Positions 1 through 34,602 of a stretch of DNA of 34,602 bases are shown here, piece by piece (position 1 is the first letter of the stretch; the number at the start of each line of letters is the position of its first letter). A model generated the notes under the pieces. That model made no database searches. It saw nothing but the letters and a program-made list of their open reading frames with translations, and had not been told where the DNA came from. A program made the translations under genes and the position numbers. The DNA is from a virus, in the IMG/VR virus record IMGVR_UViG_3300042448_000067, positions 1 to 34,602 of that record, one strand, 5' to 3'.

Positions 1-193
1 AATCAACACAAATCGAGATGAGGCAGAGCAGCGTGAAGCCGCTTACAGCCACATTAAGACACTTGATCTGTTTCTTGGACACTTGCAAGGCATAGCCGCA
101 GAGACCAAGATTCAGGAAAAAAAGTGGCGTATTCTGTAAGGAAACTTACCCGCAGTCCAGACGGTTTCTGGCGAAAACTGAGATAACACATGG
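1..193. repeat. Left copy of the terminal direct repeat
   Basis: This segment recurs in the same orientation at the right end of the window. The two copies match over 190 of 193 positions. The only differences are three adjacent bases (CGT at 128-130 here, AAG in the other copy), which form one codon of the gene crossing the junction. The overlap shows that the contig wraps round to a circle of about 34.4 kb, as expected for a circularly permuted headful-packaged phage genome or an assembly closing on itself. It is too similar to be chance. Whether it is a physical terminal repeat cannot be told from sequence alone. Confidence 0.95.
2..139 (+). CDS. 3' part of the conserved hypothetical gene at 34309 (split by the contig junction)
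   Basis: This is the last 45 codons of the 79-residue protein seen whole at the right end, read in the same frame and ending at TAA 137-139. It has no start codon here because the contig begins inside the gene. The only difference from the right-end copy is Arg for Lys three residues before the end (KWRIL versus KWKIL). It should be treated as the same locus, not a second gene. Confidence 0.85.
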   Translation: MNTNRDEAEQREAAYSHIKTLDLFLGHLQGIAAETKIQEKKWRIL

Positions 194-1131
194 AAAACAC
201 CAACCCGCAAGGGAGTGAAAGCCTAAGCGTAAACCAAGCCGCTAATGCGTTTCTGGGTTTGATGGGTGACGATGGAGCCGAACAAGGCCAACCAGAGGAG
301 CCTATTGAAGAAGAAGCAAGTGGCGAAGCTGAATCTGAGGAAGCTGAGTATTCAGAAGAATCAGAGCCTGTTGAGGAAGTAAAACCCCGATACAAGGCAA
401 AAGTTGGCGGTGAGGAAGTCGAGGTTGAACTTGACGAACTTATCAACGGCTATCAGCGCAGCAAGGATTACACCCAAAAATCTCAGGCTCTTGCTGAACA
501 GCGCAAAGCAATGGATGCCGAGCGTGAACATCTTGAGCAAGTTAAACAAGAGCGTATGGCCTACGCCCAGAAACTAAAGGCACTTGATAGCTTCTTGAGC
601 CAGCAGAATAAGGGTGAGGATTTGGAAGTTCTGAAAGAAACAGACCCTATCGGTTACGCCGTTAAGGTAGCAGAACAGAGCCAGCGTGAGAAGCAGTTAG
701 CAGTTGTTCGTGCTGAACAGCAACGCATTGCCCAACAGCAACAAGCGGAGCAACAGCAGTCCCTGCAAAACCATCTCAAGGCTGAGTCTGAAAAGCTTGC
801 GTCTGTTATCCCAGAGCTGAACACGCCAAAAGGCGATGCAATCCGGAAAGAAATCCGTGAATATGCAAAGTCTGTTGGCTGGTCAGATCAAGAACTCGCC
901 TCAGTGTATGACCATCGTGCTGTGCTGACTTTGTATAAAGCGATGAAGTTTGAGCAACTTCAAAAGGGTAAGCCGGAGACTTTGAAGAAAGTCCAGCAAG
1001 CCCCAAAGATGCTCAAGCCCGGAACTTCAACGCCAGACACTAAGTCATCAGAAGACAAACAAGTGATGCAAAGGTTGCGTCAATCCGGCAAAGTCCGTGA
1101 TGCTGCTGCTGCATTTGAACGATTCTTTTAA
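190..1131 (+). CDS. Capsid assembly scaffolding protein
   Basis: The 313-residue protein is almost entirely hydrophilic. It opens with a very acidic stretch (about residues 25-62, runs of Glu and Ser). A short beta-type patch follows (about 65-85, KAKVGGEEVEVELDE), and then a long Gln/Glu/Lys/Arg-rich helical region with coiled-coil character (about 90-200). The C-terminus is basic. Its position 17 bases before the major capsid gene, its composition and its length are those of phage scaffolds, which fill the procapsid and leave during maturation. The ATG sits just downstream of the junction repeat, with only a weak ribosome site. Function is inferred from context and composition rather than a signature motif. 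Confidence 0.8.
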   Translation: MENTNPQGSESLSVNQAANAFLGLMGDDGAEQGQPEEPIEEEASGEAESEEAEYSEESEPVEEVKPRYKAKVGGEEVEVELDELINGYQRSKDYTQKSQALAEQRKAMDAEREHLEQVKQERMAYAQKLKALDSFLSQQNKGEDLEVLKETDPIGYAVKVAEQSQREKQLAVVRAEQQRIAQQQQAEQQQSLQNHLKAESEKLASVIPELNTPKGDAIRKEIREYAKSVGWSDQELASVYDHRAVLTLYKAMKFEQLQKGKPETLKKVQQAPKMLKPGTSTPDTKSSEDKQVMQRLRQSGKVRDAAAAFERFF

Positions 1132-1148
1132 ATTTTTGGAGCTTTAAA

Positions 1149-2096
1149 ATGCCTACCTATCAGACCTATACGGCCATCGGCCAGCGTGAAGACCTCTCTG
1201 ACGTTATTTACAACATCAGCCCCACAGACACGCCTTTCATGTCATCTATTGGCAAGAACAAGGCAACTGCTACTTTCCATGAGTGGCAGACTGACTCTTT
1301 GGCCGCTGCTGCTCTGGGCGGCGCTGTTGAAGGTGCAGATCAGTCCAGCATCACTGCTGGCCCAACATCGCGTGTCGGTAACCGCACACAGATCTTTACC
1401 AAGGCTATCGCCATTGCTGGCACTTTGGAAGCTGTTGACAAAGCTGGTCGTAAGTCTGAAAAGGCTTACCAGATGGCTAAAGTTTCGGCTGAACTGAAGC
1501 GCAACATTGAGTTGACTCTGCTGTCTAACCAATTGGCTGCTGTTGGTAACTCCAGCACTGCTCGCACTTTGGGTGGTCTGCAAGCCTGGCTGAACACCAA
1601 CTATGACGGTGGCACTAACGGTGTTGCTGGCTCTGCTGGTACTACTGCCCGTGTTGACGGTACTAACCGCACTTTCACTGAGACAATCTTGAAGACTGTG
1701 ATTGCCGAGGTGTACACCGCTGGTGGCTCGCCTAAAGTGTTGATGGTTAACCCTGCTCACAAGCAACTGGTGTCGGCTTTTGCTGGTATCGCTGCACAGC
1801 GTTACATGGCTCCTTCTGACCAGCCAACCACCATCATCGGCGCGGCTGATGTCTACATGAGCGATTTCGGCACTATCTCGGTCGTGCCTAACCGCTTCAT
1901 GAACAGCGACAACGCTGGCAACGAAACTGCTTTCATTGTCGATCCCGACATGGCTGCTGTGTCTTTCTTGCGTCCTTTCGAGACCATTGAATTGGCTAAG
2001 ACAGGTGACGCTGAGAAGACTCAGTTGCTGTGCGAGTTGACCTTGGAAGTGAAAAACCAAGCTGCTCACGGCATCATTGCTGACCTGACACCTTGA
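1149..2096 (+). CDS. Major capsid protein (SU10-like, HK97 fold)
   Basis: The 315-residue protein begins with the characteristic N-terminal arrangement of the SU10/DUF5309 capsid family (YTAIGQREDLSDVIYN, then SPTDTPFMSSIG). It continues with a Gly/Ala-rich core and ends in alternating short beta and helical segments (FETIELAKTGD, CELTLEVKNQ). The protein forms the icosahedral shell around the DNA. A GGAG ribosome site lies 7 bases before the ATG. Codon use is strongly regular (GCTG, ACT, GTT), consistent with high expression. A rho-independent terminator follows 17 bases after the stop. Identification rests on recognisable family sequence plus position after the scaffold gene. Confidence 0.93.
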   Translation: MPTYQTYTAIGQREDLSDVIYNISPTDTPFMSSIGKNKATATFHEWQTDSLAAAALGGAVEGADQSSITAGPTSRVGNRTQIFTKAIAIAGTLEAVDKAGRKSEKAYQMAKVSAELKRNIELTLLSNQLAAVGNSSTARTLGGLQAWLNTNYDGGTNGVAGSAGTTARVDGTNRTFTETILKTVIAEVYTAGGSPKVLMVNPAHKQLVSAFAGIAAQRYMAPSDQPTTIIGAADVYMSDFGTISVVPNRFMNSDNAGNETAFIVDPDMAAVSFLRPFETIELAKTGDAEKTQLLCELTLEVKNQAAHGIIADLTP

Positions 2097-2113
2097 TCTA
2101 ACGTAAGTTAGCC

Positions 2114-2149
2114 AAAAGCCTCTCTCGGGAAACCTTGGGGGGCTTTTTT
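2114..2149 (+). terminator. Rho-independent terminator after the capsid gene
   Basis: AAAAGCC (2114-2120) pairs with GGCTTTT (2141-2147). The stem extends through four wobble or Watson-Crick pairs (TCTC against GGGG) to an inner GG-GAAA-CC tip with a GNRA tetraloop. A run of six T follows. The virion block continues downstream on the same strand, so this is probably a partial terminator that raises capsid mRNA over distal genes. Confidence 0.85.
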
Positions 2150-2179
2150 ATTTACCATGCCAATGATAGAATTGCAATC

Positions 2180-2491
2180 ATGGAAAACCCTACATTTCGC
2201 AAATCTGTTGCTCACGCTGATGGTGAGGGTGGTTTGGTCATCCAAACTGCTCAAGATGTAAGTGCAATCATTGAGCGCAACAAGCAAGAATTCAACAGCT
2301 ATGACGAACGGGCCAAGTGGTCTGATGAGATTTATGGCAACAAGGTAGCGTCAATTCCTTTGACTGCTATTGATGACCTCAATAAGCAAGGCATCATGCG
2401 TGGCTATCACGTTATTGACAACGCTAAATTTGCGATGTGGCTCAATAACCCAGATAACAGAGCATGGCGAACACGACCAGGAGTAATTTAA
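2180..2491 (+). CDS. Conserved small virion-region protein, function unknown
   Basis: The protein has 103 residues if it starts at ATG 2180 (MENPTFRKS). A longer reading from 2135 would begin inside the terminator hairpin and is unlikely. The sequence is soluble and mixed alpha/beta, with a conserved-looking opening (AHADGEGGLVIQT) and a C-terminal part rich in Asn, Arg and Trp (MWLNNPDNRAWRTRPG). Proteins like this often sit between the capsid and adaptor genes of SU10-capsid phages. A head-completion or capsid-accessory role is possible but is inferred only from position. The next gene starts immediately after the stop codon, so the two are translated as a unit. Confidence 0.75.
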   Translation: MENPTFRKSVAHADGEGGLVIQTAQDVSAIIERNKQEFNSYDERAKWSDEIYGNKVASIPLTAIDDLNKQGIMRGYHVIDNAKFAMWLNNPDNRAWRTRPGVI

Positions 2492-3109
2492 ATGAGCTAT
2501 ACAAGTTACTCTGATCTAAAAACAGCCATTGCTGGTTATCTTGCTCGCTCTGATCTGACAGCGCAGATTCCAGACTTCATTCGTCTGTCTGAACTGCGTT
2601 TGCGCCGAGACTTGCGTATTCGTCAAATGCTGAAATCTGTTACTACTGCTACTGTTGCTGGAGACAGTACCGTAGAGTTGCCAAGCGACTTCCTTGAGGT
2701 TCGTGACTTGGTGATTGTTGGCAATCCTCCGCAACCTTTGAACTACTCAAGCCCTTCAGCATTTACGCGCAATGCTAGGTCATGGGAATCAGGCAAGCCG
2801 CTGGACTACACAGTTTTGGCTAATGACTTCCAGCTTGCTCCTGTTCCTGATGCTGTCTACACGGTAAAGATGCTTTACTTTGCTGCGCCTACGTTCTTGA
2901 GCGACTCAAACACAAGCAATGTATTTTTGGCAAACACGCCTGATGTTTTGCTTTATGGCGCTTTGCTTGAGGCTGAACCTTATTTGATGAACGATGCTCG
3001 GATCAATACATGGGGAACTATGTTTGATCGTGCGCTTTCGTCAATAACTCGATCTGATCAACAAGGTCAGTATTCTGGTGTCCCGCTTGTAATTAAAACC
3101 ACTCTGTGA
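2492..3109 (+). CDS. Head-tail adaptor protein (SU10 adaptor-like)
   Basis: The 205-residue protein opens with helices typical of the SU10/gp6-type adaptor family: YSDLKTAIAGYLARSDL, then IPDFIRLSELRLRRDLR. A beta-rich middle follows (VELPSDFLEVRDLVIVG, ...YTVKMLYFAAPTFLS), and then C-terminal helices (PDVLLYGALLEAEPYL). Adaptors form the ring joining the portal to the tail hub. The start follows directly on the previous stop with GGAG in the preceding gene's last codons. Length and order (capsid, small protein, adaptor) match the family well. Confidence 0.85.
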   Translation: MSYTSYSDLKTAIAGYLARSDLTAQIPDFIRLSELRLRRDLRIRQMLKSVTTATVAGDSTVELPSDFLEVRDLVIVGNPPQPLNYSSPSAFTRNARSWESGKPLDYTVLANDFQLAPVPDAVYTVKMLYFAAPTFLSDSNTSNVFLANTPDVLLYGALLEAEPYLMNDARINTWGTMFDRALSSITRSDQQGQYSGVPLVIKTTL

Positions 3110-3117
3110 GGTGAATC

Positions 3118-3504
3118 ATGGCTGAAATGTCGAACTATCTTGAGAACGCACTTATCAATGCGACTCTCCGCAATACTTCTTTCACATCCCCTGCGGTTGT
3201 GTATCTTGGTCTGTACACCAGTGACCCTACTGATGCCGATACTGGCACTGAGGTTTCTGGTAACGCATACGCTCGCCAAGCAATCACGTTTGGCGCACCT
3301 TCCAATGGTGTGACAACAAACACTGCTGTGATTGAATTCCCACAAGCCACAGGCTCTTGGGGTACTGTTACCCACATCGGCATTGAAGATGCTTTGACTT
3401 CTGGTAACTTGCTTTACCACACGCCCCTGGATGCTTCTAAGACTATTGCAACTGGCGATGTGTTCCGAATCGCTATTGGCTCATTGAGCGTAACACTGGC
3501 TTAA
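3118..3504 (+). CDS. Tail/fibre-associated beta protein (phage tail-fibre-like family)
   Basis: The 128-residue protein has an N-terminal helix (MSNYLENALINATLRNTSF) followed by beta strands: PAVVYLGLYTSDPTDADTG, GNAYARQAITFGAP, ATGSWGTVTHIGIEDA, GNLLYHTPLD. It ends in a final strand (GDVFRIAIGSLSVTLA). This pattern is common in phage genomes next to fibre genes and is often annotated as a tail fibre protein. The fold suggests a jelly-roll structural subunit. It is preceded by GAGG 8 bases before the ATG and is followed one base later by the glycine-rich fibre gene. The exact position in the particle is unknown. Confidence 0.7.
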   Translation: MAEMSNYLENALINATLRNTSFTSPAVVYLGLYTSDPTDADTGTEVSGNAYARQAITFGAPSNGVTTNTAVIEFPQATGSWGTVTHIGIEDALTSGNLLYHTPLDASKTIATGDVFRIAIGSLSVTLA

Positions 3505-3505
3505 T

Positions 3506-4504
3506 ATGGCTATCCAAGTCACTCATGCCACACAAGCAACTGGCACTGATGCCGGAAACGGAGAAATCCGTAAGGCTCAGTGGAATGAGGCACACACCAT
3601 TACTGGTGTAGCTGCTAATGCCGATATCCAAGAGTTCACCTCTACTGGCACATCCACATGGACTAAGCCAGCGGGTGCAAAAATAGTTTATGTGCTGATG
3701 CAAGGCGCTGGCGGTGGGGCTGGCTCGGGCCACAAACAGCTTGCAATTCCGTTAAACCCAAACCAGGGCGGTATGGGTGGTGGTGCTGGCGGGTGGGCAG
3801 AATTGTGGATTCCGGCTGTATCTCTTGGTTCAACGGAAACCGTAACGATTGGCGCTGGTGGTACTGGTGGCGCTTCACAAACAACATCGGGCAACGGCAA
3901 CAACGGTGTTATTGGGGGCAATAGCAGTTTTGGCTCTTGGGGCGTTGCCCGTGGTGGGTCAGCAGGGACTGGCGGTTCAACAGCAACACAAGGTTCTGGA
4001 TCAACAGGATCTACCTCTGCAAATGCCCCTGCTATTTTTTCTAATCAAGCAAGTACAACAAGTAACTCAAATTTTTATATTGCAAACGGAGGCTCTAGAA
4101 GCGCTGGTATTTCTGGTGGTTTCGGAGGTAGAGGAGGTAAAAGCGCCGGAGGTGGTGGTGGTGGTGGGGGCATAACCATAACTCCAGCAGCCACCAGCGG
4201 TGGAACAGGCGGGAAGGGCGGTTCCGGTGTTATTGAAACCCTCACATCAAACACTGGTGGTGGCGGCAGTGCTGGCACTAGCGGGGGCTCTGGTGGCAAT
4301 GGCGCAAACTCTAATAATTACTATCTTGGTGGTGATGGTGGCGGTGGAGGGGGGGCATCAATAACAGCAAACGGCGGCAATGGAGGCAATGGCGGTTATC
4401 CCGGTGGAGGTGGTGGTGCTGGCGGCGCTTGCTTGTCTGGTTTTAACTCCGGCGCTGGCGGCAACGGCGGCGATGGCTACGTCCGAGTCGTGACTTTTTT
4501 CTGA
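3506..4504 (+). CDS. Glycine-rich tail fibre or adhesin
   Basis: The 332-residue protein has a short N-terminal attachment-like part (residues 1-45). A strand motif then appears (FTSTGTSTWTKPAGAKIVYV) that marks the phage glycine-rich domain. From about residue 65 to the end, Gly makes up roughly a third or more of residues, in GGxGG and GxGG runs broken by Ser/Asn-rich loops. Such polyglycine segments form a polyglycine-II helix bundle in the T-even Gp38 adhesin, with the loops as receptor-binding tips. By analogy this is a host-recognition protein. The DNA is locally G-rich and repetitive, which would favour slippage and variation. Confidence 0.75.
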   Translation: MAIQVTHATQATGTDAGNGEIRKAQWNEAHTITGVAANADIQEFTSTGTSTWTKPAGAKIVYVLMQGAGGGAGSGHKQLAIPLNPNQGGMGGGAGGWAELWIPAVSLGSTETVTIGAGGTGGASQTTSGNGNNGVIGGNSSFGSWGVARGGSAGTGGSTATQGSGSTGSTSANAPAIFSNQASTTSNSNFYIANGGSRSAGISGGFGGRGGKSAGGGGGGGGITITPAATSGGTGGKGGSGVIETLTSNTGGGGSAGTSGGSGGNGANSNNYYLGGDGGGGGGASITANGGNGGNGGYPGGGGGAGGACLSGFNSGAGGNGGDGYVRVVTFF

Positions 4505-4511
4505 GGTTGAT

Positions 4512-4730
4512 ATGCCAAAACAATTTCTACTCAATCCCGATGGCAGTGTTCCTGCCAATGCAAATGTTGAACTGCTCACAGCCGCTGGTATCCCTCTGGT
4601 TATGCCAACACCGATGCCCCGTGAAGGCGGCATGGTGGCTGTTGAGCAAGAGCCTCAGCAAGACGCTGAAGGTGTGTGGCGACAAGTGTGGGTGCTTGAG
4701 TTTGCTCCAGAGCCGGAAGAAACCGAATAA
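4512..4730 (+). CDS. Small acidic fibre-region protein, function unknown
   Basis: The protein has 72 residues. It begins PKQFLLNPDGSVPANANVELL, has a Pro-rich middle, and ends in a strongly acidic tail after a beta-like WRQVWVLEFAPEPEE segment. It begins 8 bases after the glycine-rich fibre gene with GAGG upstream of the ATG, and is translated in step with it. A start in another frame at 4507 would give a Ser/Leu/Cys-rich product unlike a folded protein. The position between two fibre genes suggests a fibre accessory or assembly factor, but nothing in the sequence proves this. Confidence 0.65.
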   Translation: MPKQFLLNPDGSVPANANVELLTAAGIPLVMPTPMPREGGMVAVEQEPQQDAEGVWRQVWVLEFAPEPEETE

Positions 4731-4739
4731 AGGCTGATT

Positions 4740-5927
4740 GTGGCTGGAATATTTGACACTGGCATATTTGACACTGGCATTTTTGATAGTGCTGGTGGTA
4801 CTGGTGAACTGTTCCCGCCTTGGACGCTTGATAATCTTGATCTTCTCAAGGCAAGCATTGATGACCTAACGCTGACGCTCGACAGCGATCTATACAACAC
4901 TTCAGTAACTCTTTGGCTTGGTTCTGGTTCAGTCAGTGCAACTGCTTCTGTAAGCGCACAAGCCATTGTTGTTAAAAACGCATCTGCAAATATTTCTGCT
5001 GCTGCAAGCGTAGCCGCAAATGGAGTGTTGGTTACATTTGCAAGCGCAAGTGTTAGCGCCTCTGCTTCTGTTTCTGCTAATGCTGTTCGGGTTCAATTTG
5101 CAAATGCTTCTGTATCTGCTAATGCAACAGTTTCTGCTAACGCTGTTCGTGTCCAGTTTGGTGCTGGCGCTGTAACGGCTAATGCAAATGTTACGGCTAG
5201 TGGCACAAGGATTCAGACGGGAATCGCAGCAGTAAACGCAAGTGCTAACGTATCGGCTAACGGTAGCCTTGTTGCAAATGGCTCTGCAAGTGTCACTACA
5301 AATGCCAGTGTATCTGCTGACGCAATCAGGATTAGAACTGCTAATGCCGCTGTCTCTTGTGAGGCAACAGCAACAGTCCAAGCGATTCGCGTCCAGTTTG
5401 GCGCAGGTAATGTTTCTTCAAACGCAACTGTTTCTGCAAACGGCACAACGGTTCAGTTTGGAAATGCTGCAATTACCGCTAACGCAACTGTTTCTGCGCT
5501 TGGTGGAGTTGTAGCAAACGGCAATGCTAGTGTAAATACAGCCGCTACGGTTTCTGCTTCTGCTATCCGAGTTCGTAACGCTGACGCTGCTTTCAGTTGT
5601 TCTGCAACGGTCAATGCGGTTGGCGGCATTTTTGCTGATGGTGCGGCATCAATTGAGTGTGACACTCAAGTGTTTGCTTCTGCAAGTGCCATTTATGTCG
5701 GCATTGCTTCAATTTCTAGTGCGGCAACAGTAACTGCTGCGGCAATGAATGGCCGTAACTGGTCAATTGATGCTGAGTCAGATAACACTTGGACAGTAAC
5801 ATCAAACAATCAAAACACATGGTCTGAGATTGAGGTTTCAGACAATACATGGGAAGATATAGCCGCATCAAGTAACACTTGGTCACAGGCATCAAACGGG
5901 AATAACACATGGCAACTACAAAACTGA
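4740..5927 (+). CDS. Repeat-built fibre protein (Ala/Ser/Val/Asn repeats and NTW repeats)
   Basis: The 395-residue protein starts at a GTG and is made of three repeat types. Residues 3-17 are three copies of GIFDT/S. From about residue 60 to 330 there are tandem units of about 20 residues of the form xASVSANATVSANAxxVQ, low in charge and rich in small and beta-branched residues. Residues 339-391 carry six Trp repeats of exactly 10 residues, five ending NTW (Trp at 341, 351, 361, 371, 381, 391). The middle could form a beta-solenoid or fibre shaft, and the Trp part a docking or ligand-binding tip. The tail hub gene overlaps its last 19 bases. The function as an appendage is inferred. Confidence 0.75.
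   Translation: MAGIFDTGIFDTGIFDSAGGTGELFPPWTLDNLDLLKASIDDLTLTLDSDLYNTSVTLWLGSGSVSATASVSAQAIVVKNASANISAAASVAANGVLVTFASASVSASASVSANAVRVQFANASVSANATVSANAVRVQFGAGAVTANANVTASGTRIQTGIAAVNASANVSANGSLVANGSASVTTNASVSADAIRIRTANAAVSCEATATVQAIRVQFGAGNVSSNATVSANGTTVQFGNAAITANATVSALGGVVANGNASVNTAATVSASAIRVRNADAAFSCSATVNAVGGIFADGAASIECDTQVFASASAIYVGIASISSAATVTAAAMNGRNWSIDAESDNTWTVTSNNQNTWSEIEVSDNTWEDIAASSNTWSQASNGNNTWQLQN
4746..4790 (+). repeat. Three tandem 15-base repeats coding GIFDT/GIFDT/GIFDS
   Basis: The consecutive 15-mers at 4746, 4761 and 4776 share the pattern GG(A/C)AT(A/T)TTTGACACT. The third has drifted at three places. They encode the N-terminal pentapeptide repeats of the fibre protein. Confidence 0.9.
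5757..5912 (+). repeat. Coding minisatellite with 30-base period (NTW repeats)
   Basis: The five clear units each end in AACAC(A/T)TGG or AATACATGG, spaced exactly 30 bases apart. A degenerate first unit carries Trp codon TGG at 5760-5762. The last unit supplies the ATG (5909-5911) that starts the next gene. Confidence 0.85.
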
Positions 5928-7357
5928 CATTTGGCGAATGGATGCCTGACCAGCCTGGGATTTCCGGCGCTTTGAATGATGCCAAGAATGTGGTGTCACA
6001 AGCCATAGGTTACGGGCCATTGCCTACTGCTGCAATCTTCTCTGCTGCTGCTAGTGAAAACCTGACAACGCTTGTTGCTGGTAAGACTCCGGCTAATGCC
6101 ACAAAGTTGTTTGCTGCTGGCTCAACAAAGATCTTTGATGTGTCTGGTGTGGGTGTTTTGACTGATGTTTCAAAGTCTGGTGGGTACACTCCAAACGCCA
6201 GTGCTGATCGTTTCAGGTTCACTCAGTTTGGCAATGTAATCATTGGGACAAACAACAGCAACCCAATGCAAGCCTACACATTGGGGACTTCTACGGCATT
6301 TGCTGACCTCGCTGCTGGTGCGCCAGTTTGTAAGTTTTTGACTGTTGTTCGTGATTTTGTTGTCACTGCTTTCACGACTGAATCAACCACTGTTTACCCT
6401 TCACGGGTTCGCTGGTCTGGTATCAACGATGAAACAGCATGGGGATCTAGCCAAGTCACACAAGCAGACTTTCAAGACATTCCTGATGGTGGGCAAATTG
6501 TTGGGATTCGTGGTGGTGAGTTTGGCTTGGTGTTTATGGAAAGAGGTATTAGCCGGATGAGTTACATCGGCACTCCTTTCATTTTCCAGTTTGACAACAT
6601 CTCTCGGGGTAAGGGCTGCATTGCTGCTGGCTCCATTGCTCAGACGCAAGGGGTGACGTTCTTCTTGTCAGACGATGGCTTTTATCTGTGTGACGGGCAA
6701 CAGATTCAAGGTATTGGGTCTGAGAAGGTAGACCGCTGGTTCTTTGCTAATGCTGATGAAAGCGCATTTGACACAATGAGCGCGGCTGTTGACCCTGTTC
6801 GCAAGCTGATTATCTGGAACTTCAAAACAACATTTGCACAGCGTCAACTTATCATTTACAACTTCAAAACACAAAAATGGACTTATGGAGATGCTGGCGC
6901 AGATTTCATTTCTGATGCTTCAACGGCTGCAACAACGCTTGAAAATCTGGACTCTATTTCTACTAGCATTGACGCTCTGCCTGTAAGCCTGGACTCTATC
7001 CTTTACATGGGCGGCAAGTATTTCCTTGGTGGAACTCAGGGGGCTTACGTTGTGACATACAACGGCTCACCCGCTACTGGTCAACTGATTACAGGCGATT
7101 TAAACGCTGGTGGTCGCTCTGTGGTGACATTGGCTAGACCTCTTGTTGATAACGGCTCTGCGACCGTTTCAGTGGCTTCTAGGACGCTTTTAAACGAAGG
7201 ATTGTCGTTTAGCACGCCTGTTGCCGCTGACTCTGAAAACAGGGTATCACTGAGATCTAATGGAAACTTCCATCGGTTTAAGGTTGTGCCAACAGGAAGC
7301 AACTGGACAACTGCCGTGTCTTTAGACCTTGAGCTTTCTGGACAGGGTACGCGATGA
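5909..7357 (+). CDS. Tail hub/nozzle-like protein (P22 gp10-like, beta-propeller type)
   Basis: The protein has 482 residues. Repeated beta-strand blades run through the middle: NVIIGTNNSNPMQAY, VRDFVVTAFT, RVRWSGINDETAW, GGEFGLVFMERGISRM, GVTFFLSDDGFYL, KLIIWNFKT, QLIIYNFKTQKWTYGD. Two of these blocks (RWSGINDETAW and the DGFYLCDGQQI blade) are typical of the packaged-DNA stabilisation/tail hub family of podoviruses. The protein would plug the portal-adaptor channel and connect it to the tail tip. Its ATG lies inside the previous reading frame, and the stop overlaps the next ATG (ATGA at 7354). The family call is from pattern and gene order, not a search. Confidence 0.75.
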   Translation: MATTKLTFGEWMPDQPGISGALNDAKNVVSQAIGYGPLPTAAIFSAAASENLTTLVAGKTPANATKLFAAGSTKIFDVSGVGVLTDVSKSGGYTPNASADRFRFTQFGNVIIGTNNSNPMQAYTLGTSTAFADLAAGAPVCKFLTVVRDFVVTAFTTESTTVYPSRVRWSGINDETAWGSSQVTQADFQDIPDGGQIVGIRGGEFGLVFMERGISRMSYIGTPFIFQFDNISRGKGCIAAGSIAQTQGVTFFLSDDGFYLCDGQQIQGIGSEKVDRWFFANADESAFDTMSAAVDPVRKLIIWNFKTTFAQRQLIIYNFKTQKWTYGDAGADFISDASTAATTLENLDSISTSIDALPVSLDSILYMGGKYFLGGTQGAYVVTYNGSPATGQLITGDLNAGGRSVVTLARPLVDNGSATVSVASRTLLNEGLSFSTPVAADSENRVSLRSNGNFHRFKVVPTGSNWTTAVSLDLELSGQGTR

Positions 7358-8157
7358 CAGTCCAATTCCGCACACTTCCTCAGTTTGGTGGAGACCCTCG
7401 GGCTGTTGCTGAAATTGTCAACGGCATCATGAATGGCAAGACCAATAACACTGGTGTTGTCACTCTTGCGACAGGGGATGCAACTAGCACAACCATTTAC
7501 GACAGCAGGATTAGTGGGGACAGCAAGATTATTGTTATCCCTTACAGCGCGGCTGCGTTTACTGATTCAACGCCTTACGGTGCTTTTCAGGACTCCACTG
7601 ACCAGACTGCCGCATCTACGACTGTTGCCTATCCTGTAACTTTCAACACAGTTGACTTTGCTCACGGGATTTCTGTTGCAAGCAACTCAAGGATTACGGT
7701 TAAAAGCTACGGCATTTATAACGTGCAATTTAGTTTGCAGTTTGTAAACACTGACTCCCAAATTCATGACGTTGACATTTGGTTTAGAAAGAATGGCACA
7801 AACATAGCCAACTCAAACAGTCGTTTTTCTATTCCAAACAAACACGGTAGTGTTGATGGGCATTTGATTGCTGCTTTGAACTTCTGGGTCGAGTTGGCTG
7901 CTAATGATTACGTTGAAATCATGTGGAGTACGACCAGTACGGCGGTTTCAATTGAGCAGCTTCCAACGCAGACAAGCCCAACAAGGCCAGCAACGCCCTC
8001 TGCGATTGTCACTGTGAACTTTGCCTCATCAAACGGCACAAGTGCGGCTGGTGACTATTCTGTGTATGTCAGCGCCCAAGCAAAGGGGTCTGCAACATTG
8101 ACGCATTTCGCAAATTCAACAGCTAACAAGACATACGCCTATGTTGTTATTGGCTAA
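7354..8157 (+). CDS. Virion protein with C1q/TNF-like jelly-roll domain
   Basis: The protein has 267 residues. The N-terminus (about 1-40) probably attaches to the particle. A low-complexity beta-prone segment lies at about 45-95. Then comes a C1q-like core (about 110-205) with the hallmark strands GIYNVQFSLQFVN, DVDIWFRKNGTNIANS, LNFWVELAANDYVEIMWS. A C-terminal beta region ends HFANSTANKTYAYVVIG. C1q-like trimers are used as receptor-binding heads or decorations in many phages. The gene is coupled to the tail hub gene by an ATGA overlap and is followed by a promoter-like region. Its exact location in the particle is unknown. Confidence 0.7.
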   Translation: MTVQFRTLPQFGGDPRAVAEIVNGIMNGKTNNTGVVTLATGDATSTTIYDSRISGDSKIIVIPYSAAAFTDSTPYGAFQDSTDQTAASTTVAYPVTFNTVDFAHGISVASNSRITVKSYGIYNVQFSLQFVNTDSQIHDVDIWFRKNGTNIANSNSRFSIPNKHGSVDGHLIAALNFWVELAANDYVEIMWSTTSTAVSIEQLPTQTSPTRPATPSAIVTVNFASSNGTSAAGDYSVYVSAQAKGSATLTHFANSTANKTYAYVVIG

Positions 8158-8170
8158 AAATGTTTATAAT
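8144..8170 (+). promoter_or_regulatory. Candidate promoter for the ejection-protein and lysis block
   Basis: A perfect TATAAT stands at 8165-8170, 5' of the largest gap between virion genes. The best upstream partner is TTGTTA at 8144-8149, with a short 15-base spacer. The -35 is therefore doubtful and activation by a phage factor is possible. Confidence 0.45.
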
Positions 8171-8200
8171 GGTTCCATCGGATCACCCGCTATGGAATCC
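8171..8200 (+). promoter_or_regulatory. Leader hairpin before the internal virion genes
   Basis: TTCCAT (8173-8178) plus CGG pairs with CCG plus ATGGAA (8192-8197), with a two-base bulge and an ATCAC loop. It lies just after the TATAAT and before an AGGAG ribosome site. It may be an operator or an mRNA-stabilising 5' hairpin. There is no T-run, so it is not a terminator. Confidence 0.5.
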
Positions 8201-8220
8201 ACAACTTTTAGGAGTTAATC

Positions 8221-9117
8221 ATGGCGGTTACGCAAACCACTCAAATTGATCCAACCATCCAGCCATTCTTGTCCTTTGGACTAGGTGAGGCGCAACGCCT
8301 TTACCAAGCTGGTGGCCCTCAATACTTTGCTGGCGACACCTTTGTTCGCCCTTCTGGGACCACTCAAACGGGTCTGCAAGCACTAGAGCAACGTGCAAGG
8401 ATGGGTAACCCCTTAACTGGTGCTGCTCAACAACAATTGCAGCGTGAGATTAGCGGCGACTTTCTTGGCGGCAACCCATTCTTTCAGGGTGCTTTTGCTC
8501 CGGCTGCACAGGCTGCAACAAGTCAATTCCAAAAAGCCATTGGTGATGTTTCTAGCGCGGCTTCTCGGGCTGGTCGTTACGGCTCTGGCGCTATGCAAAA
8601 CCTGCAAGGCCAAGCCTCTAACCAACTGGCACAGCAACTGTCTAACACTGCTGGTCAACTGGCTTACCAGAACTACGCTAACGAACGTCAGCGCCAAGCT
8701 GCTGCAACTATGGCCGCACCCGCAATGGCACAGGCTGATTACCAAGACATTCAAAACTTGTTAGCTGCTGGTCAAGCGCGTGAGGGCTACACTGGTCAAC
8801 AGTTGCAGTCTGACATTAACCGCTTCAACTTCTTGCAGAACGCACCACAACAGAATCTTGGCACATTCTTGTCAAGCGTCTACGGCAACCCATTGACTCG
8901 CAATTCACAGCAAACAACAAGCGGATACCAAGACACATCTAACCTGCAAAACATCCTTGGACTTGCTGCTGTTGGCGGCGGTCTTTATAGGAATCTTGGC
9001 GGCGCTTCTGGCATCTCGTCAATTGGGCAATCTTTTGGATTTGGCGGTGGCGGGTCTTCTGGTAGTTTTTTACCTACTCCGGGAGTTCCGGCGTTTGGCT
9101 CTAACTGGTGGGATTAA
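8221..9117 (+). CDS. Internal virion/ejection-type protein (first of three)
   Basis: The 298-residue protein is rich in Gln, Ala and Gly. After an N-terminal segment (residues 1-60: PTIQPFLSFGLGEAQRLYQ, then QYFAGDTFVRPS) it has long amphipathic Ala/Gln helices (about 70-195). The C-terminal tail from about 235 is Gly/Ser-rich and ends in GSNWWD. P22 and similar podoviruses carry three ejection proteins after the tail genes (gp7, gp20, gp16), and this and the next two genes occupy the same slot. The start is fixed by AGGAG 7 bases before the ATG. No sequence motif proves ejection; the assignment rests on order and composition. Confidence 0.6.
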   Translation: MAVTQTTQIDPTIQPFLSFGLGEAQRLYQAGGPQYFAGDTFVRPSGTTQTGLQALEQRARMGNPLTGAAQQQLQREISGDFLGGNPFFQGAFAPAAQAATSQFQKAIGDVSSAASRAGRYGSGAMQNLQGQASNQLAQQLSNTAGQLAYQNYANERQRQAAATMAAPAMAQADYQDIQNLLAAGQAREGYTGQQLQSDINRFNFLQNAPQQNLGTFLSSVYGNPLTRNSQQTTSGYQDTSNLQNILGLAAVGGGLYRNLGGASGISSIGQSFGFGGGGSSGSFLPTPGVPAFGSNWWD

Positions 9118-9119
9118 AT

Positions 9120-10409
9120 ATGCGTGGACTACTTGACATTTTCGGCACTGGCGGCACTGATACGCTTAGTCTGCTTGGTATGAGTCCAGAGGCTATTCAG
9201 CGTAGCCGTGATGACGCTCAAGCCCAAGCCCTTTACGGTTTGGCGGGTTCCTTGCTGTCTGGTGGCCCCACTGGTTTGTCTATTGTGCGTGGCTTGCAAC
9301 AAGGTAGCCAAGCATACAAGAACGCCATGCAAGGCCAAGTGCAAGAGCAATTCCAGGGTATGCAAGTTCAGGACTTGCTGCGTAAGCGTAAACAGGAAGA
9401 AGAAGCCCTTGCATTGCAACAACAAGCACGTATGCGTCAGCAAATGATTGATCGTGCTGTGGCTGGTTCATTCCAACCTGCTATTGCGGCTCAACCTGCC
9501 CAAGAGATTTATGGTGAGGACATGATGGGCCAGCGAGTTGGTGAGGGCATGACTCCTGCTGTTGCTGGTCGCGCGGCTGGCATTGATTTGCAGTCTCTTG
9601 CACCTTTGTTGATGGCAAGCCCTGAAGGTCGTAAAACCTTGGGTGATTTGGTTGCCTCACAAAAAGCATTGCGTCCTGAAACATTCTCACTGGCTGAAGG
9701 AGCACAGCAGTTTGAGCGTGACCCATTTACGGGACAAGTTCGACAAGTTGCTTCTGGTGCGCCAAAGCCTGAAGCCATGCCTACGTCTTTGCGTGAGTTC
9801 ATGGCTGCTCAACAAAACCCTGCTTTTGCTCAATTCTTGACAAAACAAAAAGAGGCAGTTGCACCAAAGTTTGCGGTCAACATGAGTGATCCAACTGCGG
9901 TAGCCAAAGCACAGTCTGAGATTGTCAAAGATTGGCGTGGAGTTGTGAAAGACACTGGCGCAATGGAAGTTGCTGACAGATTCAAAGCAGCACAAGTGGC
10001 TGTGCAACAAGGCAACGCTGGGAATAAAGCTGCTGACGGTGCATTGATCTTTGCAATCGGTAAAATTTATGACCCTTCTGGCGCTGTGCAAGAGGGTGAC
10101 AAAGCTACCATCCTTGGCAATCGCTCAATTCCTGACTCGATTAAGGCTTACGCTCAAAAAGCGTTTTCTGGGCAAGACTTGTTGCCAGCAGAGCGTAATG
10201 GTTTGTTGTCTGTTGCAAGCCAGATTGTTCAATCTAAGGCGCAAAACCTTGAGGCACAAAAAGCACCATACACAAGCATTTCAAGACAGCTTGGCGGTAC
10301 TGGTGACTTGTTGCTAAACCCTCTTGCTGAAGTTTTGTCTTCTACTGGTGGTGGTGATCTTGCTGCACAGGCTCGGGCTGAGTTGGCTCGTAGACGGGAG
10401 AAAAAATAA
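9120..10409 (+). CDS. Internal virion/ejection-type protein (second of three)
   Basis: The protein has 429 residues from ATG 9120. A GTG at 9108 is possible, but GGTGGGA at 9107-9113 is well placed as a ribosome site for the ATG. It is predominantly helical, with a Gln/Glu/Lys/Arg-rich coiled-coil stretch (about residues 75-115, EEEALALQQQARMRQQM). Extended Ala/Gly segments follow, and then a region of short helices (about 270-360) including LIFAIGKIYDPSGAVQEGDKA. The tail is basic (ARAELARRREKK). The stop overlaps the next ATG (TAATG). Helical, Ala/Gln-rich internal proteins are typical of the DNA-ejection apparatus of podoviruses, which is the likely role. Confidence 0.6.
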   Translation: MRGLLDIFGTGGTDTLSLLGMSPEAIQRSRDDAQAQALYGLAGSLLSGGPTGLSIVRGLQQGSQAYKNAMQGQVQEQFQGMQVQDLLRKRKQEEEALALQQQARMRQQMIDRAVAGSFQPAIAAQPAQEIYGEDMMGQRVGEGMTPAVAGRAAGIDLQSLAPLLMASPEGRKTLGDLVASQKALRPETFSLAEGAQQFERDPFTGQVRQVASGAPKPEAMPTSLREFMAAQQNPAFAQFLTKQKEAVAPKFAVNMSDPTAVAKAQSEIVKDWRGVVKDTGAMEVADRFKAAQVAVQQGNAGNKAADGALIFAIGKIYDPSGAVQEGDKATILGNRSIPDSIKAYAQKAFSGQDLLPAERNGLLSVASQIVQSKAQNLEAQKAPYTSISRQLGGTGDLLLNPLAEVLSSTGGGDLAAQARAELARRREKK

Positions 10410-12277
10410 TGGATTTGTCCAAACTCTCAGAAAAAGATTTGGAGGCATTGGCTTCTGGCAACATGGCGGCAATGTCTGATGCTGCTTTGCAAGTTATTTC
10501 AGGCGCACCTATTGCACAGCCAAGACAAAGCAATCAACCCTATGCAGGGATGACGCCAAAACAAATTCAAGACGCTGTGATGCGTCCACCAGAAGCCCCG
10601 ACAATGGGAACTGGTAATGCTGGTGACTTGCTGCGCCAATTGGGTCTTACGGCTCGGGCTGGCATCACTGGTATAGCTTCATTGCCATTGCTTGCAGCAG
10701 AGCCTATTGCGGCTATGACAGGCCAGCCCAACCAAGCACAGACACTGCAACGCTTGTTGACACAGTTGGGCCTTCCAGAGCCTCGCACAGGTCAAGAACG
10801 AATTGTTCAAGACATTACAAGCGCGGGTTCTGCTGTTGCTGGCCCTGCTGCCATTGCAAGCCGAATGGCCCCCGCTGTTCAAAAGTTCTTGGCTGACAAT
10901 CTTGGTGTCCAGGCTGCTGCGGCAACTAGTGGTGCTTTGGCCTCTGGTGCTGCCCGTGAGGGTGACGCTGGCCCAATGATGCAATTGATTGGCAGTCTTG
11001 GTGGTGCTATGGCTGGTGGCGGTGCTGCTGGTCTTGGCCCTTCTGCTGCAAGGGCTGCTAGAGAAACTGTTCGACCATTCACACAGGCTGGTCGTGAGGC
11101 TATCACTGGTAACGTCTTGCGCTCGCTTGCGACTGATGCAAACCAAGCGATTGAAAGTGCTGCGACATTTAGACCCGCTGTTTCTGGTTATCAACCAACA
11201 ACAGCACAAGCAACCCGCGACATGGGCTTGATTGCTGCTGAAACACCAATTCGCGCATTAGACGTAACTGGCAGATTTGGCACACAGATTGGTGAGGCTA
11301 ATCAGGCTCGTATGGCTATCCTTGACCGATTGGCGAAGGACAAAGACGCATTGGATCGTGCTGTTCAAAAGCGCACAGAGGTTACACAGCCATTGCGTGA
11401 ACAAGCGTTTGCACAATCAACTGTTGCACCTGAGACATTTCAATCTGCTGTTACTTTGAACGTCACTAAGACTATTGATGACATTCTGGCTTCTGATGCT
11501 GGTGCGCGTGGCACAGTCAAGAAAACAATGAATTGGGCTAAAGAACAGTTGGCTGAAGGCACAACACCTCAACGTCTGTATGAGGTTCGCAAAGACTTGC
11601 GTGATGCTGCACAAGGTTTGCTTGATAAAGACGGTTCGCAATACAGCTTGGCTAAAGGTCAACTTGAGCAAGTCATTAAAGCTGTTGATAACACCATTGA
11701 AGCAGCTGCACCGGGGTATCAGGATTATTTGAAGAAGTTTGCAACGTCTAGCCGTGGCATTGAGCGACTGCAAGCAGCCCAAGAGTTTCGTGGCAAGGTT
11801 TTGTCCACAACTCCTGACCCTTCAAGAGTTGGCGATTTCTTGATTTCACAGCCATCATTTACTCGAGCAATTCGTGCTGCTGAAAAGGACACTAAGTTGT
11901 CTAAGCCTCAAATGGCTGCTTTGTCTAAGGTTGCACAAGACTTAGATTCTGGTGTGTTGGCAAGGGCTGTAAAAGTTCCAGGCTCTGACACGTTCAAGAA
12001 TATCAGCACTGCAAACATCATTGGCGGCATCATTGGAAAGCAAATGTTTGGTGAAGTATCGCCAGCAATGCAAAAGGTAAGCGCACCATTGAACTGGCTT
12101 TACAACGGCACTGATGACGCCATTCGTGAGTTGCTAGTGGATTCAATGCTTGATCCTAAACTTGCATCACGCTTGATGACAAAAGCCTCAATGGTTACTG
12201 TTGAGCCACTGAGTAAAGAACTGCAACGCAAAGCCATCTCTATGGGTTATGGCGCAACATTTGGATTAACGGAGTAA
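10409..12277 (+). CDS. Large internal virion/ejection-type protein (third of three)
   Basis: At 622 residues this is the second-longest gene in the window. The N-terminal 30 residues (LSKLSEKDLEALASGNMAAMSD) resemble openings of phage internal proteins. Residues about 80-220 contain several Ala/Gly-rich hydrophobic helices (GITGIASLPLLAAEPIAAM, SAVAGPAAIASRM, SLGGAMAGGGAAGLG) that could enter a membrane. The rest is amphipathic helix, with a polar C-terminal domain. I see no lytic transglycosylase Glu motif. The gene follows two other helical genes with overlapping codons. By position it could correspond to the P22 gp16/gp20 type that helps DNA cross the inner membrane, but this is an inference. 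Confidence 0.6.
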   Translation: MDLSKLSEKDLEALASGNMAAMSDAALQVISGAPIAQPRQSNQPYAGMTPKQIQDAVMRPPEAPTMGTGNAGDLLRQLGLTARAGITGIASLPLLAAEPIAAMTGQPNQAQTLQRLLTQLGLPEPRTGQERIVQDITSAGSAVAGPAAIASRMAPAVQKFLADNLGVQAAAATSGALASGAAREGDAGPMMQLIGSLGGAMAGGGAAGLGPSAARAARETVRPFTQAGREAITGNVLRSLATDANQAIESAATFRPAVSGYQPTTAQATRDMGLIAAETPIRALDVTGRFGTQIGEANQARMAILDRLAKDKDALDRAVQKRTEVTQPLREQAFAQSTVAPETFQSAVTLNVTKTIDDILASDAGARGTVKKTMNWAKEQLAEGTTPQRLYEVRKDLRDAAQGLLDKDGSQYSLAKGQLEQVIKAVDNTIEAAAPGYQDYLKKFATSSRGIERLQAAQEFRGKVLSTTPDPSRVGDFLISQPSFTRAIRAAEKDTKLSKPQMAALSKVAQDLDSGVLARAVKVPGSDTFKNISTANIIGGIIGKQMFGEVSPAMQKVSAPLNWLYNGTDDAIRELLVDSMLDPKLASRLMTKASMVTVEPLSKELQRKAISMGYGATFGLTE

Positions 12278-12280
12278 ACC

Positions 12281-13459
12281 ATGCCAAAAGTAAAGATTTC
12301 AGAGTTTTCATCAACTCCAGCAAGCAACACCGACATTGACGGTATCAACATAGCTGAAGGATGCGCTCCAAGCGGCATTAACGATGCTATTCGTGAGTTG
12401 ATGGCCCAACTCAAGGACTTCCAAACTGGTGCTGTTGGTGACTCATTTAACGGGCCTGTGGGGACAACTACGGCTGCTGCTGGTGCGTTTACTACATTGT
12501 TGGCAACTGGCGTAACCACTGTTCAAGCTGGCTCTGCTGGCGCTCCGGCAATCACCACTTCTGGCGATACCAACACAGGCATCTTTTTCCCTGCTGCTGA
12601 CACCATTGCTTTCAGTGAAGGCGGTGTTGAGTCTGCAAGAATTGATGCCTCCGGCAACCTCGGCTTGGGGGTTACTCCGAGTGCTTGGGAAAGCGTTATC
12701 AAACCTCTTGAAATAAACAACGGGGTTTACTTTGGCGCTCAAACGGACAGTGAACCTGTTTTGTACATGGGAGCCAATAACTACTACGGCACAGGCGCAT
12801 TCCGTTACAAACTTTCATCTGAAGAAGCCACTCGTTATCAGCAAGATGCAGGTGCTCACAAATGGTTTACAGCCCCCACAGGCACAGCAGGTAACGCTAT
12901 CACCTTTACTCAGGCGATGACGCTGGATGCGAGTGGGAATTTGCTGGTGGGGAAAACGGCTGACGTATTGGCAAATACTGGCGTTTTTTTAGACGTTCGT
13001 GGTTCATTTACATTTACTCGTTCCGGCGCACCTGTTGGGTACATTAACCGTTTAGCCTCTGATGGCGAAGCGATTGTCTTTATGAGAAGCACATCGCAAG
13101 TTGGCTCCATCTCTGTAACAACCACGGCCACCTCTTACGTCACATCCTCAGACTACCGCCTGAAGAACACCATTGCCCCAATGACAGGCGCATTGGCAAA
13201 GGTCGCATTGCTCAAGCCCTGCACCTACAAGTGGGATGCTGATGGCTCTGATGGTGAAGGCTTCATTGCTCACGAGTTGGCAGAGGTTTGCCCTCAAGCT
13301 GTGACGGGTGAAAAAGACGCTGTAGACGCAGAAGGAAAACCTCAGCATCAAGGCATTGATACCAGCTTTTTGGTTGCCACTTTGACAGCAGCCATCCAAG
13401 AGCAGCAAGCCCTCATCCAAACCCTGACCGCCCGTGTTGACGCACTTGAAGCAAACTAA
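12281..13459 (+). CDS. Tail fibre/spike with C-terminal S74 intramolecular chaperone
   Basis: The protein has 392 residues. The N-terminal part (1-60) has the ISEFSSTPASNTDIDGINIAEG/SGINDAIRELMAQLKD pattern used for virion attachment. The middle has fibre repeats of the type SARIDASGNLGLG and MTLDASGNLLVG. The C-terminal domain from Ser290 is a Peptidase_S74 chaperone: SSDYRLKN, then LLKPCTYKWD, GFIAHELAEV, a basic and Gln-rich stretch and a terminal coiled coil (QEQQALIQTLTARVDALE). S74 domains trimerise the fibre and cut themselves off between Ser and Asp, here Ser290-Asp291, leaving the mature spike. The protein probably binds the host surface. Confidence 0.88.
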   Translation: MPKVKISEFSSTPASNTDIDGINIAEGCAPSGINDAIRELMAQLKDFQTGAVGDSFNGPVGTTTAAAGAFTTLLATGVTTVQAGSAGAPAITTSGDTNTGIFFPAADTIAFSEGGVESARIDASGNLGLGVTPSAWESVIKPLEINNGVYFGAQTDSEPVLYMGANNYYGTGAFRYKLSSEEATRYQQDAGAHKWFTAPTGTAGNAITFTQAMTLDASGNLLVGKTADVLANTGVFLDVRGSFTFTRSGAPVGYINRLASDGEAIVFMRSTSQVGSISVTTTATSYVTSSDYRLKNTIAPMTGALAKVALLKPCTYKWDADGSDGEGFIAHELAEVCPQAVTGEKDAVDAEGKPQHQGIDTSFLVATLTAAIQEQQALIQTLTARVDALEAN

Positions 13460-13468
13460 GGACTCATC

Positions 13469-13765
13469 ATGACTACCACTTGGACAATCACACAATGCGA
13501 CCGCAAAACAGCGGACAACTTCATCACCACAGCACACTGGACTGCCACAGCAGTGGACGGGGTTTACACGGCCTCCATCTACTCCACCTGCTCATGGGCT
13601 GATGGCACTCCTACAATCCCATACAACCAAGTCACCATGCAAGAAGTTTTGAATTGGTGTTGGGCATCTGGCGTGGACAAAGACGCTACTGAGTCTGCTC
13701 TGGCTCAAAACATTGCTGCTCAAAAGAATCCAGTGACTGCTACTGGTACGCCTTGGGGTGAGTGA
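13469..13765 (+). CDS. Conserved small protein after the fibre gene, function unknown
   Basis: The 98-residue protein opens with TTTWTITQCDRKTADNFITTAHWTATAVDG. It then has short strands (VYTASIYSTCSW, PTIPYNQVTMQEVLNWCWASG) and a Lys/Ala-rich helix before NPVTATGTPWGE. Proteins with this arrangement are common behind fibre genes in phages and have no known role. Four Trp in the first 70 residues and a beta-rich make-up suggest a small folded domain. The stop codon overlaps the next start (TGATG). A fibre-assembly or lysis-regulation role would fit the position but is not shown. Confidence 0.7.
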   Translation: MTTTWTITQCDRKTADNFITTAHWTATAVDGVYTASIYSTCSWADGTPTIPYNQVTMQEVLNWCWASGVDKDATESALAQNIAAQKNPVTATGTPWGE

Positions 13766-13944
13766 TGGCGAACATTGATTCTACTGACGCTCGACTATCA
13801 ACCCATGAAGAAGTTTGCAGTATCCGTTATGAGCAAATCAATGCCAGGCTCAAACGCATAGAGAGCATCCTAATCAAGGCTGCTGGTGTAATGCTGCTGT
13901 CTATGGGTGGGACAATCTTCTCTGCTGTGTGGATACTTAAATGA
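13765..13944 (+). CDS. Small membrane protein with N-terminal coiled coil (lysis-cassette candidate)
   Basis: The protein has 59 residues from ATG 13765 (GTG 13762 would add one residue). The first 38 residues are polar with heptad-like spacing (EEVCSIRYEQINARLKRIES). Then comes one membrane helix (about 39-57, AAGVMLLSMGGTIFSAVW) and a short tail. This layout is found in hemolysin-XhlA-like and antiholin-like phage proteins that associate with holins. It lies at the front of five overlapping membrane-protein genes before the endolysin. Its last codons overlap the following 30-residue gene by ATGA. Confidence 0.65.
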   Translation: MANIDSTDARLSTHEEVCSIRYEQINARLKRIESILIKAAGVMLLSMGGTIFSAVWILK

Positions 13945-14033
13945 AAGACTTTGCCGAGGCTTTTGTCGCGGCAGTCTTTCTTGTGGGTATTGTTGTTTGG
14001 ACTGTCAAAGTTCTAATTGAGGTGTTGCGATGA
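13941..14033 (+). CDS. 30-residue single-pass membrane peptide
   Basis: The tiny ORF begins with ATGA overlapping the previous stop and ends in a TGA that overlaps the next start (ATGA at 14030). It exactly fills the space between two genes, which argues that it is real. It encodes MKDFAEAFVAAVFLVGI and then VVWTVKV and LIEVLR, a polar start followed by a single hydrophobic helix of about 20 residues. It could be a holin partner or antiholin, or simply a membrane-anchored regulator. No family can be assigned at this length. Confidence 0.6.
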   Translation: MKDFAEAFVAAVFLVGIVVWTVKVLIEVLR

Positions 14034-14476
14034 TTGCCGAAATTGCTGCTGCTAATGCGGCCTTTGCTGTAATAAAAGGCGCTTTGGCAAACGGCAAGGA
14101 ATTGCACCAGCTAGGCTCACGAGTCTTTGACTATTTTGACAACAAGGCCAAGATTCAGGAGAACGCAACCAAGAAGGGTGGCGGCTCTGACCTCGCTGAG
14201 TTTATGGCTTTGGAGCAACTGCGCCAGCAAGAAGAAGAACTGCGTGAGCGCATGGTTTACGCTGGTAGGCCGGGAATGTGGGGAGATTGGCAGAAGTTCC
14301 AAGCTGCCGCTGCTCGCAAGCGCAGAGAAACAAAAGAAGAAGCAGAGCGTGAAGCAGAAAGACGCAAAGAACAACTTGCCCAACTTGTTGAATACATTGC
14401 CATCGGCATTGCCTCACTGGTCTTGGCCGCATTGCTGGTCTACGGCATTATTTTGTACATGCTGCACTTGAGATGA
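14030..14476 (+). CDS. Coiled-coil protein with C-terminal membrane helix (lysis region)
   Basis: The protein has 148 residues. The N-terminal helix is Ala-rich (IAEIAAANAAFAVIKGAL). Next are GSRVFDYFDNKAKI and LAEFMALEQLRQQEEELRERMVY. A strongly charged helix follows (about 95-118, RKRRETKEEAEREAERRKEQ), then a single membrane helix near the end (about 124-146, IAIGIASLVLAALLVYGIIL). Similar proteins occur beside holins and endolysins of aquatic podoviruses. The arrangement puts a long cytoplasmic coiled coil under a membrane anchor, so it may regulate lysis or tether virion assembly. It is not an obvious i-spanin, because the membrane helix is C-terminal. Confidence 0.7.
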   Translation: MIAEIAAANAAFAVIKGALANGKELHQLGSRVFDYFDNKAKIQENATKKGGGSDLAEFMALEQLRQQEEELRERMVYAGRPGMWGDWQKFQAAAARKRRETKEEAEREAERRKEQLAQLVEYIAIGIASLVLAALLVYGIILYMLHLR

Positions 14477-15090
14477 GCGATGAGAAGCTAAACGCCAACA
14501 CAACCCTAGACAAAGTACTCGGGTATGTGGACTCGCCGTTCAAGCTGTTTGCCATCCTCATCATGGGCGTGGTGGCCTTTGCTGGCTACTTCCTGTGGCA
14601 GAACCAAGAGTTTATGTTTGATGCCTACAAGGAATCTAAGAAGCTACCCGAGATAAACACATCAAGGGCAGATGACGCTAGTTCCATGTTGCTCAAGAAA
14701 ACTGGCGCTACTGTTGTTGCCGTGTTTAAGGTCAACCCATTGTTTAACAGTCGTGTGCTTTACAGGGCATACACCAAGGACGGCAGAGACAAGACCATTG
14801 AAGACATTGACGTTGGGCTATTCAGTCAGAACTCGGCTAACAATGCGGATGTTGTGCGATTGATGACCAACGAGATACCTTGCAGCGATTACCGCTATGC
14901 ACAGTCTGAGGTAGGGCTGTGGTACTTGGAAAAAGGTGTGGCGTACACCTGTCGGGTAAGTGTTCCACCTGACAGCCACAGGTTTGTTGGACAGATTACT
15001 GTAGGTTGGGCAGAGCAGCCAAAAGACATCGACCAAGTAAAATTCATGCTGGAGATCGCCAGCGCAATGTTAACTAAGAGAGGTAACTAA
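14473..15090 (+). CDS. Membrane-anchored protein with extracytoplasmic or cytoplasmic alpha/beta domain
   Basis: The protein has 205 residues. A short polar start is followed by one membrane helix at about 22-42 (LFAILIMGVVAFAGYFLW). The rest is a mixed domain of about 150 residues containing strands (GATVVAVFKVNPLFNSRVLYR, VGQITVGWAEQP) and two Cys (PCSDYR, YTCRVSV). It overlaps neighbours at both ends by ATGA/TAATG. The two cysteines and N-in anchor would suit a periplasmic domain, so a spanin-like or superinfection-related role is possible. No known motif supports either, and I leave the function open. Confidence 0.65.
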   Translation: MSDEKLNANTTLDKVLGYVDSPFKLFAILIMGVVAFAGYFLWQNQEFMFDAYKESKKLPEINTSRADDASSMLLKKTGATVVAVFKVNPLFNSRVLYRAYTKDGRDKTIEDIDVGLFSQNSANNADVVRLMTNEIPCSDYRYAQSEVGLWYLEKGVAYTCRVSVPPDSHRFVGQITVGWAEQPKDIDQVKFMLEIASAMLTKRGN

Positions 15091-15593
15091 TGCTTTCACT
15101 ATTTTCAACTCTCGGAGGTCTTCTGATCTCCGGCCTTCCAAAGCTGCTGGAATACTTCCAAAACAAAGCAGATCAGAAACATGAACTAGCATTGGCTGCT
15201 GTGCAAACAGAACGTGAACTGGCTCTGGCCGCTGCTGGCTTTGCAGCGCAAGCCAAGATTGAGGAGATTCGCACTGAGCAAGTGGCGATGGAGACTGATG
15301 CCAAGATGACCGAGGCGGCTCTTGCTCACGATGCCAAGGTGCTTGAGAAGGCCGCTTCATGGGTCTCCAGCTACGTTGGCACTGTACGTCCCACCGTGAC
15401 ATACATCTTTGTGCTGGAGCTTGTGGCAATCAACGCTTTTATGGCTTGGTATCTGTATCAGCATCCCGGATTAATCAATAGCATTGACGATGTAATCCGC
15501 TACTCGGACATCATCTTTAGTTCTGACGAGATGGCAATGCTTGGCGGCATCATTGGTTTCTGGTTTGGCTCTCGCGGCTGGAGTAAGAAGTGA
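15090..15593 (+). CDS. Holin (gene-transfer-agent 3-TM type)
   Basis: The protein has 167 residues. The N-terminal hydrophobic segment (LFSTLGGLLISGLPKLLEYF) leads into a long charged helix (about 25-90). The C-terminal half has the hallmark of the 3-TM GTA holin family: SSYVGTVRPTVTYIFVLELV, then INAFMAWYLYQ, then MLGGIIGFWFGSRGWSKK. It would form lethal pores in the inner membrane to release the endolysin, which has no signal sequence of its own. It is directly coupled to the endolysin gene through a GTGA overlap at 15590. Family recognition is good. Confidence 0.82.
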   Translation: MLSLFSTLGGLLISGLPKLLEYFQNKADQKHELALAAVQTERELALAAAGFAAQAKIEEIRTEQVAMETDAKMTEAALAHDAKVLEKAASWVSSYVGTVRPTVTYIFVLELVAINAFMAWYLYQHPGLINSIDDVIRYSDIIFSSDEMAMLGGIIGFWFGSRGWSKK

Positions 15594-16099
15594 AGCTGTC
15601 AAAAGCGGGTGAAGACCTGATGCACAGGTTTGAAGGGTTTAGGAATAAGCCCTATCTCTGCCCTGCTCACATCTGGACAATTGGATACGGTCATGTGCTG
15701 TACCAAGAGCAGATCAGATTGCCTGTGGTGCGTGTGCCTGATAAGCACACACCCATGATTCGCAAAGAAATGCCATTAAAGCCGGAGGATAACCGTGTCT
15801 GGTCTAAAGAGGAAATCAACAAACTATTCTCTGATGACATCGCAACTTTTGAACGTGGTGTTCTACGACTTGTTCCCAGCGTGGTTGGGCGTCAAGGCAG
15901 CTTTGACGCTCTGGTCTCTATTTCCTACAATTTTGGACTAGGCAACCTCCAACGCTCTACTATCCGCATGAAGGCTAATAGAGGCGATTGGGAGGGTGCT
16001 GCTGAGGCTTTCAGGGCTTGGACTAAGGGAGGCGGGAAAGTCCTCCCAGGACTAGTTAAGCGGCGTGATGCCGAGATTGCCTTATTCCTTCAAGAGTGA
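15590..16099 (+). CDS. Endolysin, GH24 phage lysozyme
   Basis: The protein has 169 residues and starts at GTG 15590. It has the GH24 catalytic triad spacing Glu15-(8)-Cys24-(5)-Thr30 in FEGFRNKPYLCPAHIWTIGYGH (residues 14-35). Cys replaces the Asp of T4 lysozyme, as in several P22/lambda-type members. Later family blocks are present: FDALVSISYNFGLGNL and LPGLVKRRDAEIALFL. The enzyme hydrolyses the beta-1,4 bonds of peptidoglycan. There is no signal peptide or SAR helix, so it needs the upstream holin. Its last 18 bases are overlapped by an antisense gene, and no + strand terminator is visible after it. Confidence 0.93.
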   Translation: MKLSKAGEDLMHRFEGFRNKPYLCPAHIWTIGYGHVLYQEQIRLPVVRVPDKHTPMIRKEMPLKPEDNRVWSKEEINKLFSDDIATFERGVLRLVPSVVGRQGSFDALVSISYNFGLGNLQRSTIRMKANRGDWEGAAEAFRAWTKGGGKVLPGLVKRRDAEIALFLQE

Positions 16100-16261
16100 C
16101 ACTGGTATGTAGGCACAAGCCTCTGATGCGCTTGTCTCTACACTGACTATTGGAGTGCGTGGCCCCACCACTTGTTCAGGGTGGTGAAGCCATCTCTTGC
16201 AGTTTTTGCAATAGTTATCAGGGAACTCTGGGTCACATCTAATAATGTCACTTTGGAGCAT
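16082..16261 (-). CDS. Small cysteine-containing protein, last gene of the leftward block
   Basis: The ORF of 59 residues starts at ATG 16261-16259, inside the end of the DUF3310 gene. It contains a compact Cys cluster (RCDPEFPDNYCKNCKRW, residues 8-24) suggestive of a metal-binding knuckle, then VVGPRTPIVSVETS and a Cys/Ala-rich tail. The close overlap with the upstream gene (14 bases) and the coherent sequence argue that it is real. Its stop lies within the antisense endolysin gene, so the two blocks converge with 18 bases shared. Function unknown. Confidence 0.62.
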   Translation of the reverse strand: MLQSDIIRCDPEFPDNYCKNCKRWLHHPEQVVGPRTPIVSVETSASEACAYIPVSLLKE

Positions 16262-16529
16262 TTTCCATCTCTATCAAGAGTTCAATGTAGTGCTTGGCTT
16301 TTTCAAGGTCAGCAATTCCATTTTTCTCTTTCCAGCGTGTGATGTACTTCACTACGTTTCCCTCGCAAAAACCTAAGTTGTTTGCATGGATGTATATGAT
16401 TGGCTGGATAGCTTTGTCTTTATAGTGATCGCCTGATACTTGTTTATTAAAAGCAGATACATGGATGGTTGTTGAGCATCCAGACTTCAAACAAGCGGCA
16501 ACTGTTTTACAAGTATCGCAAAGCATCAC
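16248..16529 (-). CDS. DUF3310 family protein
   Basis: The protein has 93 residues. The C-terminal 65 residues carry the DUF3310 pattern: QVSGDHYKDKAIQPIIYIH, then NLGFCEGNVVKYITRWKEK, NGIADLEKAKHYIELLIEME. This family is frequent in phages beside nucleotide-metabolism genes. Some members are called nucleotide-kinase-like, though the reaction is unproven. The first 25 residues add a CDTCKTVAACLKSGC cysteine cluster that looks like an extra metal-binding tip and is not part of the usual domain. The start overlaps the MazG-like stop (ATGA), so the two are translated together. Confidence 0.8.
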   Translation of the reverse strand: MMLCDTCKTVAACLKSGCSTTIHVSAFNKQVSGDHYKDKAIQPIIYIHANNLGFCEGNVVKYITRWKEKNGIADLEKAKHYIELLIEMENAPK

Positions 16530-16831
16530 GACTCCTTAACAAAAACGCCATCAGGACGCAAATAACCTTTGCGTTTTACAACTACATTTTTCGCTTTCTC
16601 AAGGCATTTTGTAAATGGTATCCCTCGAATGGCGCAAATCATTATTAGTGTTGTACCGATGTCGCCAATAGCATCATCGATTTCGTCATCGTTGTTTCTA
16701 TTGATGGCATCAAGAAGCTCTGTTGTTTCTTCAAGTGTCTTAATGGCTTGACCCATAATCTTGCCATTGGGGATGATTCCAGTGCCATATCCCCAGATTT
16801 CTAGTTCATTCTCTACAGCATGAAAGCTCAT
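16526..16831 (-). CDS. MazG-like nucleotide pyrophosphohydrolase
   Basis: The protein has 101 residues, the size of single-domain MazG-like proteins. The metal-binding signature is visible: EETTE at 34-38, and IDDAIGDIG with Asp53 and Asp57 on the second helix. These bind Mg2+ for cleavage of NTPs or (p)ppGpp-type nucleotides to monophosphates. Phage MazG proteins are proposed to shape nucleotide pools or the alarmone response during infection. It is placed beside DUF3310, as in many phages. The start overlaps the stop of the preceding 53-residue gene (TGATG). Confidence 0.85.
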   Translation of the reverse strand: MSFHAVENELEIWGYGTGIIPNGKIMGQAIKTLEETTELLDAINRNNDDEIDDAIGDIGTTLIMICAIRGIPFTKCLEKAKNVVVKRKGYLRPDGVFVKES

Positions 16832-16992
16832 CAGTCAGTGCCTCCAACTGGCATAACTTCATTGTTAGCTTCTTGCTCTTTAAACAGTTGAACAAGTTTT
16901 ACGTGCAAAGGATATGCGCCTGATTCTGTTGGCAGTTGTCCAATTACACGAACGATAAAAGCGGCTTCATTTGGTTCAAGGTCAAATGTCAT
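16831..16992 (-). CDS. Small acidic protein, function unknown
   Basis: The ORF of 53 residues runs from ATG 16992 with a TTGGAG ribosome site 6 bases upstream, and ends overlapping the MazG-like start. It reads MTFDLEPNEAAFIVRVIGQL, then PTESGAYPLHVKLVQLFKEQ and a polar acidic end. A predicted strand-helix arrangement (FIVRVIGQLP..., HVKLVQLFKEQ) suggests a small folded protein. Good ribosome site and start-stop coupling support expression. No family recognised. Confidence 0.68.
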   Translation of the reverse strand: MTFDLEPNEAAFIVRVIGQLPTESGAYPLHVKLVQLFKEQEANNEVMPVGGTD

Positions 16993-17004
16993 GTTTTCTC
17001 CAAG

Positions 17005-17085
17005 TTAAAGAGGTGGGGTACTCGCTGCGTCTGTCAGATATGGCGCGGGAAAAAAGGCTCGCCATTCAGCATCCCGGTACAGCAT
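17005..17085 (-). CDS. Possible 26-residue ORF in the leftward block
   Basis: Between the genes at 17103 and 16992 an ATG at 17085 opens 26 codons (MLYRDAEWRAFFPAPY and on to TAA). A purine-rich GGGGGAAAGCGG lies directly before the ATG and would make an unusually strong ribosome site. The whole gap is filled by it and by the next leader. The sequence is too short to judge, and it could also be leader RNA. Confidence 0.35.
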   Translation of the reverse strand: MLYRDAEWRAFFPAPYLTDAASTPPL

Positions 17086-17102
17086 CCGCTTTCCCCCGTT
17101 AA

Positions 17103-17306
17103 TCAATATTCCATTGCTTGCCGAATGTCTCGGATTCGCATCTTTAACAATGGAGCAAGTTCTTCTTTGCTTTGCTTCAATCTAACAAGTTCAGCTTCGT
17201 AATAACGAATCTTTTCGTCAATGTTGTCTTCCACTGTTGGATTGTGGTCAAGACGTTGAGCGCCAAGCATTGCTCGTTTTTGTTCTACTGGATATGCTTC
17301 ATTCAT
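17103..17306 (-). CDS. Small coiled-coil protein, function unknown
   Basis: The protein has 67 residues from ATG 17306. An in-frame extension to 17351 would overlap the upstream gene and is not supported, because TTGGAG lies 7 bases before 17306. The sequence opens MNEAYPVEQKRAMLGAQRLD and continues as a long charged helix (VEDNIDEKIRYYEAELVRLKQ) with heptad-like spacing. Small early coiled-coil proteins of phages often bind host proteins. Nothing specific can be read here. Its ribosome-site segment repeats the one before the gene at 16992. Confidence 0.68.
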   Translation of the reverse strand: MNEAYPVEQKRAMLGAQRLDHNPTVEDNIDEKIRYYEAELVRLKQSKEELAPLLKMRIRDIRQAMEY

Positions 17307-17319
17307 GATTTTCTCCAAG

Positions 17320-17472
17320 TTAAAAACAGGTTGTAGTGCAGTTGCCAGCACCGTAACAGCAAGTGGTGCAGGTCACCATACGGCTACCCTGAATGATTGT
17401 GTGTGTTGTGCAAGTTGCCCAAACCGCTGTGGCTGAAGCTGCAAGTGTCAAAGCTACGATAAGTTTTTTCAT
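17320..17472 (-). CDS. Exported cysteine-rich peptide (signal peptide plus six-Cys mature part)
   Basis: The ORF of 50 residues has a textbook signal peptide: MKKLIVALTLAASATAVWA, with a positive start, hydrophobic core and an Ala-x-Ala-like site ending at residue 19. The predicted mature peptide of 31 residues holds six Cys (21, 35, 38, 39, 45, 49) among Thr and Gly, enough for three disulfides. TAAGGAAAC precedes the ATG. A phage gene exporting a disulfide-rich peptide to the periplasm is unusual. It could act on the envelope, block superinfection or bind metal. I do not recognise a named family, and the function is unknown. Confidence 0.72.
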   Translation of the reverse strand: MKKLIVALTLAASATAVWATCTTHTIIQGSRMVTCTTCCYGAGNCTTTCF

Positions 17473-17481
17473 GATGTTTCC

Positions 17482-17631
17482 TTATTGAAACCACAGCCAA
17501 AAGCCGTGGAGGATTCCGAGTGGAAAGAAAAATGCACCCGCTAAGAGAAAGCCCCATAAGCCATCAGCAAAGCAGGTGAACACATGGGTTAGCCATGCAG
17601 CAAAGCATAGCAATGCAATGATCCAGCCCAT
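17482..17631 (-). CDS. Small two-helix membrane protein
   Basis: The ORF of 49 residues runs from ATG 17631, starting 8 bases after the stop of the SSB-like gene and ending just before the exported peptide. It is almost wholly hydrophobic. One helix is at about 2-20 (GWIIALLCFAAWLTHVFTC), a short FADG turn follows, and a second helix lies at about 25-48 (WGFLLAGAFFFPLGILHGFW). It has many Trp and Phe. Early phage membrane mini-proteins commonly mediate superinfection exclusion or disturb host membranes. The pairing with an exported peptide suggests an envelope-directed pair, but that is inference. Confidence 0.65.
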   Translation of the reverse strand: MGWIIALLCFAAWLTHVFTCFADGLWGFLLAGAFFFPLGILHGFWLWFQ

Positions 17632-17639
17632 ATCTATGC

Positions 17640-17891
17640 CTAGAAAGGCGCGTCATCCATATCATCAAACCCGCTAGAAGGCTTAGAAGCCTTTTTAACG
17701 GGCGCTGCGTCTTTAGGCTTCACTGACAGGCTCATAAACTTTTTACCCGTCTTCTCGCTTGTTTTAAGCCATGCTGAGATCCAAAGATCAACGCCATTGA
17801 CGTTCAGACTTCCTTTGTAATGGGGATGTGTGTCTTTTTGCCTGTCTTCATTTTTGGAAAGAATCCCTCTGTCGGTGTTGTCGTATTCCAT
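17640..17891 (-). CDS. SSB-like single-stranded DNA binding protein candidate
   Basis: The protein has 83 residues from ATG 17891, which has AAAGGA 8 bases upstream. The longer in-frame reading to 17948 would overlap the Erf gene. The core (THPHYKGSLNVNGVDLWISA, then WLKTSEKTGKKFMSLSVKPKD) is beta-rich and basic, like a small OB-type domain. The end FDDMDDAPF closely mimics the acidic tip of bacterial SSB (DDxxPF) that recruits partner proteins. It lies two bases after the Erf-like recombinase gene, the usual pairing of recombinase and SSB. The OB-fold is inferred, not demonstrated. Confidence 0.68.
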   Translation of the reverse strand: MEYDNTDRGILSKNEDRQKDTHPHYKGSLNVNGVDLWISAWLKTSEKTGKKFMSLSVKPKDAAPVKKASKPSSGFDDMDDAPF

Positions 17892-17893
17892 CT

Positions 17894-18559
17894 TTATTCC
17901 TTTGCTTTCTTGATTGAACTGCGTGTTTTGCTGTCTAACAGCGACCACAACGCAATTTTTTGTTCGCTTTCTAGTTTCTCCGCATCAAGCCTTTCAAGGG
18001 CTTGTTTTGGATTGCCTTCAGCTACGTTAGCGATCAACTCGACCGCTAATTCTTGAAGGTACTGCATTTCCTCTGGGGGAATGTTGTCTGCAATACCTTG
18101 CGAGGGGGTGATAACTACTTTCTTTGCTGCTACTTCATGCGTATGTGCGTCAGCATCATTATCGCCTTCAGTTGGTATGGCAAACGCTTGGAAAGCCGCA
18201 TATTTATACGCTGCTGACATGGCCTTGTTCATGGACTTGTCGCCAGAATCAAACGCCTCGCCAACAGTGCAAACGGTATGCTTACTACCATCTTCTGAGC
18301 TAACAAGATCAAACTCCATTGTCACATAGCTGTAAATCAATGTTTTCCCGCCGGAGCTTTGGCGCTCAGTTTGCATTGACTTAACTACTCTCGGCAAGAT
18401 GCAAAGTTTATGCTCTGCAAGAAGTGGTGAGAGTGTGTTGTAGACCTGATCAATTCCGCGAAAGCTGTACCCAGCTCCTTGCGTATTTCGGCCTTCTTTG
18501 GTAATTCCAATTTTTGACAAAGCAAACTGGATTGCATTTATTGCTTGGTAGACTTTCAT
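17894..18559 (-). CDS. erf: ERF family single-strand annealing recombinase
   Basis: The protein has 221 residues. The N-terminal 130 residues fit the ERF superfamily: AINAIQFALSKIGITKEGRN, YSFRGIDQVYNTLSPLLAEH, and the core GEAFDSGDKSMNKAMSAAYK then YAAFQAFAIPTEGDND. The C-terminal part is a variable helical region rich in Glu and Lys. Erf anneals complementary single strands and circularises or recombines phage DNA, as in P22. The gene sits between a small ORF (overlap ATGA) and the SSB-like gene in the leftward early block. The motif match is strong. Confidence 0.9.
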   Translation of the reverse strand: MKVYQAINAIQFALSKIGITKEGRNTQGAGYSFRGIDQVYNTLSPLLAEHKLCILPRVVKSMQTERQSSGGKTLIYSYVTMEFDLVSSEDGSKHTVCTVGEAFDSGDKSMNKAMSAAYKYAAFQAFAIPTEGDNDADAHTHEVAAKKVVITPSQGIADNIPPEEMQYLQELAVELIANVAEGNPKQALERLDAEKLESEQKIALWSLLDSKTRSSIKKAKE

Positions 18560-18711
18560 GATGTTCTCCCTACTTGTTTAGCCAAGAGCCACTTGTCACC
18601 CAGGAAGCGAATTGACTTGATCCACTGGCGGCAGTTGTGGCGCTGAATGTGTGTTGGTACACCAGCTACGCAGTACAGGCTGCGTACCCGTGTGAGGTAC
18701 GCTGTGTTCAT
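18556..18711 (-). CDS. Small basic protein, function unknown
   Basis: The ORF of 51 residues is coupled at both ends: its ATG (18711) overlaps the preceding stop and its TGA overlaps the Erf start. AGCAAG precedes the ATG. The sequence is basic and partly aromatic (NTAYLTRVRSLYCVAGVPTH, then RQWIKSIRFLGDKWLLAKQ) and resembles small early phage proteins that bind nucleic acid. The double coupling is the main support for the gene. No family assigned. Confidence 0.65.
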   Translation of the reverse strand: MNTAYLTRVRSLYCVAGVPTHIQRHNCRQWIKSIRFLGDKWLLAKQVGRTS

Positions 18712-18869
18712 TCTTGCTCCTTTGGCTCGACCTTAACCAAGTCAACGCTTGAGGGAATGTCGCGGTAAGAGCCTCCGACAACTTCATTGAAGCCGTAGCC
18801 CTCAACCAAGTTGTTGGCATAGTCAAGCAAGATCTTCTCGATTTCCTGACGGGATAAAGTGATTTTCAT
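18708..18869 (-). CDS. Small acidic protein, function unknown
   Basis: The protein has 53 residues from ATG 18869, which has AAAGGA 8 bases upstream. The in-frame extension to 18917 lacks a ribosome site. The opening KITLSRQEIEKILLDYANNL is an amphipathic helix like a DNA-binding or regulator segment. GYGFNEVVGGSYRDIPSSVD and a charged end follow. Its stop overlaps the next gene's ATG, so it is the first small gene of the coupled leftward run after the HNH gene. Confidence 0.65.
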   Translation of the reverse strand: MKITLSRQEIEKILLDYANNLVEGYGFNEVVGGSYRDIPSSVDLVKVEPKEQE

Positions 18870-18938
18870 ATCATTCCTTTGGTTGTGTTGAGCCTCTATT
18901 GTTAAACCGAAAACCATGTTTGTATCTAGGTACTTTCC

Positions 18939-19430
18939 CTAGGTTCTTGCAAAATTTCCGTAAATTTTTTTTGCCGCTTCTTGATAAGCAAGTCCCGCGT
19001 CATGTTCGCTTTTAAATGATCCAAGATAGTGGCGCTTTTTTTCAAACCAAATTTCTGCAATCCAAGAGTTTTTGACTTTGTATATTCCTTTGTAAGCACT
19101 TTTTGAGTCAGCTCTTTTTTTTCTATTCATCATGTTTTGTTGATGAGTCACATCTCTAAGATTTAAAATTTTATTGTTAGTCCTATTGCCATCTATGTGA
19201 TCTATGTTTTTTGGAGTAAAGCCGTAGACCATCATCCATATCAATCTATGGACTCCATAATTTTTTACTTTTCCAGATAATTTTGTGCAGACAACAATGT
19301 ATCCATACCTATCTTTTGCACAAATTGGTTTTGACAAATCTGTTGTGTAGGATCTTTTAACCTTCCAATAAAGGTTTCCAGTTGTTTCGTCATACCTAAA
19401 ATTTTCCAACAGCACTTCTTGAGTCAGCAT
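18939..19430 (-). CDS. Homing-type HNH endonuclease with AP2 DNA-binding domain
   Basis: The protein has 163 residues from ATG 19430, which has GGAGG 6 bases upstream. An HNH domain lies at about 60-105 (VHRLIWMMVYGFTPKNIDHI, then DGNRTNNKILNLRDVTHQQN). A C-terminal AP2-like DNA-binding domain follows at about 112-160 (AYKGIYKVKNSWIAEIWFEK, HYLGSFKSEHDAGLAYQEA). This is the common free-standing phage homing endonuclease, which nicks or cuts target DNA and spreads by repair. The gene is visibly richer in A+T than its neighbours, a sign of separate origin. It occupies the upstream end of the leftward block and may itself be dispensable. Confidence 0.9.
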   Translation of the reverse strand: MLTQEVLLENFRYDETTGNLYWKVKRSYTTDLSKPICAKDRYGYIVVCTKLSGKVKNYGVHRLIWMMVYGFTPKNIDHIDGNRTNNKILNLRDVTHQQNMMNRKKRADSKSAYKGIYKVKNSWIAEIWFEKKRHYLGSFKSEHDAGLAYQEAAKKIYGNFART

Positions 19431-19444
19431 ATGGCCTCCAAGCC

Positions 19445-19525
19445 AAAAAAAAGCCCAAGAGGACAGTCTCATCTTACGATGTTGGAGGACATGGCTAGCA
19501 CCATGCAGACTGCCTTCTTGGGCTT
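19445..19525 (-). terminator. Terminator-like hairpin just upstream of the HNH gene (leftward)
   Basis: The 18-base arms at 19451-19468 and 19508-19525 pair with two G-U-type mismatches. They are separated by 39 bases that contain a further CATGG/CCATG stem. Read leftwards, the stem is followed by eight T (19445-19452). It therefore resembles a rho-independent terminator lying between the leftward promoter and the HNH start, and could be an attenuator or the end of a short leader RNA. A purely structural role is also possible. Confidence 0.6.
19474..19509 (-). other. Possible 11-codon leader ORF inside the hairpin
   Basis: Within the loop, ATG followed by GTG CTA GCC runs 11 codons (MVLAMSSNIVR) to a TGA, which overlaps another ATG at 19472. 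AGAAGG lies about 9 bases upstream. If translated it would couple ribosome movement to folding of the hairpin. Positions are approximate and the support is weak. Confidence 0.2.
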
Positions 19526-19531
19526 GCTAGA

Positions 19532-19561
19532 TTGAATTATCGCCTCCAAGCGATGTAAAAA
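19532..19561 (+). promoter_or_regulatory. Weak candidate promoter for the rightward early block
   Basis: TTGAAT (19532-19537) and TAAAAA (19556-19561) are spaced 18 bases apart, each matching four of six consensus positions. It overlaps the leftward promoter candidate, as in divergent early regions. The match is modest. Confidence 0.3.
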
Positions 19562-19589
19562 TTCTAAGGGTTTTTACTGATGCGTGCAA
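19561..19589 (-). promoter_or_regulatory. Candidate leftward promoter for the early block
   Basis: Read leftwards, TTGCAC (19589-19584) is followed after 17 bases by TAGAAT (19566-19561). The -10 matches five of six positions, the -35 only three. It is the best placed signal for the leftward genes, upstream of the hairpin. Confidence 0.45.
19567..19581 (+). repeat. 15-base motif shared with 24645-24659
   Basis: AGGGTTTTTACTGAT occurs here and at 24645-24659, both on the + strand and upstream of a + strand gene. In each case a TTTTCA follows after 12-13 bases. It may be a phage-specific regulatory motif. Confidence 0.5.
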
Positions 19590-19615
19590 CTTTTTTTTCA
19601 TGTAATCTTTCCGGC

Positions 19616-19795
19616 ATGAACACACATGAACAACATGAAGTCCTGTCCATCCAGCCGTTGCTAGACTATGCAACCTCGCTGGTTGTGCAGTACACACAGC
19701 CTGAAGATGTGGAGGCCGCTACCAAGGCTCTCCTGGTCGCCAGCTTGGAACAACTTTTTAACAAGAGGATCTACATTGAGCAAATTAGCCGCTAA
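19616..19795 (+). CDS. Small early protein, function unknown
   Basis: The protein has 59 residues from ATG 19616. An in-frame ATG at 19580 would add 12 residues (MRATFFSCNLSG) and has a better AAGGG upstream, so the start is uncertain. The sequence is helical and acidic, with LLDYATSLVVQYTQPEDVEA and TKALLVASLEQLFNKR. It is the first gene of the rightward early block. Its end overlaps the probable TTG start of the next gene by 20 bases. A regulatory or host-takeover role is suggested only by its place. Confidence 0.6.
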   Translation: MNTHEQHEVLSIQPLLDYATSLVVQYTQPEDVEAATKALLVASLEQLFNKRIYIEQISR

Positions 19796-20192
19796 ACAGT
19801 TTTACCTTGAGCAAGTAAAAAAAGACAACTCTCCACATCGAAGGATTGCAAACAGGATGGTTGGCAAGTTTGACATTTCGCCAGCACTGGTCAAGAACGA
19901 ACTTCTTAAAGATGGTTACATCACCATTGCTAAGACTGTTCGACTTGGCATGACGCAGAAGCTGAACTTCTACTTTAACCTGACAGGCAAGTCACTTCAA
20001 AGCACGCCTGAACGACGATTTGTTTCTGACTCTCAGTGGGAAGATGGAACACCTAAAAGCCGTGGCAATGCTTTTGACATTACGCTAACCAAGGGTCTGT
20101 TTAACAAAGCAGAGATTGCCAACTCAATCAACAAAGGCAAGCCCAACAACTACAACTCAACAGTGCAAATGATTGCATATTCAAGAGCATGA
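19776..20192 (+). CDS. Winged-helix-like early protein, function unknown
   Basis: The ORF is open from 19668, but the coherent protein begins near the TTG at 19776, which has AAGAGG 8 bases upstream. This gives 138 residues (SKLAAKQFYLEQVKKDN...). Residues about 15-75 look like a winged helix: HRRIANRMVGKFDISPALVK, NELLKDGYITIAKTVRLGM, QKLNFYFNLTGK. The C-terminal half is polar and ends FNKAEIANSINKGKPNNYN. It may be a DNA-binding regulator. The stop overlaps the next start (ATGA). Confidence 0.6.
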   Translation: MSKLAAKQFYLEQVKKDNSPHRRIANRMVGKFDISPALVKNELLKDGYITIAKTVRLGMTQKLNFYFNLTGKSLQSTPERRFVSDSQWEDGTPKSRGNAFDITLTKGLFNKAEIANSINKGKPNNYNSTVQMIAYSRA

Positions 20193-20386
20193 CATACAAG
20201 ACAGACGCACTAAGCCAATGCCAAGGCAAGGACAAGCTGCCTACCAGAGACATGGCTTTGGTCATTGTTGGTCGCCGTAGGGATAGCCCTATGGAGGCTT
20301 ACAAGTGTCCTCATTGCAACTTTTGGCACGTAGGCCATGCAACCCCCAAGAAACAAGTTTTTTCACGTTCCCCAAAGAAAGGCTAA
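20189..20386 (+). CDS. Small zinc-ribbon-like protein
   Basis: The protein has 65 residues. The centre carries YKCPHCNFWHVGH (about 38-50), in which two Cys and two His form a plausible zinc site. The rest is basic (VIVGRRRDSP, KKQVFSRSPKKG). Such proteins are common in phage early regions and probably bind nucleic acid. The start overlaps the preceding stop by ATGA and the gene is followed three bases later by another small basic gene. Confidence 0.7.
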   Translation: MTYKTDALSQCQGKDKLPTRDMALVIVGRRRDSPMEAYKCPHCNFWHVGHATPKKQVFSRSPKKG

Positions 20387-20389
20387 ACC

Positions 20390-20614
20390 ATGTTAACAAT
20401 GTTCACCAAAAAACCAGCGGGTCAAATACCCCGTTTAAAGCAACTGCTGGCACGACCAGAAGGGGCTACGGCGGCTGAGATAGCACGTTACCTGCCAACA
20501 ACATCACCGCACAGCAAGATGGCTCGATTGGTTAGAGATCACCTGTGGACAATCGTTAAAAAAGATAAGGGTGACGGAACGAAACAATACTTTGGCAAGC
20601 CACCAAAGAAGTGA
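20390..20614 (+). CDS. Small basic helix-turn-helix-like protein
   Basis: The protein has 74 residues from ATG 20390, which has AAAGG 9 bases upstream. An alternative in-frame ATG lies at 20399. The middle, LKQLLARPEGATAAEIARYL, then SKMARLVRDHLWTIVKKDKG, reads as two helices of a winged helix with a basic wing (GDGTKQYFGKPPKK). The stop is followed directly by the -10 of the next promoter. It may therefore control that promoter, though this is inferred from position only. Confidence 0.65.
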   Translation: MLTMFTKKPAGQIPRLKQLLARPEGATAAEIARYLPTTSPHSKMARLVRDHLWTIVKKDKGDGTKQYFGKPPKK

Positions 20615-20620
20615 TATAGT
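20592..20620 (+). promoter_or_regulatory. Sigma70-type promoter for the replication and DNA-modification genes
   Basis: TTGGCA (20592-20597) and TATAGT (20615-20620) are spaced exactly 17 bases. Each matches five of six consensus positions. The -35 lies in the end of the preceding gene. Transcription would begin near 20627. Confidence 0.7.
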
Positions 20621-20626
20621 TATCTG

Positions 20627-20721
20627 AGACACGGATAGATACGAAGTCATGAGCGTATCGAAAAGCGAGCCTTCCCGCCTGCCGTAGTTTCTTTCAGTGA
20701 AGGACAGCGAATGGAAAACTT
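20627..20721 (+). promoter_or_regulatory. Structured leader with a 12-codon upstream ORF
   Basis: This is about 95 bases between the promoter and the next gene. GATACG (20638-20643) pairs with CGTATC (20654-20659), holding an ATG (20649) in the loop. That ATG opens MSVSKSEPSRLP and stops at TAG 20685-20687. A second hairpin (CTTTC/GAAGG) and a CGC...GCG pair follow. A further ATG at 20711 opens 25 codons in another frame. This looks like a translational or attenuation control region, but no known riboswitch is recognised. Confidence 0.5.
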
Positions 20722-21471
20722 ATGCTTTTACAGCCAAAGAATTGGGGCGTCTTTCAACATTACAAAGACCGCTGCCCACCGTGGATAAAACTCCATCGTG
20801 ACTTACTAAATGACCGTGTGTTTATGTGCTTGCCACTTGCTAGCAAGGCGCTTGCACCTTTGCTCTGGTTGCTAGCATCAGAGTCAAAAGACGGCACTTT
20901 TGATGGCTCACTGGATGAGCTTGTGTTTCGATTGCACATCACGCCAAAAGACTATCAAGATGGTGTTAAGCCGTTGATTGATAAAGGTTTTTTTGTTGTT
21001 GCTAGTGGAGTGCTAGCAGAGTGCTATCAAGATGCTATCCCAGAGACAGAGAGAGAGGGAGAGACAGAGAGAGAGACAAAGACAGAAAAGAGGCAGATAA
21101 GCAATCGCGGTTCGCGCTTGCCAGTGGACTTTCTTTTGGATGAAGAATGGATTTCTTTTTGTAAACAAGAACGTCCTGATTTGAATCCACAAAAGGTTTT
21201 TGCTGAATTCTTGGATTACTGGACAGCACAACCAGGGCAAAAGGGTGTGAAATTAGCTTGGACACCAACATGGCGAAATTGGGTACGCCGACAGTCAGCA
21301 CCAAAACAATCCTTTGCCCAACAAGCCGCTGACATTGCCAGAACAACAGTCCCTGCCCAACACTCTGGCCCTGACCCTGTGCTGCTCAAGATTGAGGCTG
21401 ACAGACAGAAAGCTGCTCCTATGCCTGACCACATTCGCCAGCAGATCAATCAAGTCTTGAGGAAGGTATGA
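20722..21471 (+). CDS. Replication initiator/DnaD-O-like protein candidate
   Basis: The protein has 249 residues. The N-terminal 110 residues resemble the wing-helix start of phage replication proteins (KNWGVFQHYKDRCPPWIKLH, then RDLLNDRVFMCLPLASKALA, then LDELVFRLHITPKDYQDGV). A Glu/Arg/Thr-rich linker (about 110-128) separates a C-terminal domain with RLPVDFLLDEEWISFCKQER and FLDYWTAQPGQKGVKLAWTP, TWRNWVRRQ. In related phages this protein loads the host helicase. There is no polymerase or helicase gene here, so host-dependent initiation is expected. The stop overlaps the Mom-like start. Confidence 0.72.
   Translation: MLLQPKNWGVFQHYKDRCPPWIKLHRDLLNDRVFMCLPLASKALAPLLWLLASESKDGTFDGSLDELVFRLHITPKDYQDGVKPLIDKGFFVVASGVLAECYQDAIPETEREGETERETKTEKRQISNRGSRLPVDFLLDEEWISFCKQERPDLNPQKVFAEFLDYWTAQPGQKGVKLAWTPTWRNWVRRQSAPKQSFAQQAADIARTTVPAQHSGPDPVLLKIEADRQKAAPMPDHIRQQINQVLRKV
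21041..21093 (+). repeat. GA-rich low-complexity tract coding the replication protein linker
   Basis: It is nearly all A/G with repeated GAGAGA and GACAGA units, about 53 bases. It encodes ETEREGETERETKTEKR. Its repeat number could change by slippage without harming the domains on either side. Confidence 0.85.
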
Positions 21472-22133
21472 AAGTTCTTCCAATTCAAAGCTATGAAGCA
21501 GAGCCTTGGCTTCTTAAAAAACACTATGCAAAGCGTATGCCATCAATTAGCTATGCTTTTGGATTGTTTGATGATGGAAGGCTGGTGGGAGTTTGCACCT
21601 ATGGAACACCTTCAGCCGCACCATTGCGGGACGGTATAGCTGGCCCAGAAAACGCCAAATATGTGCTGGAATTAAACCGCTTATGTTTGGACACAAAGAC
21701 CAAAAATGCAGCATCTATGTTGGTCGGAAGAAGTCTTCAAATGCTGCCTAAACCATCTATTGTGGTGAGCTATGCCGATACAGAACAAGAACACGTTGGT
21801 TACGTCTATCAGGCTTGCAACTTCATTTATACGGGTTTAAGCGCCAAGCGTACCGATTGGAAGATTAAAGGCATGGAGCATCTACACGGTCAAACCATTG
21901 CCGATATCAGCCGTGGCTGCGATGGGTCAAGATCTAAATTCATGCGGGAAAAGTTTGGAGATGATTTTTATTTGCAAGACAGAGCAAGAAAGCATCGTTA
22001 TATTTTTGTAACTGGAAAAAACAAAACATTAAAAAACCAGATTCGTTACGCTGTTGAGCCATATCCAAAAGGCGAAAGCAAGCGATATGACGCTGGAGCT
22101 GAGGTTCAAACACAAGCGTTATTGTTTTTTTGA
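21468..22133 (+). CDS. Mom-like DNA modification protein (GNAT fold)
   Basis: The protein has 221 residues, close to the length of phage Mu Mom. Sequence blocks fit the Mom-like GNAT family: WLLKKHYAKRMPSISYAFGL, LVGVCTYGTPSAAPLR, VLELNRLC (68-73), NAASMLVGRSLQMLPKPSIV, VVSYADTEQEHVGYVYQACN (100-118). Mom adds a carbamoylmethyl group to adenine N6 in phage Mu DNA and blocks many restriction enzymes. The stretch ELNRLC with the later SYAD is a good marker. The gene begins inside the end of the replication gene (ATGA). No com-like activator is recognised. Confidence 0.8.
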   Translation: MKVLPIQSYEAEPWLLKKHYAKRMPSISYAFGLFDDGRLVGVCTYGTPSAAPLRDGIAGPENAKYVLELNRLCLDTKTKNAASMLVGRSLQMLPKPSIVVSYADTEQEHVGYVYQACNFIYTGLSAKRTDWKIKGMEHLHGQTIADISRGCDGSRSKFMREKFGDDFYLQDRARKHRYIFVTGKNKTLKNQIRYAVEPYPKGESKRYDAGAEVQTQALLFF

Positions 22134-22145
22134 AAGTTTTAATAA

Positions 22146-22253
22146 ATGTCCCACTATCAAGCAATGCAAATCTTGGACAAGGTGCGTGAAGGTGTTTCTT
22201 ATCCGCAACACATCATTGACCAAGCACTGAGGCTAACAGGTGACTTGGGGTAA
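22146..22253 (+). CDS. 35-residue conserved-type mini-protein
   Basis: The ORF runs from ATG 22146 to TAA 22251-22253. It fills the gap between the Mom-like gene and the next one. It reads SHYQAMQILDKVREGVSYPQ and ends HIIDQALRLTGDLG, two amphipathic helices in a pattern frequent in phage early regions. The start has only a weak ribosome site. No function known. It is short, but well placed and coherent. Confidence 0.55.
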   Translation: MSHYQAMQILDKVREGVSYPQHIIDQALRLTGDLG

Positions 22254-22259
22254 GTACCT

Positions 22260-22472
22260 ATGGCATACAACCAGAAACCACAATCTAATCACAGTGACAG
22301 ATACATGATTGAACTTGGTGAAGCCAGAGTTCTTTTTAGGACTTGGGAGTCAACAAAGCAAAAGGTCTTAACGCCTGTTCGCATTGAGTGGCTAGAGCGC
22401 CGATATGGATCAGGTTCTGTTGAAAGGATTCGTGAGTTTATGAAGAAATTACAAAGTGGTGAACTTGAATGA
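22260..22472 (+). CDS. Small basic protein, function unknown
   Basis: The protein has 70 residues. The second half, VRIEWLERRYGSGSVERIRE then FMKKLQSGELE, is a helical pattern common in small phage early proteins and may bind nucleic acid. The start lies 6 bases after the previous stop. Its stop overlaps the next ATG (ATGA). No catalytic motif is visible. Confidence 0.65.
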   Translation: MAYNQKPQSNHSDRYMIELGEARVLFRTWESTKQKVLTPVRIEWLERRYGSGSVERIREFMKKLQSGELE

Positions 22473-22732
22473 GATACGCAGCAAGGGTTGATGCTAACCA
22501 GCAAGAGATTGTCAAAGCATTGCGTGAGGCTGGTGCTTACGTCTGGATCATTGGCCTACCTGTTGACCTGCTTGTCGGGTTTGGTGGTCAAACATACTTG
22601 GTGGAAGTCAAGGATGGGTCTAAAAAGGCTTTAACGCGCCTACAACAAGACTTTTTTGGAAATTGGATAGGTGGTGGCTTGCACCGCATTGAAAGCCCTG
22701 AAGACGCTTTACGCATGATTGGCAAAGCATGA
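22469..22732 (+). CDS. PD-(D/E)XK-type nuclease or VRR-NUC-like protein
   Basis: The protein has 87 residues. The active-site pattern is visible: Glu13, then VDLLVGFGGQTYLVEVKDG with Asp33 and Glu46-x-Lys48. RLQQDFFGNW supplies the usual downstream helix and LHRIESPEDALRMI the end. This is the VRR-NUC/endonuclease VII-like minimal fold used by Holliday-junction resolvases and structure-specific nucleases. Next to NinB and YbcO it probably takes part in recombination or replication-intermediate processing. It is coupled by ATGA on both sides to its neighbours. Confidence 0.78.
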   Translation: MRYAARVDANQQEIVKALREAGAYVWIIGLPVDLLVGFGGQTYLVEVKDGSKKALTRLQQDFFGNWIGGGLHRIESPEDALRMIGKA

Positions 22733-23460
22733 TTCACTATCACGGTATGCCTATCACGCCAGCAACTGCTGCTGTCTCTGCTGTGCAAGCTGGTCATGGC
22801 TTTGTTTCTTTTCAGCATCCAGACCAATTAGGTGTTGCTGCTGAAGTCTGTCAATCCTTTGCTGTTGATAACGGTGCTTTTAGTGCATGGAAAAGTGGCA
22901 ACCCAAGAACAAACTGGACAGAGTTTTATGAGTGGGCGCTAATGTGCAAGAAGATGCCAAACTGCGACTTTGCTGTTATTCCTGATGTGATTGATGGATC
23001 TGAAGACGATAACAACGCTCTTGTTCGTGCTTGGCCTTTGGGTAACTTCTTTGGCGCACCTGTTTGGCATATGCACGAATCAATCACTCGATTAACATGG
23101 CTGGCTCGGACTTTCCACCGTGTTTGCATTGGCTCATCTGGTCAATTTGCAGAAATTGGAAATTCTTTATGGTGGGGACGAATGGCAGAAGCAATGAACG
23201 CTGTTTGCCCTGATGGGTATCCAGTTTGTAAGTTGCATGGCTTGCGTATGCTTGACCCTGAAGTGTTTACAAAGTTGCCGTTTGCGTCAGCTGACAGCAC
23301 AAACATTGGTCGAAACATAGGAATTGATAACAACTGGAAGAACGGAAATTACCCACCACCAACAAAAGAAGCAAGAGCAATGGTTATGAGACAAAGGATT
23401 GAATCTCACAACGCTGCTCAAAAATGGATTACGCAACCAATTCAGGAAACATTGATATGA
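22729..23460 (+). CDS. dpdA: DpdA-like (TGT-superfamily) DNA 7-deazaguanine transglycosylase
   Basis: The protein has 243 residues, with motifs of the phage DpdA group: AVDNGAFSAW with DNGAF at 47-51, FAVIPDVIDG with two Asp at 86 and 89, VWHMHESITRL, VCIGSSG (132-138), KLHGLR (168-173), FASADSTNIGRN (185-196). DpdA exchanges guanine in DNA for preQ0 or a relative, using the Asp-based mechanism of tRNA-guanine transglycosylase. It is shorter than TGT and than many phage DpdA proteins, so it may be a compact subtype. The transporter gene follows, overlapping by ATGA. The family call is from recognised motifs, and the substrate is inferred. Confidence 0.8.
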   Translation: MIHYHGMPITPATAAVSAVQAGHGFVSFQHPDQLGVAAEVCQSFAVDNGAFSAWKSGNPRTNWTEFYEWALMCKKMPNCDFAVIPDVIDGSEDDNNALVRAWPLGNFFGAPVWHMHESITRLTWLARTFHRVCIGSSGQFAEIGNSLWWGRMAEAMNAVCPDGYPVCKLHGLRMLDPEVFTKLPFASADSTNIGRNIGIDNNWKNGNYPPPTKEARAMVMRQRIESHNAAQKWITQPIQETLI

Positions 23461-23942
23461 AAATTGCAATCGGTGTTTACGCACTAGCAATGACTGCCGC
23501 AAACTTGTCTATTTCACATTTTGGCCCTTGGGTGTCGCCAATAAACTCATTTTTGTTTATTGGTCTTGACTTGGCTTTGCGTGACTTGTTGCACCAAAAG
23601 TTAAAAGCATGGCAGATGGGCTGTTTAATTGTTGGCACTGGTTTGCTGACATATTTGTTAAACCCTGCTGCTGGAATGATTGCAATTGCGTCTGCTGTGT
23701 CATTTACTGCTGCATCTGTGGTTGATTGGGCTGTGTTTGCAAAACTTACTGGATCATGGATTAAACGAGCCAATGGAAGCAACATTGCTGGTGCTGCTGT
23801 GGACAGTGTTGTGTTTCCAACATTGGCGTTTGGTGTTTTGATTCCTCAAATTGTTGCAATGCAATTTGTAGCAAAAGTTGCCGGTGGTGCTTTTTGGGCT
23901 TATGCAATTACAAAGGTAAAAAGTGAAAGTCACTCTGTATAA
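23457..23942 (+). CDS. VUT/YhhQ-family queuosine-precursor transporter
   Basis: The protein has 161 residues from ATG 23457. The in-frame 23424 start is inside the previous gene and has no support. It has 5-6 hydrophobic helices: YALAMTAANLSISHF, NSFLFIGLDLALRDLLH, QMGCLIVGTGLLTYLL, AGMIAIASAVSFTAASVVDW, AAVDSVVFPTLAFGVLI, VAGGAFWAYAIT. The NSFLFIGLDLALRD and DSVVFPTLAFG segments are typical of the VUT family, which imports preQ0/preQ1 in bacteria. It is shorter than E. coli YhhQ. The overlap with the DpdA-like gene and the lack of synthesis genes suggest it feeds that enzyme. Confidence 0.82.
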   Translation: MKIAIGVYALAMTAANLSISHFGPWVSPINSFLFIGLDLALRDLLHQKLKAWQMGCLIVGTGLLTYLLNPAAGMIAIASAVSFTAASVVDWAVFAKLTGSWIKRANGSNIAGAAVDSVVFPTLAFGVLIPQIVAMQFVAKVAGGAFWAYAITKVKSESHSV

Positions 23943-24345
23943 CGCACAACAAGCGCACACTGTCCTGAAGGATGTTTGGCAAAAGGCCAAGCCTTACTTG
24001 CAGGCTGGTAACAAGCTGGTGCTGACGATTGAACAGGAAAAGCGCAGCCAAGAGCAAAACGCCTTGATGTGGTCTGTGCTGACTGATTTGTCTAAATCAT
24101 TGGATTGGCATGGCGAGAAGCTGACAAAAGAAGAATACAAAGACTTGTTAACTGCTGGCCTAAAAAAGCAAAGAGCTATTCCAGGCATTGATGGTGGCTT
24201 TGTTGTTTTGGGTTCGTCAACCAGCAAGATGACAAAGCAAGAGATGACAGACCTGATAACAATGGCTCATGCCTTTGGTGATGAGCGTGAGGTTAAGTGG
24301 TCGCCTACAAGTATTGGGGAATCAAATGATGTTTCCAAAGCATAA
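23923..24345 (+). CDS. ninB: NinB-like recombination protein
   Basis: The protein has 140 residues, starting at GTG 23923 inside the end of the transporter gene. It has the NinB/Orf family pattern: KLVLTIEQEKRSQEQNALMW, then SVLTDLSKSLDWHGEKLTKE, EYKDLLTAG, and C-terminal DLITMAHAFGDEREVKW. NinB binds single-stranded DNA and helps load recombination proteins in lambda-like phages. With Erf, the SSB-like protein and the YbcO-type nuclease it forms a recombination set. Its last 20 bases overlap the YbcO-like gene. Confidence 0.87.
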   Translation: MKVTLYNAQQAHTVLKDVWQKAKPYLQAGNKLVLTIEQEKRSQEQNALMWSVLTDLSKSLDWHGEKLTKEEYKDLLTAGLKKQRAIPGIDGGFVVLGSSTSKMTKQEMTDLITMAHAFGDEREVKWSPTSIGESNDVSKA

Positions 24346-24646
24346 CTACGTCCGAAACAAGAAACTTCTGGAGAACGCCAGAAAGATACCTTGCCAGCAC
24401 TGTGGGGCAGATGACGGGACTGTGGTTGCTGCACACAAAAACTGGGGTGGCGGCAAGGGCATGGGCATAAAAGCAAGTGATGATTTGATCGCAAGTCTTT
24501 GTTATTCATGCCACATGATGATCGACCAAGGCAAAGATTTGCCAAAAGAAGATCGCAAAGAGAAGTGGCACATTGCTCATGTAAGGACTTACATAAAACT
24601 TAAAGAGCTTGGCTTATGGCCTGATGATGTTCCTAAACCCTATTAG
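24326..24646 (+). CDS. YbcO-like HNH nuclease (DUF1364)
   Basis: The protein has 106 residues from ATG 24326, where GGGGA lies 5 bases upstream (an ATG at 24329 is also possible). The upstream extension to 24269 overlaps NinB. The DUF1364/YbcO signature is clear: KIPCQHCGADDGTVVAAHKN, GGGKGMGIKASDDLIASLCY, SCHMMIDQGK. The Cys pairs bind zinc, and the H in AHKN together with CH/D forms the nuclease site. Such enzymes cut single-stranded or branched DNA and often sit beside NinB. The end carries its TAG in the loop of a terminator. Confidence 0.88.
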   Translation: MMFPKHNYVRNKKLLENARKIPCQHCGADDGTVVAAHKNWGGGKGMGIKASDDLIASLCYSCHMMIDQGKDLPKEDRKEKWHIAHVRTYIKLKELGLWPDDVPKPY

Positions 24647-24653
24647 GGTTTTT
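24635..24653 (+). terminator. Short terminator-like hairpin after the YbcO-like gene
   Basis: AAACCC (24635-24640) pairs with GGGTTT (24646-24651) around TATTA, then TT. The loop contains the YbcO stop codon. The stem is weak, so termination may be partial. Confidence 0.5.
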
Positions 24654-24659
24654 ACTGAT
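24645..24659 (+). repeat. Second copy of the 15-base motif (see 19567-19581)
   Basis: AGGGTTTTTACTGAT overlaps the right arm of the hairpin. TTTTCA follows at 24672-24677, and a gene starts at 24713. It may act as a promoter element. Confidence 0.5.
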
Positions 24660-24712
24660 TCACAAAGCTAGTTTTCACCATCACAATGAAGACTCATTAA
24701 CCAAGGAATGTT

Positions 24713-24943
24713 ATGACCGAATTTGAATACAGCACAACTTTGAACGGTGGCATTGTCACTGTTGTCCTCAACATTGAAGAAATCCTTGATGAGGACGGGA
24801 TTGATTGGACAACATCATTTCAGGCTGTCTATTTTGACTGCACTGATGTAACTGGCATCTTGTCTAAAGAGCAAATCAACGAGTTAGAGATGGAAGCCCA
24901 AGCTGGTTTTTCTGATTACTGCTTTGAATTGGGGAACGTATGA
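24713..24943 (+). CDS. Small acidic protein, function unknown
   Basis: The protein has 76 residues with AAGGA before the ATG. It has beta strands at the start (YSTTLNGGIVTVVLNI) and is strongly acidic throughout (EEILDEDGIDWTT, LEMEAQAGFSDYCFE), so it could mimic DNA or bind a basic host protein. It heads a run of small coupled genes after the hairpin, and its stop overlaps the next ATG (ATGA). Confidence 0.65.
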   Translation: MTEFEYSTTLNGGIVTVVLNIEEILDEDGIDWTTSFQAVYFDCTDVTGILSKEQINELEMEAQAGFSDYCFELGNV

Positions 24944-25110
24944 CAAGAGAAGAATTGCGCCAAGAGTTGCTTGTTGATTCACAAGCGTACTGCTGCTATT
25001 GCGGTGATGCACAGGTTTACTTTCATTGCTGTGGTGAAAACCATTTTGAAACCTTTGCAGATATGGATGAGAAAAGACAAAAAGAATTTTTAGATGCGGA
25101 GGGTGTATGA
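24940..25110 (+). CDS. 56-residue cysteine-rich zinc-finger-like protein
   Basis: The ORF is coupled on both sides (ATGA at 24940 and at 25107). It carries AYCCYCGDAQVYFHCCGENH (about residues 17-35), with five Cys and two His in a dense metal-binding cluster, then an acidic helix. Mini zinc fingers of this type frequently bind host proteins or nucleic acid in early infection. No family recognised. Confidence 0.68.
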   Translation: MTREELRQELLVDSQAYCCYCGDAQVYFHCCGENHFETFADMDEKRQKEFLDAEGV

Positions 25111-25397
25111 AAACAACGATAGAGCTTTGCAAAGCAGTTGGCTTTCCATTGATGTCCTTTGAGGGCGTGATATACGTTTCGCCTGAACTTGAGCGCCTTA
25201 TTGCCCTTGTTCGTGCTGATGAGAGGGCAGCACCTGACCTGCAAGCCGAACTCGATGCCACCAACAGGCAGGTTGAAATCCTGAGCGATGCGCTGGCTGA
25301 GTCACGGCGGGAGGTTGCAGTGTTGAAGGCTAAATGCCCACCATGCAATGAAGACTGTGACCAAGGACGTAGCTGTCCAGCAAGGAAAGACAAATGA
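25107..25397 (+). CDS. Coiled-coil protein with Cys tail, function unknown
   Basis: The protein has 96 residues. The N-terminus reads KTTIELCKAVGFPLMSFEGV. From about 45 to 75 it is a charged coiled coil (ELDATNRQVEILSDALAESR). A Cys-rich end follows (KCPPCNEDCDQGRSC, about 77-91). It may oligomerise and bind zinc. The start and stop overlap neighbouring genes. No family recognised. Confidence 0.65.
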   Translation: MKTTIELCKAVGFPLMSFEGVIYVSPELERLIALVRADERAAPDLQAELDATNRQVEILSDALAESRREVAVLKAKCPPCNEDCDQGRSCPARKDK

Positions 25398-25675
25398 ACA
25401 ACACCATTCAATTTCACAGTGGAACGCCAGCAACAGAAGTCTTGCGCTTGTCTAAAGATGGCATATGGGCCAATCCTGACATTCCTGTTGATGACGCAGC
25501 CAAGCTAGTTCTTGAGGCTATTGATGCCAACATCAAGGTGCTGGTGCAGAAGGCTGTGCTTGCTGAAAGAGAGGCGTGTGCAAGGGTGTGTGATTGGTAT
25601 GTTGAATACAGCAACAACCCTTTGAATTTTGCAGAAAACTGTGCTCAAGGAATCCGAGCAAGGGGGAACACATGA
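25394..25675 (+). CDS. Conserved small phage protein (EREACARVC type), function unknown
   Basis: The protein has 93 residues. The first half has PATEVLRLSKDGIWANPDIP, then VDDAAKLVLEAIDANIK. The second half has the widespread AEREACARVCDWY...CAQGIRARG pattern. This is common in phages of several host groups but has no assigned role. Overlapping start and stop codons link it to the genes on both sides. Confidence 0.72.
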   Translation: MNNTIQFHSGTPATEVLRLSKDGIWANPDIPVDDAAKLVLEAIDANIKVLVQKAVLAEREACARVCDWYVEYSNNPLNFAENCAQGIRARGNT

Positions 25676-25764
25676 CCTGTAAACATAGATGGATAGAAGG
25701 AAGCAACAAAGATCGTCCAGCGTATCGTTGCGCTCGCTGTGGTGATTGGAGATTTATCCCATGA
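25672..25764 (+). CDS. 30-residue zinc-ribbon mini-protein
   Basis: This tiny ORF exactly bridges two genes, with its ATG overlapping the previous stop and its TGA overlapping the next ATG. It reads MTCKHRWIEGSNKDRPAYRC then ARCGDWRFIP, with Cys3, His5, Cys20 and Cys23 set to bind one zinc. It is reminiscent of very short ribbons in phage early regions. The precise fit is the main support. Confidence 0.58.
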   Translation: MTCKHRWIEGSNKDRPAYRCARCGDWRFIP

Positions 25765-25955
25765 GACCAGACAGCCCATGTATTGCTGTTTGCACTACGC
25801 TTTATGACGAAAAATGTAAGGGTTGCGGCAGAACTTACATGGAAGTTGCTTTGTGGAATGAGATGAATCAGTTTGATAAAGAGCAGATCTGGCAACGCAT
25901 AGACAAAGAAGCAACAGCCTGGAGATACAACCGATACAAAGATAGAGTTAAATGA
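25761..25955 (+). CDS. DUF1289-like Cys-rich protein
   Basis: The protein has 64 residues from ATG 25761, coupled to the previous stop. The DUF1289 pattern is visible: DSPCIAVCTTLYDEKCKGCG then RTYMEVALWNEMNQFDKEQI. The four-Cys cluster probably binds metal. DUF1289 proteins are of unknown function and occur in proteobacteria and their phages. The downstream gene starts inside its last codons (ATGA). Confidence 0.8.
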   Translation: MRPDSPCIAVCTTLYDEKCKGCGRTYMEVALWNEMNQFDKEQIWQRIDKEATAWRYNRYKDRVK

Positions 25956-26458
25956 AAAAAAAATCAAAATATAAGCCTAAAGGTATTCGTTTGGATGCTG
26001 TTAATTGGGTGCTATCAGGTCTAAAACCAGTGTCTCAAGTTGGTGACGCTTTGGTGATCCTGAAGGCCAAGAATCATTCGGCACTGACAGAGGTTGTTCA
26101 GGGACGGGGAAACAGAGACCAGATAGACGTTCTCATAGCAGCACTCAATATGTGTGAGGCTTACGCTATTCACGGCAAGGGAAAAGATTGGTTGCCAGAG
26201 ATCAATGAAGCACAGAACGCGCTTTATGAGATGGCTGTTAGGGGGCTAGAGACTGAGAAGTTCTTATTCCGTGGCCCAGAGATGCAAGCTGTAAACTTGG
26301 CTATGGACGTACACGATGTTCAGCTAGAGGAAAGCACTGTTAAACAGCTTGAGGACATGGCTGACTTTGTTGCAAAGCAAGTTGTCCTCAAGAGGGCTAG
26401 ACCGATTGTCAGTAAAACAGAACGTCAAAGTAATGCAGGGCAAATGCTGCCAGCGTGA
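25952..26458 (+). CDS. Conserved phage protein of unknown function
   Basis: The protein has 168 residues. A basic start (KKKSKYKPKGIRLDAVNW) leads into helical segments: VLSGLKPVSQVGDALVILKA, NRDQIDVLIAALNMCEAYAI, NEAQNALYEMAVRG, KQLEDMADFVAKQVVLKRA. This KPKGxRxDxVxWV arrangement recurs at the end of early blocks in phages of Burkholderiales. An antitermination or late-switch role would fit its position but is unproven. Its 3' end overlaps an antisense mini-gene by 50 bases. Confidence 0.72.
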   Translation: MKKKSKYKPKGIRLDAVNWVLSGLKPVSQVGDALVILKAKNHSALTEVVQGRGNRDQIDVLIAALNMCEAYAIHGKGKDWLPEINEAQNALYEMAVRGLETEKFLFRGPEMQAVNLAMDVHDVQLEESTVKQLEDMADFVAKQVVLKRARPIVSKTERQSNAGQMLPA

Positions 26459-26504
26459 GGCCGATAACAATTGCTAGAGAAACGTCTTTAATGGATTCTT
26501 TCAT
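26409..26504 (-). CDS. 31-residue single-pass membrane peptide
   Basis: The ORF runs from ATG 26504 with AAGGAG 8 bases upstream, and ends antisense inside the previous gene. It reads MKESIKDVSLAIVIGLTLAA then FALHYFDVLFY, a polar start and one hydrophobic helix. The upstream in-frame extension to 26600 has no ribosome site. It follows a neighbouring leftward gene, so the two form a minor leftward unit. Function unknown. The ribosome site is the best evidence. Confidence 0.58.
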   Translation of the reverse strand: MKESIKDVSLAIVIGLTLAAFALHYFDVLFY

Positions 26505-26519
26505 GGGAAACTCCTTGAT

Positions 26520-26533
26520 GGGGCCGAAGCCCC
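26520..26533 (-). promoter_or_regulatory. UUCG-type hairpin between two leftward genes
   Basis: Read leftwards this is GGGGC-TTCG-GCCCC, a very stable stem with a UUCG tetraloop. There is no T-run after it, so it is more likely an mRNA-stabilising or spacing element than a terminator. Confidence 0.65.
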
Positions 26534-26539
26534 GGTTGA

Positions 26540-26734
26540 TTAAGCTGCCAGTTTTGCCATCAGGTCTTTGGCTGCTACCCGTTTCCCGTCCACTTTCCAC
26601 ATGGTCACAGGCTTGCGTTTGCTTCCGCGATATGTTGGAACAAGTGTTGCATGGACAGTTTTGCCGTTAAACACAATAGATGGCTCTGTGGTTTCTGTTG
26701 CTGTTGCTGCAAGTGCTTTAAGTGTGTCGTTCAT
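26540..26734 (-). CDS. Small basic protein, function unknown
   Basis: The protein has 64 residues. The end is beta-rich and basic (HATLVPTYRGSKRKPVTMWK, then VDGKRVAAKDLMAKLAA), as in small nucleic-acid-binding proteins. The ribosome site (GGGGCATGAA) is weak. The gene faces the palindrome-rich region and the strong rightward promoter, so it could control that switch. This last point is inference from place only. Confidence 0.6.
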   Translation of the reverse strand: MNDTLKALAATATETTEPSIVFNGKTVHATLVPTYRGSKRKPVTMWKVDGKRVAAKDLMAKLAA

Positions 26735-26768
26735 TTCATGCCCCGTTGTGTTGTTGATGGCTCTATTG

Positions 26769-26850
26769 TGTAGTTATCTACAAAGTTATCCATAGGGACT
26801 TACCCCTAGAGACAACTTCACAAAAATCTGCTAGTGTTGTAAAATCTAGC
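26769..26850. promoter_or_regulatory. Palindrome-rich control region with DnaA-box-like sites
   Basis: It contains TTATCTACA (26774-26782) and TTATCCATA (26786-26794), each one mismatch from the DnaA box TTATCCACA. It also contains the inverted repeats TGTAG-TTAT-CTACA (26769-26782), TAGGG-CCCTA (26793-26808) and GCTAG-CTAGC (26830-26850), the last flanking the promoter -10. It could be an origin, an operator cluster or both. Confidence 0.45.
26817..26845 (+). promoter_or_regulatory. Strong sigma70-type promoter for the terminase-side block
   Basis: TTCACA (26817-26822) and TAAAAT (26840-26845) stand exactly 17 bases apart, five of six matches each. GGAG follows 5-6 bases before the ATG of the next gene. 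The flanking 5-base inverted repeat suggests control by a repressor or activator. Confidence 0.75.
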
Positions 26851-26865
26851 AAACTGGAGAATGTT

Positions 26866-27225
26866 ATGGGCGGTCTATTAGGCACTGAACTGGAAATCTC
26901 AATCGAGATTGAAGAAGCGGAAGAATCTATGTTTGACGAGGCTGAGAACGCCAAGACCATCAAATACATGGAAGAAACGCAGATGTACGGGCCAAAAGAC
27001 CCAAGCAAGCCCAATGGCGAACACTGGCGTGAACTGGCTAATTACTGGAGAATTTCTCCAGATCAAGCCAAGCGCAAGCTGTGTTCTAACTGCGAATACG
27101 GTGATGACAGCCCCGAAACAAAAGAAATGTACGGGGATGAGGCCATCTACTGCAAGAAATTTGAGTTTGTCTGTGGCGAAGGCAAGACTTGCAAGATGTG
27201 GGAATCTGCACAAGGGGAAGATTGA
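26866..27225 (+). CDS. Conserved acidic protein with Cys cluster, function unknown
   Basis: The protein has 119 residues. The acidic N-terminus (LEISIEIEEAEESMFDEA) is followed by KPNGEHWRELANYWRISPD and a C-terminal cluster (KLCSNCEYG..., YCKKFEFVCGEGKTCKMW) with five Cys spaced like a zinc or Fe-S-type knuckle. Similar proteins are common between early genes and terminase in aquatic phages. It heads the block driven by the promoter at 26817, and its stop overlaps the next start (TGATG). Confidence 0.7.
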   Translation: MGGLLGTELEISIEIEEAEESMFDEAENAKTIKYMEETQMYGPKDPSKPNGEHWRELANYWRISPDQAKRKLCSNCEYGDDSPETKEMYGDEAIYCKKFEFVCGEGKTCKMWESAQGED

Positions 27226-27356
27226 TGGGAACCACAAATCAGCAAATGCCGAACCCTCAAAAGGCCAAGAAATTGGCTGAACAAGCCAAAAAGATGGCCG
27301 AGTCTAAAGGCTGGCAGTCTATGGCTATGAAGTTTTACAAACCGAAAGGTAAATGA
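27225..27356 (+). CDS. 43-residue basic mini-protein
   Basis: The ORF is coupled on both sides (TGATG and ATGATG). It reads GTTNQQMPNPQKAKKLAEQA, then KKMAESKGWQSMAMKFYKPK, a very lysine-rich amphipathic helix that could bind DNA or RNA. Its exact fit between two genes and good codon continuity argue for a real gene. No family recognised. Confidence 0.6.
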   Translation: MGTTNQQMPNPQKAKKLAEQAKKMAESKGWQSMAMKFYKPKGK

Positions 27357-27544
27357 TGAAACTTACTGAAGCTGCCAAGAAAATAGGCAAAGTCATGGGT
27401 GAGTACAAAGAGGGAAAACTCAATTCTTCTTCTGGTCAAAAGGTCAAAAGCCGAGATCAGGCTGTAGCAATCGCCATGTCAGAATCTGGTCGTTCCATGC
27501 CAAAACGTGGTGGTCGCACAGCAACTAACAGGGGCAAGAGGTAA
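27353..27544 (+). CDS. DUF6496-like small basic protein
   Basis: The protein has 63 residues; two adjacent ATG codons (27353, 27356) are possible starts. The core KLTEAAKKIGKVMGEYKEGK, then SSSGQKVKSRDQAVAIAMSE, matches the DUF6496 pattern found in phages and bacteria. The basic C-terminus (PKRGGRTATNRGKR) suggests nucleic-acid binding. Role unknown; similar genes lie near structural genes of other phages. Confidence 0.78.
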   Translation: MMKLTEAAKKIGKVMGEYKEGKLNSSSGQKVKSRDQAVAIAMSESGRSMPKRGGRTATNRGKR

Positions 27545-27547
27545 ATC

Positions 27548-28744
27548 ATGGACGCAATCCGAGCAACCCCATACAGAAGCCCCGTAGCGGGTGGAATCAA
27601 TGACCTGCTTGGCGGGTTGCTTGGGTATATGCGAGATCCAAGGCGAACACAGCAAATGCAAGGTTTGGCTGGTTTGCTGGAAAGCACTGGAGTTCCAAAG
27701 ACCGTAGAGCGTTTGGCATACGGTGAGCCACTGACAAACCTTCAGCAAGCAAACATCCCTGCGCTGCGCCAAGAGACAGCTAACGCCTTAATGACTCTGC
27801 TACCTGTTCCAAGTGGCGCAAACAGGGCTGCAATGGCCGCTGGTCGTGCTGGTGAACGCATGGCCGAACGAGTTGTTCCGCAAGTCATGGGGCGCGGTGG
27901 CGTACCCGCTGGTTTATTGGATGCTTTGGCTCAAGGCTCTACAAGTAATGTATTGCCACCAGCAAGATTCCGAGGGCAAGCATTAGAAGGTTTGCCAAAT
28001 AGAGTTGATGTTGGCGGTACTATGGAGGAATTTGGCACAGATCAGCGTTTGGTAGATATTGCCAAAGAGTTGGTTGAAAAGAAGGGTTTTGTATATAGCC
28101 CACAACTAAAATATGCAGAAGTTGACCCGCAAAGGGCCGCAAAGATTGCTGATGCTTACGCAAAAATGGAGAACAACCCAAATTCTCCACAAGTAAAAAA
28201 AGCGTATGACGCAATGATTGAAGAAACAATGGAGCAATACGAGGCGCTCCGCAAAAAAGGCTATCAGTTTAGTTTTATGCCTGAAAGTGGCGATATTTAC
28301 GGCAACCCAAGAAACGCCATCAATGACATTGTGCAAAACCAAAGGTTGTCTGTTTTCCCAACTGAGCAAGGTTTTGGTGGGCCATCGGCGGCTGCTGCAA
28401 GTGAGGCAAACCCGCTACTGATGCGAATTGGCGAAAAGTGGGATGGCAAAGAAGTTACGGCCAATGATGTGTTTCGCGCTGTACATGATGTTTTTGGCCA
28501 TGCAAAACATGGGGTAGGATTTCGCGCTGGTGGTGAAGAAAACGCTTTTCAGGCACACGCTCGGATGTATTCTCCTGAAGCATTGCCAGCCGCAGCCTCT
28601 GAAACAAGAGGGCAAAACTCATGGGTTAACTTTGGGCCATTTGGTGAATTTAACCGAAGGGCTTCCCCAAGTCTTACAGAGTATGCAGAGCAGAAAACTG
28701 GTATCATGCCAGCATGGACGTATATAGAAGGTTTGCTTAAGTGA
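27548..28744 (+). CDS. Putative virion-associated effector with His/Asp/Glu-rich C-terminal domain
   Basis: The protein has 398 residues. The N-terminal 115 residues (GGLLGYMRDPRRTQQMQGLA, VERLAYGEPLTNLQQAN, SGANRAAMAAGRAGERMAE) resemble anchors of ejected phage polyvalent-type proteins. The C-terminal part (about 170-398) contains a strongly patterned region: VHDVFGHAKHG (His313, Asp314, His318, His321), GGEENAFQAHARMY (330-341), and ETRGQNSW (352-359). These repeated His, Asp and Glu look like a metal or catalytic site. I do not recognise the enzyme class. The location before terminase suggests a protein packaged in, or made at the switch to, the virion stage. Confidence 0.65.
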   Translation: MDAIRATPYRSPVAGGINDLLGGLLGYMRDPRRTQQMQGLAGLLESTGVPKTVERLAYGEPLTNLQQANIPALRQETANALMTLLPVPSGANRAAMAAGRAGERMAERVVPQVMGRGGVPAGLLDALAQGSTSNVLPPARFRGQALEGLPNRVDVGGTMEEFGTDQRLVDIAKELVEKKGFVYSPQLKYAEVDPQRAAKIADAYAKMENNPNSPQVKKAYDAMIEETMEQYEALRKKGYQFSFMPESGDIYGNPRNAINDIVQNQRLSVFPTEQGFGGPSAAAASEANPLLMRIGEKWDGKEVTANDVFRAVHDVFGHAKHGVGFRAGGEENAFQAHARMYSPEALPAAASETRGQNSWVNFGPFGEFNRRASPSLTEYAEQKTGIMPAWTYIEGLLK

Positions 28745-29097
28745 TTGAACAGATTTTTATTGCTGTTACTGAAATAATAGCAATATTTTTAATTCAAGAT
28801 AAAAGAGAAAGCCATCGTAAGTTTGCCCCTATCTTTGGATTGCTTGGGCAACCTTTTTGGTTTTATTCATCCTACATTGCTGATCAATGGGGAGCTTTTA
28901 TCCTGTGCTTTTTCTTTACAGCAGCATGGATCAAAGCCTTAAAAGACTATTGGTTTACAAAGCGGGACACACCGCTTACAAGTGAGCAATACTTTGAACT
29001 AATCACAGACGCTGTTGAAAAAGTTGAACAGGGTAGCAAACTTGACCAGAAAAACTACATCAAGAGAGTTTTAAAAGAAGCCCTTAAAATAAGGTAA
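28741..29097 (+). CDS. Three-helix membrane protein
   Basis: The protein has 118 residues and begins at GTG 28741, overlapping the previous stop (GTGA). Hydrophobic helices lie at about 3-18 (EQIFIAVTEIIAIFLI), 28-48 (FAPIFGLLGQPFWFYSSYIA) and 49-66 (AFILCFFFTAAWIKAL). A charged C-terminal tail follows (LTSEQYFELITDAVEKVEQG...). Its layout recalls small phage membrane proteins of unknown role. No transporter or holin motif is present. Confidence 0.62.
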   Translation: MIEQIFIAVTEIIAIFLIQDKRESHRKFAPIFGLLGQPFWFYSSYIADQWGAFILCFFFTAAWIKALKDYWFTKRDTPLTSEQYFELITDAVEKVEQGSKLDQKNYIKRVLKEALKIR

Positions 29098-29128
29098 CAA
29101 CCCGCAGATGTAAGTCTGCACTAACCTT
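29091..29128 (+). promoter_or_regulatory. Two-part hairpin upstream of the small terminase gene
   Basis: AAGGT (29091-29095) pairs with ACCTT (29124-29128), enclosing GCAGAT-GTAA-GTCTGC (29104-29119) with a GNRA tetraloop. It starts inside the end of the previous gene and lies just before terminase. A packaging-site or translational-control role is possible. Confidence 0.45.
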
Positions 29129-29154
29129 GACCAACCTACGGGAGTCAAACCAAG

Positions 29155-29463
29155 ATGAATAAACAAGCCGAAAATAATAAAGGCCGCCCTAAAGGATCAC
29201 CGAATAGGGCTACGGCTGACGTAAGGGCCGCTATAGCCGCTTTTGCAGAGGGTAACGCACATAAGCTCCAAGATTGGCTTGATCGCGTTGCAGAGGGTTC
29301 TGGAGGCGTTAAGCCAGATCCCGCCAAAGCCGCTGATTTGTATCTCAGGGCTATCGAGTACCACATCCCCAAGCTAGCAAGAACTGAGGTCACTGGTCAA
29401 GACGGTGGCCCTGTAGAGATCTCTGCCATTCAAATCAAGCTGGTCAAGCCGAATGAATCTTGA
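29155..29463 (+). CDS. Terminase small subunit
   Basis: The protein has 102 residues. It has the GRPKGSPNRATADVRAAIAA opening seen in the small terminase-like DNA-binding family, a helical middle (HKLQDWLDRVAEG, AADLYLRAIEYHIPKLARTE) and an acidic, beta-like end. Small terminases bind the packaging site and hand DNA to the large subunit. The gene overlaps the large subunit start by 11 bases. The lead GRPKG resembles an AT-hook core and would suit DNA binding. The position next to the large subunit is decisive. Confidence 0.83.
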   Translation: MNKQAENNKGRPKGSPNRATADVRAAIAAFAEGNAHKLQDWLDRVAEGSGGVKPDPAKAADLYLRAIEYHIPKLARTEVTGQDGGPVEISAIQIKLVKPNES

Positions 29464-30703
29464 ACTGGATTTCCCTGAAAAACTGGGATTCTTGTTTGAG
29501 CCAAACAGATACAAGATTCTTTATGGTGGCCGAGGGTCAGCTAAGTCTTGGTCTGTTGCTCGGGCTTTGATTGCCATTGCTGTCCAAAAGCCAACCAGGA
29601 TTCTTTGCGCCCGTGAGTTGCAAAACAGTATCTCTGATTCTGTGATTGCTCTATTGGGTGATCAAATCAAGGCTATGGGGCTTGAGTCCTTCTTTGACGT
29701 ACAGCGCACAGCTATCTATGGCCGCAATGGGTCAGAGTTCAGTTTTGCTGGTCTAAAGCACAATGTCACCTCAATCAAGTCGTTTGAGGGTGTGGACATT
29801 TGCTGGATAGAAGAAGGCCAAGCCGTTTCTAAAGTTTCATGGGAAACGCTGATTCCTACGATTCGTAAGCCTGACTCCGAGATATGGGTGACGTTTAACC
29901 CTGACTTGGACACTGACGAAACTTACAAGCGGTTCGTGGTCAACCCTCCAGCATCGTCCAAGATTGTCAAGATGAACTGGTCTGACAATCCTTGGTTTCC
30001 TCAAGTGCTGAAGGATGAATTGGAAGACCTAAAGGCTAGGAACGTGGATTCTTACCTGAACGTCTGGGAGGGTCACACAAGGCAAATGCTGGATGGCGCT
30101 GTGTACGCCAATGAACTGCGTAAGGCCCAAGAAGAAGGCCGCATCCGTGAGTTAATCATTGACAAGTCCATCCCTGTTCAGACCTTCTGGGATTTAGGGT
30201 GGAGCGACATGACCTCTATATGGTTTGTCCAAGCACTTCCCGGTGGCGAGATCAGAGTGATTGACTTCTACCAAAATTGCCAAAAGACCATCGACCACTA
30301 CGCCCAAGTTCTTCAAGACAAGGGGTATATCTACAAAGACTGGTGGTTGCCTCATGATGCTGAACACAAGAATATGACTGGTAAATCAGTCAAGGATATT
30401 CTTCAAGGCATGGGTAAACCTATCAGAATCACGCCAAAACTGTCTGTTGCAGACGGGATTAACGCAGCTAGAACACTGATGGACAGGTGCTTTATTGACG
30501 AGACTCGATGCGCTGATGGACTGCAAAACCTGCGCCATTACCGCTATGACGTTGACCCAAACACCAAGATGTTCAGTAACAAACCACTGCATGACCAGCA
30601 CTCACACGCTGCTGATGCTTGGCGCTATGTAGCCGTTGGACTAGACGAAAACACTGGTTCATGGGGCAAATCTATCAACGTAATACCGAAATGGGTGGTC
30701 TAA
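29453..30703 (+). CDS. terL: Terminase large subunit
   Basis: The protein has 416 residues. The ATPase domain is clear: Walker A GGRGSAKS at 25-32, Walker B-like VDICWIEEGQ near 114-123, and a VTFNPD motif coupling it to the nuclease. The C-terminal nuclease domain has acidic residues at Asp247 (FWDLGWSD), Asp302 (LPHDAEH) and Asp388 (HAADAWR), as in RNase H-like terminase nucleases. The enzyme pumps DNA into the procapsid and cuts it. Length and layout match PBSX/P22-type terminases with headful cutting. It begins inside the end of the small subunit gene. Confidence 0.95.
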   Translation: MNLELDFPEKLGFLFEPNRYKILYGGRGSAKSWSVARALIAIAVQKPTRILCARELQNSISDSVIALLGDQIKAMGLESFFDVQRTAIYGRNGSEFSFAGLKHNVTSIKSFEGVDICWIEEGQAVSKVSWETLIPTIRKPDSEIWVTFNPDLDTDETYKRFVVNPPASSKIVKMNWSDNPWFPQVLKDELEDLKARNVDSYLNVWEGHTRQMLDGAVYANELRKAQEEGRIRELIIDKSIPVQTFWDLGWSDMTSIWFVQALPGGEIRVIDFYQNCQKTIDHYAQVLQDKGYIYKDWWLPHDAEHKNMTGKSVKDILQGMGKPIRITPKLSVADGINAARTLMDRCFIDETRCADGLQNLRHYRYDVDPNTKMFSNKPLHDQHSHAADAWRYVAVGLDENTGSWGKSINVIPKWVV

Positions 30704-30880
30704 ATGTTCATGATGAGACAAGGCGATATATCTAACGCTAAACGGGTTGACGAACTTGAAAAGCGCATTGAAATGCTTGAAAATGTGGTAAAGGCATTAC
30801 AATTGACCGAACGCCCAAAGGTCGGGCGACCTCCAAAGGCAAAAGATGAGTCAGAACTTAAAAGCGATTCTCCAGGCTGA
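30704..30880 (+). CDS. Small coiled-coil/AT-hook-like protein overlapping the portal start
   Basis: The ORF of 58 residues begins at ATG 30704, immediately after the terminase stop, and ends 35 bases inside the portal gene in another frame. It has a short amphipathic coiled coil (AKRVDELEKRIEMLENVVKA) and then TERPKVGRPPKAK, which contains the GRP core of AT-hooks among Lys residues. It may bind DNA or bridge terminase and portal. No wider family recognised. Absent a ribosome site, its expression rests on coupling. Confidence 0.5.
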   Translation: MFMMRQGDISNAKRVDELEKRIEMLENVVKALQLTERPKVGRPPKAKDESELKSDSPG

Positions 30881-32987
30881 AATCGACAACTCAATCGGTT
30901 TCATTGAGAGTGAGACTGTTGAGCAACGCAAGCAAGCCCTGCAAGCCTACTTGCGCCAACCTTACGGCAACGAGGTCGAAGGTAAGTCTTCTATTGTCAC
31001 TGGTGAGGTAGCAGAAGCCATTGATGGTGCAATGCCTCCACTGATGCGTATCTTTGCCAGCAGCGATCAAGTTGTATTGGCAAACCCAACTGGCCCCGGT
31101 GATGAGGCTGGCGCTAAACAGGTCACAGACTACCTCAACTACATCTTCCTGAATGACAATCCCGGCGTGATCATCATGCACGATTGGTTTAAGGATGCCT
31201 TGCTGCAAAAGAACGGCATTGTTAAAGCGTATTGGGAAGACAAGGAAGACGTTACCAAAGAGAGCTATCAGGGCTTGTCTGATGACGAACTAGCCTTGAT
31301 GCTGCAAGACAAAGACCTTGAGATTGTTGAGCAAGATACCCAAGAGTTCCCTATCCTTGACCCTATGGGTATGCCTGCCTTCAATGAAGACGGTACACAA
31401 GCCATGTATGGCGTCCATGACATTAAGGTGAGCAAGCGCACCAAGTCGGGCAAGGTTGTTGTTGAGAACGTCCCACCAGAGGAGTTCCTGATCTCCAAGC
31501 GTGGCATCAAGATTGAAACATCGCCTTTCATTGCACACCGCCGGATGATTACCCGCAGCGACTTGATTGCTATGGGTTTTGATGAGGAAGTGGTTAAGGG
31601 ATTGGCTACTGGTGACGCACTTGCCTACACACCAGAGCGAGTGGCTCGATTCAGTCCTGGTGAGCAACCTTATGACACACAGGCAGAAGACTTTGCAATG
31701 CAAGAGATTGAGGTCTTTGAGTGCTATGTGCGTGTTGATGAGGACGAAGACGGTATTGCCGAGTTGCGCCAAGTCTTCTATGCAAGCAATGAGATTCTGA
31801 GCAACGAAGAAGCTGACTATGTTCCCTTCTACTCTGTTTGCCCGATTCCAATTCCGCACAAGTTCTTTGGTAACTCACTGGCAGACCGCACAATTGATCT
31901 GCAACTGATCAAAACCACTGTTACCCGTCAGATGCTGGATAACTTGTATCTGACCAACAACGCCCGTGTGGTGGCTGTTGAGGGGCAAGTTAACTTTGAT
32001 GACCTGCTTACCTCTACCGCTGGTGGCGTTATTCGGGCTAAGACACAAGGCGCTGTTCAGCAATTGGTTGTTCAGAACGTGGCTCAACAATCGTTCCCAA
32101 TGCTGGAGTACTTGGATCGAGTTCAGTCCAAGCGTACAGGCGTGACTGATGCAAGCCAAGGTCTTGATGCCTCTATCTTGCAGAACGTGACAGCCGCAGC
32201 CGTGGCATCCATGCAGCAAGCCGGAGCCGGAAAGATTGAGATGATTGCCCGTATCTTTGCCGATACTGGTGTTCGTGATCTGTTCTATGGCATCTTGCAC
32301 TTGGTCACTAAGTACCAGCAGAAAGAGCGAATCATTCGTTTGCGTGGCACTTACGTGGCTATTGACCCTCGCACTTGGGCCAACAAGTATGACCTGACAG
32401 TGAATGTCGGTCTGGGTAACGGTAATCGTGATCAGCAAATGGCAATGCTGCAAATGGTGCTGGCAAAGCAAGAGCAAATGCTGGCTCAGTTTGGCCCTGC
32501 TAACCCGTTTGTTTCGTTCGGTCAATATCGTGCTTCTCTTGGCCGTATGGTTGAGGCTGCTGGTTTCAAAGACTCTGCTGAGTTCTTTAAGCCGATTAGC
32601 CCAGAGCAAGACCAGCAATTGTCTAACCCACCTCCACAAGAGCCGCAAATGTCTCCAGAGGTTCAGGCGTACATGGCTAAGACACAGGCTGAGATCCAAG
32701 GCCAACAGGCTAAGTTCCAAGCTGATATGCAAATGCAACAAGCCAAGATGCAAGCGGATCTTGAGTTTGAACGCCAGAAGGCTGCACTTGAATTGCAACT
32801 CCAGCGAGACAAAGCCGCTGCTGAGATTCAACTGATGCGCGAGAAAGAAGCCTCAAAACTTCAGATTGAGCGTGAGAAGATGAATATGCACTTTGCCATG
32901 AAGGAGCAAGAGTTCCAAGCCGAGGCACAGCTTAAAGCCATGAAGATTGGTGCAGGCATCACTTCCAACGTGGAGATCCCAGGATGA
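30846..32987 (+). CDS. Portal protein (P22-like)
   Basis: The protein has 713 residues, close to the P22 gp1 length of 725. The start (QAEIDNSIGFIESETVEQRK, then YGNEVEGKSSIVTGEVAEAI) and the middle blocks (VENVPPEEFLISKRGIKIE, FYSVCPIPIPHKFFGNSLAD, then LIKTTVTRQMLDNLYLTNN) are typical of this family. A very long Gln/Lys/Glu/Ala-rich helix from about 590 to 700 would form the central barrel that enters the capsid. Twelve copies make the DNA channel and the packaging port. Position after terminase agrees. The stop overlaps the next start by ATGA. Confidence 0.92.
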   Translation: MSQNLKAILQAEIDNSIGFIESETVEQRKQALQAYLRQPYGNEVEGKSSIVTGEVAEAIDGAMPPLMRIFASSDQVVLANPTGPGDEAGAKQVTDYLNYIFLNDNPGVIIMHDWFKDALLQKNGIVKAYWEDKEDVTKESYQGLSDDELALMLQDKDLEIVEQDTQEFPILDPMGMPAFNEDGTQAMYGVHDIKVSKRTKSGKVVVENVPPEEFLISKRGIKIETSPFIAHRRMITRSDLIAMGFDEEVVKGLATGDALAYTPERVARFSPGEQPYDTQAEDFAMQEIEVFECYVRVDEDEDGIAELRQVFYASNEILSNEEADYVPFYSVCPIPIPHKFFGNSLADRTIDLQLIKTTVTRQMLDNLYLTNNARVVAVEGQVNFDDLLTSTAGGVIRAKTQGAVQQLVVQNVAQQSFPMLEYLDRVQSKRTGVTDASQGLDASILQNVTAAAVASMQQAGAGKIEMIARIFADTGVRDLFYGILHLVTKYQQKERIIRLRGTYVAIDPRTWANKYDLTVNVGLGNGNRDQQMAMLQMVLAKQEQMLAQFGPANPFVSFGQYRASLGRMVEAAGFKDSAEFFKPISPEQDQQLSNPPPQEPQMSPEVQAYMAKTQAEIQGQQAKFQADMQMQQAKMQADLEFERQKAALELQLQRDKAAAEIQLMREKEASKLQIEREKMNMHFAMKEQEFQAEAQLKAMKIGAGITSNVEIPG

Positions 32988-33259
32988 ATGACCAAGTTGA
33001 AGAAACCAAGCAAATGGTCAGAGAGGCCATGCTTGAAGAAGGCATAACCTCTAAAACGCTAATGCGTCTTGGAAAGATGGCTGAAGACGTTTTGCAAGAT
33101 CAAACACTCTATCCAAAGTTTTTACAAGCAATCATTGATAGCGAATTAGCCGATGAAGAAGATCTATCTAAAAAAATAGATTACCAACTTATTGGCGTAA
33201 TGGCTACGCTTGGAGAGATGTCAAGGCAAATGATTGCTTCTGGTGAAATAGAGGCTTGA
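32984..33259 (+). CDS. Small helical protein after the portal gene, function unknown
   Basis: The protein has 91 residues. It is largely helical and acidic (NDQVEETKQMVREAMLEEGI, then MRLGKMAEDVLQDQTLYPKF, LADEEDLSKKID). It sits between the portal and an ejection-type gene, and its start overlaps the portal stop (ATGA). It could be a head-assembly or portal-associated factor. No motif decides this. Confidence 0.66.
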   Translation: MNDQVEETKQMVREAMLEEGITSKTLMRLGKMAEDVLQDQTLYPKFLQAIIDSELADEEDLSKKIDYQLIGVMATLGEMSRQMIASGEIEA

Positions 33260-33260
33260 T

Positions 33261-34316
33261 ATGGGATCAAAATTTAGCAGATTCCTAAAGAAAGTTGCAA
33301 AACCAGTTGCAGTGATTGCTGCGATTGCTTATCCACCACTTATCCCTGCAATTGGCGCGGCTCTTGGCGCTACTGGTGCGGCGGCTACTGTTGTTGGTGC
33401 TGCTGCTCTTAGCACTGGTGCAAGTTTAGCCTCTGGTGATTCAATAGAGGACGCATTAAAGTCTGGTGTGATTTCTGGAGCATCGGCAGGGATAGGGCAG
33501 TTGGCCTCTGGTGTTACGTCTGGTGTTGCTGAAACTTTAGGTGGTGGATCTGCCGCAAACATTGCAGCCAATGCGTTAACTGGCGGTACAACATCTGAGT
33601 TGTTGGGAGGCGACTTTGCAGAGGGCGCTTTGATTTCAGGCGTTGGGTCTGGAATCAATCAAGCAAGGCTTGCGGCTGCGGGTGATTATCTGAGCAGCTT
33701 CCCTAGTGGATATGGTGAGTACAGTGATGCTCCACCAGATATGAGTGACTTTGGTTTGCCTCCATCCAGCACGCCATCGCCTCCAAGTTTTAATGATCAA
33801 AGCGTTTCTCCGCTAAACATAGATGGGACACTTGCTGCTCTTAATCTTGGAAAGACTGTTGCGCCTTACGCTATAACAGCATTGCTATCAAAGAACGCTT
33901 ACGACTTGGCAACCAAGGACGATCAAGGCAACTACAACTATCCGATTGTTCCTATTCCATCTGATTGGAAGTCGCCGGAATACAACCAGACATTTACGCC
34001 TTCAGCGCCAATAGACTTTGGCAATCCTGAGATGCTGGCGGGTACGCAGTTTGCAAATCCCCCATTGGCACAGCAGCCAATGAACTTGTCTTCACTGATA
34101 AACACTTTGAATCTTCAGCAGCCGCAGCAACAATTCGGCATGAATGAGATTGTCGGTAGCATCAATGATGTGCCAATGTCTATCAACGACATTATTAGCA
34201 ATCTTGGTCAAAACACTATGCAGCCCTTTGACATGAATCAGAGCATTGGGCAACTGGACAACGCACCAGCATCACTGAACAGCATCATCTCTGGGATACA
34301 AAGCCAATATGGATAA
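33261..34316 (+). CDS. Ejection-type virion protein with hydrophobic N-terminus
   Basis: The protein has 351 residues. A basic start (GSKFSRFLKKVAKP) leads into Ala/Gly-rich hydrophobic helices (about 15-140: VAVIAAIAYPPLIPAIGAAL, GAAATVVGAAALSTGA, LISGVGSGINQA). Then comes a Pro/Ser-rich linker and a C-terminal region with repeated short motifs (MNLSSLINTL, GMNEIVGSIN, PMSINDIISNL, FDMNQSIGQL, ASLNSIISGI). The membrane-friendly N-terminus is characteristic of pilot/ejection proteins. The stop overlaps the following gene's start by 8 bases. Function inferred from composition and place. Confidence 0.62.
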   Translation: MGSKFSRFLKKVAKPVAVIAAIAYPPLIPAIGAALGATGAAATVVGAAALSTGASLASGDSIEDALKSGVISGASAGIGQLASGVTSGVAETLGGGSAANIAANALTGGTTSELLGGDFAEGALISGVGSGINQARLAAAGDYLSSFPSGYGEYSDAPPDMSDFGLPPSSTPSPPSFNDQSVSPLNIDGTLAALNLGKTVAPYAITALLSKNAYDLATKDDQGNYNYPIVPIPSDWKSPEYNQTFTPSAPIDFGNPEMLAGTQFANPPLAQQPMNLSSLINTLNLQQPQQQFGMNEIVGSINDVPMSINDIISNLGQNTMQPFDMNQSIGQLDNAPASLNSIISGIQSQYG

Positions 34317-34548
34317 GAAGCAAAAAGCACAATGGGCCAGCAACCTTCTGGTAGATGACTATTTCGTAGAAGTCATGAATGATTTGAAAAATCAGCAGAT
34401 TAGTGTAATAATCAACACAAATCGAGATGAGGCAGAGCAGCGTGAAGCCGCTTACAGCCACATTAAGACACTTGATCTGTTTCTTGGACACTTGCAAGGC
34501 ATAGCCGCAGAGACCAAGATTCAGGAAAAAAAGTGGAAGATTCTGTAA
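34309..34548 (+). CDS. Conserved hypothetical protein before the scaffold gene
   Basis: The protein has 79 residues, intact here and partial at the left edge. It is a helical, charged protein (KKQKAQWASNLLVDDYFVEV, MNDLKNQQISVIINTNRDEA, YSHIKTLDLFLGHLQGIAAE). The place, between an ejection-type gene and the scaffold, is where head-assembly factors lie. The ATG at 34309 overlaps the preceding stop. The C-terminal KWKIL here is KWRIL in the left copy. Confidence 0.72.
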   Translation: MDKKQKAQWASNLLVDDYFVEVMNDLKNQQISVIINTNRDEAEQREAAYSHIKTLDLFLGHLQGIAAETKIQEKKWKIL

Positions 34549-34602
34549 GGAAACTTACCCGCAGTCCAGACGGTTTCTGGCGAAAACTGAGATAACACAT
34601 GG
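34410..34602. repeat. Right copy of the terminal direct repeat
   Basis: It is identical in order and strand to bases 1-193 except AAG at 34537-34539 instead of CGT. Its last bases (34599-34601) are the ATG of the scaffold gene, so the sequence continues exactly into position 193 of the left end. See the left copy for interpretation. Confidence 0.95.

Follow-up and report, generated by a model that had tools for sequence, protein, structure and literature searches.

A putative biosynthesis-free DpdA/VUT cassette for 7-deazaguanine modification of phage DNA

We describe two overlapping phage genes, one for a DpdA-like transglycosylase and one for a small membrane protein of the VUT/YhhQ family, which we read with reasonable confidence as a cassette for 7-deazaguanine modification of DNA that dispenses with precursor biosynthesis and is fed by import. 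In the proposed mechanism, the DpdA-family enzyme would put a 7-deazaguanine in place of a subset of the guanines of the phage genome, with preQ0 as the most likely substrate and either dPreQ0 or dADG as the final base. The six-helix VUT protein would import precursors of the preQ0/preQ1 class, raising the supply of base beyond the pool made by the host, and the modified DNA would resist some of the host restriction enzymes.

Layout and genomic context of the gene pair

The window, i.e. the whole stretch of 34,602 nucleotides that was analyzed, is a virus contig of 34.6 kb (IMG/VR record IMGVR_UViG_3300042448_000067). A segment of 193 bp is common to both of its ends at 98.4% identity, and circular relatives with terminase 86% and 84% identical measure 33.3 and 34.7 kb, respectively; the phage record is thus probably near complete, close to a whole genome. 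The gene pair and its immediate neighbors are arranged as follows:

22469..22732, + strand: VRR-NUC-like small nuclease, left neighbor (PHROG 93 endonuclease, E 5e-7)
22729..23460, + strand: DpdA-family (TGT-like) transglycosylase, 243 aa (PHROG 887, fold, conserved residues)
23457..23460, + strand: ATGA stop/start overlap, DpdA TGA at 23458-23460 and VUT ATG at 23457 (sequence)
23457..23942, + strand: VUT/YhhQ-family (COG1738) membrane protein, 161 aa, putative importer of 7-deazaguanine precursors (Pfam PF02592, PHROG 4899)
23923..24345, + strand: NinB recombination protein, right neighbor (Pfam NinB, E 2.7e-38)

The original prediction had placed the two reading frames at 22729-23942, with five motifs of the enzyme and the ATGA overlap, and the sequence bears out all of these. 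The VRR-NUC-like gene overlaps the start of DpdA likewise by ATGA, within a run of overlapping genes that leads from VRR-NUC-like through DpdA and VUT to NinB. A start with the 4-base overlap is on offer in most of the related DpdA/VUT loci with overlapping frames, and translation of the two genes may be coupled. In two close relatives, ctnlZ23 and ct2t2046, the VRR-NUC gene directly adjoins NinB with neither DpdA nor VUT in between. At the VRR-NUC/NinB site, DpdA and VUT behave like a single cassette, gained or lost jointly.

Two small genes upstream of the pair, a Mom-like DNA adenine modification gene is present (21468-22133, + strand; Pfam PF25680, E 2.4e-40; PHROG 1384), and it is possible that this phage has two distinct hypermodifications of its bases, one Mom-like and one from DpdA/VUT. 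Mom homologues also occur near the pair in 11 IMG/VR loci, some of which are overlapping stretches of one contig. In ct2t2046, a gene for a cytosine-specific methyltransferase (32248-32988) lies just upstream of VRR-NUC. In the window this position is taken by the Mom-like gene, which suggests that it is an exchangeable DNA-modification slot.

The enzyme and the membrane protein

The 243-codon reading frame contains the motifs DNGAF (residues 47-51), PDVIDG (85-90), GSSG (135-138), LHGLR (169-173) and SADSTN (187-192). It had been predicted to encode a DpdA-like transglycosylase, and profile searches agree: the enzyme matches PHROG 887 ('queuine tRNA-ribosyltransferase') with E 2.3e-68 over residues 1-230, nearly its whole length, and the DpdA of Escherichia phage CAjan falls in the same family (E 8e-96). 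A profile of the window family, made from 28 proteins and with E-values set for one million sequences, finds the DpdA proteins of Pantoea phage MED16 (5e-63), Salmonella phage 7-11 (5e-47) and CAjan (7.5e-13), that of 7-11 being 31% identical to the window enzyme. Relatives in IMG/VR number 577 for DpdA and at least 579 for VUT. Over 72 diverse relatives of the enzyme, residues D47, A50, P85, D86, P111, H114, G135, H170 and R173 are invariant and D189 is kept in 97%; by alignment, D47, H114, H170 and D189 are common to CAjan DpdA as well. Judging from this conservation, the Asp and His residues D47, D86, H114, H170 and D189 are candidates for the active site.

The AlphaFold2 (AF2) model of the enzyme (pTM 0.82) has archaeosine TGT (1j2b) as its top PDB match (Foldseek probability 1.00, E 1.7e-3, TM 0.50), ahead of many other barrels. 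This gives moderate support, with a modest Foldseek E-value, to the TGT-like barrel that the original prediction had expected of a structure model. Direct sequence evidence for a relation to TGT is weak. No match to Pfam TGT (PF01702, cut-off 26.3 bits) is present in the window, and a scan of the enzyme against Pfam and NCBIfam returned nothing, including for the DpdA equivalog NF041059 (406 positions, cut-off 200 bits), on which CAjan DpdA scores only 16.9 bits. PDB sequence searches with either protein of the pair or its profile gave nothing useful, no solved structure being matched by sequence, and a profile-profile comparison of the window family with an alignment of bacterial TGT was not significant, though DNGAF aligned with the DSGGF of TGT. 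Because of this weakness, we keep the claim to a DpdA-like protein, and do not call it a TGT.

The database name of the family, queuine tRNA-ribosyltransferase, and the tRNA enzyme found as best fold match could both point to a reduced phage TGT that acts on tRNA queuosine, of the host or the phage, and not on DNA. We regard this as very unlikely. The enzyme has no Pfam TGT match and is only 243 aa long, and its nearest studied homologues are phage DNA enzymes: deletion of CAjan dpdA leaves no dPreQ0 in the phage DNA (PMC6884629), and MED16 and 7-11 are known from their modified DNA. Moreover, TGT is already present in all 24 bacterial genomes holding related loci, and the cytosine-specific methyltransferase of ct2t2046, just upstream of the VRR-NUC gene, also argues against this alternative. 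We infer that the window enzyme exchanges guanine for a 7-deazaguanine in DNA.

The membrane protein (23457-23942) was originally assigned to the VUT family, in agreement with its score on Pfam Vut_1 (PF02592; 41.2 bits, cut-off 27.2) and with its AF2 model (pLDDT 89), which has six membrane-length helices. The best fold matches of this model are ECF S-components, with a probability of 0.99 but an E-value of 0.19. The protein also matches PHROG 4899 (E 1.1e-37), a family that includes the putative preQ0 transporter of CAjan; the PHROGs entry for the short phage VUT proteins reads unknown function. It scores under the YhhQ equivalog NF008406 (15.0 vs 252 bits) and TIGR00697 (16.7 vs 50.95 bits).

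Pairing of DpdA and VUT across phages

With VUT as bait in IMG/VR, we retrieved 91 distinct loci, which were taken best-first and so represent near relatives and not all phage VUT proteins. In 88 of these, a window-type DpdA lies within 250 bp of VUT on one strand. The three others are a VUT at a contig end, a Seuratvirus-like record with a full preQ0 cluster, and a locus (L144) in which the neighbor belongs to PHROG 1279. The latter neighbor, directly upstream of a window-type VUT, is queuine-transferase-like (7265-7993; 242 aa) and displays DSGAF, LHGFG and TADSM.

Adjacency of the pair holds in eight of the nine isolates inspected as well, so that the check on conservation proposed in the original prediction came out in favor of the pair. 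The Acinetobacter phage AB3P2 has the gene order of the window, and VUT comes first in PEAT2, Flyfo Tbat1_6, ECO111 5-P, Opt-719, LHE71, RCIP0319 and Phc; the automatic annotation of PEAT2 already places both genes adjacent. The exception is Escherichia phage mEp010, where VUT (3956-4468) lies beside DNA methyltransferases and no DpdA was found with the window family and two further families. This is a VUT homologue of the lambdoid mEp phages.

The two genes have also exchanged partners among loci. In seven loci, DpdA is only ~40% identical to that of the window but VUT is 62-76% identical, and in other loci DpdA reaches ~70% but VUT only ~51-57%. The VUT of L144, which adjoins a different queuine-transferase family, is a further case of such partner exchange.

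The linkage has a direction. With DpdA as bait, and loci again taken best-first, VUT was found in 39 of 67 distinct IMG/VR loci and was absent from 26 despite adequate flank; among related DpdA loci in bacterial genomes, five of 80 have VUT and 75 do not. These 26 and 75 loci indicate that the enzyme can do without the transporter. DpdA thus accompanies nearly every VUT, but VUT does not accompany every DpdA, a pattern to be expected if VUT is an accessory gene for precursor supply.

Another reading of these patterns is that DpdA uses host preQ0 while the cargo of VUT is another 7-deazaguanine (queuine or preQ1) or some other vitamin-like compound, the two being linked only as moron-type genes. 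The many DpdA relatives without VUT and the mEp010 VUT, beside methyltransferases and without DpdA, are consistent with it, as are the scores far under the YhhQ and TIGR00697 cut-offs and the transport of preQ1 known in the VUT family (PMC11130926). We consider it unlikely nevertheless, as a random association of morons would not yield DpdA beside 88 of 91 VUT loci, in both orders and with different DpdA families, and the CAjan homologue of VUT sits inside a preQ0 cluster.

Precursor supply and the modified base

The original prediction inferred reliance on imported or host precursors from a missing preQ0 pathway. That absence stands: family models for FolE, QueD and QueC, positive for CAjan in the same searches, find none of them in the window or in pair-bearing isolates, QueE, sought by BLAST/phmmer from the single CAjan sequence, was not found in the window, and the CAjan preQ0 proteins have only chance-level matches in the window. 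Hosts without preQ0 do not simply account for the transporter, QueC being mostly present. Besides TGT, 22 of the 24 bacterial genomes with related loci have QueC over the cut-off. A VUT-paired locus occurs in five of the 24 genomes; four of these are among the 22, and the other one is possibly an incomplete MAG. On these counts we reject, as a general rule, that VUT phages infect hosts lacking preQ0 synthesis. E. coli phages are among the carriers of the DpdA/VUT pair, and E. coli-type hosts make preQ0 and own YhhQ. Since hosts mostly have both TGT and QueC, the transporter probably supplements a small host pool and would not be the sole supply in place of a missing one.

Two hosts of related prophages, Variovorax guangxiensis and Achromobacter aestuarii, have in their genomes a second, weak match to TGT within ~2 kb of a QueC homologue. 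The arrangement resembles a Dpd island for DNA modification of the bacterial kind.

In CAjan, dPreQ0 reaches ~32% of G (PMC6884629). The modified base of 7-11 and MED16 is chiefly dADG, with 50 and 354 residues per million nucleotides, respectively; the singleton DpdA phages that have been measured are modified very sparsely, at no more than 0.13% of G, and phage Orion has no modification (PMC6884629, PMC8306585). With dADG predominant in these two relatives, the product first put forward, dPreQ0 or dPreQ1, is no longer clear. By analogy, the product in the window could be dPreQ0 or dADG, the latter being as likely as dPreQ0/dPreQ1.

The trace levels of dADG in 7-11 and MED16, its absence of noticeable effect in MED16 on the restriction enzymes tested (PMC8306585) and the unmodified DNA of Orion would also suit a genuine cassette with little or no activity in its natural host, leaving trace modification and serving another role, e.g. 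precursor competition. We hold this to be quite improbable: the active-site-like residues and the overlapping pair are strongly conserved, and 7-11 and MED16 are no test of the paired version because VUT was not found in 7-11 by profile and is not annotated near dpdA in MED16.

We therefore return to modification fed by import, for which the near-strict linkage of VUT to DpdA in numerous unrelated phages makes a prediction testable, namely that paired phages are modified more heavily than DpdA-only ones. Under this model, modification should also depend on external precursor. The linkage further suggests candidate substrates for the branch of short phage VUT proteins. A bolder version, which we put forward only tentatively and think rather doubtful, is that the pair is a newly recognized unit, a widespread mobile import-and-insert cassette in which the transporter feeds the enzyme and sustains substantial 7-deazaguanine modification in pathway-free phages, possibly with an environmental base other than preQ0.

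Comparison with known systems

Singleton DpdA, dependence on the host or on import, and transporters within full clusters are already published. Hutinet et al. (2019) proposed host preQ0 or uptake for the singleton DpdA group, found carriage of YhhQ uncorrelated with any group, and noted that whether singleton-DpdA phages modify their DNA is not predictable (PMC6884629); phage preQ0 transporters have been described within full clusters (PMC6884629; EC151, PMC8310023). For a tight mobile pair in biosynthesis-free phages, we found no description in the accessible literature, an earlier one being possible, and no publication naming a VUT-family protein together with queuine tRNA-ribosyltransferase in phages.

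The closest full system is the preQ0 cluster of CAjan and the Seuratvirus group, whose DpdA (gp35) and putative preQ0 transporter (gp41) belong to the same PHROGs, 887 and 4899, as the two window proteins. Unlike the window, CAjan also encodes FolE, QueD, QueC and QueE. Its DpdA has 306 aa against 243 aa, and ~2.3 kb with further genes separate its dpdA from its transporter gene, whereas the window has two genes only, which overlap.

The singleton DpdA phages 7-11 and MED16, the third group of Hutinet 2019, have a homologous compact enzyme without preQ0 biosynthesis genes, as in the window. The 7-11 DpdA is annotated with 234 aa in an open frame of 250 aa, and the MED16 homologue has 261 aa. 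The minimal system of compact enzyme plus transporter is real as a pair; a compact, biosynthesis-free DpdA was known before. What differs is the transporter: 7-11 has no VUT by profile and MED16 has none annotated near dpdA, whereas the window VUT overlaps the enzyme gene.

With the preQ0/preQ1 transporters E. coli YhhQ and COG1738 (QPTR), the window VUT has Pfam Vut_1 in common. It is shorter, with 161 aa vs ~221 aa for YhhQ, and lies far under the cut-offs of NF008406 and TIGR00697, but the core is likely the same.
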